Assembly (NCBI RefSeq): GCF_033880585.1
Contig: NZ_CP137624.1
Span: forward strand, 1,356,001 to 1,420,000
Reading direction: 5' to 3'
DNA: 64,000 nt
DNA from: Lysinibacillus louembei
GTDB lineage: Bacteria; Bacillota; Bacilli; Bacillales_A; Planococcaceae
Shown: positions 1-64,000 of the stretch, piece by piece
Layout of the letters: each line of letters opens with the position of its first letter
How positions within the stretch are numbered: position 1 is the first letter of the stretch
The notes under the pieces: generated by a model
Told to the model about the DNA's origin: nothing
The model's input: the letters and a program-made list of their open reading frames with translations, nothing else
Databases searched by the model: none
Made by a program: the position numbers and the translations under genes

Positions 1-1
1 A

Positions 2-256
2 GCGATGGGGGAGATTGGCTTTATTGGCAAAGGGCCAGGTAAATACAATCTATACTTAGGTGGAGATTTTAAAGGACAACGCTTGAATAAAATTTACCGT
101 GAAAATATTGGCGAGGAAGAAATTTTATCAACATTGCGCCCAATACTTGAGCATTATGCAAAAGAGCGCGAGGAGCAGGAGCATTTCGGTGATTTTGTTA
201 TCCGTCAAGGCTATGTCGAGGCAGTAACAGATGGGCGTCAATTCCATTTATCATAA
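2..256 (+). CDS. cysI: Sulfite reductase (NADPH) hemoprotein beta subunit, C-terminal fragment
   Basis: The reading frame is open from the left edge and ends with TAA, so only about the last 84 residues are present. CysI reduces sulfite to sulfide in assimilatory sulfate reduction, using siroheme and a 4Fe-4S cluster and taking electrons from the CysJ flavoprotein. The fragment carries the typical end of this family: [11 protein letters not shown], a stretch LNKIYREN, and the closing [10 protein letters not shown]. The siroheme and Fe-S cysteines lie upstream and cannot be checked. A strong hairpin follows directly, so this is the last gene of its operon. The assignment rests on remembered family C-terminal sequence. 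Confidence 0.88.
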
Positions 257-268
257 TAAGTCGCATAA

Positions 269-316
269 AGGTTGTATGGAAAGTAGGTGCTTGCCTCCTT
301 CCATACAACTTTTTTA
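269..316 (+). terminator. Intrinsic terminator after cysI
   Basis: GTTGTATGGA at 271-280 pairs with TCCATACAAC at 300-309, followed by a run of T. It sits 13 bases after the cysI stop and separates it from the convergent membrane-protein gene. Confidence 0.8.
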
Positions 317-372
317 GCCAATATATCGAATTGTAGGGGAACATCAAGAATATTATTTGTTTCTTCAATTTT

Positions 373-990
373 TTACATATTACTGAAGAACAAGAAGGCA
401 ATTAAAGCTCCAAGTGACAGTATAAAAATTAAAATAATAACAGCTGGAATAATTAGCGTGAAAAATGCTTTCCAATTAGAGAATTGGTGCGCTTCTGCTA
501 CAACAGCAACAGACACAACAAATGACCAAATACCGAGTGCAAATGAGAGTAGCATAACAACTAAAAAAATAGCAATACCTGTTCCTGAGAAGGCTAACTC
601 TGTATTTAAAAGAGTGTCAGGTGATACGACGAACCAAATTAAATAAATGGGTCCCATCGCTGCAGCTGGAATCGATGCTAAGCTCATCACTTTATACATA
701 TCTGTATACGTGGATGTACCTTTAAAAAGTTTTCCGATTGCCCATGGAAAGAATGCTGTAATAAACAACCCTAATATTGCTAAAAAGGGAGATACAAGAA
801 CTACTCCAATAAGGAACGGCCAAGTCAAGATTTCTCCAGTGTCTAAAAAGTTCACAGGTAAACTGATAATCGTACAAATTGTAATAATCATCATAGCGAA
901 ACCAAGTGTTTTGTGGTCAATCAAATAGCGAGCTGCTTGCTTTGGGTGTAGCCACACAGCAAGAAAAGGATTTAACGTTTTGTTATCCAT
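373..990 (-). CDS. Yip1-family integral membrane protein
   Basis: A 205-residue hydrophobic protein with about five membrane segments (roughly residues 27-45, 58-85, 105-125, 140-170, 180-200). The N-terminus MDNKTLNPFLAVWLHPKQAARYL, with tryptophan and proline before the first membrane segment, and the overall layout match the Yip1 domain family of bacterial membrane proteins, whose biochemical role is unknown. I chose the second of two adjacent ATGs (990) because GGAGG at 997-1001 lies six bases from it but only three from the first. It stands alone, convergent with cysI. The family call is moderately sure; no function is proposed. Confidence 0.7.
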   Translation of the reverse strand: MDNKTLNPFLAVWLHPKQAARYLIDHKTLGFAMMIITICTIISLPVNFLDTGEILTWPFLIGVVLVSPFLAILGLFITAFFPWAIGKLFKGTSTYTDMYKVMSLASIPAAAMGPIYLIWFVVSPDTLLNTELAFSGTGIAIFLVVMLLSFALGIWSFVVSVAVVAEAHQFSNWKAFFTLIIPAVIILIFILSLGALIAFLFFSNM

Positions 991-1167
991 CATATACCTC
1001 CAAAATAAAATATGTATTTCATTACCTATTATACCGAAAAAACAGATGAAAAGTTTCAAAAATTTACTATAATACTAAAATTGAGGTTTGGTTCCTATCC
1101 TTAGTGACAACCGTATTTTACAATCTGTCAGTGACGCATTAAACTAAATGAAAGAGGAGGGATTCTT

Positions 1168-1986
1168 TTGCATAAAACAGAAGATATTTTAGCAGCTAAA
1201 CAATTTATTATGGAGCGAATTACAGAGCAACCAACAATCGGTATGATTTTAGGTTCTGGTTTAGGTCCGCTTGCAGATGAAATTGAAAACGCAGTAACGA
1301 TTCCATATAATGAAATTCCACATTTCGCCAAATCGAGTGCGATTGGGCATGCTAATGAGCTAGTCATTGGACAACTAAAGGGGAAAACAGTCGTTGCCAT
1401 GAAGGGACGCTTCCACTATTATGAAGGCTTCACATTAGATGAGGTGACATTCCCTGTACGTGTAATGAAAGCATTAGGGGTCGAAAGCTTATTAATTACG
1501 AATGCTTGTGGTGCTGTAAATACAAGCTTCAAGCCTGGTGATTTAATGTTAATTACAGACCATATTAATTTAGTTGGCACAAATCCATTAATTGGACCAA
1601 ATAACGATGAGCTAGGAACGCGCTTCCCAGATGTATCGCAAGTGTACAACCGTGAGTTACGCAGTATTGCACAGGAAGTAGCGGCAGCGCAAGGCTTAAC
1701 ATTACAGCAAGGCGTTTATGCTTGGTGGAGCGGTCCTGCTTATGAAACACCAGCAGAAATTCGTATGATTCGTACATTAGGTGCTGATGCTGTCGGCATG
1801 TCTACAGTGCCTGAGGCGATAGTTGCAGTACATGGTAATATGAAAGTATTAGGTATTTCATGCTTAACAAATATGGCTTGTGGTATTTTAGATCAGCCTC
1901 TAGGGCATGATGAAGTAATCGAAGTAGCGGCCCAAGTGAAAGAGAAGTTCATCCAATTAGTAAAAGAAACAGTAGAGAAAATATAA
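1168..1986 (+). CDS. Purine nucleoside phosphorylase (trimeric PNP-I type)
   Basis: A 272-residue cytosolic enzyme that splits (deoxy)inosine and (deoxy)guanosine with phosphate into base and pentose 1-phosphate for purine salvage. Visible signatures are the phosphate loop GSGLGPLAD near residue 28, the GRFHYYEG segment, ITNACGAVN near 110, the substrate-binding SGPAYETPAEIRM with its glutamate near residue 195, and CLTNMACG with the base-contacting asparagine near 235. Length fits the family. The start is TTG at 1168 with AGGAGG seven bases upstream; no ATG fits. It is monocistronic: a strong terminator follows. It may correspond to punA/pupG of Bacillus, but I leave the symbol blank because paralogues exist. 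Confidence 0.92.
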   Translation: MHKTEDILAAKQFIMERITEQPTIGMILGSGLGPLADEIENAVTIPYNEIPHFAKSSAIGHANELVIGQLKGKTVVAMKGRFHYYEGFTLDEVTFPVRVMKALGVESLLITNACGAVNTSFKPGDLMLITDHINLVGTNPLIGPNNDELGTRFPDVSQVYNRELRSIAQEVAAAQGLTLQQGVYAWWSGPAYETPAEIRMIRTLGADAVGMSTVPEAIVAVHGNMKVLGISCLTNMACGILDQPLGHDEVIEVAAQVKEKFIQLVKETVEKI

Positions 1987-1992
1987 GATTTT

Positions 1993-2035
1993 AGCTGTGT
2001 AGAAAGTAATATACGCTTTCTACACAGCTTTTTTT
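1993..2035 (+). terminator. Intrinsic terminator after the PNP gene
   Basis: A perfect 14-bp stem (AGCTGTGTAGAAAG at 1993-2006 with its complement at 2016-2029) and a seven-T tail, seven bases after the stop codon. Confidence 0.92.
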
Positions 2036-2070
2036 ATACAATAAAATTTAGAAAATTCCAAAATTTTATA

Positions 2071-2099
2071 TTGCTAATAAATTTTTGTGAAACTATAAT
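2071..2099 (+). promoter_or_regulatory. Sigma-A-like promoter of the chemoreceptor gene
   Basis: TTGCTA at 2071-2076, 17-bp spacer, TATAAT at 2094-2099. It leaves a leader of about 110 bases before the chemoreceptor start; I recognise no riboswitch in that leader. Confidence 0.55.
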
Positions 2100-2214
2100 A
2101 GGGTATATTCAAGTGCTATTTTCGGGTCCTTTTTCATGGTTTTAGGACTTAAGTAGTTATACATATTGCAAAAGTAGTGAAATGGCACATAAAAATAAAT
2201 AGGGGGACCATGCT

Positions 2215-4164
2215 ATGAAGCGGGTTAGTCTTAGAAAAAAACTTATTTTTTCATTTTTATTAATTCTTTTAATTCCATCAATTGTGATTGGTTATGTATC
2301 TTATCAAAGTGCCAAGCAGCAAATTTTGAATGAGCAGCAAGCGAGTGCAATGGAAAGTGTTCGTGAGCTAAATACAAATATTACGAGTATGATTGCACCT
2401 AAAGTTAAGGATATTGAATATTTCTCAACTAAGTTTAATGCAATCTCTTTACAGCCAGAGCAGCGTAATGAACTGAAGGCATTATTTAAAGAATATATTA
2501 ATATGCATCCAGAAGTTGAGTTGCTTTATATTGGTGTAGCTGATGGACAAATGATTGATGAGCCTGTGAGCGACTATGCAAGCGATTATGATCCTCGTAA
2601 ACGTCCATGGTATCAACAAGCGATGGAAAATAAAGGGGTAGTATCTATTTCCTCACCATATGTGTCGATGTCAACAAATAATATTGTGGTCTCTGTTATG
2701 AAGCCTTTAGCTGATAATTCTGGGGTGGTCGCACTGGATGTAAACATATCTGTTTTAAGTGAAATCACTGATAATATTAAAATTGGACAAACTGGCTATA
2801 TGGCATTATTGGATAATCAAGGACTGTACATTGCACAGCAGGATAAAGAAAGCGGTTCAGAAGCGACAGAGAATTATATTGAAGAGGTTTATGCGAAAGA
2901 TAAGGATACTATTATCAATAACAATCGCCATGTTTTATTTGATACAAATGAACTGACGGGTTGGAAAATCCTTGGTACGATGTTTACGGCAGAGGCAACG
3001 AAAGCTGCATCGAAAACATTAACAGCGATTATTGTCATTGTGGCGATTGCTGTTATTGTGGGTGGCGGTTTTGTACTGTTGATGATTCGTTCTATTGTTT
3101 CACCAATTAAAGAGCTACAAGAAAATGCCTTGAAAATTAGCGAGGGTGATTTAACAACACATATTGATATTCATACAAAGGATGAAATTGGGCAATTGGC
3201 AGAAGCCTTTGTGTCGATGAAGCTTAGCTTAAAGGAATTGTTGCAGCAGCTAGAGCAAAGTGTCCAACAAGTACAAAGCTCCGCACAAAACTTAGCTACT
3301 AATACAGCGGAAAATATAGCAGCTTCTGAGCAAGTAACAGATGCGATGCAGGAAGTAGCAAGCAGTACTGAAAGACAAACGACAGGTATTGAGCAAAATG
3401 CCATTTCAATTGAGGAAGTAGCAAAGGGAATTGTAGAAGTAACAGATAGTACGATGCAAGTGTCTGATTTATCAGGACATGCGATGCAATTGGCAGATGA
3501 AGGTGGTCAATCTGTACAACAAACAGTACAGCAAATGAAGTCTATTCATACATCTGTCGTGCAATCAGATGAAACGATTAATTCGCTTTATGCACGCACA
3601 AAGGAAATTGGCTCAATTTTAGAAATCATTACAGCTATTTCAGATCAAACGAATTTACTTGCATTAAATGCAGCTATTGAAGCAGCAAGAGCAGGTGAGC
3701 ATGGCAAAGGCTTTGCAGTTGTTGCGGATGAAGTACGTAAGCTAGCTGAGCAATCATTGCAATCAACAAATCAAATTTCTGAGCTAATTGCTGCTATTCA
3801 GCAAGATACAGCACAATCTGTACAATCAATGAGTAGGGCAACGTCAGATGTGGAGCATGGTTTGCAGTTAACCGCACAGGCGAGTGACAAGTTTGCAAGC
3901 ATTGTAGAAAGCTTACAAGAGATTGCTCCTAAAATCGAAGGCATTTCGGCTGCTTCTGAGGAAATTTCAGCAGTAGTCGAGGAAGTATCAGCAACTGCAT
4001 TAGAGCTATCAGACCATGCAAAATCAAATGCTGCAGCCTCAGAGGAAGTTGCTGCATCGACAGAGCAAACATTGGCATCGATGCATGAAATGGCAGCAGC
4101 TGCTAATAAACTGCAAGAGATGGCGGATGAACTGCGCAGTTATATGGAGAAATTTAAATATTGA
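2215..4164 (+). CDS. Methyl-accepting chemotaxis protein, dCache sensor type
   Basis: A 649-residue transmembrane chemoreceptor that signals to CheA/CheW. Residues 10-28 form membrane segment one; the extracellular region to about 265 contains a double-Cache pattern with [11 protein letters not shown] and ISSPYVS, typical of amino-acid or organic-acid sensors; membrane segment two is about 267-289; a HAMP domain follows to about 345; the cytoplasmic coiled coil carries the conserved hairpin tip with [18 protein letters not shown] near residue 480. The C-terminal half is rich in Glu/Gln methylation-type heptads. The ligand cannot be deduced. A GGGGGA ribosome site precedes the ATG, and the gene is monocistronic between its own promoter and a terminator. 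Confidence 0.93.
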
Positions 4165-4173
4165 TGCAAGCAT

Positions 4174-4217
4174 AGGCTGTTGGAGAGGTTAATACTTATC
4201 CAACAGCCTTGTTTTTT
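4174..4217 (+). terminator. Intrinsic terminator after the chemoreceptor
   Basis: AGGCTGTTGGA at 4174-4184 pairs with TCCAACAGCCT at 4199-4209, followed by TGTTTTTT. Confidence 0.85.
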
Positions 4218-4276
4218 CGCAAAATTTCTAAAATAATTGTAATATAGAACAAAATATACCATAGGGAGTGAGAACG

Positions 4277-5497
4277 GTGATTGAAGTAAATGGCCGCTTT
4301 ACAAAGGCAAAAATCTATACGAATACAGCGCAGCCTGCTGCTATTGAGCAAATTCGTGAGCTAACAGACCAAGCTTTTATGGAAGGGACAAAAATTCGTA
4401 TTATGCCAGATTATCATGCTGGTAAAGGCTGTGTGATTGGCACAACGATTCAGCTGAGGGAGCGTGTCGTACCGAATCTTGTTGGTGTTGATGTAGGCTG
4501 TGGTGTTTTCGTAGCGGAGGTGGATGCCACTGTTATTGATTATGCTAAGCTAGATGCAACGATTCGGGCGTATGTACCAAGCGGACAGGATTTGCATACA
4601 GAGCTATCTCCTGCACGTCAGTTTGAGGAATTTACATGTCAAAACTTTATTGCCACAGGGATGAGAGATGATTATACGAATTTATCGCTTGGCACATTAG
4701 GTGGTGGCAATCATTTTATCGAGCTTGCCAAAGATGAGGAAGGGAAATATTATTTATTAATTCATACAGGCTCTCGCTATGTCGGTGCAAAGGTAGCAAA
4801 TTGGCATCAAAAAAGAGCTTTTGAGATGTTACGTCATCAAGATGTAGCAGCGATTATTGAAAGGTTAAAAGTGGATGGGCGTGAGCAGGAGATTCAAAGT
4901 GCAATTGAAGCGTACAAGGCACAAAACCCTGTTATTCCAAAGGACTTAGCTTATTTAGAAGGGCAGTATTTTGATGATTATATTCATGACATGAAAATTG
5001 CGCAGCGCTATGCGGTTATTAATCGTTGGACGATTGCTGAAACGATTGCACAGCATATGGAATGGACATATACAGATACCTTCGATACAATTCATAACTA
5101 TATTGATACAGATACGATGACATTACGCAAAGGGGCTGTACGTGCGAATGAAGGAGAAAAGCTTGTCATTCCGATGAATATGCGTGATGGCTCATTAATT
5201 TGTATTGGGAAAGGCAATGCAGAATGGAATTATTCAGCACCGCATGGGGCAGGTCGAGTTTATTCACGTCGCATGGCAAAAAAAGAGCTGACGATGGATG
5301 CCTTCAAAGAAACGATGCAAGGTATTTGGACGACATCCGTTACAGAGGATACGCTTGATGAAGCACCAATGGCTTATAAGCCGATGAAGGAAATTACATC
5401 GGTAATTGGTGAGACGGTCGATATTATAAAAGCGATTAAGCCTGTTTATAATTTTAAAGCGAGTGAGGAGCATAAGCCTTATATGAGAAAGAAATAG
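4277..5497 (+). CDS. rtcB: RtcB-family RNA ligase
   Basis: A 406-residue protein of the RtcB family, which joins RNA 2',3'-cyclic phosphate (or 3'-phosphate) ends to 5'-OH ends using GTP and manganese. The metal and catalytic motifs are all present: GVDVGCG with the ligand cysteine near residue 74, GGGNHF near 140, HTGSR near 162, and APHGAGR with the histidine that becomes guanylylated near 323. The length matches the shorter bacterial RtcB group rather than the archaeal 480-residue form. Two GTG codons could start it; 4277 is preferred because AGGGAG ends eight bases upstream, whereas the GTG at 4268 overlaps that site. No archease or RtcA gene is adjacent. Its cellular role (tRNA repair or stress-cleaved RNA) is inferred only from the family. 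Confidence 0.9.
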   Translation: MIEVNGRFTKAKIYTNTAQPAAIEQIRELTDQAFMEGTKIRIMPDYHAGKGCVIGTTIQLRERVVPNLVGVDVGCGVFVAEVDATVIDYAKLDATIRAYVPSGQDLHTELSPARQFEEFTCQNFIATGMRDDYTNLSLGTLGGGNHFIELAKDEEGKYYLLIHTGSRYVGAKVANWHQKRAFEMLRHQDVAAIIERLKVDGREQEIQSAIEAYKAQNPVIPKDLAYLEGQYFDDYIHDMKIAQRYAVINRWTIAETIAQHMEWTYTDTFDTIHNYIDTDTMTLRKGAVRANEGEKLVIPMNMRDGSLICIGKGNAEWNYSAPHGAGRVYSRRMAKKELTMDAFKETMQGIWTTSVTEDTLDEAPMAYKPMKEITSVIGETVDIIKAIKPVYNFKASEEHKPYMRKK

Positions 5498-5529
5498 CAA
5501 TGTACTTTTTTAAAAAGACATTCAGTATA

Positions 5530-5573
5530 AAAAAATCCAAGCTGTCTAAGTAGTGTCTACTTTTGGCAGCTTG
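5530..5573 (-). terminator. Terminator of the small unknown gene (minus strand)
   Basis: CAAGCTG at 5538-5544 pairs with CAGCTTG at 5567-5573; on the minus strand the stem is followed by GATTTTTTT. It lies between two convergent genes and may serve both. Confidence 0.55.
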
Positions 5574-5593
5574 AAGTTTATTTGAAGAAATAG

Positions 5594-5962
5594 TTAATGA
5601 ATATTTTGAGGAAGCTGTTTAGGAAATTCCACCACTTTAATTGGATAGCGGGCGTTCTCCTCTTGTAGAACTTCTCCAGTAAGCATTACGCGCATGCTAT
5701 CTATTTCATTTATTTCTGTTAAATCTAACGGTAAAATAATTTGAGCATTTGCAGGAATGAATATATTTTCAATGTTTTTCGTTTTATGGTTAGTCAATAG
5801 CTTTATATGAGTTTTTAATTGATAAGCACTTGTGTTATGCACAGATAAAACATATTTTTTCTTTTCAACATACAAAATTTCATTTATTTGGAATGCTGCC
5901 TGGCTTTGATTAATCATATACTGTTCTTCGAATTGAATCTCTACCATTCTTGTTTCATACAT
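5594..5962 (-). CDS. Hypothetical protein, 122 aa
   Basis: I do not recognise this protein. It is 122 residues, soluble, with no signal peptide or membrane segment, and looks beta-rich (alternating hydrophobic stretches such as YVLSVHNTSAYQL and SMRVMLTGEVL). The ATG at 5962 is preceded by GAAAGGAGCTT at ideal spacing, so the start is well supported and the gene is likely expressed. It stands alone between a convergent rtcB and a 328-base non-coding stretch, with its own terminator. Confidence 0.7.
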   Translation of the reverse strand: MYETRMVEIQFEEQYMINQSQAAFQINEILYVEKKKYVLSVHNTSAYQLKTHIKLLTNHKTKNIENIFIPANAQIILPLDLTEINEIDSMRVMLTGEVLQEENARYPIKVVEFPKQLPQNIH

Positions 5963-6032
5963 AGCAAAAGCTCCTTTCTTAGTCTTATTAAATACATTTA
6001 TGGTAAAATTTTATACTCTATAAAATGAGTAC

Positions 6033-6075
6033 AGGTGCCGAGAAAAGCAGGTATTAGCCAGCTTTTCCGACACCT
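6033..6075. repeat. Imperfect inverted repeat (hairpin)
   Basis: AGGTGCCGAGAAAAGC at 6033-6048 faces GCTTTTCCGACACCT at 6061-6075, pairing except for one base change and one bulged base. There is no T-run on either side, so it is not an ordinary terminator. It could be a dispersed intergenic repeat or a structured RNA segment. Confidence 0.5.
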
Positions 6076-6226
6076 ATCTAGAGGTTGGTTTCCATACTTC
6101 AATATCATATATTTACAGCATAGCAAAGCAATTTATGAAAATATATAGGTATATCACGCATATTAATTTGAATTCAAGAGATGTCAAAATGTCAGCCGAA
6201 GCGCCATGGATTGTGTAATATACCTA

Positions 6227-6255
6227 TTGACAATTATTCATTTAATCTATATTTT
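6227..6255 (+). promoter_or_regulatory. Candidate promoter of the two-component operon
   Basis: A consensus TTGACA at 6227-6232, a 17-bp spacer and TATTTT at 6250-6255, 35 bases before the kinase ATG. Confidence 0.45.
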
Positions 6256-6290
6256 ACTAACTAATACAGATGTTAGATTAGAGGTTATTC

Positions 6291-8306
6291 ATGTTATATC
6301 AACGTATTATTTTATTAGCATTGATATTTAGCTTATGGCTCTTTGCTTTAGTGAAAGGTGTCGCATTTAATGAATGGGCTATACAATTTCACAGCTTACC
6401 AATTATTAATAACGTAGCTTTATTCTTATATAATCATGCGACAGATATTGTAGGATTTTTATTTTTAATTACAGGTTTTTATGCCTATATGAAAAAGCCT
6501 CAGGCGGTAGTGATTCAACGATTTTTCTACTTAATGTGCGTAGCGGGGTTAGCAGTTAGCTGTGCCAAGCCATCTGGCTATGGGGTATTCATACTGACAA
6601 AAGCCGAAGCTGTTACTTTAGGGCTTGTACCATATTTTTTAGTTCGATTAATCGAATATTTTCCAGTACCTAATTCAACGAAGTTTTTGCGAGGACATCA
6701 ATATATCGCGTTATTTGTGGCGGCATTTATTATAGTAGTAGACACATTTCCAGAGGAGCTTTCTTGGAATTTATACGTTGTGCGCTTTGGGTTAATTATT
6801 AATGTGTTAATGGCTGTCATTATATGTGGTTATTACATTGGAAAACAGTGGTTTTCACAATTAAAGTGGCTTCAAAATCAGTTGCTCGTTTTATTCGTTA
6901 GCCTATTGCTATCTTTTGGACCTATTTTATTTAATTTAGTTCAATCAGCTATGCTTAGTGAGCCTGCGATGCCCTTTGCCTTTTTTGTTATACCGATGGC
7001 GATTTTCCCACTTGCTTTAGCCTATTTGCTTACGAAACAGGAAGTAGTCGATTTTAAGCTCGTATTAAAGCAAGCAATACCTATGTTAACAGCATTTGTA
7101 TTAACTTTATTTATTATTATGAAGGCTTTTTCGCTTCCTTCTGTTTATATTGTAGGGTTTTTAATTGGTGGCGGCGTATTTATTTTACTCTATCAGGCAA
7201 TGAAATATATAGAAAGACGCTATATAGAAAGAAAGCTACGTGTCATTCAACAAGAAAAGCAGCATATTTTAAAGCAGTTAGATACAGGTGCTTTTTTAAC
7301 GATTTATGCAGAGCGTATTGTACAGCTTATTCATAAAATGTTTGAAATAGAAGGAGCTGCTGTTATTTGGTCACAGCCTTCTTTAACAGTTCTTCATGAT
7401 TCAGGCTTATTTCAGCATTCACAGGTAGTACAGCAAAATATTCGTGATTTATTAAAGCAGCAGCAAAGTAGACATGATATGTTAAAGCAAGCGCCTTATT
7501 ACACATTACCTTTAACTGATGGTGTAAATATTGTAGGTATGATTGTCGTTGGGCAAAAGCTGAATTTCACAAAATGGGAGCAGGAGGAGCTCATTTTATT
7601 AAATAAAATACATATGGAGGCAAAGGAATTATTTTTACACGCACAAATGATACGAAAAATTGATAAAGCTACATATGATGTACAGCAAACAGGCTACCAG
7701 TATCAGCTATTGCAGGCTTTAGAAGATGAGCGTAGACATCTATCGATTTTTCTGCACGATGAGGTTTTACAAGACTTATTATTTTCCTTACGCAATGTAA
7801 GAGCAGAGCGCTATGATTACACAGAAAAAACATTGCAGCAAATGATTAGTGTCGTACGTGCGATGTGCAATGATTTGTATCCGATTATGGTAGAAGAAAT
7901 CGGTCTTGCATTAAGCTTGCAGTCTTTACAAGCGAAAACGGAAGGGCAGCACGATATTCATATTCATATTGATTATCAAATCAAGGACGAGCAAATCTCT
8001 TTATTGCTGGCAATGCAAGTGTTTCGCATATTGAAGGAGCTATTAACGAATAGTATTAAGCATGCAAAGGCTGAAGATGTAAAGATAACTATTTGTGAGC
8101 AGAATGGCAAATTACACATAGCAGTTGAGGATAATGGCTGTGGCTTTGAAGTACCGAAAAATATGATGCTTTATGTGGAGCAGCATTTTGGATTAGTAAC
8201 CATTCAAAAGAAAGTCGAACAGTTACAAGGAACTTTTATGATTACTTCACAGCTTGGAGAAGGTACAAAAATTATCATTGAATTCCCATTAAAGGAAGTG
8301 AGCTAG
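6291..8306 (+). CDS. Membrane sensor histidine kinase, HisKA_3 (ComP/NarX-like) type
   Basis: A 671-residue sensor kinase. The first 310 residues hold about eight to ten membrane segments and no large extracellular loop. A GAF-like linker follows to about 450. The dimerisation/phosphoacceptor segment contains FLHDEVLQDLL with the histidine near residue 489, and the ATPase domain shows LLTNSIKHA near 585, EDNGCGFE near 613 and GEGTKI near the end. This multi-pass input plus HisKA_3 architecture resembles ComP of Bacillus. The stop codon abuts the start of the response regulator gene, so the two form an operon. There is no comQ/comX gene nearby, so a quorum role is not supported; the signal is unknown. 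Confidence 0.9.
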   Translation: MLYQRIILLALIFSLWLFALVKGVAFNEWAIQFHSLPIINNVALFLYNHATDIVGFLFLITGFYAYMKKPQAVVIQRFFYLMCVAGLAVSCAKPSGYGVFILTKAEAVTLGLVPYFLVRLIEYFPVPNSTKFLRGHQYIALFVAAFIIVVDTFPEELSWNLYVVRFGLIINVLMAVIICGYYIGKQWFSQLKWLQNQLLVLFVSLLLSFGPILFNLVQSAMLSEPAMPFAFFVIPMAIFPLALAYLLTKQEVVDFKLVLKQAIPMLTAFVLTLFIIMKAFSLPSVYIVGFLIGGGVFILLYQAMKYIERRYIERKLRVIQQEKQHILKQLDTGAFLTIYAERIVQLIHKMFEIEGAAVIWSQPSLTVLHDSGLFQHSQVVQQNIRDLLKQQQSRHDMLKQAPYYTLPLTDGVNIVGMIVVGQKLNFTKWEQEELILLNKIHMEAKELFLHAQMIRKIDKATYDVQQTGYQYQLLQALEDERRHLSIFLHDEVLQDLLFSLRNVRAERYDYTEKTLQQMISVVRAMCNDLYPIMVEEIGLALSLQSLQAKTEGQHDIHIHIDYQIKDEQISLLLAMQVFRILKELLTNSIKHAKAEDVKITICEQNGKLHIAVEDNGCGFEVPKNMMLYVEQHFGLVTIQKKVEQLQGTFMITSQLGEGTKIIIEFPLKEVS

Positions 8307-8897
8307 ATGAAGGTATTATTAGTGGATGACCATGTGCTTTTATTAGAAAGCTTGAAAACGATTGTAGAAACAGATCCAAATATTCAAGTTGTCGCAGCGA
8401 TTGCGGACCCTTCTTCACTTTTAGAGGACGTACAACGTTTAAAACCTGACATTATTTTAATGGATATTCGTTTAAAATCACATAACGGGCTTTCATTAAC
8501 GAAGGAAATTTTGCAGCAGCTACCCGATATGAAAATTATTATATTATCAGGCTATGATGACGATGCATACATTCATGCAGCACAAAATGCTGGAGCGCGG
8601 GGATTTGTGAAAAAGGAGCAGTCGAATGAGGAGCTAATCGCTATTGTAAAAACGGTTTATGAAGGCTCAACACATTTTCCATATTTTGAAGAAAGCTTGT
8701 TAACACTTAAGGAGCGAGAGGTGCTACAGCTTGTTGCGTGGGATCAAACAAATGAGATGATTAGCAGAGAGCTTGCAATGAGTAAACGAACAGTGGAGAA
8801 TCACATTTCCTCCATTTTGCGCAAGCTTGGTGTAGACACACGTTTAGGTGCGGCAGTTACGGGCATTGAGCAAGGATTAGTGAGTGCGAAGCGATGA
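8307..8897 (+). CDS. NarL/FixJ-family response regulator
   Basis: A 196-residue two-domain DNA-binding regulator, the partner of the adjacent kinase. The receiver domain shows the acidic pair DD at residues 7-8, the phosphoacceptor aspartate in LMDIRL near residue 53, and the switch lysine in VKKEQ near 104. The C-terminal LuxR-type helix-turn-helix begins at LTLKEREVLQLVA near 131, with the recognition helix in SKRTVENHISSILRKL. ATG follows the kinase stop directly and GGAAGTGAG within the kinase end serves as ribosome site. Target genes cannot be identified here. Confidence 0.92.
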   Translation: MKVLLVDDHVLLLESLKTIVETDPNIQVVAAIADPSSLLEDVQRLKPDIILMDIRLKSHNGLSLTKEILQQLPDMKIIILSGYDDDAYIHAAQNAGARGFVKKEQSNEELIAIVKTVYEGSTHFPYFEESLLTLKEREVLQLVAWDQTNEMISRELAMSKRTVENHISSILRKLGVDTRLGAAVTGIEQGLVSAKR

Positions 8898-8902
8898 AGA
8901 AA

Positions 8903-8934
8903 AAGGAGCATCTTGTCATGACAAGATGCTCCTT
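8903..8934. terminator. Palindromic terminator after the response regulator
   Basis: A fully self-complementary 32-base palindrome (16 bases each side, AAGGAGCATCTTGTCA and its complement). The longer T-run is on the minus strand, but there is no minus-strand gene, so it most likely ends the kinase-regulator operon. Confidence 0.7.
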
Positions 8935-8979
8935 AAAGTTATTCTATAAAAGTAATAAAAAATAAATTTCAGAATGTTC

Positions 8980-9008
8980 TTGTAATTGTTTTTGTGTCAT
9001 GCTATATT
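8980..9008 (+). promoter_or_regulatory. Promoter of the LacI-family repressor gene
   Basis: TTGTAA at 8980-8985, 17-bp spacer, TATATT at 9003-9008. Two operators begin 14 bases downstream of the -10, a roadblock arrangement that predicts autorepression. Confidence 0.6.
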
Positions 9009-9021
9009 TTTCAACAAGATA

Positions 9022-9048
9022 GTTAAACGATTAACTTAAACGTTTAAC
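9022..9048 (+). promoter_or_regulatory. Paired LacI-type operators before the repressor gene
   Basis: GTTAAACGATTAAC at 9022-9035 and CTTAAACGTTTAAC at 9035-9048 share one base. Each differs by one base from the perfect palindrome GTTAAACGTTTAAC found twice upstream of the amidohydrolase. The central CG inside a short palindrome is typical of LacI-family operators. Confidence 0.75.
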
Positions 9049-9074
9049 ATCTTGCTAGTAAGGAGATGTTGTTG

Positions 9075-10049
9075 ATGGTTACATTAAAGGATATTGCGAA
9101 GCATGCAAATGTTAGCATTTGTACAGTGTCTAAATATTTAAGCTCAAGCATGGTTGTGAAGAAAGAAACCGAGCAAAGAATCCAGCTAGCGATTAAGGAA
9201 CTTGGTTATGTACCAAATGTAGTGGCAAAAGCATTGAAGCGAATGGAGACATCCAATATAGCTGTTATTTTACCGAAAATTAATAATCTTTATTACTCAG
9301 AGATTACTTCTGGTATTAGTCAAACCTTAGGTAAATATCATTACAACCTGTATATATACGAGGTTGATAATTTACAGCTAAGCGAAGAGGAAATTTTGCA
9401 GCTAATGCGAGAAAATATGATTGCAGGCATTATTTTTATCGGCTTATTTGCAGATCAAACTTTCCAAGAAAGCATTAATAATATTGCAGGCTGGGATATT
9501 CCAGTTGTTTATGCCAATCGCTATATTTCTAATACGAGCTATCCACTTGTTTATCCAGATTTAGTGCAGGCTGGTGAAATAGGCACGAAGCATTTATTAG
9601 AGAAAGGAAAAGAGCGACTAGCTGTTGTGCATAAAGGTCTACGGGAAGAAATATTACATTCTTTCTTAGAGGGCTGCCAAAAAGCAGGTGGAAAGCACTT
9701 ACCGATTGTGATGGAAATAAACGATGATATGGATTTAGTAAATGACTTCGTACCACAGCTATTAGCGCAAAAAATTGAAGGGCTATTTACGCTAAATGAA
9801 TTAAGTGCTGTTTATTTAGCAAAGGCGTTACAAAAAGCAGATATAAAAATTCCACAAGATATAGCAGTTTTGAGCTTAGGGAATTCAGTTATGTCAGAAA
9901 TTTCAACGCCGGAGCTAACATGTGTCGATTTACAAAACAGAGAGTTAGGCATGAAAAGCGCTGAGCTTATTTTAAGCCAAATTCGCAAAGAAGCATATGA
10001 GCCTGTAACAGTTTTAGAGCCATTTATTGTGAAGCGTCATTCTACTTAA
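9075..10049 (+). CDS. LacI-family transcriptional repressor
   Basis: A 324-residue regulator. Residues 2-45 form the LacI helix-turn-helix, beginning VTLKDIAKHANVS and with the hinge-helix segment VAKALKR near 50-60; the remainder is a periplasmic-binding-protein-like sensor domain ending in the conserved LTCVDLQNRELG and a short tail. An ATG at 9066 is in frame but lies inside the AAGGAG site, so 9075 is the start. Operators before this gene and before the next operon imply that it represses itself and the amidohydrolase-membrane protein operon. The effector is unknown; given the neighbour it may be a purine-like compound or a sugar, which is inference. Confidence 0.9.
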   Translation: MVTLKDIAKHANVSICTVSKYLSSSMVVKKETEQRIQLAIKELGYVPNVVAKALKRMETSNIAVILPKINNLYYSEITSGISQTLGKYHYNLYIYEVDNLQLSEEEILQLMRENMIAGIIFIGLFADQTFQESINNIAGWDIPVVYANRYISNTSYPLVYPDLVQAGEIGTKHLLEKGKERLAVVHKGLREEILHSFLEGCQKAGGKHLPIVMEINDDMDLVNDFVPQLLAQKIEGLFTLNELSAVYLAKALQKADIKIPQDIAVLSLGNSVMSEISTPELTCVDLQNRELGMKSAELILSQIRKEAYEPVTVLEPFIVKRHST

Positions 10050-10053
10050 ATTA

Positions 10054-10084
10054 CTTTCCATTTTCTATGATGGAGAATGGAAAG
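10054..10084 (+). terminator. Weak terminator after the repressor gene
   Basis: CTTTCCATT at 10054-10062 pairs with AATGGAAAG at 10076-10084 around a 13-base loop, followed by a T-rich stretch. Confidence 0.45.
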
Positions 10085-10100
10085 CTTTAATTAATCTTTA

Positions 10101-10147
10101 GTTAAACGTTTAACTAAATAGCTTTGCAATAAAGTTAAACGTTTAAC
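10101..10147 (+). promoter_or_regulatory. Two perfect LacI-type operators before the amidohydrolase operon
   Basis: The 14-bp palindrome GTTAAACGTTTAAC occurs exactly at 10101-10114 and again at 10134-10147. The centres are 33 bp apart, about three helical turns, which places both on the same face of the DNA and would suit cooperative binding by a tetrameric or paired LacI-type repressor. Confidence 0.8.
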
Positions 10148-10216
10148 CTATAACTTTGTTAAGTATGGAGTTCTACTCTACTTATTATAAAAATAAAGCA
10201 CAAAGGGGAAATATGT

Positions 10217-11944
10217 ATGACAGAAACACAGGTAACTCAATTAGAGAAAGTTCGTGCTATTTTTGATGTGTTGCATGGACAAAGAGAAGCAGATTTACTA
10301 TTGAAAAATGTGAATATTTTAGATGTACATGGGGAAACCGTTTATCATGGCTCCTTATTAGTATATGATAAGCGAATTGTTGCATTGAACCCTGATGAAG
10401 CAAGTATTAAAGTGAAAGAGGTATTTGATGGACAAGGCTTATATGCGATTCCAGGCTTAATTGATGCACATATCCATTTCGAGTCACAGCTAGCACATCC
10501 GACGGCGTTAGCTGAGGCGATGGTTCCTTGTGGGACAACAACCATTTTTGCGGAATGCTTAGATTTATTAAGTGCTGCTGGAGATGATGGGGTGCGAGCA
10601 GCCCAAAATTTATTCCGTGATTATGATAAGCTTCCATATCGCTTATATGCCTTTGCACCAGGGAAAAAGGTGGCGGCGGCAGTAACAAAGGAAGTATTAG
10701 AAATGGAGCCTGTTATTGGGCTAGGGGAGTTTGAGCATTTTACCTATAGCAAAGGTGATGAGGACGATTTCCATAAAGCTGCATGGGTGCGAGAAAAAGG
10801 CGGCTTTATGAATGGACATTGGGGATTAACCGCATTATCAGATATGACATTAAACTATTTACCAGCGATTGGGGTATCCAACAATCATGATGTTTGGAAC
10901 GGAGATGATATTGAAAAAAGCATTCGCTATGGCTTCCCAACACATATTAAATTCGGTGTTGGTAGCAATGAGGTTATTAAAACATTGCTGCGTTCTATCG
11001 TAGACCGCAAATTCCCAACGGAAAACTTTATGCTGTGTACTGACAATATTTCAGTAGAGCGATTATTAAAGATGGGGCATATGGATTGGATTATTTCGCT
11101 TTGTGCAGAGATGGGTATCAATCCGATTAAAGCTATTAAAATGGCCTCATATAATACAGCAAAATCCTTTAATATGGATGATCAAATTGGCTCGCTAACA
11201 CCAGGGCGCTTTGCAGATATTGTTTTAACAGACAGCTTATCAAATATTAATCCGCTCTATGTTTTTAAAGATGGTGAGCTCATCGCACAAAACAAACAAA
11301 TGCTGAAGCATGTAGAAATCGATTATTCTGAAATGTGCACAGAGGCAGTAGAAGGTTTAGGTGATTTAACACCTGAGCAGTTAGACCTTGAGCTGCTGGA
11401 AGTATCGGAGGATGGCAGCAAAGCGAAAGTATATTTATTTGATGTTTATGGTCGAGGGCATGCCAAGTTTTATCAGGAAATATGGCTACCATTAAAGGAT
11501 GGCAAAGTTGTACAGCAGTACGAAGGAGAAAAGCTCAGTCGTTTAGCCGTTGTGCAACGCTATGCAGATGGTAAGCGCCATATTGTCACAGGCTTGTTTA
11601 AAGGGGTATATGTTGAAAGTGGAGCAGTTGCAACATTCTGGCCAGCACCATATCCATACTTTGTAGCGGTAGGACAAGATAGCGAGGAAATGTGCTATTG
11701 TTTAAAGGAAGTGGATAAGTATTCTGGTGCATGTATCGTAACAGAGAATCAAGAGAAGAAGAGCGTTATGCCACTTGAAATTTATGGAGTCATGGCAAAT
11801 ATGACAGTGGATGAATTAACAGCAAGCGCTAGCAGCATTGATCAGGCATTGGAGCAGCTTGGTAATCATAATGAAGGTGAGCCAGTTGTTAACAAGCTAT
11901 TAAGCTTATTTATTTCATTACATCGCTTCCGCTTCATGAAGTAG
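10217..11944 (+). CDS. Adenine-deaminase-family amidohydrolase
   Basis: A 575-residue metal-dependent hydrolase of the adenine deaminase/amidohydrolase group. It shows DAHIHFES near residue 82 (the HxH metal pair), GLGEFEHF near 170, NGHWGL near 197, a late CTDNIS near 274 (metal aspartate), and LTPGRFADIVL typical of the composite beta domain, followed by an adenine-deaminase-like C-terminal domain. The motifs differ from classical Ade (for example HIHFES for HVHIES and NGHWGL for GHAPGL), so adenine is only a candidate substrate. GGGG seven bases before ATG supports the start. It is the first gene after two LacI-type operators and is followed by a membrane protein in the same direction. Confidence 0.75.
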   Translation: MTETQVTQLEKVRAIFDVLHGQREADLLLKNVNILDVHGETVYHGSLLVYDKRIVALNPDEASIKVKEVFDGQGLYAIPGLIDAHIHFESQLAHPTALAEAMVPCGTTTIFAECLDLLSAAGDDGVRAAQNLFRDYDKLPYRLYAFAPGKKVAAAVTKEVLEMEPVIGLGEFEHFTYSKGDEDDFHKAAWVREKGGFMNGHWGLTALSDMTLNYLPAIGVSNNHDVWNGDDIEKSIRYGFPTHIKFGVGSNEVIKTLLRSIVDRKFPTENFMLCTDNISVERLLKMGHMDWIISLCAEMGINPIKAIKMASYNTAKSFNMDDQIGSLTPGRFADIVLTDSLSNINPLYVFKDGELIAQNKQMLKHVEIDYSEMCTEAVEGLGDLTPEQLDLELLEVSEDGSKAKVYLFDVYGRGHAKFYQEIWLPLKDGKVVQQYEGEKLSRLAVVQRYADGKRHIVTGLFKGVYVESGAVATFWPAPYPYFVAVGQDSEEMCYCLKEVDKYSGACIVTENQEKKSVMPLEIYGVMANMTVDELTASASSIDQALEQLGNHNEGEPVVNKLLSLFISLHRFRFMK

Positions 11945-11973
11945 GGTTTTTCTCGACAATTAATGCCTATTGA

Positions 11974-11988
11974 TTGTAAGCGTTATCA
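11974..11988 (+). promoter_or_regulatory. cre site (CcpA operator)
   Basis: TTGTAAGCGTTATCA matches the catabolite-response consensus WTGNAARCGNWWWCA at every position. It lies between the amidohydrolase stop and the membrane-protein start, where bound CcpA would act as a roadblock to the downstream gene. Confidence 0.65.
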
Positions 11989-12041
11989 AATGTAAATCTA
12001 TCATTGCAATTTTAAATTATATTCGAAAGAGGGATGGGAAT

Positions 12042-12743
12042 ATGAAGGGTAATTTTGATATTACACAGCTGCAAAAAGATAGTTCTTTAACAAAACGTTG
12101 GTTTATTTATATCGCGGGTATTTATATTTTAACATTGGGAATTAGTTTAGCGATTCGAGCGGGTATTGGGATATCTCCACAGAGCAGTTTAACAAGAACG
12201 ATGACGCTTATTTTCCCGCAGTTATCACAAGGCACGTATTCTTTTTTACTAGAGCTGATTATGCTGCTTTTAGCGTATTTAGTTTTACCAAAAGATTTTA
12301 AGTTTAAATATTTTGCAGGGTTAATTCCAGCGTTAGCATTAAGTATTTTTTTAGATTTAAATTTACTTTTAACAGGCTTTATTCAGCTAGATGCATATGC
12401 TGCAAAGGTTGTATTATTAATCATTGCAGATGCTGCGTTGGCATACGGTTTATTTTTAATGATTCAAGTAAATTTAGTATTGATTCCAGTCGATTTATTC
12501 GTAAATCAGGTTGTAAAGAGAACGAATTTCAAGTGGGGGAATGTGAAAACCGCATTCGACTGTACACTATTATTAACATCTGTATTAGTAGGCTTAAGCT
12601 TCTTAGGTGAAGTGCCATTTATCCGTGAAGGTACAATTATTAATGCGATTTTAGTAGGACAATATATTAAGCTCTATTCGTATATCGCAAGAAAAAATAT
12701 GGAAAGAAAAGCTGGCTTAGTTACACAGGCTGTTAAAAATTAA
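12042..12743 (+). CDS. YczE/YitT-like integral membrane protein
   Basis: A 233-residue membrane protein with about six membrane segments. The segment GISLAIRAGIGISPQSS near residue 35 is characteristic of the YczE group of bacterial membrane proteins of unknown function. The in-frame region upstream of 12042 was rejected as coding because GAGGGATGGG lies just before this ATG. It follows the amidohydrolase by 97 bases with no terminator between, so both are probably read from the same LacI-controlled promoter, with a cre site added in the gap. A role in moving the amidohydrolase substrate across the membrane is a reasonable but untested inference. Confidence 0.75.
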   Translation: MKGNFDITQLQKDSSLTKRWFIYIAGIYILTLGISLAIRAGIGISPQSSLTRTMTLIFPQLSQGTYSFLLELIMLLLAYLVLPKDFKFKYFAGLIPALALSIFLDLNLLLTGFIQLDAYAAKVVLLIIADAALAYGLFLMIQVNLVLIPVDLFVNQVVKRTNFKWGNVKTAFDCTLLLTSVLVGLSFLGEVPFIREGTIINAILVGQYIKLYSYIARKNMERKAGLVTQAVKN

Positions 12744-12869
12744 AAGATGTGGTGTCTTAAATTTGTTTCTGATTTTAGCATATAAAGTACCTCTTTTTAT
12801 TCATATATTATTCATTACATTAGAAATATCCAATAGTGTAAAATATATTTATAGTAAAGGAGGGATATT

Positions 12870-13208
12870 ATGCGGAAAATATGGTTTTTTAGCATTTTAT
12901 CGCTAACTATTGCTGTAATCATTGTTTGTATTTATATTTACAATATTCCTGGTAGCATGGAAGAAGCTGAGAAAGCATTTGATGAATATTTAATTGCGCA
13001 AGAGGTAAAAAAAGAGAATATTGCTACTAAAGAGATAAAAAAAGATTATAAAATCGGTGGTTATTATTTTGATGTGACGTATAAAGACGAGCCGCCTAAC
13101 TATCGGTATAATTATTTTTATCAGGCTAGCTCTAAACGTATAGTTTTGCTTGTTTTTGATGGTAATAGAGGAATTGATGAAGGGATGAAATATCCCCCAA
13201 TTAAATAA
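12870..13208 (+). CDS. Small membrane-anchored protein, DUF3139-like
   Basis: A 112-residue protein with an N-terminal membrane segment (residues 5-25) and a short extracytoplasmic domain containing MEEAEKAFDEYLIAQEV and KKDYKIGGYYFDVTYKD. This pattern resembles the DUF3139 family of Firmicutes, for which no function is known. AAAGGAGGG before the ATG gives a strong start. A bidirectional terminator follows. The family call is from memory and moderately sure. Confidence 0.7.
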   Translation: MRKIWFFSILSLTIAVIIVCIYIYNIPGSMEEAEKAFDEYLIAQEVKKENIATKEIKKDYKIGGYYFDVTYKDEPPNYRYNYFYQASSKRIVLLVFDGNRGIDEGMKYPPIK

Positions 13209-13221
13209 GTGAAATTAAGAA

Positions 13222-13259
13222 AAAACGGATGGGAAAATGCATTTTATTCCATCCGTTTT
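13222..13259. terminator. Bidirectional terminator
   Basis: AAAACGGATGG at 13222-13232 pairs with CCATCCGTTTT at 13249-13259, with T-runs on both strands, between convergent genes. Confidence 0.85.
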
Positions 13260-13301
13260 GATTTGAGTTTTTCGAATAGTTGATGCTATCAAAGAGATTA
13301 A

Positions 13302-14279
13302 TTATTTTTCATTACGCAACAGTGGCTGTGTGCTGCAACGGAACGAGCCACCGAAGCTTCTTGAAATTTGAAAATCGATGTATTCCACCTTTATGCCACG
13401 CTTTTCAAGCTCAGCACCAATAAAATCAAATTCATAGTCAGTTATATAGACATGGTCATTAATTGGTAAACCATTTGTCGCAAGGCGAGATGCTTGCTCA
13501 AGTGTCACATGAATTTGATCCCAATTTTTAAACTGCTCTGGAATACCGTTTAAAAAGGCTTCCTCGCAAATGATGATTAAGCCCTCACGTACAATGCTTA
13601 ATGCACAATCGAGATGCAAAATCGTATGGTGCAAAGGCACTTCAATGACTTGATAACCAAAATTGCTCGTTAAATTACTTAACCATTGGACACCGTTACT
13701 ATTTGAAGCAAGACCAGAATTACCAACATAAATCGTTTGATCTAATACTAATACGTCACCGCCCTCTAAAAACGGTCCTTGCTCGGAATCACTGCCTAAT
13801 GAAATATCAGGCTTTGGAATTGCGATGTACAGACAGCTGTTTTGATTAGCCTCTTCTACTAATATATTGCGTGCTGGTAGCACCTCATTTCGACGATGCG
13901 GGAAACGCAATGAGCCTTCAATGAGCATATTGCCGACTGTGAAGAAAGGGTCACGAATAAAGAAATTGCTGTAGCCATCCTCATAGCCTATTTCCTTTTC
14001 ATAATCTGTTAGCATACGTGGTAAAAGCACCTCTACACCATGCTTTTCTAAAATCTTTTTTAAATTTGCTCGTTCCTCCTCCCATGCCTTTTGTCTGTCA
14101 GGGAAAACCTCTTTATAGTTTTTTCCTTCGACATCTACAGTTTTATATAATGCAATGCTTTCCTCTGTTAAAAATTCCTCGTCTATGCGATTACTAACTG
14201 CTGGAAAGGCAAACTCCGATTGTGCTAGCACTACTCTTTGTAATGGTGCAAATTCACTTTTTACAAAAATAGAAGTCAT
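13302..14279 (-). CDS. Amidinotransferase/arginine-deiminase-fold enzyme
   Basis: A 325-residue enzyme of the guanidino-group-modifying superfamily (arginine deiminase, dimethylargininase, amidinotransferases), which work through a covalent cysteine adduct. Visible elements are GPFLEGGDVLVL near residue 168 (acidic substrate contacts), the catalytic histidine in HTILHLDCAL near 218, and the catalytic cysteine in GGSFRCSTQPL near 317. Length suits glycine/inosamine-type amidinotransferases and related hydrolases better than 400-residue arginine deiminase. No arginine-pathway genes are adjacent, so the exact substrate is open. The ATG at 14279 has GGGGGAAG at good spacing. Confidence 0.75.
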   Translation of the reverse strand: MTSIFVKSEFAPLQRVVLAQSEFAFPAVSNRIDEEFLTEESIALYKTVDVEGKNYKEVFPDRQKAWEEERANLKKILEKHGVEVLLPRMLTDYEKEIGYEDGYSNFFIRDPFFTVGNMLIEGSLRFPHRRNEVLPARNILVEEANQNSCLYIAIPKPDISLGSDSEQGPFLEGGDVLVLDQTIYVGNSGLASNSNGVQWLSNLTSNFGYQVIEVPLHHTILHLDCALSIVREGLIIICEEAFLNGIPEQFKNWDQIHVTLEQASRLATNGLPINDHVYITDYEFDFIGAELEKRGIKVEYIDFQISRSFGGSFRCSTQPLLRNEK

Positions 14280-14410
14280 GTATTACTTCCCCCTTAAGTT
14301 ATATTCGCTAGCTATCGTAAAGTATATAGTAACAATATAGTCAACAGTAAATTTGCGCTATCATACATTAAATAGAAATTATGTTAAAGTTGAAGAAGGG
14401 GGGATTGCTT

Positions 14411-15121
14411 ATGCGTTTACAGGAGCAGCGACTTCAGCAGGCAGTACAAGGGAAAACGATATTAATTACAGGAGCGAGCTCAGGCATTGGGCGAGATACC
14501 GCCCTGTTATTAGCTCGTTATGGAGCGAAGCTAATAGTTGTCGGTCGCAATGAAGAGCGTTTACGTGATGTGGCTATGCAGACAGGTGCACAGATGTATG
14601 TAATGGATTTGCGTGAAGAGCAAAATCGCCAGCAGCTCTGTCGCGAAATCCAGCAATTAGATATTTTCATTAATAATGCAGGCATATCAATTCACCGTTC
14701 GATTTATGATGCATTAGAGCGTCCGCATGATTTTAGGCGCACAATGGCTATTAACTATTTTGCTCCTGTTGAGCTAATGCTCCATTTTATTCCATTGCTA
14801 GATGCAGCACAAGGACAAATTGTTAATGTTTCAACGATTAATACAAAGTTTCGTCCAATGGCAAAATGGTCTGCTTATCAAGCATCAAAGGCGGCATTTG
14901 ATACATGGCTACGCGCTGTTGCACCAGAAGTGAAGCACACTGTTTCCACTATTTATTTGCCACTCGTTCGGACACCAATGATTGCACCAACAAAACAATA
15001 TGAGCGTATGCCAGCGATGTCTAGTGAAGCTGCAGCAAAGCGTATTGCTCGTTTACTATATACGAAAAAGAGGGAGGATCAACCTTGGTGGCTACTATTT
15101 CTACGTTACGTGAGACCTTAA
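14411..15121 (+). CDS. Short-chain dehydrogenase/reductase (SDR)
   Basis: A 236-residue classical SDR using NAD(P)H. It has the cofactor motif TGASSGIG at residues 20-27, the NNAG motif near 87, the catalytic serine in NVSTINT near 135 and the YQASK catalytic tyrosine-lysine pair near 152. GGGGGG before ATG 14411 fixes the start. Its last 37 bases overlap the next gene, an acyl-adenylating enzyme, so the two are translationally linked. Together they could activate a carboxylic acid and reduce or modify it, but the substrate is not visible. Confidence 0.85.
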   Translation: MRLQEQRLQQAVQGKTILITGASSGIGRDTALLLARYGAKLIVVGRNEERLRDVAMQTGAQMYVMDLREEQNRQQLCREIQQLDIFINNAGISIHRSIYDALERPHDFRRTMAINYFAPVELMLHFIPLLDAAQGQIVNVSTINTKFRPMAKWSAYQASKAAFDTWLRAVAPEVKHTVSTIYLPLVRTPMIAPTKQYERMPAMSSEAAAKRIARLLYTKKREDQPWWLLFLRYVRP

Positions 15122-16389
15122 AAATTAAAGCTTATTTGCGTATGCCTTTAAGACAGCTATTAATAGCAGTTGTTAAAGAGGGGGTATCAATAAATGCATT
15201 GCTCTCTTTTTATGCAAAAAAGCAGCCACATACACCGCTTTTTATTGAAAATCATGTAGTGATAACATACGGACAGTTTTATGATGAAGTTATTTATATG
15301 AGCTATGCTTTGTATGAGAAGGGGCTTCGAGCAGGGCAGCGTGTAGGCTTTCAATGTGCTAATAGTGTTAATTTATTACGTGCACTTTTCGCAGTAGAGC
15401 GAATTGGAGCAACTGCTATATTGTTACATACGGGTCGCTCTGTGAAGGGGCATTTTGATTTTTTATTTACGGAAGAGACGTTGAAGGATTTACCAACAAG
15501 GGCGGCAGCATGCTATTTTCCACGAAGGCAGGGCAAAATTATTGTTCAAACAAGCGGTACGACTGGTGAGCCTAAAGGTGTGCATAGCACGGTGCAAAAT
15601 GTGTTAGCACCATTTCGTGCATTGCTGGAGCGCATGCATTTTCATACATATCGCTATGTGTATGTCGCAACGCCATTTTTTCATGGCTATGGTCTGGCTT
15701 TTTTAACCGCAACGATGGCAGCAGGACACACCATTATAGTAAGCAAGCGCTTTGATGCAGCATTGCTTGAGATATATCCAATTGAAGCACTGACAGTTGT
15801 GCCAACACTATTAGCCCGTTTTCGTCCGACTCCAACATTGCGCTGTGTAGCGAGTGGAAGCGCACCGTTGCACAATAGTAAAGGCTTTGATGAGATTTTA
15901 TATAATTTATATGGCACATCGGAAGCTGGCTTAATTAGTATAGCAACACCAAAGGAGAGAGCGTTGCAGCACGCTACAATAGGCAAGCCGATTGAGGGGT
16001 TAAAATTAAGCTATCAGCAAGGCGAATTAATTGTCAATGGCAGACGGACAGGCGATTTAGTAGAGGAAGTAGATGGCTTGCTGTTTATGAAAGGACGCTT
16101 ACATGACATGATTATTTCAGGTGGAGAAAATGTTTTTCCACAGCAGGTTGAGCAAATTATGCGCAGGCATCCGAAAATTATAGATGCAGCAATTATAGGG
16201 GAGGCAGATTCGCAATTTGGGGAGCTTGTTGTGGCATATGTCATTGCAGTAGACATAGATGAACAAAATATTATTAACTTTTGTAAAGAGAACCTAGCGA
16301 ATTATGAATGTCCTAAAAAAATTTACTTTGTTGACAAACTACCATACAACGAGCTAGGAAAATTAAATCGTAAAGCTTTATATAGCTGA
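15085..16389 (+). CDS. AMP-binding acid-CoA ligase-type enzyme
   Basis: A 434-residue ATP-dependent adenylating enzyme, shorter than the usual 500-550 residues because the N-terminal part is reduced. Core motifs are present: VQTSGTTGEPKG near residue 155, the aromatic YGTSEAG near 276, GRLHDMIISGGENVFP near 337, and the C-terminal catalytic lysine in NELGKLNRKAL near 427. The enzyme should form an acyl-adenylate and thioester. TTG at 15085 (seven bases after GGGAGG) or GTG at 15088 is the start. It overlaps the upstream SDR gene by 37 bases in a different frame. Substrate class (fatty or aryl acid) is unknown. Confidence 0.83.
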   Translation: MVATISTLRETLKIKAYLRMPLRQLLIAVVKEGVSINALLSFYAKKQPHTPLFIENHVVITYGQFYDEVIYMSYALYEKGLRAGQRVGFQCANSVNLLRALFAVERIGATAILLHTGRSVKGHFDFLFTEETLKDLPTRAAACYFPRRQGKIIVQTSGTTGEPKGVHSTVQNVLAPFRALLERMHFHTYRYVYVATPFFHGYGLAFLTATMAAGHTIIVSKRFDAALLEIYPIEALTVVPTLLARFRPTPTLRCVASGSAPLHNSKGFDEILYNLYGTSEAGLISIATPKERALQHATIGKPIEGLKLSYQQGELIVNGRRTGDLVEEVDGLLFMKGRLHDMIISGGENVFPQQVEQIMRRHPKIIDAAIIGEADSQFGELVVAYVIAVDIDEQNIINFCKENLANYECPKKIYFVDKLPYNELGKLNRKALYS

Positions 16390-16418
16390 TTGTATAAATA
16401 TTTGTATGTGTGTATAAT
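16390..16418 (+). promoter_or_regulatory. Promoter of the LysE-family gene
   Basis: TTGTAT at 16390-16395, 17-bp spacer, TATAAT at 16413-16418. Transcription would start near 16425, leaving almost no leader for an ATG at 16431 but a normal one for the TTG at 16473. Confidence 0.5.
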
Positions 16419-16472
16419 TAATAGAAACGGATGAAACGTAGTGTAATATACTTGAGTAAGGAAGTTGAGCAT

Positions 16473-17102
16473 TTGGAGCAGTATTTGAAGTTTTTACTTG
16501 TTGGACTAGCAATTGCAATGCCTGTTGGTGCAATCACGGTTGAAATGACGAAGCAGGGCTTAAAAAATGGCTTTTTTCATGGTTGGGCAGTTGGCTTAGG
16601 TGGAATGACGATTGATTTACTATTAATCGTTGCGCTTTATTTAGGGTTTGCACAGGTGTTGGCATTACCTTACGTGCAAATGCCTTTATGGATTATTGGT
16701 GCAGTTTTTTTATTTTTACTTGCCTATGACTCAATTAAAAATGCGGATCAGGATATTACGTTGGCTGGAGAAAAGGTCAATAAGTCGCTATGGACAACTT
16801 ATCGCAACGGTTTTCTTGTTGCGTTATCGCCTGGTAATTTAGTATTTTGGGTGTCTGTTTTTGGAGTCGTATTAGCAGATTCCTATACAGCGCAATCGAG
16901 TAGTTTTTTACTAGCGGCTCTGGGGATTCTGACAGGGATATTAGTGCATGATATTGGGCTGCTATCGATTGTTTCGGTCACGCGTAGAGTGATGAATCGT
17001 AAAATGATTCAATGGACCTCGATTGTAGCAGGACTATTATTATTTGGCTTCGCATGTTATTTTTTATACCGCTTTTATATGGATATCAGTAATTATATTT
17101 GA
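16473..17102 (+). CDS. LysE/RhtB-family amino-acid exporter
   Basis: A 209-residue membrane protein with six hydrophobic segments of the LysE translocator family, which exports amino acids or related metabolites. The first segment contains VGLAIAMPVGAITVE, equivalent to the conserved PGP-type start of the family, and the fourth contains ALSPGNLVFWVSVFG. I chose TTG 16473 because AAGGAAG lies eight bases upstream and the protein then begins right at the first membrane helix, as is usual for the family; an in-frame ATG at 16431 has no ribosome site and lies too near the likely transcription start. It is monocistronic with its own terminator. Confidence 0.8.
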   Translation: MEQYLKFLLVGLAIAMPVGAITVEMTKQGLKNGFFHGWAVGLGGMTIDLLLIVALYLGFAQVLALPYVQMPLWIIGAVFLFLLAYDSIKNADQDITLAGEKVNKSLWTTYRNGFLVALSPGNLVFWVSVFGVVLADSYTAQSSSFLLAALGILTGILVHDIGLLSIVSVTRRVMNRKMIQWTSIVAGLLLFGFACYFLYRFYMDISNYI

Positions 17103-17106
17103 GGAG

Positions 17107-17134
17107 AAGGAGGGAGATTCCCTCCTTTTATTTT
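17107..17134 (+). terminator. Intrinsic terminator after the LysE-family gene
   Basis: AAGGAGGGA at 17107-17115, three-base loop, TCCCTCCTT at 17119-17127, then TTATTTTA. It touches the end of the convergent ABC ATPase gene. Confidence 0.85.
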
Positions 17135-17999
17135 ACACATCGTAAAAATGTCTGTATGCATCCTCTAAGTTTCGCTTACTGCGGTTGACTGATTGAATTT
17201 GTACGCCGTTTTTTATTAGCCATTCAAGATATTTTTCTATACTATGTGCAGAATTTGTCATTAAAAGGCTGTCATTCATTTTAAACGGAAGGTAACTATC
17301 TTTCATTAGTTCCTCTATATTACCCTGATAAAAAAATGCAATTTCATAAGATGTGCTCATCGTGTCGACAGGGCTATTTGTGAATAGCTCACCATCTTTA
17401 ATAAACCAAATTGTCTGCGTCAAATCCTCCAAAATATCTAAGTTATGTGTTGAGATAAAAATGCTAATTCCTTGTGAATGAAGAGTGCGAATTAGCTGCT
17501 TCAGCTCGATTATGCTCGTTGGATCTAATCCATTAAAGGGCTCATCCATTAAAATAATAATCGGCTTTGTTAATATACTTAAAGCAATGAGTAAATGCTG
17601 TCTCATTCCATAAGAATAGGATTTAATCGGCTGATTGACATAGGAACGAATACCAATTAAATCAATCGTCTCTTCGATTTCGGTCTTTTCTAAGTTATAA
17701 ATATTAGCTACAAAGGATAAGTGATCATAGCCAGTTAAGGACATATATAAGTAATTATCACTTGGTAAAAAAGAAATATATTTATAAAAGTCGGGCTGAT
17801 TGTTAGCAATGTCATTCACAGTAATTGTGCCATTTTCAATAGCCTCTAATGCCAGTATGGAGCGCATTAGGGTAGACTTTCCAGCTCCGTTTGGTCCTAC
17901 AAGGCCAATAATTTCTCCTGCATTAACAGAAAAAGAGATATCTTTTAGAACTGTTTTATTTTTATATTTTTTCGTAAGCTGTTTGACTCGTAGTACCAT
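17133..17999 (-). CDS. ABC transporter ATP-binding protein (ABC-2 type)
   Basis: A 288-residue cytoplasmic ATPase. Walker A is GPNGAGKST near residue 35, the signature is the variant SYGMRQH near 129 instead of LSGGQ, and Walker B is IIILMDEPFNGLDP near 150, followed by the switch histidine in ISTHNLD. This pattern is typical of drug, peptide or lipid exporters and antimicrobial-peptide resistance pumps. Its ATG overlaps the stop of the permease gene by one base (TAATG), so the two are cotranslated. The substrate is not known. Confidence 0.9.
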   Translation of the reverse strand: MVLRVKQLTKKYKNKTVLKDISFSVNAGEIIGLVGPNGAGKSTLMRSILALEAIENGTITVNDIANNQPDFYKYISFLPSDNYLYMSLTGYDHLSFVANIYNLEKTEIEETIDLIGIRSYVNQPIKSYSYGMRQHLLIALSILTKPIIILMDEPFNGLDPTSIIELKQLIRTLHSQGISIFISTHNLDILEDLTQTIWFIKDGELFTNSPVDTMSTSYEIAFFYQGNIEELMKDSYLPFKMNDSLLMTNSAHSIEKYLEWLIKNGVQIQSVNRSKRNLEDAYRHFYDV

Positions 18000-20434
18000 T
18001 ATGATGACACCTTCCTTTTACTTAAAAGTCCGATGCAGAACAGTAAGCTTCCGCTAATAAATAAAATTGCACTACCATTTAAGAAATTCACTTTTGTATC
18101 ATTTGCTGCTATAGACTTCCAACCGTCTACAACATTCCATGTATCAAAATAAATGAATGGATTGATATACATGCCATTCATTGCAATATAGTGATCCGCA
18201 ATAAAATAACCTACAGCTACTACAATGATTGTCATAATAATTGTAGTGTAATGATTTTTCATCCATTTACCAATTAAGCTAAACAAGCTGTTTAAAAAGA
18301 ATATTTGAGTAAAAATCAACAAGCTGCTTTTTAAAATCAGTGTAGATAAATTTTCAAAGTAAAAATAAGCATCATCAATGACTGAATAGAAATAACCATC
18401 ATGGAGCTTAGCTGCTGCATAAACTAAAATTGGATAATCAGATTCACCTAAACCTCCAATGATTGTGCTAATAAAGAATACAAATACACTACTAATCAGC
18501 AGTAGACTATAAGCAATGAGAAGATTATATACCCATTTCGTTATATAAATAGATGTCATGCGAATTGGCTTTGTAGTCAAAAAGTCAATGGATGGATTTG
18601 GTTGTCGCTCATCAGACATTGATGTCCATAACAGTAGCACGAAAATGACTAATACGGATAGCATGATGTTCCAATTTAAATATTTATAAACGGTAAACAA
18701 ACTATTATTTCCATATTTCGTGTTTCTTTCTTGCATAAGCTGTAAGGCGGTAGAACGTTTATCATCAAATGTGTCGCTATGTTTATCAAAGTTTGAAATC
18801 CATTGATGTCCAAGTGGCCATGCAGTTATTTTTTTTTCATCTAAAATATTTTGCTGTTCTTCAGATGCCATTACAGATACAGTCCATAGGGCGCCGTCTA
18901 TTTCTTTATATGTTGGAGGGTCTAATGATCTCAATGCTTCTCGGAATTTTTCATAAAAGTTAGGTGAACCAATTTTGCTTTTTAAGTTTTCTAGCATAGA
19001 ATAGCTCTCGTTCAAACTTTCTACCATAGCGGTATAAGGATTTTCCTCAGGGTTATCTATCTCAAAATCCTCTTCTGAAGCTTTCCAATTTGTACGAATT
19101 TCGATTATAAAGCTTTGGAAATCTTCAATTGTTTTCAATGCTTTTATAGGTATTGCTTGGAATTGCTGATTCACTACAGCAACAGTACCGCCCATAATAC
19201 CAAATAGCAGGACAAGTGTTAGTAGGACATGCCCTTTACGTTTCTTTTTCAAATGCTCAAATTGTAAAAGCTTCCATTTGTTTTGAGGGTGATATTGTTT
19301 TTTGCTAATATGAAAATCAGCTACTCTAAATGTAATCCATTGTGACTTGATGATTGGATAAGAAATAATAAAGCATAAAATTAGTAAGATGAACATCCAT
19401 ACTAAATAAATAATAGAGCAATCTGTAGCTAATAAATGTGTTTCATATGAGATAAACAAATGTATAGGGTTAGCCATATAAAAGCCATAATGTAGTGAAA
19501 TGATATAGCCAACCATAAACGGTATAGTTATTAATGCTAAAGTCATGCCTAAAGAAATACGTTGTTTTAGTAAACAAATTGCTAAAATTAATAATAACGC
19601 AACGAAAATACCCCAGCTAATCGGAAGAAAAACGAACCACTTCCATACAGGCACCATAATTATGGTAGACCCAACTGCTACTTCAATTGGATAATGAACG
19701 GTATTTAGATGCCCCATGATAAGTGGTGGCAATAATGATAATAGGCTTGCTAGTGCTATGTACATAAGGATGCTTAGTAAAAAAGAAATTAAATAACCAT
19801 AATATGTTGCTATAGGAGACAAAGAATTTATTTTAAAAAAGTCAAATAGCCGATTTTCTCTATCAAATAAATATTTATAGCAAAAAATGAGCAAAAATAG
19901 CAAAGCTGTCGCAGGACTAAATAATAGCTGGAATAGCTGTTTTGTAAATAATGCAGTATTGTATGGTGTTGCTTGCTCTGTATAGGATAAGTCATGTTCA
20001 ATTAACTGTTCAACCTTACGTTGTTCAATTTCCAATAAACTTTTACTATTGTAAGGGATAGAAACAAGTTGCATATATTTCTCATATTCATTGATATATG
20101 CTAAATGTGTTGAAGCAATTTCTAAATCATTTACTTTTAGTTTGTTTGAAATCTCCTGTAAGTACTGTTCTTGCACTAGGAGGCTATCTAGCGATTGACG
20201 CTGCTCTTCTGTTAGTCCGACAGCTCTTTCTTTACTAAGTGCTCTGCCAATTAAGAAATTCACTGTAGCTTTTCGATTTTTAAAGGTTTCTTCTAGCTCA
20301 TGCTGAGTCGCTCCTGATTGATGGTGATTAATGATAGACAAAGATACAATCAGTAAAATGATTGCGAGTGGTAGTAATAAAGTATATTTGCTTTTAGCGA
20401 TTTCCTTTATTATAAAATGAACCACATTTTTCAT
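17999..20434 (-). CDS. Large duplicated ABC-2-type permease, 811 aa
   Basis: An integral membrane permease partner of the adjacent ATPase. It is organised as two similar halves. Each begins with one membrane helix (about residues 15-33 and 402-421), then a hydrophilic helical extracytoplasmic domain of 130-150 residues, then a bundle of about five membrane helices (about 165-375 and 570-805). An intracellular helix after the first bundle helix is similar in both (DRENRLFDFFKINSLSP versus DERQPNPSIDFLTTKP). A single chain could thus form the whole transmembrane pore. The frameshifted small secreted protein lies just upstream on the same strand. Function is inferred as export or self-protection; no substrate is apparent. 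Confidence 0.82.
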   Translation of the reverse strand: MKNVVHFIIKEIAKSKYTLLLPLAIILLIVSLSIINHHQSGATQHELEETFKNRKATVNFLIGRALSKERAVGLTEEQRQSLDSLLVQEQYLQEISNKLKVNDLEIASTHLAYINEYEKYMQLVSIPYNSKSLLEIEQRKVEQLIEHDLSYTEQATPYNTALFTKQLFQLLFSPATALLFLLIFCYKYLFDRENRLFDFFKINSLSPIATYYGYLISFLLSILMYIALASLLSLLPPLIMGHLNTVHYPIEVAVGSTIIMVPVWKWFVFLPISWGIFVALLLILAICLLKQRISLGMTLALITIPFMVGYIISLHYGFYMANPIHLFISYETHLLATDCSIIYLVWMFILLILCFIISYPIIKSQWITFRVADFHISKKQYHPQNKWKLLQFEHLKKKRKGHVLLTLVLLFGIMGGTVAVVNQQFQAIPIKALKTIEDFQSFIIEIRTNWKASEEDFEIDNPEENPYTAMVESLNESYSMLENLKSKIGSPNFYEKFREALRSLDPPTYKEIDGALWTVSVMASEEQQNILDEKKITAWPLGHQWISNFDKHSDTFDDKRSTALQLMQERNTKYGNNSLFTVYKYLNWNIMLSVLVIFVLLLWTSMSDERQPNPSIDFLTTKPIRMTSIYITKWVYNLLIAYSLLLISSVFVFFISTIIGGLGESDYPILVYAAAKLHDGYFYSVIDDAYFYFENLSTLILKSSLLIFTQIFFLNSLFSLIGKWMKNHYTTIIMTIIVVAVGYFIADHYIAMNGMYINPFIYFDTWNVVDGWKSIAANDTKVNFLNGSAILFISGSLLFCIGLLSKRKVSS

Positions 20435-20479
20435 GTATCCACCTCTAGATTTTCAATAATTTATCGTTGTTATTTACAA

Positions 20480-20539
20480 AATATCCTCTTTAAGCTATAT
20501 TGTGAGCTTCACAATAATATGATACTTAAAGAGGATATT
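20480..20539 (-). terminator. Long nested hairpin between secreted-protein pseudogene and permease
   Basis: A perfect 15-bp inverted repeat (AATATCCTCTTTAAG at 20480-20494, complement at 20525-20539) encloses a second stem ATTGTGA/TCACAAT. On the minus strand a TTTTGT run follows. It probably terminates the small secreted-protein gene and insulates the ABC transporter genes. Confidence 0.6.
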
Positions 20540-20559
20540 GAAATTGCATAATTTGTAAA

Positions 20560-20864
20560 TTAATCTAATTCAACAACATAGGGATCTGCATAAGGACCTG
20601 CCGAGATATGACCCTCAAGAATATATCGTCCATATATATCTATTTTGCCGTTGTAATAAATATAGCCTGAATATGTTTTGCCGTTTCTATTTTCAGTTAC
20701 CCACATAGCTGTTGTGTATGTTGTTACTGTTCTTGAGACGAAAATTGTATCCGCTGCCGGCGTTATTACTGGCTCTAAATTATTAGAGGCTTGAACGCTT
20801 GAAAAGTTGCTGGTATGCTTAATGTGAAGGCTGTAATTAAAACTAACATATTAAGTTTTTTCAT
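20560..20864 (-). pseudogene. Small secreted protein with a one-base frameshift
   Basis: No intact frame is present, but two pieces join cleanly. From ATG 20864 (after GGAGGG) comes a signal peptide MKKLNMLVLITAFTLSIPATF, which then runs into a stop. One frame over, the sequence continues SVQASNNLEPVITPA and on to YADPYVVELD with stop at 20560-20562. Adding one T to the TTTT run at 20802-20805 would restore a 101-residue protein with a signal-peptidase site SVQA-S and a mature part of about 74 residues rich in Tyr, Thr and Gly. The cause is either a real loss of function, phase variation at the T-run, or a sequencing error. The family is not recognised. It lies 126 bases upstream of the ABC permease gene on the same strand. 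Confidence 0.75.
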
Positions 20865-21082
20865 CATTTCCCTCCATACATTGATAATTTTATAAGCTGT
20901 ATAAAGCTTGTAGTGCAGTGATGAATAATGGCCAAAATTCTCACAATTTTATTTTTCCATATAAAACCTTTTATGTCAAATGTGAAATGGGCTGTTGATG
21001 TAAAATAGTATAAAAAACCCATATCCATTATTGGTTATTACTGGAAAATTATAATTTGAAGTATGAATAGGCTAAAATGATA
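20865..21082. other. Non-coding stretch upstream of the secreted-protein pseudogene
   Basis: AT-rich, containing the upstream region of the pseudogene on the minus strand. I see no reading frame with a ribosome site and no obvious RNA element in it. Confidence 0.5.
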
Positions 21083-21138
21083 AAACCCGAACAATCGCAA
21101 AACACTGTATGAAGTGTTCTGCAAAATTGTTCGGGCTT
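21083..21138 (-). terminator. Terminator of the second chemoreceptor gene
   Basis: CCCGAACAAT at 21086-21095 pairs with ATTGTTCGGG at 21126-21135; an inner stem pairs AACACT with AGTGTT. On the minus strand the stem is followed by TTTTATC. Confidence 0.8.
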
Positions 21139-21154
21139 TATTCAAGTTACTACT

Positions 21155-22813
21155 TTACAAGGCAAATTTATCTACTTCTTTTCTTAGTTGCTCAGCAATT
21201 ATATTTAAATCACGAGCTTTTTCTGACACGATACCAATGCTCTTTAATTGCTCCTGAGCAGAGGCAGAAACTTGCTCGGCACCAGCAGATGTTTCAACTG
21301 CGGAAGCAGATATATTATGAATAGCACTAATAATTTGCTCCTTGCTTTGATTCATTTCTGATGAAAGCTGCTGAACCTCACGAGCAACTTCAATTGTTTG
21401 ATCTAACGCTTCTTTAATCGTATTGAAAATATCGCTAGTATTTGTTGCTGCTTGTGCATTTTGCTCAACAATTTCAATGCTCGATTCTATTTCTGTCACA
21501 GCGCTTTTTGAAATGGCTTGAATCGCTGTAATTTTATTTTTAATATCCTCTGTTGCATTAGATGTTTGCTCAGAAAGCTTTCGAATTTCGTCAGCAACAA
21601 CGGCGAAGCCTTTACCAGCCTCTCCAACTCGAGCGGATTCGATAGAAGCGTTCAGTGCAAGTAAATTTGTTTGTGAAGCGATTTCGGTAATTGTATTAAC
21701 GATACTCGAAATATCTGAGGATGTTTTATCCACCTCTTGAACGATTGCGCTAACCTGCTGTGATGAGTTGCGGTTCTTTTCTGACCACATTGAAAGCTGT
21801 TGCACCGTCCCAACACCTTGGTTGCTTAGATCATCAATTTGCGCTGTCATTGCGGCAATTTTTTCGGTATGCTCAATGACGCGGTCAATATTGCCTGAAA
21901 GATGGTCTAATTGCTCAACGCCTTTTTCTGTATCATGTGCTTGCTCTTCTGTTGAATGAGCAATGTCGTTAATTGCTAAGCTAATTTCATCCGTCGTTTG
22001 TGCTGTGTCATCAGCGATTTGTAAAAGTGTTGTGGAAGATTCAACTAGCTCATTACTTGTGCTGTGAATATTCGTTGTTACATCACGTAGTGCAGAGCGC
22101 ATTGTTGAAATCCCTTTTGCCATTTGTCCAATTTCGTCTTTATGCTTTGAAAGATGCTCTAATTCATCGCTTTCGTTAAAGTTTAAATTAGCTGTTTGCT
22201 GTAGAGTGCCTTCAAGACCTTTCAGTGCTCGAACGATGCGGCTAATGCTCCACCACATAAGTCCACCGATAATTAAAAAGCTTGCAATACCAATAATTAT
22301 TTGGAAAGTTAAAACAGAGTCAATAATTGATTTAATACCACTTTCAGGAACACCAATGTCGATTACACCGTAAAGCTCGCCATTGTGATAAATAGGCTCC
22401 ATAATGTCGTATGTCCACATACCTTGGACGTCTGCATAAAATCGAGAAAATTGTTTAACACCTTTTGTCGCTCCGTCAATTGTGTAGTCATCATCATATA
22501 TTTTTCCTAATTTTTCTACATCGCTATGTGCAACTGCTTGCACATTTTTGTCGATAATAATTGCATATGCAACATTGTCCTGTTGCGCCTTTGCATCTAC
22601 AAAGGCTTGCAGTGCAGAGATTGCATCTGTTTCAGAATTTAAAATCATCTCAGCTTGTTGCGCCATTTCTAAAACTTGCTCTTGTGCTTTTTCAATGAGA
22701 ACTTCCTGGCTCTTTGTATTCACAATCCAGACTGCTAAGCCTGCATTAAGTGTTGAGGCAAGTAGTAGTAGTCCTAGTATGAAAAAAAGTAATCGATGTT
22801 TAATGCTTTTCAT
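21155..22813 (-). CDS. Methyl-accepting chemotaxis protein, single-Cache sensor type
   Basis: A 552-residue chemoreceptor. Membrane segment one is residues 8-30; an extracellular domain of about 135 residues contains [17 protein letters not shown] and a second strand set ending [11 protein letters not shown], as in single-Cache/LytS-like input domains; membrane segment two is about 172-192; a HAMP domain and the signalling coiled coil follow, with hairpin tip [20 protein letters not shown] near 390. It has about half the extracellular size of the receptor at 2215-4164, so the two sense different ligands. AGAAGGAGG before the ATG fixes the start. It is monocistronic. Confidence 0.92.
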
Positions 22814-23058
22814 ATTGATGGCCTCCTTCTATCAAAATAAAGCCTCGAATGCTAAAGTATATCTTTCGGTGAGAAAGGCTTCTATTTTGTATCGAAAATA
22901 CAGAAAAGTATGATTAATTTACTAAACTTAAAATTAGTATCATGTAATGAAATGATAAAGTCAATATAAGGAATGTAGAAAAAGCGAATATTATGTCTAA
23001 AAGATAGCATATTAGTAGTAAGTGCATATTAAACTTTTGTTGAAGTATTGTAAATTTA
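22814..23058. other. Intergenic region of about 245 bases
   Basis: It contains the leader of the minus-strand chemoreceptor and otherwise AT-rich sequence. I looked for a sigma-D type motetility promoter and did not find correct spacing. Nothing else is supported. Confidence 0.5.
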
Positions 23059-23097
23059 AAAAGCTGATTGGGATTTTCAGTTTCCCAACCAGCTTTT
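23059..23097 (-). terminator. Terminator of the XRE regulator gene
   Basis: AAAAGCTGATTGGGA at 23059-23073 pairs with TCCCAACCAGCTTTT at 23083-23097 with one mismatch; T-rich on the minus-strand exit side. Confidence 0.75.
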
Positions 23098-23099
23098 AA

Positions 23100-23576
23100 T
23101 TAGCTTTCCTTATATGCATTGTTAGAGTAAAAATAAACACTTGTTGTTAAATAAAGTGCGATGGAGAATCCAACAATTAAATAAAATGCTTTCATGTTAA
23201 GGGAATTAATGTAGAGAAGGTAGCCTACTATCAATATTGGAATGACAATAAATCTAACAAGTGGATTTGACCATCCCTTTTTGATAAATACACCACCCAT
23301 TCTAAATGGTAAAAACAAAATACCAAAAAGCAATACACCTAAAATATTTTGTAGCAACCTCATATTTTGTACTCCTTTCGTTTGTGAGACGTCAACAGCA
23401 TGTAGCTTTGAATTCAAAGCATTTTCCAATAATGTTAAGGTGAGGGGATCTGGAATGCTTTTATCCAACTCCCATTTAAAAATTGTTTGTCTTGTAACAA
23501 AGACTTTGTCAGCTAATTGCTGCTGTGTTAGTTGTAGCTCTATCCGTTTGGAGCGAATTTTTTCTCCTAGCTTCAT
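23100..23576 (-). CDS. XRE-family HTH regulator with membrane tail
   Basis: A 158-residue protein. Residues 4-60 form a classical Cro/C1-type helix-turn-helix (LTQQQLADKVFVTRQTIFKWE), and the C-terminal half has two to three membrane segments from about residue 85 onward. Such membrane-tethered XRE proteins are common in Firmicutes and often control a linked transporter, but none is obvious here. The longer upstream frame was discarded because AAGGAGG lies at the right distance before ATG 23576. It is monocistronic, with terminator. Confidence 0.85.
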   Translation of the reverse strand: MKLGEKIRSKRIELQLTQQQLADKVFVTRQTIFKWELDKSIPDPLTLTLLENALNSKLHAVDVSQTKGVQNMRLLQNILGVLLFGILFLPFRMGGVFIKKGWSNPLVRFIVIPILIVGYLLYINSLNMKAFYLIVGFSIALYLTTSVYFYSNNAYKES

Positions 23577-23654
23577 ATTGTACCTCCTTGTGCTTTCAGC
23601 ATAAGCTGCTCTCCCCTTAAAATATAGCAATTGTCAGCATTGCGCACGCAACGA

Positions 23655-23691
23655 TATAAAAAAAGCAACTGAAAGGTTTTTTCAGTCGCTC
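23655..23691 (-). terminator. Terminator of the SLH-hydrolase gene
   Basis: AGCAACTGAAA near 23664 pairs with TTTCAGTCGCT near 23690 with one mismatch; the minus strand continues into TTTTTTAT. Confidence 0.65.
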
Positions 23692-23736
23692 TTTTAAATG
23701 AAAAAATATTTCCTCGGAAATTGTAGATAAATGGTG

Positions 23737-25530
23737 TTACTTCAAAATGAATGTGGAAATCTTTTCTACAAGTCCCTCTGTTAATGGTAAAGTAGGATTG
23801 GCATAAGTTGCTAAGTTTCCTTCACGATCTGCAGGAGCATCCTTTAATACATGATTCATTGTGTCAAAATAGAGAATGTCTGCATCAGGCTTTGCTGTGT
23901 GTAAACGTTCGGCATCTGTTTTTGTTATTTGCAAATCATTGCTTCCTTGAATAATCAATACAGGTACATCCAGCTCTGCAATTTTTTTAGCTGGGTCATA
24001 ACTTAACCATGATATTAAATATGGTTGTACAGATGGGCGGAATAATGCATATAAATCCTCTGGTACGTCTGCTACTATCTCACCTTTTTTCAGTTGTGTA
24101 AGAATCGCTGCGCTTTTTTCGAGTAATGGCTTTGGCAATTGTGCACTTAGCTGCTCTAATAAAATTTCATCGATTGGGCGACCCGCTCCTGCGATAGAAA
24201 TAATGGAGGAAGCCTTTGTTGTTTGAGCAGCAACAATGCCAACTAATGAGCCTTCACTATGTCCAATTAAGTGAACGCTTGAGAAGCGTGGATCTTGCTC
24301 AACAAGCTTTATAATTTGTTCAACATCTTGAGAATAGCTTGTAAAGCGTAAATCACCCTCATCTTTTAATAGTCCAGTATTGTCACCAACACCTCGCTTA
24401 TCAAAGCGAATCGATGCAATGCCTTGCTGTGCTAAGCCTTCCGCCAGCATTTTTAAGCTATTGTTTTCGCCAGCTATAGAATTACCATCCTTCGTTGTTG
24501 GACCAGAGCCAGCAATAATAATAGCAACAGGCACTTTTGTAGTTACATCTTTAGGCATTTCTAATGCTACTTTTAATTGCCCATTTTCAACAGGTACAAC
24601 TAATTCCTCATATGTGACAACAGGTGGCTCATATGGTGTCAAAATAAGAGGGAATGTCATACCATTTTGTGAAAAGCTTGCTGTAATACGATCTTCCTCA
24701 ATTTTCCCTTCAATTGTCATCACAGTTCCAGTAAGATCAATAGTGATTTGTAATTGGTTATTATTTGCTGTGATAGCACGAATAGGGTAATTTGTTAAAC
24801 CCTGCGCTGGTACAGAGAAATAGGCTTCGCCATTCTCCTCAATTTGTAAAATGACAGATAAAGGGCTTTGTGGAATATCAATTTTTCCAGCCCATTGACC
24901 GGTTGGCAATGTATCTTCCTCCAATTCACTTTGTAATAGCAACCTTTCTAAAAACAAAGCAAATTGACCGCGTGTTAGTGGCTCATTTAAAGAAAATCGC
25001 TCTGTAGCTGTTGTAATGTGGTGACTGCTCAATGCTTGGACATATGGATAGCTCCAATGTGACTCTGGTACATCTGAAAAAGAGGTTGTAGCTGTTGCTT
25101 GTAAATGGAATGCCTGTGCTAAAATTTTGGCTATTTGGGCACGCGTAACAGGCGCGTTTGGGTTAAAGCTACCATCAGGCTGTCCATCGATTAAGCCGGC
25201 TTTATAAGCATTTTGAATTGTTTCATAATAGGAATGCTGTTCTGTAACATCAGTAAAAGTTGTTCCTTCTCGAATAGTAGGGAATTTGATTAAACGTTCT
25301 AATATTACGAGTACATGCTGGCGTGTAATAGTATCTTGGGGTCGAAACGTGTTGTCGGAAAATCCTGTAATTGCGCCTTTCTCATACAATAATTGGATAG
25401 CGCTTACATAAGGACTTGCAGAGTTAATGTCGTTAAAAATGGCTTTCTCTGCATGCATCGTTGTTGGTGTAACAATAGCAGGGGCAATAGCTGCTGCCGC
25501 AAGCACCGCAGCAAAATATTTTTTCTTCAT
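23737..25530 (-). CDS. SLH-domain surface protein fused to an alpha/beta hydrolase
   Basis: A 597-residue exported protein. Residues 1-27 are a signal peptide. Three S-layer homology domains occupy about 30-200, with FRPQDTITRQ, FNPNAPVTRAQIAKIL and FSLNEPLTRGQF marking each; these bind pyruvylated secondary wall polymer and anchor the protein on the cell surface. A beta-sandwich linker covers about 205-300. The rest is an alpha/beta hydrolase with the oxyanion-region motif IAGSGPTTKDGN, the nucleophile serine in IGHSEGSLVG near residue 424, an acid in IQGSNDLQI near 535 and the histidine in MNHVLKDAP near 562. It should be a surface-bound esterase or peptidase-like hydrolase. Its substrate is unknown. 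The gene has its own terminator. Confidence 0.9.
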   Translation of the reverse strand: MKKKYFAAVLAAAAIAPAIVTPTTMHAEKAIFNDINSASPYVSAIQLLYEKGAITGFSDNTFRPQDTITRQHVLVILERLIKFPTIREGTTFTDVTEQHSYYETIQNAYKAGLIDGQPDGSFNPNAPVTRAQIAKILAQAFHLQATATTSFSDVPESHWSYPYVQALSSHHITTATERFSLNEPLTRGQFALFLERLLLQSELEEDTLPTGQWAGKIDIPQSPLSVILQIEENGEAYFSVPAQGLTNYPIRAITANNNQLQITIDLTGTVMTIEGKIEEDRITASFSQNGMTFPLILTPYEPPVVTYEELVVPVENGQLKVALEMPKDVTTKVPVAIIIAGSGPTTKDGNSIAGENNSLKMLAEGLAQQGIASIRFDKRGVGDNTGLLKDEGDLRFTSYSQDVEQIIKLVEQDPRFSSVHLIGHSEGSLVGIVAAQTTKASSIISIAGAGRPIDEILLEQLSAQLPKPLLEKSAAILTQLKKGEIVADVPEDLYALFRPSVQPYLISWLSYDPAKKIAELDVPVLIIQGSNDLQITKTDAERLHTAKPDADILYFDTMNHVLKDAPADREGNLATYANPTLPLTEGLVEKISTFILK

Positions 25531-25663
25531 AACTCATACTCCTCTCAATGTTTCTATTTTTATGATAAATGGTTTTTTCATATGTTGGAAGTAAAAGCTA
25601 TTGATGATTAAAGAATAAAGTCGATATTAATGGAAAGAAAAATTTGCTGAAGGGATGATTAGC

Positions 25664-26296
25664 GTGAGAATTACGCAAAATAATTTAAATTTAAGCTTTC
25701 CAACCAGCATTGTAACGACGAATAATACAGGAGCAGATGAAGCAAAAAAAAGCTCTAAAACGCCAAATGAGCTGACGAAGGAAATAGTGCAGCAAGAAAT
25801 CTCGAAAATACAGGAAAGTAAAACAAATACAGGGCAAGATAATCCAAAGGCAAAAAGTATTTTAACGAAATTCCACTCAGGTAAAAAATTAACTAAAGAA
25901 GAGATGGAATATATTCGACGACATGCACCAGCGATGGTTGAACATGTGGAACGTGTTTCGCAGGAGCGCGAAGTCGTTGAACAAAGCATGAGGATGGCAC
26001 CTTCTAAATCTGATGTTCAAATGGTGGCACTAAGTGCAGCAAATCAGATACAAAAGCAGGCAAAAGGCGATGATGCGATAACGAGAGCAAATCATTTAGC
26101 AGATGCTAAGCATGAGTATGAGAAAACAGATGAATATAAAGAAAAGCCGAATACCTTATTTGAAAGAGATGTCCACAAGCATAGAAAATATAAGCAAACA
26201 AAGAAATCTACTTACACATATGTCGCTGCAACAAATCTTTATGATAAGTTTACACATTCATGGAAAAGGGAAGAGCTCAGTATAAAGAAAAAGTAA
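25664..26296 (+). CDS. Hypothetical protein, 210 aa, hydrophilic
   Basis: I do not recognise this protein. It is 210 residues, strongly charged and largely helical, with no signal peptide or membrane segment; the N-terminus (RITQNNLNLSFPTS) is followed by a Thr/Lys-rich linker and helices such as LTKEEMEYIRRHAPAMVEHVERV. The in-frame ATG at 25655 directly touches its AAGGG site, so GTG 25664 with better spacing is favoured. The gene is divergent from the SLH-hydrolase and is followed by cccB. The sequence style suggests a structural or scaffold protein, perhaps of sporulation or phage origin, but that is a guess. Confidence 0.7.
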   Translation: MRITQNNLNLSFPTSIVTTNNTGADEAKKSSKTPNELTKEIVQQEISKIQESKTNTGQDNPKAKSILTKFHSGKKLTKEEMEYIRRHAPAMVEHVERVSQEREVVEQSMRMAPSKSDVQMVALSAANQIQKQAKGDDAITRANHLADAKHEYEKTDEYKEKPNTLFERDVHKHRKYKQTKKSTYTYVAATNLYDKFTHSWKREELSIKKK

Positions 26297-26443
26297 GTGC
26301 CTGCTCATTGTTTCTATAATGTATGAAAGTCAAGGGTGAGGTTATACTTACAGTAATCTTGTTAGCTTAATTCAGCGATTTTTATGGAGGAGCTATGGGT
26401 TGCTGAGATGTAGGGTGAAAAATACAAAATGAGGTGTAGGATG

Positions 26444-26770
26444 ATGACAAAACGTTTTATGCATGTAGTATTAGCTGGCGGTCTAGCGGTGTTTGGACTG
26501 GCTGCATGTGGTGGCGGAGATAAAGCGAAGGAAGAAAAACCAGATTCATCAACAGATACGGTAGCTACTGGAGAAAGTGTTGCAAAGGCGCAATGCATTG
26601 GCTGTCATGGCGGCGATTTAACTGGCGGTATGGGACCTAACTTACATGGCTTAACATTATCTAAAGAGGAAATCGTTGATATTTTAAAGAATGGTAAAGG
26701 TGCAATGCCTGCGGGAGCCGCTAAAGGAAATGAGGAAGCAGTGGCAGATTATATTTTAACATTGAAATAA
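26444..26770 (+). CDS. cccB: Cytochrome c551, membrane lipoprotein
   Basis: A 108-residue lipoprotein cytochrome. The signal peptide ends in a lipobox GLAAC at about residues 18-22, so the cysteine is lipidated and the domain sits outside the membrane. The heme motif CIGCHG is near residue 51 and the sixth ligand methionine is in KGAMPAG near 90. Size and layout match Bacillus cytochrome c551, an electron carrier to terminal oxidases or other acceptors. Two adjacent ATGs occur at 26441 and 26444; GAGGTG seven bases upstream favours the latter. The gene ends at a strong bidirectional terminator. Confidence 0.9.
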   Translation: MTKRFMHVVLAGGLAVFGLAACGGGDKAKEEKPDSSTDTVATGESVAKAQCIGCHGGDLTGGMGPNLHGLTLSKEEIVDILKNGKGAMPAGAAKGNEEAVADYILTLK

Positions 26771-26778
26771 TAAAAGGA

Positions 26779-26828
26779 GGGCTATATGAAAGTAAGCGAA
26801 CAGCTGCTTTTCATATAGCCCTTGATTA
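26779..26828. terminator. Bidirectional terminator between cccB and the M20 amidohydrolase
   Basis: GGGCTATATGAA at 26779-26790 pairs with TTCATATAGCCC at 26810-26821, flanked by T-rich sequence on both strands. Confidence 0.85.
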
Positions 26829-26833
26829 TTTTG

Positions 26834-28009
26834 CTATACTTCCCCATATGTCAGCGCGAAATTTACCATTGCTGCAATCCCATATTGAATTGCTTCATCT
26901 TCAAATTCCACTTTATGATTATGCAAGGCACGACGGGTGTTTTCATTGTCGCTACCAGTCCCCATTCTAAACATAAAGCCGGGCACTTGCTCTAAAAAGT
27001 AGGCAAAGTCTTCACCGCCCATTGATGGTACAGGCATATGTACGACATGTTCTTCCCCGAGTAGTTCACTCGTTACCTGTTCAAACAATTGCAATAATGG
27101 CATATCTGATATAAGAGCAGGACAACCATGTTCATAATGCAACGTTGCAGCACCACGCATACTTTGTGCGGTATGGTGAATGATGCGCTCAATGATGGTA
27201 GGCATTTGCTCACGAATTGCAGGATTTGTCGTGCGTACAGTGCCTTTCATAATAACTGTTTCAGGGATAATATTATGTGCCTCACCACCATGAATTTGTC
27301 CAATTGTTACAACCGCCTGTTCTGTAGGTGGAAGCTCTCTTGATATAATTGTTTGTAGGGAAGTGAGCACATGCCCTGCAATCATAATTGGATCAACCGA
27401 TTTATGTGGATGTGCGGCATGACCGCCTGCTCCTTTAATTGTAATGGTGATATTATCACATGCGGCAAGCATTGCTCCTTGGCGGATGCCTATTTCACCG
27501 ACGGATAAGTCTGGTGAAGTGTGGAGGGCAACTGCCGCATCTACCTTTGGATTTTTCAATACGCCCGCTTGTAGCATCTCCTTTGCACCACTCATAATTT
27601 CCTCAGCAGGCTGGAAAATTAATTTCACATTCGCCTTCAATAAATGCTGATTATCAATGAGCATTTTTGCTGTGCCAAGCAGTACTGCGGTATGCAAATC
27701 ATGTCCACATGCATGCATCACACCTGTATATATGGACTTATACGGAACAGCGGTTTCCTCAGCGATAGGCAATGCGTCCATATCTGCTCGAAGCGCTAGT
27801 GTTTTTGTAGCATTCGGTGTTTGAATGAGGGCGACAATACCTGTACCGCTTTCTGCTATTGTATAAGGAATGTCCCATTTTGATAAATAGCTTGCGACAA
27901 GCTTTGTTGTTTCGAATTCTTGATTGCTGAGCTCGGGGTGCTGATGAAGATGACGACGAATAGCAATCATTTCTGCTGCAATTGCTTGTGCTTTAGATAA
28001 TAAAGACAT
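26834..28009 (-). CDS. M20-family metallo-amidohydrolase (N-acyl amino acid type)
   Basis: A 391-residue zinc or cobalt hydrolase. Metal-binding elements are LRADMDALPI near residue 74, HACGHDLHT near 98, QPAEE near 132, and the late GGEDFAYF near 347. The family removes acyl groups from N-acyl amino acids, including hippurate and N-acetyl-diaminopimelate. It lies directly downstream of ddh on the same strand but a terminator separates them, so joint expression is limited. The closeness to ddh makes an N-acyl-DAP role imaginable, but in a Ddh organism that deacetylase is not required. GGAGCGATTCAT before ATG supports the start. Confidence 0.85.
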   Translation of the reverse strand: MSLLSKAQAIAAEMIAIRRHLHQHPELSNQEFETTKLVASYLSKWDIPYTIAESGTGIVALIQTPNATKTLALRADMDALPIAEETAVPYKSIYTGVMHACGHDLHTAVLLGTAKMLIDNQHLLKANVKLIFQPAEEIMSGAKEMLQAGVLKNPKVDAAVALHTSPDLSVGEIGIRQGAMLAACDNITITIKGAGGHAAHPHKSVDPIMIAGHVLTSLQTIISRELPPTEQAVVTIGQIHGGEAHNIIPETVIMKGTVRTTNPAIREQMPTIIERIIHHTAQSMRGAATLHYEHGCPALISDMPLLQLFEQVTSELLGEEHVVHMPVPSMGGEDFAYFLEQVPGFMFRMGTGSDNENTRRALHNHKVEFEDEAIQYGIAAMVNFALTYGEV

Positions 28010-28037
28010 ATGAATCGCTCCTTATAATAAAATGAAG

Positions 28038-28067
28038 GGCTGTATGGAAATTAGTTTTCCATACAGC
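28038..28067 (-). terminator. Terminator of ddh
   Basis: GGCTGTATGGAAA at 28038-28050 pairs with TTTCCATACAGCC at 28055-28067; the minus-strand exit is CTTCATTTTATTAT. Confidence 0.8.
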
Positions 28068-28074
28068 CTCTTTG

Positions 28075-29055
28075 TTATAGTAATTCTTTACGTAATTCAG
28101 CTGCTGATTTTGCTGATAGTAAGCCGAATGGAATGTCAAAAACAGTTTTTGCTCCGTGATCGCCTGCTTGCTGTAAACGATGAGCTGCACGCGCATATGC
28201 TACAAGAACGCTTGAAGTGAAGTTTGGATTGCTTTCAAGCTTCAAGGAAAACTCTAGAATTTGCTTGTCATTTGCGCCACTTTCCCCACTTCGGATGACG
28301 AATCCGCCATGCGGCATACCAGTGTGGTTTGCTGTAAACTCTTCCTCTGTAATAAAGTTTACTGTTGTATTGTATTCGTCAAAATAATTAGGCATTGTTA
28401 CGATTTCTTGCTCAATTTTCGCTGCATCTGCGCCATCTTGTAATACAACCCAGCATTCGCGAGCATGTTTTTCACGTGTAGATAGCTCAGGACTTTCTCC
28501 ATTGCGAACACGTTCAACAGCTTCTTTAATTGGCAATGTGTACTGAACAGCATGTTTCACGCCTTCAATGCGGCGCACTGCATCAGAATGCCCCTGACTC
28601 AAGCCATCTCCCCAAAAAGTATATGTCGTACCTACAGGTAAAACAGCTTCGCCAATTACACGGTTTAATGAGAATAAACCTGGGTCCCAACCACTAGAAA
28701 TAACAGCTACCTTTTCAGATTTTTGTGCAGCTGCATCTACAGCCTCGAAGTGCTGTGGAATTTTTGCGTGTGTGTCAAAGCTATCAACGATATTAAACCA
28801 TTGTGCAAAATGAGGGCTTTGCTCTGGTAAGTCTGTTGCGGAGCCACCACATAAAATCATAACGTCAATGTCATTCTTAAACTTTTCCGCATCATCTATT
28901 AAATATACCTTTGCATCGCTAGCAATTTTCACTGTTGCTGGGTCACGACGTGTAAAAACCGCCACTAGCTCCATATCAGGATTTTGAGAGATTGCATGTT
29001 CTACACCACGACCTAAATTGCCGTAGCCTACGATACCAACTCGAATATTCGTCAT
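28075..29055 (-). CDS. ddh: meso-Diaminopimelate D-dehydrogenase
   Basis: A 326-residue NADPH enzyme that aminates tetrahydrodipicolinate to meso-diaminopimelate in one step, feeding lysine and peptidoglycan. The Rossmann motif is VGYGNLGRGV near residue 8; other family signatures are FTRRDP near 35, the WDPGLFS loop near 123 and FWGDGLSQGHSDAVRRI near 150. Length equals known Ddh enzymes. The long in-frame extension upstream was rejected because GGGAGG lies before ATG 29055. Ddh is rare in Bacilli but well known from Lysinibacillus sphaericus, which supports the organism guess. A promoter with an overlapping inverted repeat lies upstream. Confidence 0.92.
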   Translation of the reverse strand: MTNIRVGIVGYGNLGRGVEHAISQNPDMELVAVFTRRDPATVKIASDAKVYLIDDAEKFKNDIDVMILCGGSATDLPEQSPHFAQWFNIVDSFDTHAKIPQHFEAVDAAAQKSEKVAVISSGWDPGLFSLNRVIGEAVLPVGTTYTFWGDGLSQGHSDAVRRIEGVKHAVQYTLPIKEAVERVRNGESPELSTREKHARECWVVLQDGADAAKIEQEIVTMPNYFDEYNTTVNFITEEEFTANHTGMPHGGFVIRSGESGANDKQILEFSLKLESNPNFTSSVLVAYARAAHRLQQAGDHGAKTVFDIPFGLLSAKSAAELRKELL

Positions 29056-29078
29056 CTGATTACCTCCCAGTACTTGTA

Positions 29079-29123
29079 ATAATGAAGTAAATATATATGT
29101 TTTATTTACTTTTACTTCATTAT
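29079..29123 (-). promoter_or_regulatory. Inverted repeat overlapping the ddh promoter
   Basis: ATAATGAAGTAAA at 29079-29091 is the exact complement of TTTACTTCATTAT at 29111-29123. The outer arm touches the -10 box of the ddh promoter, so the element could be a repressor operator. Confidence 0.5.
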
Positions 29124-29150
29124 CATACTTTCTGTTTAAAACATTCACAA
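29122..29150 (-). promoter_or_regulatory. Promoter of ddh
   Basis: On the minus strand TTGTGA (29145-29150), 17-bp spacer, TATGAT (29122-29127). Confidence 0.6.
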
Positions 29151-29303
29151 TAGTTTGATTATATATTTTTTGTGACAATTAAATGAAAGAAGAATTCAGT
29201 ATAAAGTGTTGATGCACCCATATAGTCAACATTTTGATATTGTTGTGAAGTCCACACAGGAAGGACAAGTACTCGAAAAAATGATGAATTTCACATAATG
29301 ATA

Positions 29304-29341
29304 AATAGCCAAACGTATCCAAAACGGACAACGTTTGGCTA
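29304..29341 (-). terminator. Terminator of the antiporter gene
   Basis: TAGCCAAACGT at 29306-29316 pairs with ACGTTTGGCTA at 29331-29341, with a T-rich minus-strand exit. Confidence 0.75.
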
Positions 29342-29346
29342 AAAAA

Positions 29347-31119
29347 TTATACTAAGCTAATAATTGTATGTGGGCTGTGCTTAATTTTATCGTATTCCTC
29401 CACCATATTGAGAATAAGCTCGCCTTCAGCTGTTAATGCGTAAATCATTACGGCATTTGGGTTTTGTTGACTGTAGTCATCAATCGTGTAGACATCTGTA
29501 ATCTTTGTTTGCTTCAAGCTCGCTCCATGTTCAATAAGATAGTTTAATTCATGAATATCGATATGATTTTGCACGAGTACTTGCCCACCATATTTACGTG
29601 AATAGTTAGCAGGGTCAGCAGAATGTAATGCTGTTTGATAAATATTTTTACGCCCTAAGCTTGGTACAAAATCTGCACAAATTAGTACATTATAAGCATC
29701 CTGCATTGTAGCAGCTATCAATTGATTGTAGGGTGTTAAATCTACATGAAATTCGGTGTGCTCACTTAAAATATCGCCAACCTCTGTTTTAACACCACTT
29801 TTTCGTGCGGTAGATAAATCCTCCCATGAACGATCCATTAATAATACATCAATATTGTTTTGCTGTAGAGATATAGCAAGCTCATTTGTAAATGCTGAAG
29901 CACCAACAATAATAATACCTTCACTATTTCCAGCCTGTAATCCAAGCTTTTTCGCTAACCAACCGATGCTAAAGCCATGTGCTATAACGGTTGCAAAAAC
30001 AAGTGCTAATGTTAACGCAGTTAATAATTCTGCACTCTCAAAGCCAGCTTCTTGTAATGCTGTTGCGAAATAACCGGAAACGGTCAATGCGACAATACCA
30101 CGTGGTGCAATCCAACCGATTAAAGCCCGTTCCTGTAAGGAGAGTCCAGCATTAATGGTTGATAGCCATATGGATAATGGTCGCACAACAAACATCATTA
30201 CTAATACAAAAAGCAACATGCGCCAATCAAAAATTTGTACAAGCGTATCTAGTGTAAGAGAAGCAGTTAACATAATAAAGACAGTTGAAATTAAAATGAC
30301 AGAAATATTTTCTTTGAAATGTAAAAGATCATGGTGGCTTGTTAAGTGCATATTCCCCATAACTAAGCCCATTACTGTAACAGCTAATAGTCCTGTTTCA
30401 TGCATAATGGCATCACTTAATGAAAAAACGATTAACACAGTGGCAAGAAGCATAGGGGATTTTAAAAATTCAGGAATAATCCCTCGTTCCAAGGCTTGTC
30501 CTGTTGAAAATCCTACGACACCACCAAGTAATGCAGCTAATAGAGCTGAAATAAAGAACGTACCGAGTGATGTACCACCTTCCAACTGATAAAGTGCTAA
30601 GACAACTTGATAAGCAAATAGTGCAAGTAATGCCCCAAATGGGTCAACAATAATTCCTTCCCATTTTAAAATAGCGGCAGGTCGTTCTTTTAATTTTGCC
30701 TGACGTAGCAATGGAAGGATAACTGTTGGTCCCGTTACAATGAATAATCCACCGATGACAAAGGCAACAGCCCACGGCAAACCAGCGACGTAATGTGCAG
30801 CAGCTGATCCAGCAAGCCATGCGATGGCTGCACCGATTGTTGAAATGCGTGTAATTGACTTTCGAAAGCCACGAATTTCGCGGAAATCAAGACTTAAACT
30901 ACCTTCAAACAGAATAACAGCAACAGCTAATGACACGACTGTTTGGAAAATAGGACCAAATGTTTCTTGCGGTACAACAAGTCCTGTAAATGGCCCAATA
31001 ATCAAGCCAGCTATACTCATCACAACGATAGCTGGCATGCGGAAACGCCACGCTAACCATTGAGAAAATAATCCAATAAAGACAACAAAGGCTAGTTGAA
31101 ATAGCAATGTCTCAAACAT
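29347..31119 (-). CDS. CPA1-family Na+/H+ (or K+/H+) antiporter with TrkA-N-like tail
   Basis: A 590-residue membrane protein. About 12-13 membrane segments fill residues 5-400, with the ion-binding unwound region EGIIVDPFGALLA near 155 (the conserved Asp) and VTGPTVILPLLRQ near 128. From about 405 a cytoplasmic nucleotide-binding RCK/TrkA-N-like domain begins at GIIIVGASAFTNELAISLQ, followed by LLMDRSWEDL, suggesting control by a nucleotide or by ions. Start ATG 31119 is chosen over the upstream GTG because AGGTGA spacing fits. The gene may be read together with the upstream DmpA-type peptidase gene, as no terminator lies in the 82-base gap. Confidence 0.88.
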   Translation of the reverse strand: MFETLLFQLAFVVFIGLFSQWLAWRFRMPAIVVMSIAGLIIGPFTGLVVPQETFGPIFQTVVSLAVAVILFEGSLSLDFREIRGFRKSITRISTIGAAIAWLAGSAAAHYVAGLPWAVAFVIGGLFIVTGPTVILPLLRQAKLKERPAAILKWEGIIVDPFGALLALFAYQVVLALYQLEGGTSLGTFFISALLAALLGGVVGFSTGQALERGIIPEFLKSPMLLATVLIVFSLSDAIMHETGLLAVTVMGLVMGNMHLTSHHDLLHFKENISVILISTVFIMLTASLTLDTLVQIFDWRMLLFVLVMMFVVRPLSIWLSTINAGLSLQERALIGWIAPRGIVALTVSGYFATALQEAGFESAELLTALTLALVFATVIAHGFSIGWLAKKLGLQAGNSEGIIIVGASAFTNELAISLQQNNIDVLLMDRSWEDLSTARKSGVKTEVGDILSEHTEFHVDLTPYNQLIAATMQDAYNVLICADFVPSLGRKNIYQTALHSADPANYSRKYGGQVLVQNHIDIHELNYLIEHGASLKQTKITDVYTIDDYSQQNPNAVMIYALTAEGELILNMVEEYDKIKHSPHTIISLV

Positions 31120-31201
31120 ATGTATCACCTGCTTTACTAAGAATCTATGATTAAGAAGTTTAAATTACCCTTTTCTCTAAATAGTTAAACATGACTCCTG
31201 T

Positions 31202-32248
31202 TTAAAATTGAAATGCATGCACAGTATGGCCATTGCGACCTATTGTCGTTTTCGCTTGTGCTAAAGAATTTAAAATTGCCTCCTCGGTCGCCTCTGCAGC
31301 TGCGGCAAATAATTGATTCATTACAGGGTGATCCTCGCGTAGCTGTTTCCGTGCTTCGAATAATTCCTCAGTTTTGTGTGGAATTGTGCGAGCCGTTGTA
31401 AATCCAATGACAATATCGCCACTACCGTGTGAAAAATGACTGCCTGTACGACCAAGACCGATGCCACAGCGTTTAATGACACGTTGCAGCTGTCTGCTAC
31501 TAAGTGGTGCATCTGTTGCTAAAACGATAATGATGGAGCCATCTGTAGGAGCTACTGTATCTTGATGTTGCTCAGTTTTGGCTGAATAACGCTCAGCTAA
31601 AAAATCCTCTTTGCGTCCGAAATTACTCAATACTAAGCAACCAATTGTATAGCTGATTTCTTCATTAGCTACCACGATGCGTGAGGATGAGCCGATACCG
31701 CCTTTATAACCAAAGCAAACCATACCTTTACCTGCACCAATTGCTCCTTCAGCTATCGTATCATTCGTTGCACTGTGAATGGCTTTCATTGCGTGCGCAG
31801 GTGTAATTGCACAGTGTCGAATCGAATTCAAATTGCTGTCATTGCATTCACCAACGACAATATTAATTGTTCCTGTTGTTTGACCTATTGCTTCATTTGT
31901 CTCAAGCATATACTGTAATGTTCCTTGTGTGACAGCGGGTACGCTAAATGTATTTGTCAGCATAATAGGGGCTTCTAGTACGCCAAGCTCATTCACTTGC
32001 ACAAGCCCTGTTGTTTTACCAAAGCCATTTAATACATAGCTAGCAGCTGTTACTTTTTGCTCAAATAAATTGCCAGTGTGAGGAAGTATTGCTGTGACGC
32101 CTGTACAAGCGTAATCACCTTGGTCATTTAAAGGCTCATCTAGCGTAACATGTCCGATTTGAACGCCTTCAACATCTGTAATGCAATTTTTAGTGCCTGT
32201 TAGTAGTTGTCCAATAATAATTCCGTATTCGCGTAGTTTTTTGCTCAT
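31202..32248 (-). CDS. DmpA-type P1-family (S58) aminopeptidase
   Basis: A 348-residue self-processing N-terminal-nucleophile hydrolase. The conserved cleavage/nucleophile site is Gly-Ser in TDGSIIIVLATDAPL near residue 235, after which the new N-terminal serine acts as nucleophile; other family marks are GVTAILPH near 50, VGECNDSNLN near 135, GAGKGMVCFGYKGGIGSSSR near 172 and LGRTGSHFSHGSGD near 268. The family cleaves D-amino-acid or beta-amino-acid peptides from the N-terminus. TAGGAGG before ATG 32248 sets the start. Genes downstream (antiporter) give no clue to its substrate. Confidence 0.88.
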   Translation of the reverse strand: MSKKLREYGIIIGQLLTGTKNCITDVEGVQIGHVTLDEPLNDQGDYACTGVTAILPHTGNLFEQKVTAASYVLNGFGKTTGLVQVNELGVLEAPIMLTNTFSVPAVTQGTLQYMLETNEAIGQTTGTINIVVGECNDSNLNSIRHCAITPAHAMKAIHSATNDTIAEGAIGAGKGMVCFGYKGGIGSSSRIVVANEEISYTIGCLVLSNFGRKEDFLAERYSAKTEQHQDTVAPTDGSIIIVLATDAPLSSRQLQRVIKRCGIGLGRTGSHFSHGSGDIVIGFTTARTIPHKTEELFEARKQLREDHPVMNQLFAAAAEATEEAILNSLAQAKTTIGRNGHTVHAFQF

Positions 32249-32337
32249 TTTTAAACCTCCTAAAATATCTAAATAATTGAATGAATGATTTATGAGAAAA
32301 ATTTTATCATTAAATTTCAAATTCGAATAATAATTCT

Positions 32338-32366
32338 TTGGTTCTATTCGCTATCAACGGTATAAT
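32338..32366 (+). promoter_or_regulatory. Promoter of the leader ORF and AI-2E-family gene
   Basis: TTGGTT at 32338-32343, 17-bp spacer, TATAAT at 32361-32366. Confidence 0.5.
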
Positions 32367-32446
32367 AATGAATAGATTATGGATAGGCTAAATGATATTA
32401 AAGTCACATTTTTAAAGCTTTCGAGAAAATACGGAGGCTAAAAAAT

Positions 32447-32515
32447 TTGAAAAACAAAAGGAGGTCGCTGCTACTAGACAGGCCGACAATAAGGCTTTGT
32501 CCATATTTTGAGTAG
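32447..32515 (+). CDS. 22-residue leader peptide, translationally coupled
   Basis: GGAGG at 32433-32437 lies nine bases before TTG 32447, which opens a 22-codon frame (Arg/Leu rich: KNKRRSLLLDRPTIRLCPYFE) ending in TAG at 32513-32515. The next gene starts at ATG 32520, four bases after this stop, and has no ribosome site of its own. The strong AAAGGAGG inside the leader (around 32457-32464) is not followed by any start codon at usable distance. The simplest reading is reinitiation at the transporter after translation of the leader. Too short for normal gene callers; no homologue known to me. Confidence 0.45.
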   Translation: MKNKRRSLLLDRPTIRLCPYFE

Positions 32516-32519
32516 TAGA

Positions 32520-33545
32520 ATGCTTGTGTGGGATTTTTTTAGAAGTCATGGCTTTAAACGGTTTATGATTTTGCTTGGTATCGGGGTTGCATTATATTTA
32601 ATGCGCAGTATGCTCGATCTCATCCTGTTTACATTTATTATTACATATTTAATGAATCGCTTAAGCACAAAGCTAACAAGCACCATTAGAAAATATGTGC
32701 CTATAAAAGAAGCGGTCATTACAGTTATTATTTACTTATTGTTTGTCGCAGGAGTTGTTGGAACGGTTTATAAATATTTACCACTCGTCTCACAGCAAAT
32801 TACACAGCTCTTTAATTTGATGATGAATTTTAATATTAATCCAAATGAAAATGAAATTACGAAGTATTTAGCACCAACAATTGAGAAAATTGAGCTGGAG
32901 CAATATTTGCAGCAAGGTGTTAATTTTATCGTAGAAAATATTACGAATATTGGGAAGTTGCTTTTACAAATTTTAATTGCAGCGATTTTAAGCTTATTTA
33001 TAATGCTTGATAAGCATCGCATTGTTGAATTTACGATGAAGTTTAAAAAGAGTAAGATTGCTCCTTTATATGATGAGCTAGAATACTTCTCGAAAGTATT
33101 TATTCGTTCTTTCGGCAAAGTAATTGAGGCACAATTTATTATTGCAACAGTGAACTGTGCATTATCTATTATTGTTTTATCATTTATGGGCTTCCCACAT
33201 CTAATCGCATTAGGGGTAATGATTTTCGTGCTTGGTTTAATTCCAGTAGCAGGTGTTATTATTTCATTAATCCCGTTATCGATTATTGCCTATAGCATCG
33301 GTGGTTTTATGTATATCGTCTATATTTTAGTTATAGTCGTTGTTTTACACGGTATTGAGGCATATTTCCTAAATCCGAAGCTAATGTCAGCGAAAACAGA
33401 TTTGCCGATTTTTTATACGTTTATGGTAATCTTATTCTCTGAGCATTTTTTAGGCGTTTGGGGACTAATTATTGGTATTCCATTGTTTATGTTCCTGTTA
33501 GATGTGCTCGATGTTACGTCATCGAAGCAGAAAAAGCTAGAATAA
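32520..33545 (+). CDS. AI-2E family (PerM/YtvI-like) membrane transporter
   Basis: A 341-residue membrane protein with about seven to eight segments: a two-helix hairpin at the N-terminus (residues 15-60), a hydrophilic helical middle (about 75-135), and a helix-rich C-terminal part with FVLGLIPVAGVIISLIP near 240 and GIEAYFLNPKLMS near 283, both typical of the AI-2E/PerM family. Members export autoinducer-2 or act as Na+/H+ antiporters; which applies here cannot be told. The start is ATG 32520 (TTG 32508 also in frame), probably reached by coupling from the leader ORF. Confidence 0.85.
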   Translation: MLVWDFFRSHGFKRFMILLGIGVALYLMRSMLDLILFTFIITYLMNRLSTKLTSTIRKYVPIKEAVITVIIYLLFVAGVVGTVYKYLPLVSQQITQLFNLMMNFNINPNENEITKYLAPTIEKIELEQYLQQGVNFIVENITNIGKLLLQILIAAILSLFIMLDKHRIVEFTMKFKKSKIAPLYDELEYFSKVFIRSFGKVIEAQFIIATVNCALSIIVLSFMGFPHLIALGVMIFVLGLIPVAGVIISLIPLSIIAYSIGGFMYIVYILVIVVVLHGIEAYFLNPKLMSAKTDLPIFYTFMVILFSEHFLGVWGLIIGIPLFMFLLDVLDVTSSKQKKLE

Positions 33546-33552
33546 ATAAAAG

Positions 33553-33586
33553 TGAGGCTGTTGAGAGCATAATCTCAACAGCCTCA
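33553..33586. terminator. Terminator between convergent genes
   Basis: A perfect 14-bp stem, TGAGGCTGTTGAGA at 33553-33566 with its complement at 33573-33586. The T-run is on the minus-strand side; the arm overlaps the end of the HTH-TPR gene. Confidence 0.8.
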
Positions 33587-34834
33587 TTGCATAATGCGCT
33601 CATACGCTTGCAGTATGAATTGCTTATCTAATGTATCTTTAAACTCCTTCACGCCATCCATTGCGTACAATATATCGCGTTTTGCATTTTCTATATCGCC
33701 TTCTTCATAGTAACAAAGTGCTCGAACGGCATAAGAGCGATAAATAATGGCTAAATCAATAGGGTGGATTGTAGCTTCGGGTACGAATAATGTAGCTAAA
33801 CATTTTTTTGCTTCACCATATTGTTTTAACTGCCAATGCGCATAAGCGTGTTCTCCATTAATAAATACCATCGCATGATTTAATGCATCTTCAGGTAGAC
33901 GATGATTATCAATAGTTACTGCTAATGCTTTAAGATAATCATGCTCAATTCGATTAATATAAAACAATGTAGTTAAAGAATACAGTATCTCGTCAAAAGG
34001 ATTTTCGAAAAGCTCCATAAATAACCTTAATTTGTTCAAGTAATATTTACTTTTTTCAGCATCTCCCTTTGAGCAATTGATGAAAAATAATAAACGATAA
34101 AAATCATTAAAGCGATATAAAACTCCTTTTTCCTTCGTTATATTTAAAGCTAAATTTAAATACTCCTCCATTTTGATGTCGTCATTTAATGCCGCATAGA
34201 TAACAGTTAAATTGTAGTAATAGTCAAGTTTTTCAAAGTCACCAATTAAATAATTATAACGTTCAATATATTTTTTAGCGTCTAATAAATAGTGGAGTGC
34301 TTGTTCAAGTTGATGTTGTCCAAATTTAATGCCGCCTAAACGAGTAAAGCATTCTAATACTTTAGAATAAGCATGAATGTTTTCATACATTTTAGCTAAA
34401 GGTAAAAATGGCTCGATAGAACGATCAATTTTTAGTAAATAACGCACTAATAAATAAAGTTCCAGTAGTCGTACTTCTTCGTAATTACTTCCTTTTAAGC
34501 TTCCTGACTGCATTAAAGGCTGAATCAACTGTAACAACTCTTGTCCCTTTATTTCACGCTGTTCTTTATTAAACTCTTTTTTAAATTGTGAATATAACTG
34601 TTCTACTTGCATGAAAGTTTCACGCACTTGCTTGTTATCCTCTGATTGTATTAATTCAGCAACATCTATTTCAAGCTGACTTGCAATATATTGTAAGCTC
34701 TCCATCGAAGGCTGGGCTTTGCCATTTTCGATTAAACTAAGCATGCCCTTTGTTAGACGATCTCCTGCTACTTGTGCCAACGTCATCTTGCGCTCTTTGC
34801 GTAGCTCTTTTATTTTTGCCCCTATATTTAACAT
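33584..34834 (-). CDS. HTH-TPR transcriptional regulator (Rgg/PlcR-like layout)
   Basis: A 416-residue cytosolic regulator: an XRE helix-turn-helix at residues 5-60 (IKELRKERKMTLAQVAG, then LSLIENGKAQPS), followed by tetratricopeptide-like helical repeats to the end (for example ALHYLLDAKKYIERYNYL and SYAVRALCYYEEGDIENAKRDI). This architecture is shared with peptide-sensing RRNPP regulators and with resistance regulators next to efflux pumps. No signal-peptide gene is adjacent. It is divergent from an MFS pump, and three evenly spaced copies of a 17-bp palindrome fill the shared promoter region, implying direct control of both genes. Confidence 0.85.
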   Translation of the reverse strand: MLNIGAKIKELRKERKMTLAQVAGDRLTKGMLSLIENGKAQPSMESLQYIASQLEIDVAELIQSEDNKQVRETFMQVEQLYSQFKKEFNKEQREIKGQELLQLIQPLMQSGSLKGSNYEEVRLLELYLLVRYLLKIDRSIEPFLPLAKMYENIHAYSKVLECFTRLGGIKFGQHQLEQALHYLLDAKKYIERYNYLIGDFEKLDYYYNLTVIYAALNDDIKMEEYLNLALNITKEKGVLYRFNDFYRLLFFINCSKGDAEKSKYYLNKLRLFMELFENPFDEILYSLTTLFYINRIEHDYLKALAVTIDNHRLPEDALNHAMVFINGEHAYAHWQLKQYGEAKKCLATLFVPEATIHPIDLAIIYRSYAVRALCYYEEGDIENAKRDILYAMDGVKEFKDTLDKQFILQAYERIMQ

Positions 34835-34890
34835 AAGGCCTCACCTCGCTATATGCAATTATAGCAAATAAATAAATTATAGGGTATTAA

Positions 34891-35014
34891 TTTTAATTAA
34901 ATTAAACAAATTAATACTTCTTCTGAGGGATTTTAAATATTTATTTAAATTTAATTAAACTTTTTGTTGCATTCTGAAAATTCGTGTTTTACAATAAGTT
35001 TAATTAAATTAAAC
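34891..35014. promoter_or_regulatory. Three 17-bp operator palindromes between regulator and MFS gene
   Basis: GTTTAATTAAATTAAAC at 34998-35014 is a perfect palindrome around a central base. Copies with one mismatch (34891-34907) and two mismatches (34944-34960, in the inverse sense) precede it. Centres are 53 and 54 bp apart, about five helical turns, so all lie on one DNA face. The last one covers the likely transcription start of the MFS gene. Confidence 0.7.
34967..34995 (+). promoter_or_regulatory. Promoter of the MFS gene
   Basis: TTGCAT at 34967-34972, 17-bp spacer, TACAAT at 34990-34995; an operator follows at once. Confidence 0.6.
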
Positions 35015-35032
35015 AAAAGGGTGTGGAACGAG

Positions 35033-36328
35033 ATGGATGAAAAATTAAAATATAAAAAATCAACGTATCATTTATACACGTTTTTAGTAAGTAAAATGAT
35101 TGGTGCGCTTGGTTCAAGTGTGTATACATTCGGCATTAGTATGTACATTCTGTCGATGACAGGATCATCTTTAAGCTTTGCTGCAAATCTTTTATTCAGC
35201 ATTGTGCCAAGAACGATTATTTCTCCAATTGCAGGGCTAATAGGGGATAAAGTACCAAGGAAATGGCTTGTACTTGGTGGGCAGGCAGGTGTAATTTTAA
35301 CAGTTAGTACGTTACTTCTTTATACATGGACTGTGGGGCTATCTTTAACAGCGATTTACTTAGCAACATTGTTTAATAGTATCTTTAGCTCGTTTTCTAG
35401 TGTAGCATTTTCAGCTTCAATCTCGAATTTAGTGGATGGGGAGCGCATTCAAAAGGCGATGAGCTTTAATCAACTATCGCTTTCAGTATCAGGCATTGGT
35501 GGACCGATTGTAGGTGGGATGTTGTTTGGCTTTGCTTCAATGGAAGTATTTTTAGCTATTTTTATTATCGCAGCAATTATTACACTATTGCTAGAATCAA
35601 CGATGAACTTTACATTATATAAAAAGCCAGTAGTAGCATCTGCACAAAAAGAAACGATGCTGCAAAGCTTTAAAGCAGGGTTTGTCTATTTAAAAACAAA
35701 GCCCGTTGTACGTGCCATTTTATGGACAGCGTTATGGTTAAATTTATTTTTCACTTGCTTGAGTGTAGGTATCGGCTTTGTGCTGTTAACAAATTTAAAA
35801 TTCCAGCCACAATTAATTGGCTTCATCGAAGCGGCAGCGGCGATTGGTATGTTAATAACAGCGATTTATTTAGCTACTCGCAGCAATTTAAAATTTCCAT
35901 TGGTTGTTGTTAAACGTTCAACGTTGTTGATGGCAATATCCGTTATTCTAGTAGCTGTACCATTATTATTTAGCTGGTCAAATACGGTCAACTTTATTTA
36001 TTATTTAGTGCTAATGTTTGTTGCTGGCGGGTTTGGTGTTACAACAAATACACCAATAGGGGTTATTATGCAAACATCAGTAGATGAGGAGTACAAAGGG
36101 CGTGTATTTGGTATTGTAGAAATGATGGCAATGAGCATGATGCCCTTAGGAACGTTAATATATGGTGTTTTATACGATATGATGCCAGCACAATATGTTT
36201 TAATAGTCAGTGGTACGATTTTAATAGCAATCGTTTTAATATTATTGCGCGGCTCTGTTATTAGAATGGCACATCCAGAGTTAGAGGATAAAAGGAAATT
36301 GAATATGTTAGAGGAAGTAGAAGGGTGA
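35033..36328 (+). CDS. MFS efflux transporter (macrolide-efflux-like)
   Basis: A 431-residue exporter with 12 membrane segments. The loop 2-3 motif GDKVPRKWLVLGG near residue 75 and the alternating-access motif GIGGPIVGGMLFG near 153 place it in the drug-efflux part of the major facilitator superfamily, close to MefA-type pumps. Start ATG 35033 follows AAAAGGGTGTGG; the upstream extension would lie inside the operator region. Divergent control by the HTH-TPR regulator suggests induction by a compound or peptide. Substrate unknown. The stop codon sits in the loop of a terminator. Confidence 0.87.
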   Translation: MDEKLKYKKSTYHLYTFLVSKMIGALGSSVYTFGISMYILSMTGSSLSFAANLLFSIVPRTIISPIAGLIGDKVPRKWLVLGGQAGVILTVSTLLLYTWTVGLSLTAIYLATLFNSIFSSFSSVAFSASISNLVDGERIQKAMSFNQLSLSVSGIGGPIVGGMLFGFASMEVFLAIFIIAAIITLLLESTMNFTLYKKPVVASAQKETMLQSFKAGFVYLKTKPVVRAILWTALWLNLFFTCLSVGIGFVLLTNLKFQPQLIGFIEAAAAIGMLITAIYLATRSNLKFPLVVVKRSTLLMAISVILVAVPLLFSWSNTVNFIYYLVLMFVAGGFGVTTNTPIGVIMQTSVDEEYKGRVFGIVEMMAMSMMPLGTLIYGVLYDMMPAQYVLIVSGTILIAIVLILLRGSVIRMAHPELEDKRKLNMLEEVEG

Positions 36329-36345
36329 ATGCCCTTCTTTTTTCT
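36319..36345 (+). terminator. Terminator overlapping the MFS gene end
   Basis: AGAAGGG at 36319-36325 pairs with CCCTTCT at 36332-36338, then TTTTTCTTT. Confidence 0.75.
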
Positions 36346-36355
36346 TTGGAAATAG

Positions 36356-36384
36356 TTGTATAAAATGAGAAATTGAATTATAAT
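36356..36384 (+). promoter_or_regulatory. Promoter of the YcdB-domain gene
   Basis: TTGTAT at 36356-36361, 17-bp spacer, TATAAT at 36379-36384. Confidence 0.6.
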
Positions 36385-36417
36385 GAAGGGAACGTATATT
36401 CTGTTTGGGGGTTGGTT

Positions 36418-37716
36418 ATGAATCATCAGCAGTTAAAGGAACGAGCATTATGTATTGCAAAGCCAGCGCAGCATTTTCAGTTAATTATTGAGGAGTCAGG
36501 TATGGAGTCTTTATTTATTTGGGGAGACGAGCGGGAAAGTATCAAGGTGCAGTTAAATCAAGATGGTCATATAACAAGTTATTTTGTTTCGAAGGATAGC
36601 TATGAAGTGCCAGCAAATGAAGAAATATCACAAGAGGAAAGACGGAGGTTGGCGGATCAATTTTTGTTAGCACATTATCCAAATGCCTTGGCTGATTTTA
36701 CTTTTTATAAATCGGGGATGCTTGAGGACATTGAGGAGTTTCGTTACGGGCAGCTTGTGATGGATTTGCCTTTAGCTAATGCTGGTATCGTTGTAGGTCT
36801 TGATAAAGCAGGTAATCTAGTGGAGTTAATGGATATGGGCAAACTGCCTATACCTGAAATTCCTACCAAACTAGTCGATAAAGATATTTTACACGAAAAT
36901 GCTAAGGCACATATTTGCATGCGTTTAGTAGTCGCAAAAATCGCAGAGCAGCCACGCCTTGTTTATGAGTTAGATGATATATATCCTATTTATCAAGCCG
37001 ACATGTTAGAGCCTACCATAGACCAGCCAATATGTAATATTCGCTATGAAACGTTGCCACTATTCGCATCTAAGCCTAATTTGTCATTAGAGGAAGTGCT
37101 AGGGCTAGGTAACATGCAGGTTGTTGATGAAAAAGTATATAACAATGTTAAAAGGATTGTTTGGGGCGAGAACAAGGCAGGGGATTTGTATGAGAGGACA
37201 GTTCATGCAAGGGTTGATATGCATACAGGTCAGCTAATAGGTATGACATGGTTTAAAGAACGTCAGGGTAATTTGCAGCTTAGTTATGAGGAAGCATTGC
37301 AAAGGGCGATTGATTTTTTACAGCTTGTTGTACCTGAGCTATACCCCTATTTACAATTAGAAATAGATGAGAGAGATTCGTATCTCACTTTTAGGTTTCG
37401 TTTAATGAAAACGCAAAATATTAAAACTCATTATTGGGTAACTGTTAAGATTAATTGTTCGACAGGAGATGTGGAATCTTATCACGGTCAGCATGTTGAT
37501 ATGGAAAAATTGCGTCAAGTTCCAGATATGCCAGCAATTTCAGCACAGCAGGCAAAGGAAATATTTTTGGCACATTTAGCATTTCGTTTAGAGTGGGATA
37601 TGGGCAATGAAATAGGCAGCTCTAAATTGATGTACTACGGCTATGATAAGGAAACAGGCAAGAGATTAGGCTATGTTGATGCGTTAAGTGGCGCAGTTAT
37701 TACTTACAGAGATTAA
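36418..37716 (+). CDS. YcdB/YcdC-repeat domain protein, cytosolic form
   Basis: A 432-residue protein with repeated PepSY/YcdB-like units: segments of the type ISQEERRRLADQFLLAHYP, LSYEEALQRAIDFLQLVVP and ISAQQAKEIFLAHLAF each open a module followed by beta strands that end in GxxVxxYxxx turns. Families with this domain are often exported, but here there is no signal peptide or membrane segment. Function is unknown; PepSY-like units are thought to inhibit or bind peptidases. GGGGGTTGGTT precedes ATG 36418. It starts a run of four same-strand genes with small gaps (tag, NTF2-like, S66 peptidase). Confidence 0.65.
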   Translation: MNHQQLKERALCIAKPAQHFQLIIEESGMESLFIWGDERESIKVQLNQDGHITSYFVSKDSYEVPANEEISQEERRRLADQFLLAHYPNALADFTFYKSGMLEDIEEFRYGQLVMDLPLANAGIVVGLDKAGNLVELMDMGKLPIPEIPTKLVDKDILHENAKAHICMRLVVAKIAEQPRLVYELDDIYPIYQADMLEPTIDQPICNIRYETLPLFASKPNLSLEEVLGLGNMQVVDEKVYNNVKRIVWGENKAGDLYERTVHARVDMHTGQLIGMTWFKERQGNLQLSYEEALQRAIDFLQLVVPELYPYLQLEIDERDSYLTFRFRLMKTQNIKTHYWVTVKINCSTGDVESYHGQHVDMEKLRQVPDMPAISAQQAKEIFLAHLAFRLEWDMGNEIGSSKLMYYGYDKETGKRLGYVDALSGAVITYRD

Positions 37717-37728
37717 GGGGGATAAAGT

Positions 37729-38298
37729 ATGCAACGTTGCGGATGGGTAAAATTAGATGAACCATTATACGTAGAGTATCATGATAAAGAATGGGGCAAG
37801 CCTGTTTATGATGATCAAAAGCTTTTTGAAATGATTTGCTTAGAGGGGGCACAGGCGGGATTGAGCTGGTGGACGATTTTACAAAAGCGCGAAGGCTATC
37901 GTGAGGCCTTTGATGACTTTAATGCGGAGAAGATCGTGCACTATACAGAGGAGAAACTAGCTGAGCTAAGAGAAGATACACGTATTGTACGCAACCGTCT
38001 AAAAATTGCAAGTGTCGTTACGAATGCACAAGCTTATTTACGCATGCAAGAACAGCATGGTTCTTTTTCAAACTATATTTGGCAATTTGTTGACCATCAA
38101 CCGATTGTTAATCATTGGAAGACATTAGCTGAAGTGCCTGTTACAACAGTAATTAGCGATAAAATGAGCAAGCAACTGAAGAAGGACGGCTTTAAATTCG
38201 TTGGTAGCACAATTTGCTATTCTTTTATGCAGGCAGTTGGTATGGTGAATGATCATGTGCAAAACTGCTTTTGCTATGAGGCGAAGACCGATGAATAA
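37729..38298 (+). CDS. tag: DNA-3-methyladenine glycosylase I
   Basis: A 189-residue base-excision repair enzyme that removes 3-methyladenine. The zinc ligands match E. coli Tag: Cys4 in RCGW, His18 in YHDKEWG, His176 and Cys180 in NDHVQNC. The catalytic-pocket glutamate lies in LEGAQAGLSWWTIL near residue 39. It starts 12 bases after the YcdB-domain gene with AAGGGGG as ribosome site, and its end overlaps the next gene by eight bases, so the group is an operon. Confidence 0.95.
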   Translation: MQRCGWVKLDEPLYVEYHDKEWGKPVYDDQKLFEMICLEGAQAGLSWWTILQKREGYREAFDDFNAEKIVHYTEEKLAELREDTRIVRNRLKIASVVTNAQAYLRMQEQHGSFSNYIWQFVDHQPIVNHWKTLAEVPVTTVISDKMSKQLKKDGFKFVGSTICYSFMQAVGMVNDHVQNCFCYEAKTDE

Positions 38299-38665
38299 TT
38301 CATATGAGCAAGCATTAACGAGCTATATAGAAGCTACAAATTCACATGATTTTGCGAATGTTCAACGAATGCTTCATCCAAATGTTGTTTATTGGTTTAC
38401 AGATAAAAAGTGTGGAACAATGACAGACATCCAGCATTATTTTGAAAATGCTTGGAATCTCATTAAAGAGGAAGTATATGAAGCAAGAGATGTTGGATGG
38501 CTTGTCACAAATCGAGATACTGCAACCTGTCTATATACTTACCACTACTCAGGCTATTATGAGGGGGAGTATGTTTCGGGACATGGTAGGGCGACAAATA
38601 TTTTTGTGAAGAATGAATATGATGATTGGAAGTTAATACATGAGCATTTGAGTAAAGGGGAGTAG
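38291..38665 (+). CDS. NTF2-like (SnoaL/DUF4440-type) protein
   Basis: A 124-residue cone-fold protein: YEQALTSYIEATNSHDFANVQRML is the typical opening helix pair, followed by beta strands with VVYWFTDKK, TATCLYTYHYSGYYEG and a closing DDWKLIHEHLS. Such proteins are small-ligand binders or minor enzymes; no specific activity can be given. Start ATG 38291 lies within the end of tag, with GAGGCG as ribosome site, and the stop is four bases before the S66 peptidase gene. Confidence 0.7.
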   Translation: MNNSYEQALTSYIEATNSHDFANVQRMLHPNVVYWFTDKKCGTMTDIQHYFENAWNLIKEEVYEARDVGWLVTNRDTATCLYTYHYSGYYEGEYVSGHGRATNIFVKNEYDDWKLIHEHLSKGE

Positions 38666-38669
38666 AGGA

Positions 38670-39650
38670 ATGAAAAAAGGAGATACAATCGGTATTTTTA
38701 CACCATCTTCTCCTGCTACAGTAACAGCACAAGCACGCTATGTGCGAGCAAAGAACTTTTTGATGGCAAAGGGCTTTCAAATTATAGAAGGAAAACTAAC
38801 GGGTAAATCGGATGTCTATCGTTCAGGAACACCGAAAGAGCGCGCAGAGGAGCTCAATGAATTAATTCGTAACCCAGATGTGAAGATGATTATGTCAACA
38901 ATCGGCGGGACAAATTCCAATAGCATGCTGCCATATATTGACTATGAGGCATTTAAGGCAAACCCTAAATATGTTGTTGGTTATTCAGATGCAACGGCTG
39001 TTTTGCTCGCACTTTATGCAAAAACGGGCATTGCTACATATTATGGTCCAGCCCTTATTCCTTCATTTGGTGAATTCGAGCCACTTGTCAACGATACATA
39101 TGACTATTTTGAAAAGTATTTTACGGAACAACTAAGTGTTCCGTATGAAGTGCCAATGCCTATCTTTTGGTCAGATGAGCCTGTCAATTGGCTTGAAAAA
39201 ACAGCTGAGAAAACGCTTTTTACGAATGAATGGCTAACAGGGCAGCCTGGAGTAGCAGAGGGACGCTTGATTGGTGGTAATAATAATGCGATGTACGGCT
39301 TTATCGGAACAGAATATTTCCCTGAAATTCAGCAAGGTGATATTTTATTGATTGAAGATTGTATGAAGGATGCCTCAGTAGTTGAAAAAAACTTTGCGAT
39401 GCTCAAGCTGCACGGAATTTTTGAGCGTGTTGGCGGCATTATTTTAGGCAAGCATGAGCGCTTTGATGATTTAGGTACTGGTAAAACGCCGCTTTCTCTT
39501 TTGTTAGAGCAGTTGAATGGAAAGGACATGCCTATACTCGCTGAATTTGATTGCTGTCATACACATCCGATGCATCCGTTAGCAATAGGCAAAAGAGTTC
39601 GCATGGATGCGACGGCTAAGAAAGTGTATTGCGTGGAGCCTTGGTTATAA
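38670..39650 (+). CDS. S66-family serine peptidase, MccF-like
   Basis: A 326-residue cytosolic hydrolase of the LD-carboxypeptidase/MccF family. The nucleophile serine is in VVGYSDATAV near residue 106, the acid in LLIEDCMKDAS near 224, and the histidine in CCHTHPMHP near 297. MccF-type enzymes cleave the amide of microcin C-like aminoacyl-nucleotide toxins and give immunity; close relatives act on peptidoglycan L,D bonds. The size and the ATFSSP-like start (GIFTPSSPAT) fit the MccF branch better. It ends the tag operon at a strong terminator. Confidence 0.85.
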   Translation: MKKGDTIGIFTPSSPATVTAQARYVRAKNFLMAKGFQIIEGKLTGKSDVYRSGTPKERAEELNELIRNPDVKMIMSTIGGTNSNSMLPYIDYEAFKANPKYVVGYSDATAVLLALYAKTGIATYYGPALIPSFGEFEPLVNDTYDYFEKYFTEQLSVPYEVPMPIFWSDEPVNWLEKTAEKTLFTNEWLTGQPGVAEGRLIGGNNNAMYGFIGTEYFPEIQQGDILLIEDCMKDASVVEKNFAMLKLHGIFERVGGIILGKHERFDDLGTGKTPLSLLLEQLNGKDMPILAEFDCCHTHPMHPLAIGKRVRMDATAKKVYCVEPWL

Positions 39651-39677
39651 GGAACGTGGAATACGTTCATTAAAAAG

Positions 39678-39713
39678 AACTGTCGGGAATTTTTATTTCC
39701 CGACAGTTTTTAT
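39678..39713. terminator. Bidirectional terminator between S66 peptidase and pnkp
   Basis: AACTGTCGGGAA at 39678-39689 pairs with TTCCCGACAGTT at 39697-39708, with T- and A-runs either side; it overlaps the end of the RNA-repair gene. Confidence 0.9.
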
Positions 39714-42289
39714 AATCTTGGATCAACAGCATCGCTTTCCAATGCTAATGTGGCTAAGACACATTCATGGATGCGAGCAATGTTTTCTTTTTGCACAAAG
39801 CGTTCAATTCCTTCTAAGCCGAGCGCGAATTCCTGTAAGGCGTGCTTCATTTTTTTACTTGGATTGCGCTTTTTCAACTGTGTGAGCTGCTTCGGATCTG
39901 TATAATCCATGCCGTAAATAATGCGCAAATATTCACGTCCACGCACTTTAATAGCGGGTTGAATAAGCTTGTCTTTACTTTTCGGAATAAAGGTTAGCGG
40001 TTTAATAACGATGCCCTCATGTCCAACAGCTGTCATTTCCTCCCACCAGGCAATAGCTTTTTGTTCATCTTGTTCATTTTCAATGACTTGATACTCTGTT
40101 GTAATAAAAATATCCGAATGCAGTGCGAGCCAGTGATTCATTTCCATATGCCATGTATGTGGCTTGTGGAAGCATGTTTCAGTGCTATGAGCTAATATAT
40201 GAAACGGCGCGATTTGAATTGCGGATAAATCGTCTACAGACCAGCAGTAATTTTGATAAACAGCATCAAAGCGTACCGCATTGCGCAAAAGCTCCTTGTA
40301 TTGCTGTTGCCACTCTGCTACATCAACAAGCGTTGTTTGGAGCTTTGTGGCAAGCTTTTGACGATCCATTAAAGCATGCTCAGAGACATGGGCATATTGT
40401 TCATCAATGAGTGACTGCGCTTTTAAATTCCACGGTAAAATTTCTGCATCAAGCAAGACGAAATCTGTTTCCATTCTTTCGAAATAGTTTTTTGCAGCTA
40501 ATTCTGTGTGTAGCTTTTGGACGATGGTTTCATGTGCAGCTGTATCAAAAAATGCTCGTCCGCTACGTGTTGTGATGACACCCAGCGTTTCTGTATCAAT
40601 CCACTCTTTTGCAATTTGCTTATTTTTAAAAAGTAAAAGGACAGCGCGGCTACCCATATGTTTTTTTTCTGCAATAAGTTCAGTAAATCCATGCTTTTTA
40701 TAGTAGGCAAAGGCTTCAGCTGGGTGCTCTAAATAATCATCAAGCTGTGATGTTTGCGGTGTTGGGCTCATCGTTGGTGGAATATAAATGAGCTGCTCCA
40801 ATGGTACAGTATAGTGAGATACTGTGTCGATTGCAGCTTTCGCATAACCATTACCAACCCAAACCGTTCCCACATGTGTTGTTGCTACTTCAAAACCATC
40901 AATAAATGCATGGATATTTGGTGGATCAAAATGCTTGGCAGCAGCTTCTAATAAAGGATTCTGCTGTTCACCTGCATAATTTTCATAGGCTGTGACCGCT
41001 TCAAAAGTATTTTCAGGATAGCGGAAAGCTGTAAGCTGTCCTCCGAAAACAACACCTTGGTCAATGTTAACTGTGTTATTCATTTTTAATGGTTTAAGCT
41101 TTGGCTCATGACCCCAAATAATAAGCTCTGAAGTTTGATGGTCTGCGTACCAATCAGCACGGATTGGACGACCGTTGTCCTCTGTGCCAACAACATCACC
41201 ATAGCGACAAAAATCGCGAATGCGTGGTGAATTTTTGCCAATATAGCGATCACGAATACCTGCATGTGTGATGACTGCTTTACCAATACCATTTTCCTTG
41301 ATGAGATAGTGAGAAGGTGCGCGCAGCAGCATTTTAGCAAGGCGTTCTTTTAAAGCTTTTGTTTCTTCTATGCCGTGTATAATCTCAAATTGCTGTATTT
41401 CTTGTTCCACTAATTCATCGCCATGTGATAGCTGAACAGCGCGTCCTTCTAGCCAACGTGCGATTTTCCAGCCATGATTGCTGTCTGTCATAAAACTTAG
41501 TCCTGCTTCGATTTGCTTTAACCAAAACTGCATTGTTGCAAGAGACTTTGGACCACGACTCATAATATCACCGACTGAAATGAGCTTGCGTCCCTCAGGA
41601 TGTATATAAAGTCCATTGTCCTCACGATAGCCTAATTTTTTGATTAATGCCATCATTTCATCATAGCAGCCATGTATATCACCGATCACATCAATGCCTG
41701 TGCCAAGCTCAATGGCAAGTGATGAAGGTTCACGAACAATCGAATAAGCATCATCTGGATTGAGTGTATACAATCTTGTAAAGGCTTCCTTTTTTAAGAG
41801 GCGCTTTTCATCCTTTAGCTTGCGTGCCTGCTGTTTAATACGGGCAGCACCTCGTGGATTTTCGCGCATGTTGTCACGTGCTAATAACTGCTCTAATGGT
41901 GCATCGAAAATAATTCCATAAATCGGCACATGCTGTCTCTTGGCAATCGCAAAGTATTTTTCTCGTTCTCTTGCATTCAAATGCGTTGCATCGACAAAGG
42001 TTAAACGATTTAACTTTGCTCGCGCTGTCACAACCTGTTCCATGAGCTGAAAAGCTTCTGTTGAAATCGCACTGTATTGCTCGTATAGTAGATCTGCTTC
42101 TTGCTTTGTTGTTCCTTGAAAATCAATAAAATCTATATCAGCCACTGTTATTCGATAATCATCAGAGCTAACGATTTCACTTGGTTTAATAATGTTACTT
42201 GCTATTAGTTGCTGTAAAAATGTAGATTTGCCACTATTTGATGGACCGATACAAAGGACGATAGCTGCATCTGGTAAATGAAGCTGCAT
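39710..42289 (-). CDS. pnkp: Polynucleotide kinase-phosphatase-ligase (bacterial Pnkp)
   Basis: An 859-residue three-module RNA end-healing and sealing enzyme. Module one is a 5'-OH kinase with P-loop GPSNSGKST at 15-23 and the SSDDYR segment. Module two is a 2',3'-phosphatase with GDIHGCYDE near 204, GDIMSRGPK near 242, SNHGWK near 270, ITHAG near 340 and WGHEPK near 390. Module three is a nucleotidyltransferase with the AMP-accepting lysine in AEKKHMGSRA near 543, DAEILPW near 628, EGIVIKP near 765 and KVRGREYLRIIYG near 790. The metallophosphatase loop lacks the usual second Asp of GDxxDRGP but keeps the Asp and Arg known to matter in Clostridium thermocellum Pnkp. Its ATG overlaps the hen1 stop by one base (TAATG). 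Length matches CthPnkp (870). Confidence 0.93.
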   Translation of the reverse strand: MQLHLPDAAIVLCIGPSNSGKSTFLQQLIASNIIKPSEIVSSDDYRITVADIDFIDFQGTTKQEADLLYEQYSAISTEAFQLMEQVVTARAKLNRLTFVDATHLNAREREKYFAIAKRQHVPIYGIIFDAPLEQLLARDNMRENPRGAARIKQQARKLKDEKRLLKKEAFTRLYTLNPDDAYSIVREPSSLAIELGTGIDVIGDIHGCYDEMMALIKKLGYREDNGLYIHPEGRKLISVGDIMSRGPKSLATMQFWLKQIEAGLSFMTDSNHGWKIARWLEGRAVQLSHGDELVEQEIQQFEIIHGIEETKALKERLAKMLLRAPSHYLIKENGIGKAVITHAGIRDRYIGKNSPRIRDFCRYGDVVGTEDNGRPIRADWYADHQTSELIIWGHEPKLKPLKMNNTVNIDQGVVFGGQLTAFRYPENTFEAVTAYENYAGEQQNPLLEAAAKHFDPPNIHAFIDGFEVATTHVGTVWVGNGYAKAAIDTVSHYTVPLEQLIYIPPTMSPTPQTSQLDDYLEHPAEAFAYYKKHGFTELIAEKKHMGSRAVLLLFKNKQIAKEWIDTETLGVITTRSGRAFFDTAAHETIVQKLHTELAAKNYFERMETDFVLLDAEILPWNLKAQSLIDEQYAHVSEHALMDRQKLATKLQTTLVDVAEWQQQYKELLRNAVRFDAVYQNYCWSVDDLSAIQIAPFHILAHSTETCFHKPHTWHMEMNHWLALHSDIFITTEYQVIENEQDEQKAIAWWEEMTAVGHEGIVIKPLTFIPKSKDKLIQPAIKVRGREYLRIIYGMDYTDPKQLTQLKKRNPSKKMKHALQEFALGLEGIERFVQKENIARIHECVLATLALESDAVDPRL

Positions 42290-43572
42290 TATAGCCCCTC
42301 CGTTCGTTTAAAAATACACATTTGTGTTGGTGTACCGTATGTTGGGTGTTGCTCTCCAATACCGTAAAAGGCTGTTGTGTAAGACGTATTGGATATCATC
42401 TCTGCACACCAGCTTTCAAATTGCTGGCGTGTCCATTCAAAGCGATGATCGTCATGGCGCTTTTCTTCAAGCTCATATACTTTGTTATAATCTGCATTTG
42501 GCGTGGTTACGATTAATGCTTTCGGAGCATATTGCTGTAGCAGCATTGCCATGATTTTTGGTAATCGCTCTTCATTAATATGTTCAATTACCTCGCATAA
42601 AATAAGAACATCTTTATTCACTAAAGTATGGTCATAGTAAAACAGTGAGCCCCACTGAATTTGTGGTATTGTTGCTGTATCCAGCTCCTCGAAGCGCCTT
42701 GTTGCTTTTCGGATGGCTGCTTCACTTGGCTCGACAGCGATTAGCTCTTGAATCGTTGGCAGCTCGCTTAATAAAGCGGATAATTTGCCTTCACCAGCCC
42801 CTAAGTCCACGACGGATTGATGCGGGAGCTCCTTTACATGCGCTACAATTGTCTCATAGCGCTGGGTGTTAAGTGTTACCTTCCCCTTAACGTTTGGCTC
42901 AGAGCCGATTAAATGGCGGAAGCGCAGAGCCTTTTTATAAATAAAGTCCTTCTGTGGATGCTGCTTTAGCCAGCCTTCCCCGTAGCGTTCAATGCGTTCA
43001 CGCTCCGTTTCATCGATAAAGTAATGCTTATAATCATCCATTACAGGAATTAACACAAAAATTTGCTGTAGTGCTTGCTTTAATGTTGTTAGTGCGTTAA
43101 TTTTAATAAAACGTGCGCGCTGTGCTTCAGAGATAGTCTCAATCTCGACTTGAAAGCCCAATGGAGCGAATAGCTCTGTAATTTCTGTATTTGATAGCGC
43201 TGTAGCAATTGGACCAAATTCGAAGGTAAGGGGGAAGACTTGTTCAGCGAATTCGGCATACTGCTCTTGTGGTTTACCATTTAAAGCTGTACCGAGCATT
43301 TTGCGAATAAGCGATAAAAAAATGCTACTCGCTGCAAAGCCGCGGTCATTTATATAATGAGTAATATCGTATGCTCGTTCATTTTGCGTGAGCGCAAGCG
43401 GGTCAGCTGTAACGAAAATGGTTGCCTCGACTTCATTATCCGTTAACTTATGATAGACGAAACGTACAGCATGACCTTTTTCATGGCGTTCATGTACATT
43501 ATTTGGATTTTTAGCGAATAAATAAGAAATTTCCTTCGCATATGGAGTTTTGCAATAAATAGATAGCTGCAT
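42289..43572 (-). CDS. hen1: 3'-terminal RNA ribose 2'-O-methyltransferase Hen1
   Basis: A 427-residue enzyme partner of Pnkp. The N-terminal 240 residues form the ligase-activating domain; the C-terminal half is a SAM methyltransferase with VVDLGAGEGKLS near 258, the metal-binding CEVIEHI near 326 (ExxEH) and the basic-acidic segment RHDDHRFEW near 374. Hen1 methylates the terminal 2'-OH of cleaved RNA before Pnkp seals it, so the repaired RNA resists another cut at the same place, for example by ribotoxins. The gene heads the two-gene operon; AAAGGATGTGG precedes ATG 43572. Confidence 0.93.
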   Translation of the reverse strand: MQLSIYCKTPYAKEISYLFAKNPNNVHERHEKGHAVRFVYHKLTDNEVEATIFVTADPLALTQNERAYDITHYINDRGFAASSIFLSLIRKMLGTALNGKPQEQYAEFAEQVFPLTFEFGPIATALSNTEITELFAPLGFQVEIETISEAQRARFIKINALTTLKQALQQIFVLIPVMDDYKHYFIDETERERIERYGEGWLKQHPQKDFIYKKALRFRHLIGSEPNVKGKVTLNTQRYETIVAHVKELPHQSVVDLGAGEGKLSALLSELPTIQELIAVEPSEAAIRKATRRFEELDTATIPQIQWGSLFYYDHTLVNKDVLILCEVIEHINEERLPKIMAMLLQQYAPKALIVTTPNADYNKVYELEEKRHDDHRFEWTRQQFESWCAEMISNTSYTTAFYGIGEQHPTYGTPTQMCIFKRTEGL

Positions 43573-43710
43573 TTTGCCACATCCTTTCTAGTTTCAACTA
43601 TAATGGAAGAACAAGGATTTTGCTACAATGTTTCATGGTATGTAACGGGAGAGCAAATTGTGTGAGAATTGTGTGTGTGCCTGGCACTCAAATTAAAGGA
43701 GGGGGATTGG
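43573..43710. promoter_or_regulatory. Divergent promoter region of hen1 and the MMPL gene
   Basis: A TATAAT at 43599-43604 reads toward the MMPL gene but the best -35 (TTGCCA 43574-43579) leaves a 19-bp spacer. A palindrome GTGCCTGGCAC at 43677-43687 lies just before the MMPL ribosome site and might be an operator. Confidence 0.35.
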
Positions 43711-45858
43711 ATGGAGTCAAATCCATTACAACGTTTTGGGCAGTTTGTTGGCGGGAAAAAAGGAAGATGGGCCTTTTTAGCAATATGGCTCGTTTTGTTA
43801 ATCGTGTTAACACTTGCTTTGCCGCAAATAAACAGTATTGAAAATTATGCAGGGGATGAGCTTCCAGCAGAAATGATGTCAATGGAAGCAAATCAATTGA
43901 TGAAGGAGCAGTTCTCATCAGATGCAGGTGTGCCATTATTAATCGTCTGGTATAAGGAGGCAGGCTTGGACATTGCTGATATCGCGACAATTCAAGCAAT
44001 GTATGCAAAGCTAGAGGACACACCACTGGAAGGGCAGGCTACATTACCGCCCTTTGCAACATTGCCACCACAAGCATTGCTAGGAGCTGTATCAGAAAAT
44101 GGTCGTTCCCTTGTTACACCTATCTTTTTTACAACAGATACGAATACAAAAAGCTTTAAGCAGAGCTTGGAGAAAATTTCCTCTTATACTGAGGGCAATC
44201 CGTATGAAAAAAGTTTAGATGATGCTAGTTTAATCGCTCGTTTTTCAGGACCTGTAGCAATATCAGTAGATGCTGCCTCGCTCTTTGCGTCAGCAGATAT
44301 CAAGCTGATGATAGCGACGGTGATTTTAATTTTAGCTATTTTATTAGTCATTTATCGCTCGCCAATTTTAGCATTAGTGCCAATTATCGTTGTTGGCATT
44401 GCCTTTTTGGTCATTAGCCCATTGCTAGGCTATATGGCGGATAATGGCTGGATTCATAAGGATGCACAGGCAGTTTCGATTATGATTGTACTACTGTTTG
44501 GTGCAGGAACGGATTATTGCTTGTTTTTAATTACGAAATACCGCGATAAATTATTGGTAGAAGATAATAAGTTTAGTGCAATTGCAGAGGCTGTGCGTGA
44601 CTCAGCTGGTGCTATTTTTATGAGTGGCTTTACGGTAGTCATCGGGTTAGCCACACTTGCATTAGCGGATTTCGGTGCATTCCAACGCTTTGCTGTGCCA
44701 TTTAGCTTTGGTGTACTTGTGACGATGGTTGCTGTTTTAACATTATTACCACCATTGCTTTCTTTATTGGGGAGATATGCATTTTGGCCATTTATTCCAC
44801 GTCCAGTAAAGGAAGGGGAGGCTCGTCGAGAAAGTCATGTGAAAATGCGCAAGGTTGGTGCATTTGTTACAAATAAACCTTGGCTAGTTGTTGTCATAAC
44901 AAGTGTTTTATTGCTAGTGCTAGCCTTTACTTCAACAAAAATTCAATATAATTATGATTTGCTCTCATCGTTCCCAAAGGATATCCAATCACGTGAAGGC
45001 TTTGCTTTGATTGAGGATAACTTTACAGCAGGCGAATTAGCACCTGTAAAGGTGATTGTGGATACAAAAGGGAAAGCACTTGATATAGAGGAACAGCTTA
45101 GCAATTTACCATATGTAGCTGCTGTAAAAGAGCCGCGCGTTGGTGCTCAAAATAGTGATATCGTATTGTATGAGGTCGATTTGAATAAAAATCCGTATTC
45201 TAATGAAGCGATGGCGGATGTTGAGCAAATGAAAAAGGATGTTGCCACATTTGTAGATAGCGAGTTTTGGCTCGGTGGCGAAACGAGTGAGCAACTGGAT
45301 ACGAAGGCAGTTCAATGGCATGATGAAAAGCTTATTCAGCCTGTAATGATTGCGATTATCTTTGTAGTTCTACTATTATATTTACGTGCAATTGTAACAG
45401 CAGTTCAGTTAATGGCAACGGTGTTAGTCTCGTTTTTTGCTGCGCTTGGTTTAGGTTGGCTCATTATTCATTATGGCTTAGGACATGAAGCAATGGCGAG
45501 CGCAATTCCACTTTATTCATTTGTATTTATTATTGCTTTAGGCAATGATTATAATATTTTTATGATTTCTGATATTTGGAAAAATCGCCATCGTGGGCTG
45601 GGCTATAGGCAAGCAGTGACGGAGGGTGTTGCTTCTACGGGAGCAGTCATAACATCGGCAGGCTTAATTTTAGCAGGTACCTTTGCAGTGCTTGCTTCGT
45701 TGCCAATTCAGCTATTAGTACAATTTGGCATTGTTACAGCGGTTGGTGTGCTATTAGATACGTTTATTGTGCGCCCGCTATTAGTGCCCGCTCTTATTAC
45801 ATTATTCGGTAAATGGTCTTATTGGCCAGGTCGCTTGTGGAAAAAAGAAATCAATTAA
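43711..45858 (+). CDS. MMPL/RND-family exporter (YdfJ-like)
   Basis: A 715-residue membrane protein with 12 helices in two similar halves, each starting with one helix (about 20-40 and 395-415), an extracellular domain, then five helices. Proton-relay Asp-Tyr pairs are visible in GAGTDYCLFLI near 277 and GNDYNIFMIS near 620. The family exports lipids, lipopeptides or drugs with the proton gradient. Start ATG 43711 follows AAAGGAGGGGG. The gene is divergent from hen1 and is followed after 70 bases by an MFS exporter with its own promoter. Substrate unknown. Confidence 0.88.
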   Translation: MESNPLQRFGQFVGGKKGRWAFLAIWLVLLIVLTLALPQINSIENYAGDELPAEMMSMEANQLMKEQFSSDAGVPLLIVWYKEAGLDIADIATIQAMYAKLEDTPLEGQATLPPFATLPPQALLGAVSENGRSLVTPIFFTTDTNTKSFKQSLEKISSYTEGNPYEKSLDDASLIARFSGPVAISVDAASLFASADIKLMIATVILILAILLVIYRSPILALVPIIVVGIAFLVISPLLGYMADNGWIHKDAQAVSIMIVLLFGAGTDYCLFLITKYRDKLLVEDNKFSAIAEAVRDSAGAIFMSGFTVVIGLATLALADFGAFQRFAVPFSFGVLVTMVAVLTLLPPLLSLLGRYAFWPFIPRPVKEGEARRESHVKMRKVGAFVTNKPWLVVVITSVLLLVLAFTSTKIQYNYDLLSSFPKDIQSREGFALIEDNFTAGELAPVKVIVDTKGKALDIEEQLSNLPYVAAVKEPRVGAQNSDIVLYEVDLNKNPYSNEAMADVEQMKKDVATFVDSEFWLGGETSEQLDTKAVQWHDEKLIQPVMIAIIFVVLLLYLRAIVTAVQLMATVLVSFFAALGLGWLIIHYGLGHEAMASAIPLYSFVFIIALGNDYNIFMISDIWKNRHRGLGYRQAVTEGVASTGAVITSAGLILAGTFAVLASLPIQLLVQFGIVTAVGVLLDTFIVRPLLVPALITLFGKWSYWPGRLWKKEIN

Positions 45859-45861
45859 AAA

Positions 45862-45890
45862 TTGTGCATGAACCTTCTTTCATTTATAAT
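45862..45890 (+). promoter_or_regulatory. Promoter of the second MFS gene
   Basis: TTGTGC at 45862-45867, 17-bp spacer, TATAAT at 45885-45890, starting four bases after the MMPL stop. Confidence 0.55.
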
Positions 45891-45928
45891 AAAGCGAACA
45901 AACGTTTTTGTTGAGGGAGGGTTATTAA

Positions 45929-47143
45929 ATGGAAAATTGGAAACGGGATATTACACTTTTTTTAACGAGCCAAACGATTTCCTTGTTTGGCTCAGCGCTT
46001 GTGCAGTACGCAATTATGTGGCATGTGACGCTGACAACACAGTCAGGTATGATGATGACTATTTTTATTTTATGTGGCTTTGTACCAACCTTCATATTGT
46101 CACCGTTTGCGGGGGTATGGGCGGATCGTTATAATCGCAAATGGTTGATTGCAATTGCTGATGGCATGATTGCATTTTCTACATTAATTTTAGCGATTGT
46201 CTTTTTAATGGGCTATGAGGCAATGTGGTTATTATTTGCAATTGCGGCGATTCGTTCATTTGGCGCAGGTATACAAACACCAGCTGTCGGTGCAATTTTG
46301 CCACAAATTGTGCCTGAAGAACAGCTAACGAAGGTAAATGGCATTAATGGTAGCATTCAAGCAGGAATTATGTTTATTGCACCAATGGTCAGTGCTGCGC
46401 TGTTAAGCTTGGCGACATTGGAGGTTATTTTCTTTATTGATGTCATTACAGCAGCCATTGCGATTTTTACGTTACTATTCTTCTTGAAAATTGCCGTTCA
46501 CGAAAAGGCGATGGGCGAGCAAGTTGGCTATATGGAGGACTTTAAGCAAGGCTTGCGTTATATTCGAGGACATGCATTTTTAAAATCATTCTTTATCTTT
46601 TTTGCAATGCTGTTTTTCTTAATCGCACCGATGGCTTTCCTAACACCACTTCAAGTAGCACGCTCCTTTGGTGATGATGTATGGAGATTAACGGTAATTG
46701 AGCTTACCTTCTCCGTAGGGATGATGGTGGGAGGAAGCGTAATTGCGATGTGGGGTGGCTTTAATAATCGGATTTATACGATGTTATTTGCAGGGATTAT
46801 TATGGCTGTATGTACGATAAGCTTTGGCTTTGTACCGAATTTTTGGCTCTATTCTATTTTAATGTTAGTTTGTGGTGTAGCAATGCCGATTTTCAATACA
46901 CCTTCAACCGTATTGCTACAGGAAAAAGTCGAAGGCAATTATTTAGGACGCATTTTCGGGATTTTCGGTATGATTTCCTCCTCCATGATGCCGATTGGGA
47001 TGCTTGTGTTTGGCCCATTAGCAGATGTTGTGTCGATTGAGTTGCTGTTAATTGTAACAGGGGCTTTAATGCTAGTATTATTAATGCTTTTAGGACGTAA
47101 TCAAACATTGATAAAGGCTGGTATAAAGGAAACGACGGAATAA
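45929..47143 (+). CDS. MFS efflux transporter (MefA-like)
   Basis: A 404-residue, 12-helix exporter. ADRYNRKWLIAIADG near residue 63 is the loop 2-3 motif, and ITLFLTSQTISLFGSALVQYAI at the start matches macrolide-efflux-type MFS proteins. It resembles the pump at 35033-36328 in general layout (both end helices contain SSMMPIGMLVFGPL or SMMPLGTLIYGVL) and the two are probably distant paralogues. GAGGGAGGG before ATG 45929 fixes the start. No regulator is adjacent apart from the phn regulator downstream. Confidence 0.87.
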   Translation: MENWKRDITLFLTSQTISLFGSALVQYAIMWHVTLTTQSGMMMTIFILCGFVPTFILSPFAGVWADRYNRKWLIAIADGMIAFSTLILAIVFLMGYEAMWLLFAIAAIRSFGAGIQTPAVGAILPQIVPEEQLTKVNGINGSIQAGIMFIAPMVSAALLSLATLEVIFFIDVITAAIAIFTLLFFLKIAVHEKAMGEQVGYMEDFKQGLRYIRGHAFLKSFFIFFAMLFFLIAPMAFLTPLQVARSFGDDVWRLTVIELTFSVGMMVGGSVIAMWGGFNNRIYTMLFAGIIMAVCTISFGFVPNFWLYSILMLVCGVAMPIFNTPSTVLLQEKVEGNYLGRIFGIFGMISSSMMPIGMLVFGPLADVVSIELLLIVTGALMLVLLMLLGRNQTLIKAGIKETTE

Positions 47144-47183
47144 ATATCTTTAATGCTGTTTCTATACAATTTCTTAATATAAC

Positions 47184-47200
47184 TTTTACATATTGTAAAA
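47184..47200. promoter_or_regulatory. Inverted repeat upstream of the phn regulator
   Basis: TTTTACATATTGTAAAA is a 17-bp palindrome with a three-base centre, about 130 bases before the regulator start. It has the same TTTACA/TGTAAA half-sites as the element before phnG but in reverse order. Confidence 0.35.
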
Positions 47201-47330
47201 AAGTGACCGCAATGTATGTGGCACTAAGGTTAGCTATGAAATTGTGAGCTTCTAGCCATCTTGTACATCTCCAAAAAATTTTTTACGATGAATTGTAAAG
47301 AAATTATCTAACCTACTAGAGGTGAACGAT

Positions 47331-48035
47331 ATGGATCAAGAGGAGCTGCGGGTTAAAGATTATTTATTGCAAGGTATTTTTAATGGCTCATTTGCATTAG
47401 ATAATAAAATGCCTAGTGAGCTAGCATTAGTTGAACAATTTAAAGTGCCAAGAATAAAAATTCGCAATGTTTATCAATTTATTGAGAAAATGGGCTATAT
47501 TTATTCAAGGCAAGGGGTTGGGCGTTTTTTAAAGCATCAACGCAAGACGTTGGATGTGGTGATGACAGGTGATGTGAGTTTTAGTGACAAGATGCGTAAA
47601 CAAACGGCGAATTATAAATCCGTTGTGACGAAATTAGAGCGAGTGCCAACAGACCATGAGATTTATCATAGACCACAAATAATGTCAGCCTATACGATTT
47701 ATTTAGTGGAGCGCCTACGTTATCTCGATAATGAGCCTGCTGCTTTGCACCGTTCTTATGTGATCGCAGAGCATTTCCCACAAATAAAGCAAGCCGATAA
47801 TCGGCTCACATCAATGTATAACTTTTATAAAAGTAACGGTATTAACGCATTTCATAGTACATTTTCCAATTTATCAGTTTCCTTTCCGAATGAGCTAGAG
47901 CGTGCATTACTTAGCTGTGAGGTACTCGTTCCATTAGTAAAGGTGGAATCAGATAACTGGGATAAGGAACGAAATCAATTGCTTGAGTATACAGAGATTA
48001 TTTATCGCACAGACCGTTTCTCCTTTCAATTATAA
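47331..48035 (+). CDS. phnF: GntR/HutC-family regulator, PhnF-type
   Basis: A 234-residue regulator with an N-terminal winged helix (LQGIFNGSFALDNKMPSE, then LVEQFKVPRIKIRNVY and YSRQGVGRFL) and a C-terminal UTRA effector domain (YTIYLVERLRYLDNEPAALH). HutC-type members with this layout next to C-P lyase genes are called PhnF. The start is ATG 47331 after AGAGGTGA rather than the GTG at 47322. It precedes phnG by 141 bases but a strong terminator separates them, so it has its own transcript. It probably represses or tunes the phn operon; the effector could be a phosphonate or a pathway intermediate. Confidence 0.8.
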   Translation: MDQEELRVKDYLLQGIFNGSFALDNKMPSELALVEQFKVPRIKIRNVYQFIEKMGYIYSRQGVGRFLKHQRKTLDVVMTGDVSFSDKMRKQTANYKSVVTKLERVPTDHEIYHRPQIMSAYTIYLVERLRYLDNEPAALHRSYVIAEHFPQIKQADNRLTSMYNFYKSNGINAFHSTFSNLSVSFPNELERALLSCEVLVPLVKVESDNWDKERNQLLEYTEIIYRTDRFSFQL

Positions 48036-48080
48036 AAAGATTGCCTAGAGCAAATTTTGCTCTAGGCAATCTTTTTATTT
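48034..48080 (+). terminator. Terminator between phnF and phnG
   Basis: A stem of about 20 bp, AAAAGATTGCCTAGAGCAAA near 48035-48054 facing its complement near 48056-48075, with a long T tail. Confidence 0.9.
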
Positions 48081-48091
48081 GGCGCCATTTT

Positions 48092-48108
48092 TGTAAAGCT
48101 TCTTTACA
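48092..48108 (+). promoter_or_regulatory. Inverted repeat before phnG, candidate PhnF operator
   Basis: TGTAAAGCTTCTTTACA, two seven-base arms around CTT. Its right arm is also the first PhoP hexamer, so PhnF and PhoP could compete. Confidence 0.4.
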
Positions 48109-48137
48109 TATTCTTCACGAAACCTTTTCACTATGCT
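48103..48137 (+). promoter_or_regulatory. PHO box and -10 of the phn operon
   Basis: Hexamers TTTACA (48103), TTCACG (48114) and TTTTCA (48125) are spaced exactly 11 bp apart, the pattern of Bacillus PhoP sites (TT[ATC]A[CT]A repeats). TATGCT at 48132-48137 is a suitable -10, putting the hexamers at about -19, -30 and -41, where PhoP activates. This predicts induction by phosphate starvation. Confidence 0.6.
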
Positions 48138-48176
48138 ACTTGGCAACAAGTTAGGATGATGTTGAAAGGAGCTGGC

Positions 48177-48602
48177 ATGATGAAAAGAGCTGAGCGAACA
48201 AAGTTGTTAATCGAGGTAGGAAGTGAGCTTGCGTTACAACTAGCAGCTACGATTTGTGAACAGTATCAGGTAGAGGAAATTAGCCCACCAAAAGAGGGGC
48301 TCGTCATGATTAAAATGCGTGAAACAGCGCAGAAATCATTGTTTTATCTAGGAGAAGTGTTAGTAACAGAAACAAAAGTGAAGATTGGCAACTATTATGG
48401 AATTGGGTTAGTGAGGGAATCTGCGCCAGAATTATCGAAAGCCTTAGCGGTTATTGATGCAGCTTATGCGGCACAGCTACCAGAAACATATGCATGGGCT
48501 CCACATTTTGAGTTGCTAGCACAGCAGCTTGCTATAAATGAACAGCACATGAAACGTTCCATAGAGCGTACAAAAGTTAATTTCGATACGATGGCAACTT
48601 AA
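48177..48602 (+). CDS. phnG: C-P lyase core subunit PhnG
   Basis: A 141-residue subunit of the PhnGHIJ core complex, which turns phosphonates into ribose-1-phosphonate triphosphate derivatives and then breaks the C-P bond. Conserved elements are the Pro-rich PPKEGLVMIKMRETAQ near 40, FYLGEVLVTE and YYGIGLVRESAPE near 75. It lies first in the operon after a PHO box, with AAAGGAG before two adjacent ATGs (48177, 48180). PhnH follows after 12 bases. Confidence 0.9.
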   Translation: MMKRAERTKLLIEVGSELALQLAATICEQYQVEEISPPKEGLVMIKMRETAQKSLFYLGEVLVTETKVKIGNYYGIGLVRESAPELSKALAVIDAAYAAQLPETYAWAPHFELLAQQLAINEQHMKRSIERTKVNFDTMAT

Positions 48603-48614
48603 GGAGGGGTCAGG

Positions 48615-49187
48615 GTGGAAACAGTACACTTTACACAACGCGCATTTCGAACATTGTTAAATTGCTTTGCAAGACCAGGGACAGCTGGTGAATTGGAACG
48701 TGATTATTCAGTGGAAGGCTTATATGCAGAAACAATTACTGTTTGTATGACATTGCTTGATGGTGAAGTAAGCTTCCAAACAGCGGCTGAATGTCAGGAA
48801 ATTAACCAAGCAGTACGAGTATTGACAGGTGGACAAATCAAACCATTGGAACAGGCTGATTTCATTATCATTCCACATGGGACTAAAAAGGAGCAGCTAT
48901 TAGAGGCAATTGAAGCGGCAAAAGTAGGGGACCTCATTGATCCGCAAAAATCTGCGACAGTTATTATCGAATTGGATGAAATGACACCAACAATGACCGC
49001 ACAGCTTATGGGGCCAGGTATTGAAACAGTTGAAGTTGTAGAGCTAGCTATATGTGAAGAGCTTATTGCTTTACGTGCAAGTAAAAATAAGGAATTTCCA
49101 CTTGGCATCGATTGTATTTTGATTGAACAAAGCGGGCGAGTGATGGCACTGCCTCGTACAACAAGCGTAAAAGAGGTGACGAATTAA
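48615..49187 (+). CDS. phnH: C-P lyase core subunit PhnH
   Basis: A 190-residue core subunit with the vestigial PLP-transferase fold. Typical parts are the opening TQRAFRTLLNCFARPGTAG, VCMTLLDGEVSFQ near 45 and GPGIETVEVVEL near 135. The start is GTG at 48615, seven bases after AAGGAGGGG. Its TAA overlaps the phnI ATG by one base, as expected for subunits made in fixed ratio. Confidence 0.92.
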   Translation: METVHFTQRAFRTLLNCFARPGTAGELERDYSVEGLYAETITVCMTLLDGEVSFQTAAECQEINQAVRVLTGGQIKPLEQADFIIIPHGTKKEQLLEAIEAAKVGDLIDPQKSATVIIELDEMTPTMTAQLMGPGIETVEVVELAICEELIALRASKNKEFPLGIDCILIEQSGRVMALPRTTSVKEVTN

Positions 49188-50275
49188 TGGCATATGTAGC
49201 AGTTCGTGGTGGCGCAGAGGCAATTGAAGCATCATTAGAGCATTTACAGTATGAGCGCGTTAAGCAAGGAGCATATATAGCAGTTGATACATTGCAAGCA
49301 ACGATGCGTGGCTTTTTAGATCAAGTGATGTCGGAAAGTAGCTTATATAGTGAGCAACTAGCAGCACTGGCGATGAAGCAAAGTGAAGGCAATGTAGAGG
49401 AAGCTGTTTTCTTATTGCGTGCACATCGGTCAACATTGCCGAGATTGTATTATTCAACAGTGACAGATGCGCGCGAAATGTTTGTGTTACGTCGCATTTC
49501 CGCAAGTTTTAAAGATATTCCAGGTGGTCAAATTTTAGGGGCATCGCATGACTATTTACATCGCTTGCTTGATTTTGATTTATTGCAGGAAACAGCAGCA
49601 GACGTAATGGTGAAAAAAGCAAAATTTGAAGCGATTGAAGTGCCAGAGGAAAGCACATTACGCTTAGAAAATTTGCCGAAAGTAATGGATTATTTACGTG
49701 CAGAAGGCTTAATCAGAGAGTTTCCAGAAAACGATGCAGAGCCGAGTGATATTACGAAGGAAAGCATGACATTCCCAACGAATCGCTCACAGCGCCTGCA
49801 AACATTAACGCGAGGGCAAACAGGTACAGTTACATCGCTCGGCTATGCGGGCTTACGTGGCTATGGTGCATCACATCCGACAGTAGGCGAAGTGCGAGTA
49901 GGCTGGCAATCGCTTCATGTTGCCTTAGATGATGATGAAGATCCGTATTATATTGGTGCAATTAAACTAACGGAAGTTGAGTCATTTATTCCTGTCAATA
50001 TTGATAAGGAAGATAAGCAGGTGTTGGAGTTTGATATCGGCTATGGGGCTTGCTTTGGACAAAATGAAACGAAGGCAATTGCCATGTCAATCGTTGACCA
50101 TGCGCTAGAGGCAGGTGGAGATACACCAATTCATGATGAGGAATTTGTACTGCTACATGTAGATACGATTGAATCGACAGGCTTTATATCACATTTGAAA
50201 ATGCCGCATTATGTGACATTCCAATCGAAGCTTGAGCAAATGAGAACGATTAAAAAGGAGGGCAAAGCACTATGA
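49187..50275 (+). CDS. phnI: C-P lyase core subunit PhnI
   Basis: A 362-residue subunit that, with PhnG, H and L, displaces adenine from ATP to give ribose 5-triphosphate 1-phosphonates. The opening YVAVRGGAEAIEAS, LGYAGLRGYGASHPTVGEVRVG near 215 and DIGYGACFGQNETKAIAMS near 280 match the family. It overlaps phnH by one base and phnJ by four. Length is the family norm. Confidence 0.95.
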   Translation: MAYVAVRGGAEAIEASLEHLQYERVKQGAYIAVDTLQATMRGFLDQVMSESSLYSEQLAALAMKQSEGNVEEAVFLLRAHRSTLPRLYYSTVTDAREMFVLRRISASFKDIPGGQILGASHDYLHRLLDFDLLQETAADVMVKKAKFEAIEVPEESTLRLENLPKVMDYLRAEGLIREFPENDAEPSDITKESMTFPTNRSQRLQTLTRGQTGTVTSLGYAGLRGYGASHPTVGEVRVGWQSLHVALDDDEDPYYIGAIKLTEVESFIPVNIDKEDKQVLEFDIGYGACFGQNETKAIAMSIVDHALEAGGDTPIHDEEFVLLHVDTIESTGFISHLKMPHYVTFQSKLEQMRTIKKEGKAL

Positions 50276-51120
50276 GAGAAGTGCCGTTCGCATTATTAGA
50301 TGAACAGTCGAAAAAGGAAATTCGTCGAGCGATGTTAAAAGGTGTTGCCATTCCAGGCTATCAAGTGCCATTTGCTTCGCGTGAAATGCCGATTGGGTGT
50401 GGCTGGGGAACAGGTGGCCTACAGTTAACATTAGCGCTTGTTGGGAAGGAAGATATATTGAAAGTCATCGACCAAGGTGCAGATGATTCAGTGAATGCGG
50501 TCAATATTAAAAAGCTTGTACAAAAAACAACAGGTATCGAAACGACTACGCGTACCCAAGATGCATCGATTGTACAGTCACGTCACCGTATTCCAGAAGT
50601 GTCACTGACTAAGGAGCAAATTCTTGTGCTGCAAGTACCAGAGCCGGAGCCACTACGCCATATTGAGCGCAGTGAATATAAAACGAAGCGTTACCATGCG
50701 GAAAAAGAATATAGCGGCGCATATTTAATGTTATTTGAGCAAATTATGCGCTATAACCAAACGTCGCAAGGTGCAGATTATCCAGTTTTGGTTAATGATC
50801 GTTATGTCATGAATCCTAGCCCAATTCCGCGCTTTGACAATCCGAAAATTCATCAAAGTGAGACGCTGATGTTATTTGGAGCAGGTCGTGAGAAGAAGAT
50901 TTATGCAGTTCCTCCCTATACAAATGTGCAATCACTAGCCTTTGAGGACTATCCATTTGTTGTGGAGCAATTCGCAGGAAAGGCTTGTCGTGAAACAGGC
51001 TTATCCGATGTGTTCCTTGATGAACTAACAGATGAGACAACAGGTGAAACATACTATTTATGTAATGATACGAGCTATATGGAAGAGGTACTAGCGCGAA
51101 AGGTGGCTGTGCAGCAATGA
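50272..51120 (+). CDS. phnJ: C-P lyase radical SAM subunit PhnJ, with unusual cysteine set
   Basis: A 282-residue protein clearly PhnJ by AIPGYQVPF (with Gly29, equivalent to E. coli Gly32), GWGTGGLQLT, VIDQGADDSVNAVN and FGAGREKKIYAVPP. PhnJ is the radical SAM enzyme that breaks the C-P bond. E. coli PhnJ uses CX2CX21CX5C (Cys241, 244, 266, 272). Here the aligned residues are Cys239, Thr242, Cys264 and Met270, so two of four are replaced, as read directly at 50986-51080. An extra cysteine, Cys43, stands next to the glycine-rich GWGTGG where E. coli has tyrosine. The rest of the operon is intact, so a working but altered cluster site is more likely than decay. phnK overlaps by four bases. Confidence 0.93.
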   Translation: MREVPFALLDEQSKKEIRRAMLKGVAIPGYQVPFASREMPIGCGWGTGGLQLTLALVGKEDILKVIDQGADDSVNAVNIKKLVQKTTGIETTTRTQDASIVQSRHRIPEVSLTKEQILVLQVPEPEPLRHIERSEYKTKRYHAEKEYSGAYLMLFEQIMRYNQTSQGADYPVLVNDRYVMNPSPIPRFDNPKIHQSETLMLFGAGREKKIYAVPPYTNVQSLAFEDYPFVVEQFAGKACRETGLSDVFLDELTDETTGETYYLCNDTSYMEEVLARKVAVQQ

Positions 51121-51953
51121 AGGAACAACCGATTTTACAAGTTCAGAAGCTATCAAAGCAATACGGAAAAGGCTGTAGTCATTGCCAAGAAGGGACAGCA
51201 CAGCTAGAAAAAAACTTCTGCCCTATTTGTAAAACTGTCTATGCATGTCGTGATATTTCCTTTGAGTTGTATCGGGGTGAAATATTAGGTATCGTTGGCG
51301 AAAGTGGTAGTGGTAAATCAACGTTAATGAAGAGCTTATATTTTGATGAGCCTATTACGAGAGGTGTTGGTTTACTTGCAGATTTTGAGAATGGCACGGC
51401 GAATATTTTTGAGCAATCGCGCCAGCAGCAACGCCTTATTCGCAATACCATTCTTGGCATGGTATATCAAAACCCGATGCTCGGCTTAAATATGGAGTTT
51501 TCCTCAATGAGCAATATTGCGGAGAAGCAAATTGCAGCAGGTAATCGCCATGTGCACAATATGGAGCAACGAAGCTTAGAGCTATTAGAGCATGTTAATA
51601 TTCCGCTTTTTCGCAGTAAGGAAGCGCCAAAAAATTTCTCAGGTGGTATGCAGCAACGCGTGCAAATAGCGAAGGCATTATCGAATAATCCACCTGTGTT
51701 ATTGCTAGATGAGGTAACGACAGGCTTAGATTTATCAGTACAGGCGGATGTATTGGATTTAATTAAATCAATTCAACGTGAATTAAATATTTCGATGATT
51801 GTCGTGTCACACGATTTAGCGGTGATTCGCATGTTAGCAGACCGCACAATTGTGATGCTAAATGGTCAAATTATTGAGCATGGCTTAACGGATCAAGTGC
51901 TAGAAGACCCGCAGCATGCTTATACACAACAATTAGTGTACTCATTATTATAA
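51117..51953 (+). CDS. phnK: C-P lyase ABC protein PhnK with Cys-rich insert
   Basis: A 278-residue ABC-type ATPase that binds the PhnGHIJ core. Walker A is GESGSGKST near 62, the signature FSGGMQQRVQIA near 178 and Walker B LLLDEVTTGLDLS near 199. Between the first strand and the usual second strand lies an insert with Cys20, Cys23, Cys35 and Cys38 (CSHC and CPIC), absent in E. coli PhnK as I recall it, and looking like a zinc ribbon. phnM follows after 11 bases with AAGGGGG. Confidence 0.93.
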   Translation: MKEQPILQVQKLSKQYGKGCSHCQEGTAQLEKNFCPICKTVYACRDISFELYRGEILGIVGESGSGKSTLMKSLYFDEPITRGVGLLADFENGTANIFEQSRQQQRLIRNTILGMVYQNPMLGLNMEFSSMSNIAEKQIAAGNRHVHNMEQRSLELLEHVNIPLFRSKEAPKNFSGGMQQRVQIAKALSNNPPVLLLDEVTTGLDLSVQADVLDLIKSIQRELNISMIVVSHDLAVIRMLADRTIVMLNGQIIEHGLTDQVLEDPQHAYTQQLVYSLL

Positions 51954-51964
51954 GGGGGCTTTCC

Positions 51965-53137
51965 ATGTTTGCCATTGTGAACGGAGTAATTGTAACAGAG
52001 CAGCAATTTTTATATGACTATGTTGTCTTCATTGAGGGGACAACAATTCAGCAAATTGTCCATCAATCAGAGGCACAATTGGATGGGGTAGAGACGATTG
52101 ATGCAAATGGTGGTTATGTGTCGCCAGGCTTTGTCGATATTCATTCGGACTATATTGAAACAATTGTGAGTCCGCGTCCGAATTCAGTAATGAATATGAA
52201 TATCGGCTTGCGTGAGAGTGAGCGCATTTTAATGACACATGGCATTACAACAATTTTCCATTCATTGTCATACTACGGCGATGATAAATATTCACATAAA
52301 GCGATTCGCAATCCAGAAAATGTACAGAAGTGTGTTGATGCAATTAGTGCATCACATGACGAGCCACATTTAATTCGCCATCGTCTACATGCACGCTTTG
52401 AAATTGATTCAGTGGATCAATTGCAGCAGCTAGAGGAAAATATTTTAGATGGTAAAGTGCATTTGCTGTCATTTATGGATCATACGCCAGGGCAAGGGCA
52501 GTATCGCAACTTAGAAATTTATAAAGACATTATGCGCGGCTATCGCACAATGACAGATTACGAGGCAGATACGTTAATTAAAGAACAAATTGATAAGGAA
52601 AAAATTACGCTAGAAGATATTGAGCGTCTAAGCCGTCTAGCAATTTCACGCAATATTGCTGTTGCCTCACATGATGATGACGATGTACAAAAGCTCGCAC
52701 TTGTGCAGTCCTACGGTACGACAATTAGCGAGTTTCCGATTACATTAGATGTGGCGAAGGAAGCGAAAAGATTAGGGCTACAAACAATTGCAGGTGCACC
52801 GAATATTTTATTAGGCGGCTCCCATACAGGTAATTTAAGTGCAGCAGAGGCAGTTCAAGCGCATGTCATTGATATTATTTGCAGCGATTATTATCCACCA
52901 GCTATGCTACACGGTATTTTCGAGCTAGCCAATAAATATGAAGAGGATTTGCATGCTTTATTCCAGCTTGTCACAATCAATCCAGCGAGGGCAGTAAATA
53001 TGGCACATGAAATTGGCTCCATCACAGTAGGGAAAAAGGCAGACATAATTATTATTGAACAAATGGCAGATGGTTACCCTGTTGTAACTTCAACGATTGT
53101 TGACGGTAAAGTCATTTTACAAACAAATTATCGATAA
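51965..53137 (+). CDS. phnM: Ribose 1-methylphosphonate 5-triphosphate diphosphatase PhnM
   Basis: A 390-residue amidohydrolase-superfamily enzyme that removes pyrophosphate from the 5-triphosphate intermediate. Metal motifs are FVDIHSDYIE near 57, HALK-like FHSLSYYGD near 98, SFMDHTPGQG near 165, ASHDDDDVQK near 235 and ICSDYYPPAML near 308. It stands between phnK and phnL, the order phnK-M-L differing from E. coli K-L-M. Confidence 0.93.
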   Translation: MFAIVNGVIVTEQQFLYDYVVFIEGTTIQQIVHQSEAQLDGVETIDANGGYVSPGFVDIHSDYIETIVSPRPNSVMNMNIGLRESERILMTHGITTIFHSLSYYGDDKYSHKAIRNPENVQKCVDAISASHDEPHLIRHRLHARFEIDSVDQLQQLEENILDGKVHLLSFMDHTPGQGQYRNLEIYKDIMRGYRTMTDYEADTLIKEQIDKEKITLEDIERLSRLAISRNIAVASHDDDDVQKLALVQSYGTTISEFPITLDVAKEAKRLGLQTIAGAPNILLGGSHTGNLSAAEAVQAHVIDIICSDYYPPAMLHGIFELANKYEEDLHALFQLVTINPARAVNMAHEIGSITVGKKADIIIIEQMADGYPVVTSTIVDGKVILQTNYR

Positions 53138-53149
53138 GGAGGTGTGGGG

Positions 53150-53845
53150 ATGATTAGCGTAGAAAATTTGCAAAAAAGCTTCACGATTCATCATTTAAAT
53201 AAAACATTGCCTGCATTGCAAGGCATTTCATTTGATGTATCTGAAGGCAGATTTTTAGGGATTGTTGGTAAGAGTGGTAGTGGTAAATCAACGATTTTAA
53301 AGAGTATTTATCGCACATATGAGCCACAAATGGGCAAGATTTTATTTCAATCTGAGGTGTTTGGTACGATTGATTTAGTACGAGCGACACCGCGCGAAGT
53401 TGTTTATTTACGCAAGCATGAAATCGGCTACGTATCGCAATTTTTAAATGTTATGCCACGTACAACGGCATTGGAGCTAGTAGAGCAATCATTGCTTGAT
53501 TTAGGCGTATCAAAGTCAGAGGCAACGGTGAAGGCACAGGAAGCGCTGCGCCATTTTGATATCGATGAGGCGCTGTGGAATAGTTATCCTAATATGTTTT
53601 CAGGCGGTGAAAAGCTGCGCTTAAATATCGCCTGCGCAGTGGTTAAGGAACCGCGTTTATTGCTGTTGGATGAGCCGACAGCGAGCCTTGATCAATCGTC
53701 CAAATTAAAGGTACGTGAGGCGATAGAAAAGCTGAAGATGAATGGCACAACGTTAATCGGTATTTTTCATGATTTAGAGTTTATGGAAGGCTTATGTGAT
53801 AACGTTTTTGAAATGGCGAAAGTACAGGAGAGGGAGTTAGTATGA
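53150..53845 (+). CDS. phnL: C-P lyase ABC protein PhnL
   Basis: A 231-residue ABC ATPase related to LolD. Walker A is GKSGSGKST near 42, the signature [12 protein letters not shown] near 154 and Walker [14 protein letters not shown] near 173. PhnL is needed with PhnGHI for the nucleosidase step. ATG 53150 (seven bases after AAGGAGG) is preferred over GTG 53144. It overlaps the PHP gene by four bases. Confidence 0.93.
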
Positions 53846-54663
53846 TGAAGGTTGATTTGCATATGCATAGCACATATTCAGATGGCTCCACTACATTAGA
53901 AGAGCTATTTCAGCAAGCAAAGGCAGCTGGCTTAACGCATATTAGTGTTGTTGATCATGATACGCTTGACCATGTTGAAGAAGGGCAGCAGCTTGCGCAA
54001 AAATACGCACTTCATTTTATTCCTGGCATTGAAATTTCCGCATATGATTTTGAGCGTGGACGCAAGGTGCATATGCTTGGCTATCAATTGCATGGGGAAT
54101 GTGCGCATATTCGTCAGCTATGTCAACCATTGTTGACACGTCGCCATGAGCATACACTCTGGCAATTGCGCCAAATACAGGAGGCTGGCTTTGCGGTTAC
54201 AGAGGAGCAAGCATGCGAGCGTATTTCTAAAGCTGGTGTGCTTTACAAGCAGCATATTATGGCTGCTTTAACGACAACTGCTTTTGATTCGAAGGATTAT
54301 CAAACATTATATAAGTCATTGTTTAAAAATAACGGTGTAGCAGCAAGTGATATTCGTTATGTCGATGCCTTTGATGCGTTGCATGCGATTAAGGCAGATG
54401 GAGGAATTGCAGTTTTAGCACATCCAGGACAGCTCGATTCCTATGATATTGCTGAGCAACTAATTGCGGAAGGGCTGGATGGCATTGAGCTTGTACATCC
54501 AGACCATAACGAACATGATTATGAACGTATTGTAATGATGGCTAACAAGCATGGATTATTGATGACAGGTGGCTCTGATTTCCATGGTCGATATGGGATA
54601 GAAGTGACGCTTGGTAAGCATATTATGCAGCATTTACACATCCCAAGCTTTGTAAATGCTTAG
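53842..54663 (+). CDS. PHP-domain phosphoesterase, probable cyclic ribose phosphate phosphodiesterase (PhnPP-like)
   Basis: A 273-residue polymerase-and-histidinol-phosphatase-fold enzyme. Metal ligands are in [12 protein letters not shown] near residue 4, VVDHDTLD near 33, GIEISAYD near 64, LAHPGQLD near 191 and GGSDFHG near 247. In some C-P lyase loci a PHP enzyme of this type (PhnPP, characterised in Eggerthella lenta) opens 5-phosphoribosyl 1,2-cyclic phosphate and also removes the remaining phosphate, giving ribose 5-phosphate. There is no phnP or phnN in this locus, so that role fits well. It overlaps phnL by four bases and ends the catabolic block. Confidence 0.85.
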
Positions 54664-54773
54664 TTAATGATTATTAAGAAATAGCATAACTACTTTTATT
54701 ATTGGTGAATTATGATTAAATGTTGCATGTAGAGCAAGTCTACTAAATTTTGAGCAGAAAAAAGGAGAGTAAC

Positions 54774-55811
54774 ATGAGCAAAAAATTGGTTTTACTAATG
54801 ACAATGATTTTATGTGCAATTTTTCTAGCTGCTTGTAATTCAGAGGAAGGTGCAGCAAATGCTAAAATGAATGATCCATTAGTGATGGTTTGGTATCCAA
54901 ATGAATCTGGCTCTGAAATGGCAGGCGCACGCGATGCATTTGGCAAAATCTTTGAGGAAGCAACAGGTCGCAAAGTCGAGCAAAAATTAACGACAGATTA
55001 TGCGATTGCTATTGAATCGATTGCAAGTGGCAATGCACAAGTCGCATTCATGGGCCCGCAAGGCTATATTGAAGCGAACAATAAAAGCGCAGATGTGCAA
55101 CCAATTGTTGTGCCTTCTGGTAGTTCAGGAACATTAGAAGACGCAGTTTATTATAGCTGGTTAGCAGTACCAAAGGATAAAGCGGATGAATATAAAGTAA
55201 ATGGCGAATTTGCAATTGATACAATTGCAGGCAAAAAATTCTCATTCGTATCTGCATCGTCGACATCAGGCTTTAAAGTACCATCTAGCTCTATTATTGC
55301 TCATTTTACAAAACAAGATGCTTATAAAGCATTAACACAAGACGATTTAATCGAGGCAAATGCGTTATTCCCCGAAGTATTGTTTGGTGATTCTCATCAA
55401 GGGTCAGCGGTGAATATGATTATGGAGCGCGCAGATGTGGCGGCTTTCTGTGACACATGTGTTTCAGCATATGTTGACCTAGTAGAAGGAGAAGCGAATA
55501 CAGCAGGAGCGGTTTACCGTGTCAAAGATGATGCAGCAGCGCCATTTAATAATTTGCCAGGTGAAGAATTTGTATTGATTTCTGCAACGCCTGTATTAAA
55601 CTCACCATTCGTAGTAAATACGTCTGCGTTGACAGAGGAAGAAATTACGAAATTAACAGAGCTGCTAATTTCTGATGAAACTACAAATGACCCGACAATT
55701 TTCGTACCAAAAGATTCAGGAGAGATTGGGCTATTTTATAAATCAGGAGACGAGCGTTTTGTCAAAGTAGAGGATGCTTGGTTTGATCCGATTCGGAAAT
55801 TATCTGAATAA
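54774..55811 (+). CDS. phnD: Phosphonate ABC transporter substrate-binding lipoprotein
   Basis: A 345-residue lipoprotein. The signal peptide ends in FLAAC at about residue 20. The mature part is PhnD-like: LVMVWYPNESGSEMAGARDAF, ATGRKVEQKLTTDYAIAIES, QVAFMGPQGYIEAN near 85 and SASSTSGFKVPSS near 155 (phosphonate-contacting serines and threonines in the family). AAAGGAGAG before ATG 54774. A terminator-like hairpin follows, so more binding protein than membrane parts should be made. Confidence 0.93.
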   Translation: MSKKLVLLMTMILCAIFLAACNSEEGAANAKMNDPLVMVWYPNESGSEMAGARDAFGKIFEEATGRKVEQKLTTDYAIAIESIASGNAQVAFMGPQGYIEANNKSADVQPIVVPSGSSGTLEDAVYYSWLAVPKDKADEYKVNGEFAIDTIAGKKFSFVSASSTSGFKVPSSSIIAHFTKQDAYKALTQDDLIEANALFPEVLFGDSHQGSAVNMIMERADVAAFCDTCVSAYVDLVEGEANTAGAVYRVKDDAAAPFNNLPGEEFVLISATPVLNSPFVVNTSALTEEEITKLTELLISDETTNDPTIFVPKDSGEIGLFYKSGDERFVKVEDAWFDPIRKLSE

Positions 55812-55823
55812 AGTGAATGAACA

Positions 55824-55858
55824 GGGTGTCTGAAAAGCTTTTTAGACGCCCTTTTATT
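55824..55858 (+). terminator. Partial terminator between phnD and phnC
   Basis: GGGTGTCT at 55824-55831 pairs (one GU) with AGACGCCC at 55844-55851, with inner AAAAGCTTTT pairing, then TTTTATT. It lies inside the importer operon. Confidence 0.75.
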
Positions 55859-55881
55859 GAAAATAGAAAGGGAGAGCATTG

Positions 55882-56712
55882 ATGTCAACAATTACGTTAG
55901 AGCGTCCAACAAAGCAAGTGATGATGAAAGAAGCACCTATTGCTACCGAGACAGTATTAGAATTACGCAATATAGCGAAAAGCTATGATATGAAAACACT
56001 GATTATTCAAGATATTGATTTGCAGTTAAAGCAAGGTGAATTTGTATCGATTATTGGTCCATCAGGCGCAGGGAAATCAACATTGCTACGTTGCATTAAT
56101 CGCATGATTGAGCCAACGAGTGGGGACATCCTTTTTGATGGAATGAACATTACGCAATTAAATAAAGCATCATTACGCAAACAGCGTACCAAAATTGGCA
56201 TGGTGTTTCAGCATTATAATTTAGTTTCGCGTCTAACTGTATTTGAAAATGTATTGCATGGTCGCTTTGGCTATAAATCGACATTGCAAGGTATTTTAGG
56301 CCTGTATACAGAGGAAGAAAAAATGCTTGCATTGTCCATTTTAGAAAAGCTTGGTATGAAGGAGCATGTTTATAAGCGCTGCGACCAGTTAAGCGGTGGA
56401 CAAAAACAGCGTGTTGGTATTGCGCGAGCGCTAGTACAGCAACCGAAATTGCTATTATGTGATGAGCCGATTGCATCGCTTGATCCAAACTCCTCAAAGG
56501 TCATTATGGATCATTTAAAGGAAATTTCTCAATCGATGGGCATTACAGTGCTTGTAAATTTACACCAAGTAGATGTAGCGTTGAAATATTCGGATCGTAT
56601 CATTGGTTTAAATCGCGGCTCGAAATTGTTTGACGATATACCAAAACGCTTAAGCCAAATGGATATTCACGCAATTTACGGCGCAGAAGTCGATGAACTT
56701 ATTTTTGAATAG
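55882..56712 (+). CDS. phnC: Phosphonate ABC transporter ATP-binding protein
   Basis: A 276-residue ATPase of the phosphonate importer. Walker A GPSGAGKST near 56, Q-loop MVFQHYN, signature LSGGQKQRVGIARAL near 173 and Walker B LLLCDEPIASLDP near 193. The RLTVFENVLHGRFGY segment is typical of PhnC. ATG 55882 follows AAAGGGAGAG. It is longer at the N-terminus than usual by about 25 residues. phnE follows after 18 bases. Confidence 0.93.
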   Translation: MSTITLERPTKQVMMKEAPIATETVLELRNIAKSYDMKTLIIQDIDLQLKQGEFVSIIGPSGAGKSTLLRCINRMIEPTSGDILFDGMNITQLNKASLRKQRTKIGMVFQHYNLVSRLTVFENVLHGRFGYKSTLQGILGLYTEEEKMLALSILEKLGMKEHVYKRCDQLSGGQKQRVGIARALVQQPKLLLCDEPIASLDPNSSKVIMDHLKEISQSMGITVLVNLHQVDVALKYSDRIIGLNRGSKLFDDIPKRLSQMDIHAIYGAEVDELIFE

Positions 56713-56730
56713 GGTTAGGCGGAGGAAACA

Positions 56731-57519
56731 ATGACAACACGCAATTTTTTAAGAATGAAAAAATGGAAGATGACAGGCATTATTATGTTGTTATTAGTAA
56801 TCACATATGGCTCTTCGATGGTAACAAATTTTAATATATGGCAAGGTGTAAAATCTGTGCCAGGAACGATTACATGGATTATGACTAATTTAATACCGGA
56901 TGCAGAGGCAATGGCAAATTTACCGAAAGTGTTATCCCGCTTATGGGAAACGATTGTTTTATCGGTCATCGCATCGACAACTGCTGCGGTTTTTGCTTTC
57001 TTTTTTGCTATCTTCGGCTCTAAAACGACACAACTGAATCGTCCTTTAGCCTTTTGTACGCGTTTAATTGCTTCGATTTTTCGTAATATTCCTGTTGTAG
57101 CATGGGCGCTAGTGCTTGTTATTTCATTTGGTCATAATGTCGTGACAGGCTATTTCGCTCTTTTTATTTCAACATTTGGGACGTTAGTGCGGATGTTTGT
57201 AGAAACGATTGATGAAGCAAGCGCAGATGGGGTTGAGGCTTTGAATGCGACAGGTGCTACGTATTTTCAAATGGTTTTTAAAGGTGTTTTACCAGATACA
57301 ATGCCTCAAATGCTCAGCTGGCTCTTTTATATGATTGAAACGAATATACGCAGTGCCACATTGATTGGTTTATTAACAGGAACGGGCATAGGTTATTTAT
57401 TCGACCTACACTATAAGCGATTAGACTATGGCACGCTTGGATTAATTACATTATCCATTATTGTTATTGTCATCGCAATTGAGTTTACATCGAATAAAGT
57501 AAGGAGGATGATTTTATAA
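56731..57519 (+). CDS. phnE: Phosphonate ABC transporter permease PhnE (first)
   Basis: A 262-residue inner-membrane subunit with about six helices and the coupling motif EASADGVEALNATGATYFQMV near residue 155, followed by GVLPDTMPQ. The GGAGG site precedes ATG 56731. It shares a one-base TAATG overlap with the second permease, with which it forms the pore. Confidence 0.92.
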   Translation: MTTRNFLRMKKWKMTGIIMLLLVITYGSSMVTNFNIWQGVKSVPGTITWIMTNLIPDAEAMANLPKVLSRLWETIVLSVIASTTAAVFAFFFAIFGSKTTQLNRPLAFCTRLIASIFRNIPVVAWALVLVISFGHNVVTGYFALFISTFGTLVRMFVETIDEASADGVEALNATGATYFQMVFKGVLPDTMPQMLSWLFYMIETNIRSATLIGLLTGTGIGYLFDLHYKRLDYGTLGLITLSIIVIVIAIEFTSNKVRRMIL

Positions 57520-58361
57520 TGACACAAGTATCTTTGCTGCAAGGCATTCATATGAAAAATGGCAAAATTAAAACACGCACATTGACAAAGGCGACTGTTA
57601 CTGTGCGAGCTGTCATTATATTTTTATCGATCTTTACATTCGTCGGCCCTTTTTTATTAAAGTATGCGGCGATTGACTGGCCAACAGCGATTGTCTATAC
57701 ATTAGATAATTTAAAGATGATGTTTTTACAGCCTGCCTTTAATCAAATTACATTTAGTACAGCAATAACGCAAATTTTAATTACCCTCTCCTTAGCTTTT
57801 TTGGCAACGATACTGGGGGCAGTTCTGTCCTTTTTCTTAGCGATTAGCACAGCAAAAAATTTAGCACCCGCAAGTCTATCCAATGCAATCATTGCATTTA
57901 ATTCGGTCATTCGTGCAGTACCGACAGTGCTTTGGGTATTAATTTTTGCTATTGTCGCAGGACTTGGTGCTGTAGCGGCAGTACTTGGGATGATGTTGCA
58001 TACAATGGCTTATTTAACGAAGGCTTATGCGGAGTCCTTTGAGGAAATTGAGGAGGGTACAATTGAGGCATTGCGCGCAGCTGGTGCCAATTGGTGGCAT
58101 ATTATTTTCCATTGCGTTGTGCCACAATCAGCTTCTTATCTCGTATCATGGACGTTTTTACGCTTTGAAACGAACTATGGTGTTGCGATTGCGATGGGAG
58201 CAGCGGCAGCAGCAGGGGGAATCGGCTTTGAGCTCTTTATGTCCTCAAGCTTCTATTATGACTTACATGAGGTCGGTATGATTACGTATTGTGCGCTAAT
58301 TGTAGCGATTGTGCTAGAAGTAATGGCATTGCAAATAAAAAAGCATTTGACGACACATTAA
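57519..58361 (+). CDS. phnE2: Phosphonate ABC transporter permease PhnE (second)
   Basis: A 280-residue permease partner with about six helices and EEIEEGTIEALRAAGANWW near residue 178, then CVVPQSASYL, the EAA loop that docks on PhnC. AAGGAGG lies 11 bases before the ATG. The gene closes the operon at a strong terminator. Two different PhnE proteins in tandem are usual in Firmicutes and some proteobacteria. Confidence 0.92.
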   Translation: MTQVSLLQGIHMKNGKIKTRTLTKATVTVRAVIIFLSIFTFVGPFLLKYAAIDWPTAIVYTLDNLKMMFLQPAFNQITFSTAITQILITLSLAFLATILGAVLSFFLAISTAKNLAPASLSNAIIAFNSVIRAVPTVLWVLIFAIVAGLGAVAAVLGMMLHTMAYLTKAYAESFEEIEEGTIEALRAAGANWWHIIFHCVVPQSASYLVSWTFLRFETNYGVAIAMGAAAAAGGIGFELFMSSSFYYDLHEVGMITYCALIVAIVLEVMALQIKKHLTTH

Positions 58362-58365
58362 TACG

Positions 58366-58403
58366 AAAAAAGTGAAACCAGATCGATACGGTTTCACTTT
58401 TTT
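58366..58403 (+). terminator. Terminator of the phn operon
   Basis: AAAAAAGTGAAACC at 58366-58379 pairs with its exact complement at 58390-58403. Confidence 0.92.
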
Positions 58404-58420
58404 GGCCCTAAAATAATGAT

Positions 58421-58525
58421 TCGCACATAAACGGAGAAGTTTCGCACGTAAGGAATCAAAATTCGAACATTATACGATACTTTTTGCACGTGAGTAGCTA
58501 AATTTCGCACATAAAGTGTGTTTTA
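58421..58525. repeat. Degenerate tandem repeat, five units of exactly 21 bp
   Basis: The word TCGCACATAA or a close variant recurs at 58421, 58442, 58463, 58484 and 58505 (TCGCACATAA, TCGCACGTAA, TCGAACATTA, TTGCACGTGA, TCGCACATAA), each 21 bases after the last. The other 11 bases of each unit are variable, which makes the exact spacing the striking part. The array lies between the phn terminator and the end of a small minus-strand gene. Confidence 0.75.
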
Positions 58526-58777
58526 CCAAAAGAACAGTGATGCTAAAGCAATACCTGCGATGGCACCAATTGCGATACCGTAACCAAAGCCAGGGCGTGG
58601 TCCCCAGCCCCAATAGCCTAGGCGATAGCCACCGAATCCTCGGTCAGGCTCCAGCCAAACCATTTTGCGATCGACATTTGTAATGCGTCCTACGTGTACA
58701 CGCCCGTCTGTGTCTGTAATGCGAACTCTTTTCCCTTGATACTGACAGCATAAATCATACATTTCTGCTCTACCCAT
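58523..58777 (-). CDS. Small protein with beta-barrel-like start and C-terminal membrane helix, 84 aa
   Basis: An 84-residue protein I cannot assign. Residues 5-43 (KRVRITDTDGRVHVGRITNVDRKMVWLEPD) look like an SH3- or LSm-like small barrel; a Gly/Tyr/Trp-rich linker (GYRLGYWGWGPRPGFGYG) follows; the last 20 residues form a membrane helix. Such proteins occur in several Bacilli without known role. AAAGGAGGG before ATG 58777 gives a firm start; the longer frame upstream is not needed. Confidence 0.72.
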   Translation of the reverse strand: MGRAEMYDLCCQYQGKRVRITDTDGRVHVGRITNVDRKMVWLEPDRGFGGYRLGYWGWGPRPGFGYGIAIGAIAGIALASLFFW

Positions 58778-58868
58778 ATTTGTCCCTCCTTTTCCCATGT
58801 CATACACCTTAATATATGTAGGAAAAATTGATAGACATAAGTTAGTTGACTATGTAAAATCCCAATAT

Positions 58869-58910
58869 AAAAGCTTTGGCTACCCAATAATTTGGCTAGC
58901 CAAAGCTTTT
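58869..58910 (-). terminator. Terminator of the 53-residue membrane protein gene
   Basis: A perfect 14-bp stem, AAAAGCTTTGGCTA at 58869-58882 with its complement at 58897-58910, overlapping the stop codon; T-rich exit on the minus strand. Confidence 0.85.
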
Positions 58911-59070
58911 AATTACTACTCGTATATTTATTATCACCGACTAAATAATTTGCATCCTCACTAGCTTTATGAGAAGAAGGGTGGTTTTTTAATCGTTGAT
59001 TGCGCTTCTCCACATAAATGCCTAGCCCTATGATGAAAGACAATAAAGAAAAGACAAATGCATAAAACAT
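58909..59070 (-). CDS. Small membrane protein, 53 aa
   Basis: A short gene below common length cut-offs. AAAGGAGGA lies at ideal distance before ATG 59070, and the frame of 53 residues ends at TAA 58909-58911 inside its terminator. Residues 2-18 (FYAFVFSLLSFIIGLGI) form one membrane helix, followed by a basic then polar tail (YVEKRNQRLKNH...). The ribosome site, helix and own terminator make it convincing. Function unknown. It sits between the siderophore importer and the 84-residue protein on the same strand. Confidence 0.72.
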   Translation of the reverse strand: MFYAFVFSLLSFIIGLGIYVEKRNQRLKNHPSSHKASEDANYLVGDNKYTSSN

Positions 59071-59103
59071 AGTAGTCCTCCTTTAGTTTCCTATTTTCAT
59101 TTA

Positions 59104-59913
59104 TTATATGGCATTTTCAGAATGATAGCGACCAATAGGAACGATTAAAGGTGTTTTGGAAACTGGATCTTCGATAACTGTGCTTTCTAAATCGAAGGTT
59201 TCTTTAATCAATTGGCTAGTCACAATCTCCTTTGGTGCACCCTCTGCAAGCAAGCGCCCATTTTTTAAAGCAAATAGGTAGTCTGCATAGCGGGCGGATA
59301 AGTTAATATCATGTAGCACCATAACAATTGTCGTTCCATATTTTAAGTTTAACTCTGTTAATAAATCTAAAATTTCCACTTGGTACGTAATATCTAAAAA
59401 TGTTGTTGGTTCGTCTAAAAATAAAATATCGGTTTGCTGTGCTAAAGCCATCGCAATCCATACGCGTTGACGCTGACCACCTGATAATTCATCAATATTG
59501 CGGTCAGCGAATTCTGTAATTTTCATCATTTCTAAAGCCTCAGCAACAGCCTCATAATCTTGCTTTGACCAGCCTTTAAACAATGTTTGATGAGGAAAGC
59601 GTCCACGCCCCACTAAATCAGCCACTGTAATCCCTTCTGGTACGACAGGGGATTGTGGTAAAAGCCCTAATACGCGTGCTAATTGCTTTGGCGGCATTTG
59701 ATGAATTGACTTACCATCAAGTACAGCTTGCCCGTCTGTTGGCTTAATCAAGCGCGCCATTGTTTTTAACAATGTGGATTTACCACAGCCATTTGCCCCA
59801 ATAATAATGCTTATTTTATTGCTAGGAATCGCGATGCTAACATCTTCTAAAATGGTTTTATGCTCATAGCCTGATGTGATATGTTCAGCTAGAAGTGTAT
59901 GTGTTGCTTTCAT
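59104..59913 (-). CDS. Iron-siderophore ABC transporter ATP-binding protein
   Basis: A 269-residue FecE/FhuC-type ATPase. Walker A is GANGCGKST near 40, signature LSGGQRQRVWIAMALAQ near 143 and Walker B ILFLDEPTTFLD near 163, with the family-typical switch LHDINLSARYAD. It is the last gene of the importer operon and its ATG overlaps the permease stop by one base. No terminator is visible downstream before the 53-aa gene. Confidence 0.92.
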   Translation of the reverse strand: MKATHTLLAEHITSGYEHKTILEDVSIAIPSNKISIIIGANGCGKSTLLKTMARLIKPTDGQAVLDGKSIHQMPPKQLARVLGLLPQSPVVPEGITVADLVGRGRFPHQTLFKGWSKQDYEAVAEALEMMKITEFADRNIDELSGGQRQRVWIAMALAQQTDILFLDEPTTFLDITYQVEILDLLTELNLKYGTTIVMVLHDINLSARYADYLFALKNGRLLAEGAPKEIVTSQLIKETFDLESTVIEDPVSKTPLIVPIGRYHSENAI

Positions 59914-60944
59914 TATATATCTCCCTTTCGATTGATTCGAATTAACAAGTAAATCAAGTAAGGTGCACCGATGATGCCAGTAATAACACCTACAGGATAT
60001 CTAGCTGTAAATGCGAATTGACCTATTAAGTCTGCCGCTAATACTAAAATAACACCAATTAAACCAGCTGGCAGTATATTTGAAAAACCAACACCTGCAA
60101 TTCTTTTCGCAATTGGTCCTGCAAGGAACGAAACAAAGGCAATTGGCCCTGTCGTAGCTGTAGCAAGTGCAATCACTAATACGGAGCAAACAATTAAAAT
60201 AATGCGTGTTTTATTCGTGTTCACACCAAGCGAAGTAGCTGCATGTTCACCAAGCTCTAGCATTTCTAAACGGTTACTGTAAACGAACAAAATCGGTGTA
60301 AACACAATCACAACAAATATTAATGGATAGAGCGTTTCCATTTTTGCGCCGTTTAAGCTCCCACTTAGCCATCTCATAGCAGATGGGATATCATGTGTAT
60401 TACCAATAATCATTAAATAGGAGATAAAGGCGTTTAGCATCGCTTGAATACCAATACCGATTAAAATTAATCGACCAATGGCAAAAGAAGAGCTTTTAGA
60501 TAAGACATAAATAATAAGTACTGTAGATAGCCCACCAACAATGGAAGCAAAGGATACAATAATATTACTTGCCTGTAAAACAATGATACAAAATACTGCA
60601 GCAGCACTAGAGCCTGCTGTAATACCAATGACATTGGGATTCGCTAAAGGATTGCGCAACATCGTTTGGAAAATATAGCCCCCAACGCCAAATGCAAAGC
60701 CTGTAAATACGGCGGCTAGCATTCGTGGTAATCGAATTGTGCTGACAGCAAAGGAGGCCCCTTGTACATCTTCACCTAAAAGAACACGCACTACATCACG
60801 AACAGGATAAATCGTATTCCCAAGCATTAGCATCGCACCACAAAGCAGTAGTGAAATAGCAATGAGCACAGAAGTGGTAATGACAAAGCGTCTTTTTCTT
60901 TGCTGTCGGCCTTTCATTATGGATTTCAATGTTTCATTCATCAT
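59913..60944 (-). CDS. FecCD-family siderophore permease (second)
   Basis: A 343-residue permease with about ten helices; the family segments LPRMLAAVFTGFAFGVGGYIFQTMLRNPLANP near residue 72 and GPIAFVSFLAGPIAKRI near 265 are clear. It overlaps the upstream permease gene by four bases and the ATPase gene by one, so the three are cotranslated. Confidence 0.93.
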   Translation of the reverse strand: MMNETLKSIMKGRQQRKRRFVITTSVLIAISLLLCGAMLMLGNTIYPVRDVVRVLLGEDVQGASFAVSTIRLPRMLAAVFTGFAFGVGGYIFQTMLRNPLANPNVIGITAGSSAAAVFCIIVLQASNIIVSFASIVGGLSTVLIIYVLSKSSSFAIGRLILIGIGIQAMLNAFISYLMIIGNTHDIPSAMRWLSGSLNGAKMETLYPLIFVVIVFTPILFVYSNRLEMLELGEHAATSLGVNTNKTRIILIVCSVLVIALATATTGPIAFVSFLAGPIAKRIAGVGFSNILPAGLIGVILVLAADLIGQFAFTARYPVGVITGIIGAPYLIYLLIRINRKGDI

Positions 60945-61975
60945 AACGCACGCATTTTCGCTTTCATCGTAATTATAATTAAGATAGGAGCGCCAATAAA
61001 GGCTGTTAAAATACCTACCTCCAGCTCACCAGGGCTGCCAAGAAGTCGACCACAAACATCTGAAAATGTCAGAATAATGGCTCCTGTTAAGGCGGACATT
61101 GGGATAATTAAGCGTATATCTGGTCCAATCATCAGGCGGACAACATGAGTAGCTAATAGGCCGATAAAACCAATAGGTCCCGCTAATGCTGTAGCAGCAC
61201 CACATAAAAGAACGCCGCCTAGTGCGGCAAACATCCGCAATGTACCAGTGCGGACGCCTAAGCCTGTTGCAACCTCATCTCCCAGCGCTAAAGCATTTAA
61301 GGCAGGGGCCGTGAAGAGGGCAATTAATCCACCAACAATGAGAAATGGAATGAATAACTGAATAGCATCCCAAGTGCTTGCACCAACACTTCCTACTTGC
61401 CAAAAGCGGAATTGATCCATGACATTGGAGCGTGGAATCATTACTGCGACAACTAATGAAGATAAAATGGCACTTGTCGCAGCGCCTGCAAGGACAAGCT
61501 TTAATGGCGTAGCCCCACTTGCTCCCATTGAGCCTATACCAAAAACAAAAACAGCAGTAAGCATTGAACCTGCTATTGCTAACCATATGTATTGGTTTGC
61601 TGAACTAATATTTAAAAAAGCAATACCACAAACGACAAAAAGGGATGCCCCCATGTTGACCCCTAAAATACTTGGGTCTGCAATTGGGTTGCGTGTAACG
61701 GATTGCATCAGCGCTCCTGAAACCCCTAGTGCTGCCCCACACATTAAACTGAAAATTGTTCGTACGATTCGTTGTCGCACAACATTGGCTTCGTGGGACT
61801 CGACATCAGGATGGAATAATCCATCCATCAGTCCAGTCAAGCCAATTGTACGAGAACCGAAGAGAAGTGAAGCGACAATACAAATTGCAAGTAAAATAAT
61901 CAGGATGATTAAAATTTTACCTAAATGCTTCGGCATAAATAACTTCTTATTTTCGGTAGCTTGTAACTTATTCAT
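60941..61975 (-). CDS. FecCD-family siderophore permease (first)
   Basis: A 344-residue permease with about ten helices, with SGALMQSVTRNPIADP near residue 85, and GPIGFIGLLATHVVRLMIG near 265 at the ATPase-docking loop. It begins one base after the stop codon of the binding-protein gene and pairs with the second permease to form the channel. Confidence 0.93.
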   Translation of the reverse strand: MNKLQATENKKLFMPKHLGKILIILIILLAICIVASLLFGSRTIGLTGLMDGLFHPDVESHEANVVRQRIVRTIFSLMCGAALGVSGALMQSVTRNPIADPSILGVNMGASLFVVCGIAFLNISSANQYIWLAIAGSMLTAVFVFGIGSMGASGATPLKLVLAGAATSAILSSLVVAVMIPRSNVMDQFRFWQVGSVGASTWDAIQLFIPFLIVGGLIALFTAPALNALALGDEVATGLGVRTGTLRMFAALGGVLLCGAATALAGPIGFIGLLATHVVRLMIGPDIRLIIPMSALTGAIILTFSDVCGRLLGSPGELEVGILTAFIGAPILIIITMKAKMRAL

Positions 61976-61976
61976 A

Positions 61977-63056
61977 TTATTTTACATTTTTTGCTGCAGC
62001 TGAAATTAATGATACGTATTCATCAATTGTATAAGCAATTGATAATGGGCTAGGCGTACCAGCAGCAGCAAGTGGTGTGCCATCGCCAACAACGACAACA
62101 TTACCTTGTTGAATTGCTGGCACTTTTCCTAAGATTGGGTCAGCCTGTAATGTAGCTAATGTTGAGTCATCGCCATACACAACGAAAATTTCTGTATCAA
62201 CCAAAGCGTCTGCGTTTTCAGAGCTTAATTCAAGGTAGAAGCTACTCGCATCTGTTACTAAGCTTTGAAGACCTGCTGGGAATTCCATACCTAATTCTTC
62301 TAAGAATCCACCGCGTGGATCACCAGGTGTGTAAACATAGAATTTTGATAAATCATTCATCATAAACATAGCAAATGCTGCTTTTTTTCCTTTAAATTCA
62401 GGGTGTTCATTCACTTTATCTTGAATTAATTTTTCAGTATCAGCAAGTAATTGCTTTCCTTCTTCTTCCATTCCCATACCTTTAGAGTTTAGGAGAATTT
62501 GGTCTTGCCAAGAAGTTACCCAAGGAATGTCCTTATATGCAACTACAGGTGCAATTTGGCTTAATGTGTCGTAGTCCTCTTGGGTGATACCAGAGTATGC
62601 AGCAAGAATTACGTCTGGATTAGAGTCAGCAATTGCTTCAAAATCTAAACCATCTGTATCTTGATAAATATTTGGATTTTCTTCACCAAGCTCTTTTACT
62701 TTTTCAGCAGTCCAAGGAAGCATTAGTTCTCCATCTTGCACGCCATAATTTGCTGCTGAGAAACCTACAGGTACAACACCAAGTGCTAATGCTACATCAT
62801 GGTTAGCCCATGCAATTGTTGCCACACGCTCAGGTTTTTTGTCAATTACTGTTTCCCCAAAGGCATGTTGAATTGTAATTGGGTATTGTTGCTCATCTGC
62901 TGAAGTCTCTTTATTTGTGTCTTCAGTTTTATCATTTGTAGCTTGTTCTTCTTTTTTTGGCTCTTCCTCTTTTGATGAATCAGAGCATGCTGCTAAAGCA
63001 AAAACAGCTAATGCCATAAGCATTAAGAAAAACAAGGAATTTTTTACTTTTTTCAT
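61977..63056 (-). CDS. Iron-siderophore substrate-binding lipoprotein
   Basis: A 359-residue lipoprotein. The signal peptide ends at FALAAC with the lipidated cysteine near residue 24, followed by a Glu/Lys-rich linker. The class III binding fold shows RVATIAWANHDVALALGVVPVG near 75 and DVILAAYSGITQEDYDTL near 150. Ligand class (hydroxamate, catechol or citrate) cannot be told. ATG 63056 follows GTGAGG; the longer frame crosses the promoter. A Fur box lies 31 bases upstream. Confidence 0.92.
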   Translation of the reverse strand: MKKVKNSLFFLMLMALAVFALAACSDSSKEEEPKKEEQATNDKTEDTNKETSADEQQYPITIQHAFGETVIDKKPERVATIAWANHDVALALGVVPVGFSAANYGVQDGELMLPWTAEKVKELGEENPNIYQDTDGLDFEAIADSNPDVILAAYSGITQEDYDTLSQIAPVVAYKDIPWVTSWQDQILLNSKGMGMEEEGKQLLADTEKLIQDKVNEHPEFKGKKAAFAMFMMNDLSKFYVYTPGDPRGGFLEELGMEFPAGLQSLVTDASSFYLELSSENADALVDTEIFVVYGDDSTLATLQADPILGKVPAIQQGNVVVVGDGTPLAAAGTPSPLSIAYTIDEYVSLISAAAKNVK

Positions 63057-63086
63057 TTGAATAACCTCACTAAAGTTTGATTGATT

Positions 63087-63105
63087 GATAATGAGAATCT
63101 TTATC
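63087..63105. promoter_or_regulatory. Fur box of the siderophore importer
   Basis: GATAATGAGAATCTTTATC matches 17 of 19 positions of the Fur consensus GATAATGATAATCATTATC. It lies between the promoter and the start of the binding-protein gene and predicts repression by iron. Confidence 0.85.
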
Positions 63106-63108
63106 ACT

Positions 63109-63135
63109 CGATAAAATCATACTATGATTTTATCG
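63109..63135. promoter_or_regulatory. Perfect 27-bp palindrome over the divergent promoters
   Basis: Thirteen bases at 63109-63121 (CGATAAAATCATA) are repeated as exact complement at 63123-63135 around one central C. Both strands thereby carry a TATGAT -10. It is distinct from the Fur box next to it. Confidence 0.75.
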
Positions 63136-63143
63136 AAAGTCAA
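63116..63143 (-). promoter_or_regulatory. Promoter of the siderophore importer operon
   Basis: On the minus strand TTGACT (63138-63143), 16-bp spacer, TATGAT (63116-63121), the -10 lying inside the palindrome. Confidence 0.6.
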
Positions 63144-63201
63144 TCTTTTTTTAGTGAAAAAGTATATGAATTATATGGAAAGCATATATTAATGAAAAAG
63201 G

Positions 63202-64000
63202 ATGAAAGCGATAGGCGTTATTGAAACAGCACCGATACTTGCAAATATAGTTAAGCTATGCAGCAATCAAAATGTAGTAAAGATGGCAGACATTCATTGT
63301 GATGTGCTATGTACACCATTGCAAAAAGTGTTTCCATGGGCATCTAAAGAAGCAATTCAATATGAATTATTATGTAATGGTTTATTTCAGCCATTTGAGT
63401 GGCAATGTGCAGGGCGATTATTGCAACACGAGGAAATATGGTCAATTGTTGAGCAAGAGTATGAACGTTTGCGTGCTTTATGGCAGGGACCTGATGTAGA
63501 AATTTATATTTTGCCGATTACAGCAGGTACACCAAAGAAAAATGGCGTTGCCTATCCAAACGGACTTTTTTTATTTGTATCAGAGATGCTACATGTAGAA
63601 GAATTAAGAGCATTGCTAGCGCATGAATACAACCATATTTGTCGCTTGCATTATGTAAAGCGTGAGCCTAGTCAATTAGCATTGCAGGATTCGTTGGTGA
63701 TGGAGGGGCTTGCAGAATGTGCTGTAGAGGAATTATATGGAATGCAGTGGCTGTCTCCATGGACAAGGCGCTATACAGTGGAGCAAATTCAGCCAATTTG
63801 GACAGAGCATTTTCTTCCTTCATTACAGTTAATCGATGTAGAAAAGCATCAGCCTTTTTTATTCGGAAATTATGAGAAATTACCTAGTTGGATTGGCTAC
63901 TGTATTGGGTATAGAATAGTAAAGTCTTTTCAACAAGCAAATAGCTTCACATCGATGCAGCTATTGCACATGCCAACGGAAGTAATCGTTGAAGGCTCAA
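63202..64000 (+). CDS. DUF2268-type predicted zinc protease, N-terminal part
   Basis: The frame is open from ATG 63202 to the window end (266 codons), so the C-terminus is missing. The metal motif HEYNHICRLH near residue 147 is an HExxH-type site, followed by DSLVMEGLAECAVEELYG where the glutamate is a likely third ligand; this arrangement matches the DUF2268 family of predicted Zn-dependent proteases. An adjacent TGA eight bases upstream rules out a longer start, though the ribosome site AAAAAGG is unusually close to the ATG. It is divergent from the Fur-boxed importer operon and may share its palindrome-centred promoter. Confidence 0.75.
   Translation, partial: MKAIGVIETAPILANIVKLCSNQNVVKMADIHCDVLCTPLQKVFPWASKEAIQYELLCNGLFQPFEWQCAGRLLQHEEIWSIVEQEYERLRALWQGPDVEIYILPITAGTPKKNGVAYPNGLFLFVSEMLHVEELRALLAHEYNHICRLHYVKREPSQLALQDSLVMEGLAECAVEELYGMQWLSPWTRRYTVEQIQPIWTEHFLPSLQLIDVEKHQPFLFGNYEKLPSWIGYCIGYRIVKSFQQANSFTSMQLLHMPTEVIVEGS

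Follow-up and report, generated by a model that had tools for sequence, protein, structure and literature searches.

The closest described relative of the protein analyzed here is PhnJ of the Escherichia coli C-P lyase complex, Phn(GHIJ)2K(L) (PDB 4XB6 and 7Z15-7Z19). In the sections of the literature drawn on here, E. coli PhnJ is assigned an Fe4S4 cluster on Cys241, Cys244, and Cys266, with Cys272 bearing a thiyl radical and Gly32 a glycyl radical; zinc instead of a cluster is also mentioned (PMC9947105; PMC7916636; PMC11978286). The cluster site lies about 30 Å from Gly32, a separation described in print as unexplained (PMC9947105; PMC7916636), and cryo-EM places PhnJ Arg107, His108, and Gln124 around a zinc ion and ligand (PMC9947105). 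The catalytic role of the cluster and Cys272 in E. coli is reported second-hand in these sections (PMC11978286; PMC7916636). One paper took four conserved cysteines as support for the identity of its PhnJ (PMC11978286), and another designed Vibrio primers on the four-cysteine region. In the portions of the open-licence literature covered (PMC9947105, PMC11978286, PMC12413358, PMC7916636, PMC7017551, and PMC12712341), a scope that lies outside the original E. coli PhnJ papers, we found no report of a PhnJ lacking these cysteines. Within the portions covered of the literature on glyphosate and Lysinibacillus, activity is not tied to the phnJ gene described below.

The phosphonate operon of Lysinibacillus louembei and its PhnJ

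The window, the whole 64,000-nucleotide stretch of L. louembei DNA that we analyzed, contains a 13-gene phosphonate operon on the plus strand (47322-58361). A phnF-like GntR/UTRA regulator gene (47322..48035; PF07702 and PF00392), found directly upstream of phnG in 15/15 scored loci, is followed by phnG (48156..48602; PF06754, 101 bits), phnH (48615..49187; PF05845, 155 bits), phnI (49187..50275; PF05861, 448 bits), phnJ (50272..51120), and phnK (51117..51953), which encodes a non-transporter ABC ATPase. Downstream are phnM (51965..53137), assigned to the amidohydrolase family by Pfam and with a relative annotated as phnM in a Mesobacillus foraminis record (L097); phnL (53144..53845), an ABC ATPase by Pfam; a PHP-domain phosphoesterase gene (53842..54663; PF02811); and the phosphonate ABC transporter genes phnD, phnC, phnE, and phnE (54750..58361). 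The transporter assignments come from the translations and from a gene order shared with L097, in which these genes are annotated as phnD, phnC, permease, and permease. With phnG, -H, -I, -J, -K, -L, and -M and a phosphonate transporter all present, the gene set of the C-P lyase pathway is complete, as an initial sequence-only reading of this DNA had stated; its description of the genes as overlapping held in part, as short gaps separate some neighbors. Relative to the E. coli operon, the window has a four-cysteine insert in PhnK, a PHP-domain enzyme, and phnM before phnL. By its place, the PHP-domain phosphoesterase is a candidate for the cyclic-phosphate step performed elsewhere by PhnP, presumably in the manner of PhnPP-type enzymes.

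The phnJ frame starts with ATG, encodes 282 amino acids, and shares 4 bases with phnI at its upstream end and 4 with phnK at its downstream end. Its product matches the PhnJ family of Pfam (PF06007) over residues 5 to 274, scoring 446.3 bits (cut-off, 25), and its homology to E. coli PhnJ extends over residues 5 to 272 (327 bits). It is the only PhnJ match in the genome and differs by one residue from that of a Metasolibacillus record (100% identity after rounding). Equivalents of E. coli Gly32, Arg107, His108, and Gln124 are all present, with Gly29 corresponding to Gly32, and the neighboring subunits of the complex are likewise shared with E. coli. The E. coli-type CX2CX21CX5C motif, which comprises the three cluster ligands and Cys272, is not conserved. 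Both a phmmer comparison with E. coli PhnJ (4xb6_D) and a multiple alignment place E. coli Cys241, Cys244, Cys266, and Cys272 opposite window Cys239 (50986..50988), Thr242 (50995..50997), Cys264 (51061..51063), and Met270 (51079..51081), respectively, confirming the assignments of the sequence-only reading, including methionine at the site of the proposed thiyl-radical residue. Relative to E. coli PhnJ, the window protein thus lacks Cys244 and Cys272, and other proteins of the type described below also lack Cys266.

Misalignment or sequencing error as the cause of the missing cysteines is already refuted. We found no point in its favor; residues flanking the cysteine sites align closely, independent genomes and named records agree on the loss, and the same loss occurs in three groups. 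The nearest four-cysteine comparisons are Firmicutes PhnJ proteins with CCCC at these sites instead of CTCM, 71% (L097) and 76% (L015) identical to window PhnJ; both operons encode the same PhnK insert as the window, and L015 has the same gene order. L015 is titled Roseburia sp. 1XD42-34, and its PhnJ falls among Bacilli on trees, so that the record may be misnamed or the contig foreign.

Besides Cys239 and Cys264, window PhnJ contains one other cysteine, Cys43 (TGT, 50398..50400), which the sequence-only reading had placed near the Gly32 equivalent and considered as a new radical or cluster residue. Cys43 lies 14 residues beyond Gly29, farther than that reading implied, at the position of E. 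coli Tyr46. This column has Arg in 123 of the 132 distinct complete PhnJ proteins, Tyr in 7, Ser in 1, and Cys in 1 (broken copy L149 excluded), and the cysteine results from a single-base change, CGT to TGT, private to the window genome among the sequences compared. A same-species record (L002) and a same-genus one (L114) have the Arg codon CGT, which led us to reject Cys43 as a co-varying new site. Because the change is private, Cys43 is unrelated to the loss of Thr242- and Met270-site cysteines, and a radical or cluster role for it is unsupported. At a loop position that is usually Arg, Cys43 may weaken the enzyme of this strain.

Distribution and origins of Cys-poor PhnJ

PhnJ was found in 21/398 genomes of a phylum-level set, 24/398 at class level, 54/261 at order level, 47/200 at family level, 3/32 of genus code g273 (Lysinibacillus-like by tree placement), 3/108 of family f146, and 17/33 of family f175, with these sets overlapping. 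Further sources were 14 named genome contigs and 23 scored plasmid regions. Outside the Firmicutes, the survey covered plasmid regions only: among 215 plasmid records matching PhnJ, 24 regions were fetched, one (L094) was dropped, and the 23 scored include one from the Firmicute Mesobacillus. Several were chosen for their closeness to the Thermus PhnJ and the divergent Rhizobium PhnJ, so counts for those phyla are not rates. Excluded before the census were a copy reaching the end of a contig piece (L036), two with split frames (L040 and L094), the broken copy of genome G898 (L149), and eight duplicate contigs identical over the domain (L112, L113, L115-L117, and L120-L122). G898 belongs to the same family as the window genome, and the other phnJ genes read from its genus code, g270, encode all four cysteines.

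Among the 132 distinct complete PhnJ proteins, 82 have all four motif cysteines and 50 lack two or three of them (Cys-poor); none lacks exactly one. The second and fourth cysteines are missing jointly in 50/50 Cys-poor proteins and the third in 31/50, while the first, equivalent to E. coli Cys241, is retained in all 50 and in 132/132 overall. The loss exceeds chance, since it is shared by 50 of the 132 proteins and always affects the second and fourth positions together. The sequence-only reading had recognized neither how widespread the type is, nor its probable repeated origin, nor that the first cysteine alone is always kept. The motif states are CSTM (19 proteins), CTCM (18), CSLG (4), CTTM (2), CSVG (2), and, once each, CTCL, CSAM, CTVM, CSLA, and CTIM. 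Thr or Ser invariably fills the second place; at the fourth, Bacilli and Thermus have Met or Leu, and Alphaproteobacteria have Gly or Ala. In 26 of the 50, the first cysteine is the sole cysteine across the columns of window residues 5 to 274.

Cys-poor hosts include a Lysinibacillus/Solibacillus/Ureibacillus/Metasolibacillus group (the main Bacilli group) and two other Bacilli families, and Cys-poor PhnJ also occurs on plasmids of Thermus and Alphaproteobacteria. At the order level, PhnJ was readable in 53 genomes, of which 21 are Cys-poor and 32 encode four cysteines (one more, G898, is broken), and every PhnJ found in Bacilli families f146 and f175 is Cys-poor (20/20). The Cys264 equivalent is retained in 19/21 members of the main Bacilli group; L008 and L119 of this group are CTTM, and the third cysteine is missing in the two other Bacilli families as well. 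PhnJ of Thermus thermophilus pHB8c and of alphaproteobacterial plasmids (L092, L106, L088, L100-L104, and L110) shows the same loss as the window, with the first cysteine kept and Thr or Ser in second place; it differs in also lacking the third cysteine and, in Alphaproteobacteria, in having Gly or Ala fourth.

Some plasmid records had other peculiarities. The Microvirga sp. VF16 plasmid (L104) has nine PhnJ-matching places by tblastn. NZ_CP134663.1 (L090), listed as an E. coli plasmid, is 4.9 Mb and probably a chromosome. A divergent phnGHIJKL set on plasmids of Proteus mirabilis (L086) and Rhizobium sp. ZX09 (L095) is preceded by an iron-type ABC transporter and a hypothetical gene, with no phnM in the stretch shown; the two PhnJ proteins are 43.6% and 49.8% identical to window PhnJ, respectively, and have four cysteines.

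Phylogenetic analysis suggests that the Cys-poor type probably arose more than once. On a quick tree of PhnI, the PhnJ core, and PhnK (60 rows), two changes were needed and a single Cys-poor clade was rejected (p-AU 1e-6). The two Bacilli groups were joined (support 98) and nested inside four-cysteine Firmicutes, with Thermus and Alphaproteobacteria apart from Bacilli. PhnI alone also rejected one origin (quick tree, 78 rows; p 0.0086). The PhnJ core alone was weaker evidence, with p-AU values for one origin of 0.0484 (87 rows), 0.0161 (81 rows), and 0.0952 (96 rows), so that one origin was not rejected at 5% on the largest set. That tree, built without the C-terminal domain, recovered three clades: main Bacilli (100/98), the other two Bacilli families jointly (100/97), and Thermus with Alphaproteobacteria (100/98); a single clade of the two Bacilli groups was not rejected on PhnJ (p 0.157 with 81 rows and 0.522 with 96 rows). 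Rows had been thinned at identities above 96.5% (87-, 81-, and 78-row sets), 95% (96-row set), or 86% (60-row set). Long-branch rows L034, L059, L086, L089, L095, and L108 were left out of the 81-, 78-, 96-, and 60-row sets, L035 and the fragment L149 also out of the 96- and 60-row sets, and the gappy L024 also out of the 60-row set. Since the combined tree and PhnI reject one origin more firmly than PhnJ does, two origins are well supported by the operon but not by PhnJ alone.

Selection on Cys-poor PhnJ and the search for a replacement metal site

Loss of the cysteines could signal decay, with the phn operon dying in Cys-poor lineages, and the broken phnJ of G898, together with the private Arg43Cys change in the window genome, would be in keeping with this, although the G898 genus otherwise encodes four-cysteine PhnJ. 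We compared pairwise Nei-Gojobori dN/dS in the 107-row set for pairs with core dS of 0.1 to 1.6, covering the main Bacilli group and four-cysteine Firmicutes. Median values in the main Bacilli group were 0.035 for the core (28 pairs; maximum, 0.083) and 0.101 for the C-terminal domain (21 pairs; maximum, 0.171), no higher than those in four-cysteine Firmicutes (0.051 for 87 pairs and 0.148 for 71 pairs, respectively). Neither dN/dS near 1 among main Bacilli pairs nor frequent broken copies of Cys-poor phnJ in the census were seen. Frames are intact across genera, all 13 genes are present, and window phnJ itself, with an open frame and low dN/dS in its group, does not have the marks of a pseudogene. 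Decay is thus highly improbable.

The order F-G-H-I-J-K-M-L-PHP-D-C-E-E is found in 13/13 Cys-poor Bacilli loci scored and in four-cysteine L015; three more Cys-poor loci (L004, L010, and L012) have the same operon as far as their contigs reach, and four-cysteine L097 has the PHP gene elsewhere, upstream. Because the largest intergenic gap among the 13 Cys-poor operons is 543 bases, no sizeable gene has been added to them, leaving no room for an additional radical-generating gene. Window residues Gly29, Arg104, His105, and Gln121 of PhnJ are retained in 50/50 Cys-poor proteins, as are the PhnI zinc-binding histidines (336 and 341; E. coli His328 and His333) in 50/50 Cys-poor loci. The retained active-site and zinc residues, the low dN/dS, and the unchanged operon in Bacilli indicate that the Cys-poor complex, which lacks the four-cysteine metal site of PhnJ, probably works as a C-P lyase, an activity that we infer from conservation. 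On this point, the suggestion that the L. louembei gene is a working variant and not a product of decay gains from the 13-gene operon, the catalytic residues, dN/dS in the main Bacilli group, and the clade-wide state.

A replacement for the missing ligands might lie in PhnK, which docks on PhnJ. Window PhnK carries a CX2C..CX2C insert (Cys20, Cys23, Cys35, and Cys38) between the first strand and Walker A that is absent from E. coli PhnK, and its four cysteines are kept in 41/41 Cys-poor Bacilli PhnK proteins, so that the insert could supply the missing cluster in trans. However, the same insert accompanies 69 of 74 four-cysteine PhnJ proteins (four partners lack it and one, L093, is unreadable), and it is present in 0/7 readable partners of Cys-poor PhnJ from Thermus and Alphaproteobacteria (L101 unreadable and L106 not found), unlike the window. 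Of the 107 loci, 9 yielded no PhnK and 3 an unreadable one. We rejected the insert as a general replacement on these grounds, and supply of a cluster in trans is accordingly a quite unlikely explanation. As an observation in its own right, the insert occurs in the Firmicutes PhnK proteins read and on Marinobacter, Thiothrix, and Arthrobacter plasmids (L087, L089, L107, and L109) and is absent from E. coli, Oceanisphaera, Nostoc, Proteus, Thermus, and Cys-poor alphaproteobacterial plasmids; it may be a zinc ribbon within this non-transporter ABC subunit of the C-P lyase.

A scan of PhnJ, PhnI, and PhnK found no gain of Cys or His shared by the Bacilli and the Thermus/alphaproteobacterial groups. 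Gains confined to one group included PhnI His19 and His305 (main Bacilli), PhnJ 198 and PhnI 202 (Thermus/Alphaproteobacteria), and PhnK Cys241 (two other Bacilli families). PhnK position 73 (51333-51335) immediately follows Walker A, and 53 of 74 partners of four-cysteine PhnJ have Cys there (2 without data). For partners of Cys-poor PhnJ, Cys occurs at this position in 2/21 of the main Bacilli group, 0/20 of the other Bacilli families, and 0/7 with data from Thermus and Alphaproteobacteria, and Ser, Met, or Thr takes its place in 39/41 Cys-poor Bacilli. As a correlate of cysteine loss in PhnJ, position 73 is a weak lead because of the counterexamples and shared ancestry; the change may be a single ancestral one.

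The remaining place for a cluster is PhnJ itself, where the sequence-only reading had considered a different one. By the rules of radical SAM chemistry, a protein with one cysteine cannot by itself hold a three-cysteine SAM-type cluster. With 26 of 50 Cys-poor proteins reduced to a single cysteine, the type in general is unlikely to carry a different cluster on PhnJ. A smaller or different cluster, held by the two cysteines still present together with other ligands, might exist solely in the Bacilli CTCM group, in line with retention of Cys264 in most of the main group; the CTTM state of the close relatives L008 and L119 and the frequency of single-cysteine PhnJ elsewhere argue against this, and we consider it unlikely. 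Thus, the earlier interpretation survives as regards a working variant but not as regards Cys43 or a different cluster.

A proposed accessory role for the four-cysteine site

On balance, our analyses favor Cys-poor PhnJ as a natural type that lacks the C-terminal four-cysteine metal site and probably still functions within a complete complex as its C-P lyase subunit. In this model, the Cys-poor complex would still cleave C-P bonds at the PhnI/PhnJ zinc pocket, and the four-cysteine site would be an accessory metal site, either structural zinc or an auxiliary Fe-S cluster, replaceable by packing residues (Thr or Ser and Met, Leu, Gly, or Ala). Zinc ribbons have similarly been lost in some ribosomal proteins. 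A structure model of PhnJ from a 15-row alignment had a mean pLDDT of 43.6, too poor to use for the packing of Thr242 and Met270. If the four-cysteine site is dispensable and C-P cleavage continues, the Cys-poor type would have no need of a Cys272 thiyl radical, or of a PhnJ that holds a SAM-binding [4Fe-4S] cluster. Should any PhnJ thiol act in the chemistry, the equivalent of Cys241 would be the only candidate because it is the only cysteine never lost, and its strict retention could also be structural.

A different possibility is that Cys-poor complexes perform another step on ribosyl phosphonates or phosphates without radical C-P cleavage, with PhnJ as a binding scaffold. The absence of Cys272 and of at least one cluster ligand in 50/50 Cys-poor proteins would fit such a role, but all 50 have identical substrate-contact residues and the Gly32 equivalent, and the operons of the 13 scored Cys-poor Bacilli loci retain the phnDCEE transporter and PhnM. 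We regard this possibility as rather doubtful. An accessory and dispensable four-cysteine site is the simplest reading of the sequence comparisons for these lineages. The parts that the Cys-poor type drops are those whose place in the published scheme was doubtful; the zinc pocket and Gly32 are kept.

Only tentatively can this be extended to all C-P lyases. In that case, the four-cysteine site would be accessory everywhere, and C-P cleavage would require neither a cluster on PhnJ cysteines nor a Cys272 thiyl radical but zinc-pocket chemistry with at most one conserved thiol, Cys241, the replacement of Cys by Thr or Ser and by Met or Gly having been made by nature at least twice.

The occurrence of a complete C-P lyase in which a key subunit lacks the cluster and radical cysteines suggests that not every C-P lyase follows the textbook mechanism. 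A widespread PhnJ type in which these cysteines are absent and the active site is otherwise intact makes the dispute over the cluster and Gly32 testable. Furthermore, surveys of methane production from methylphosphonate that rely on the four cysteines, or on primers to the four-cysteine region, would miss the Cys-poor type.
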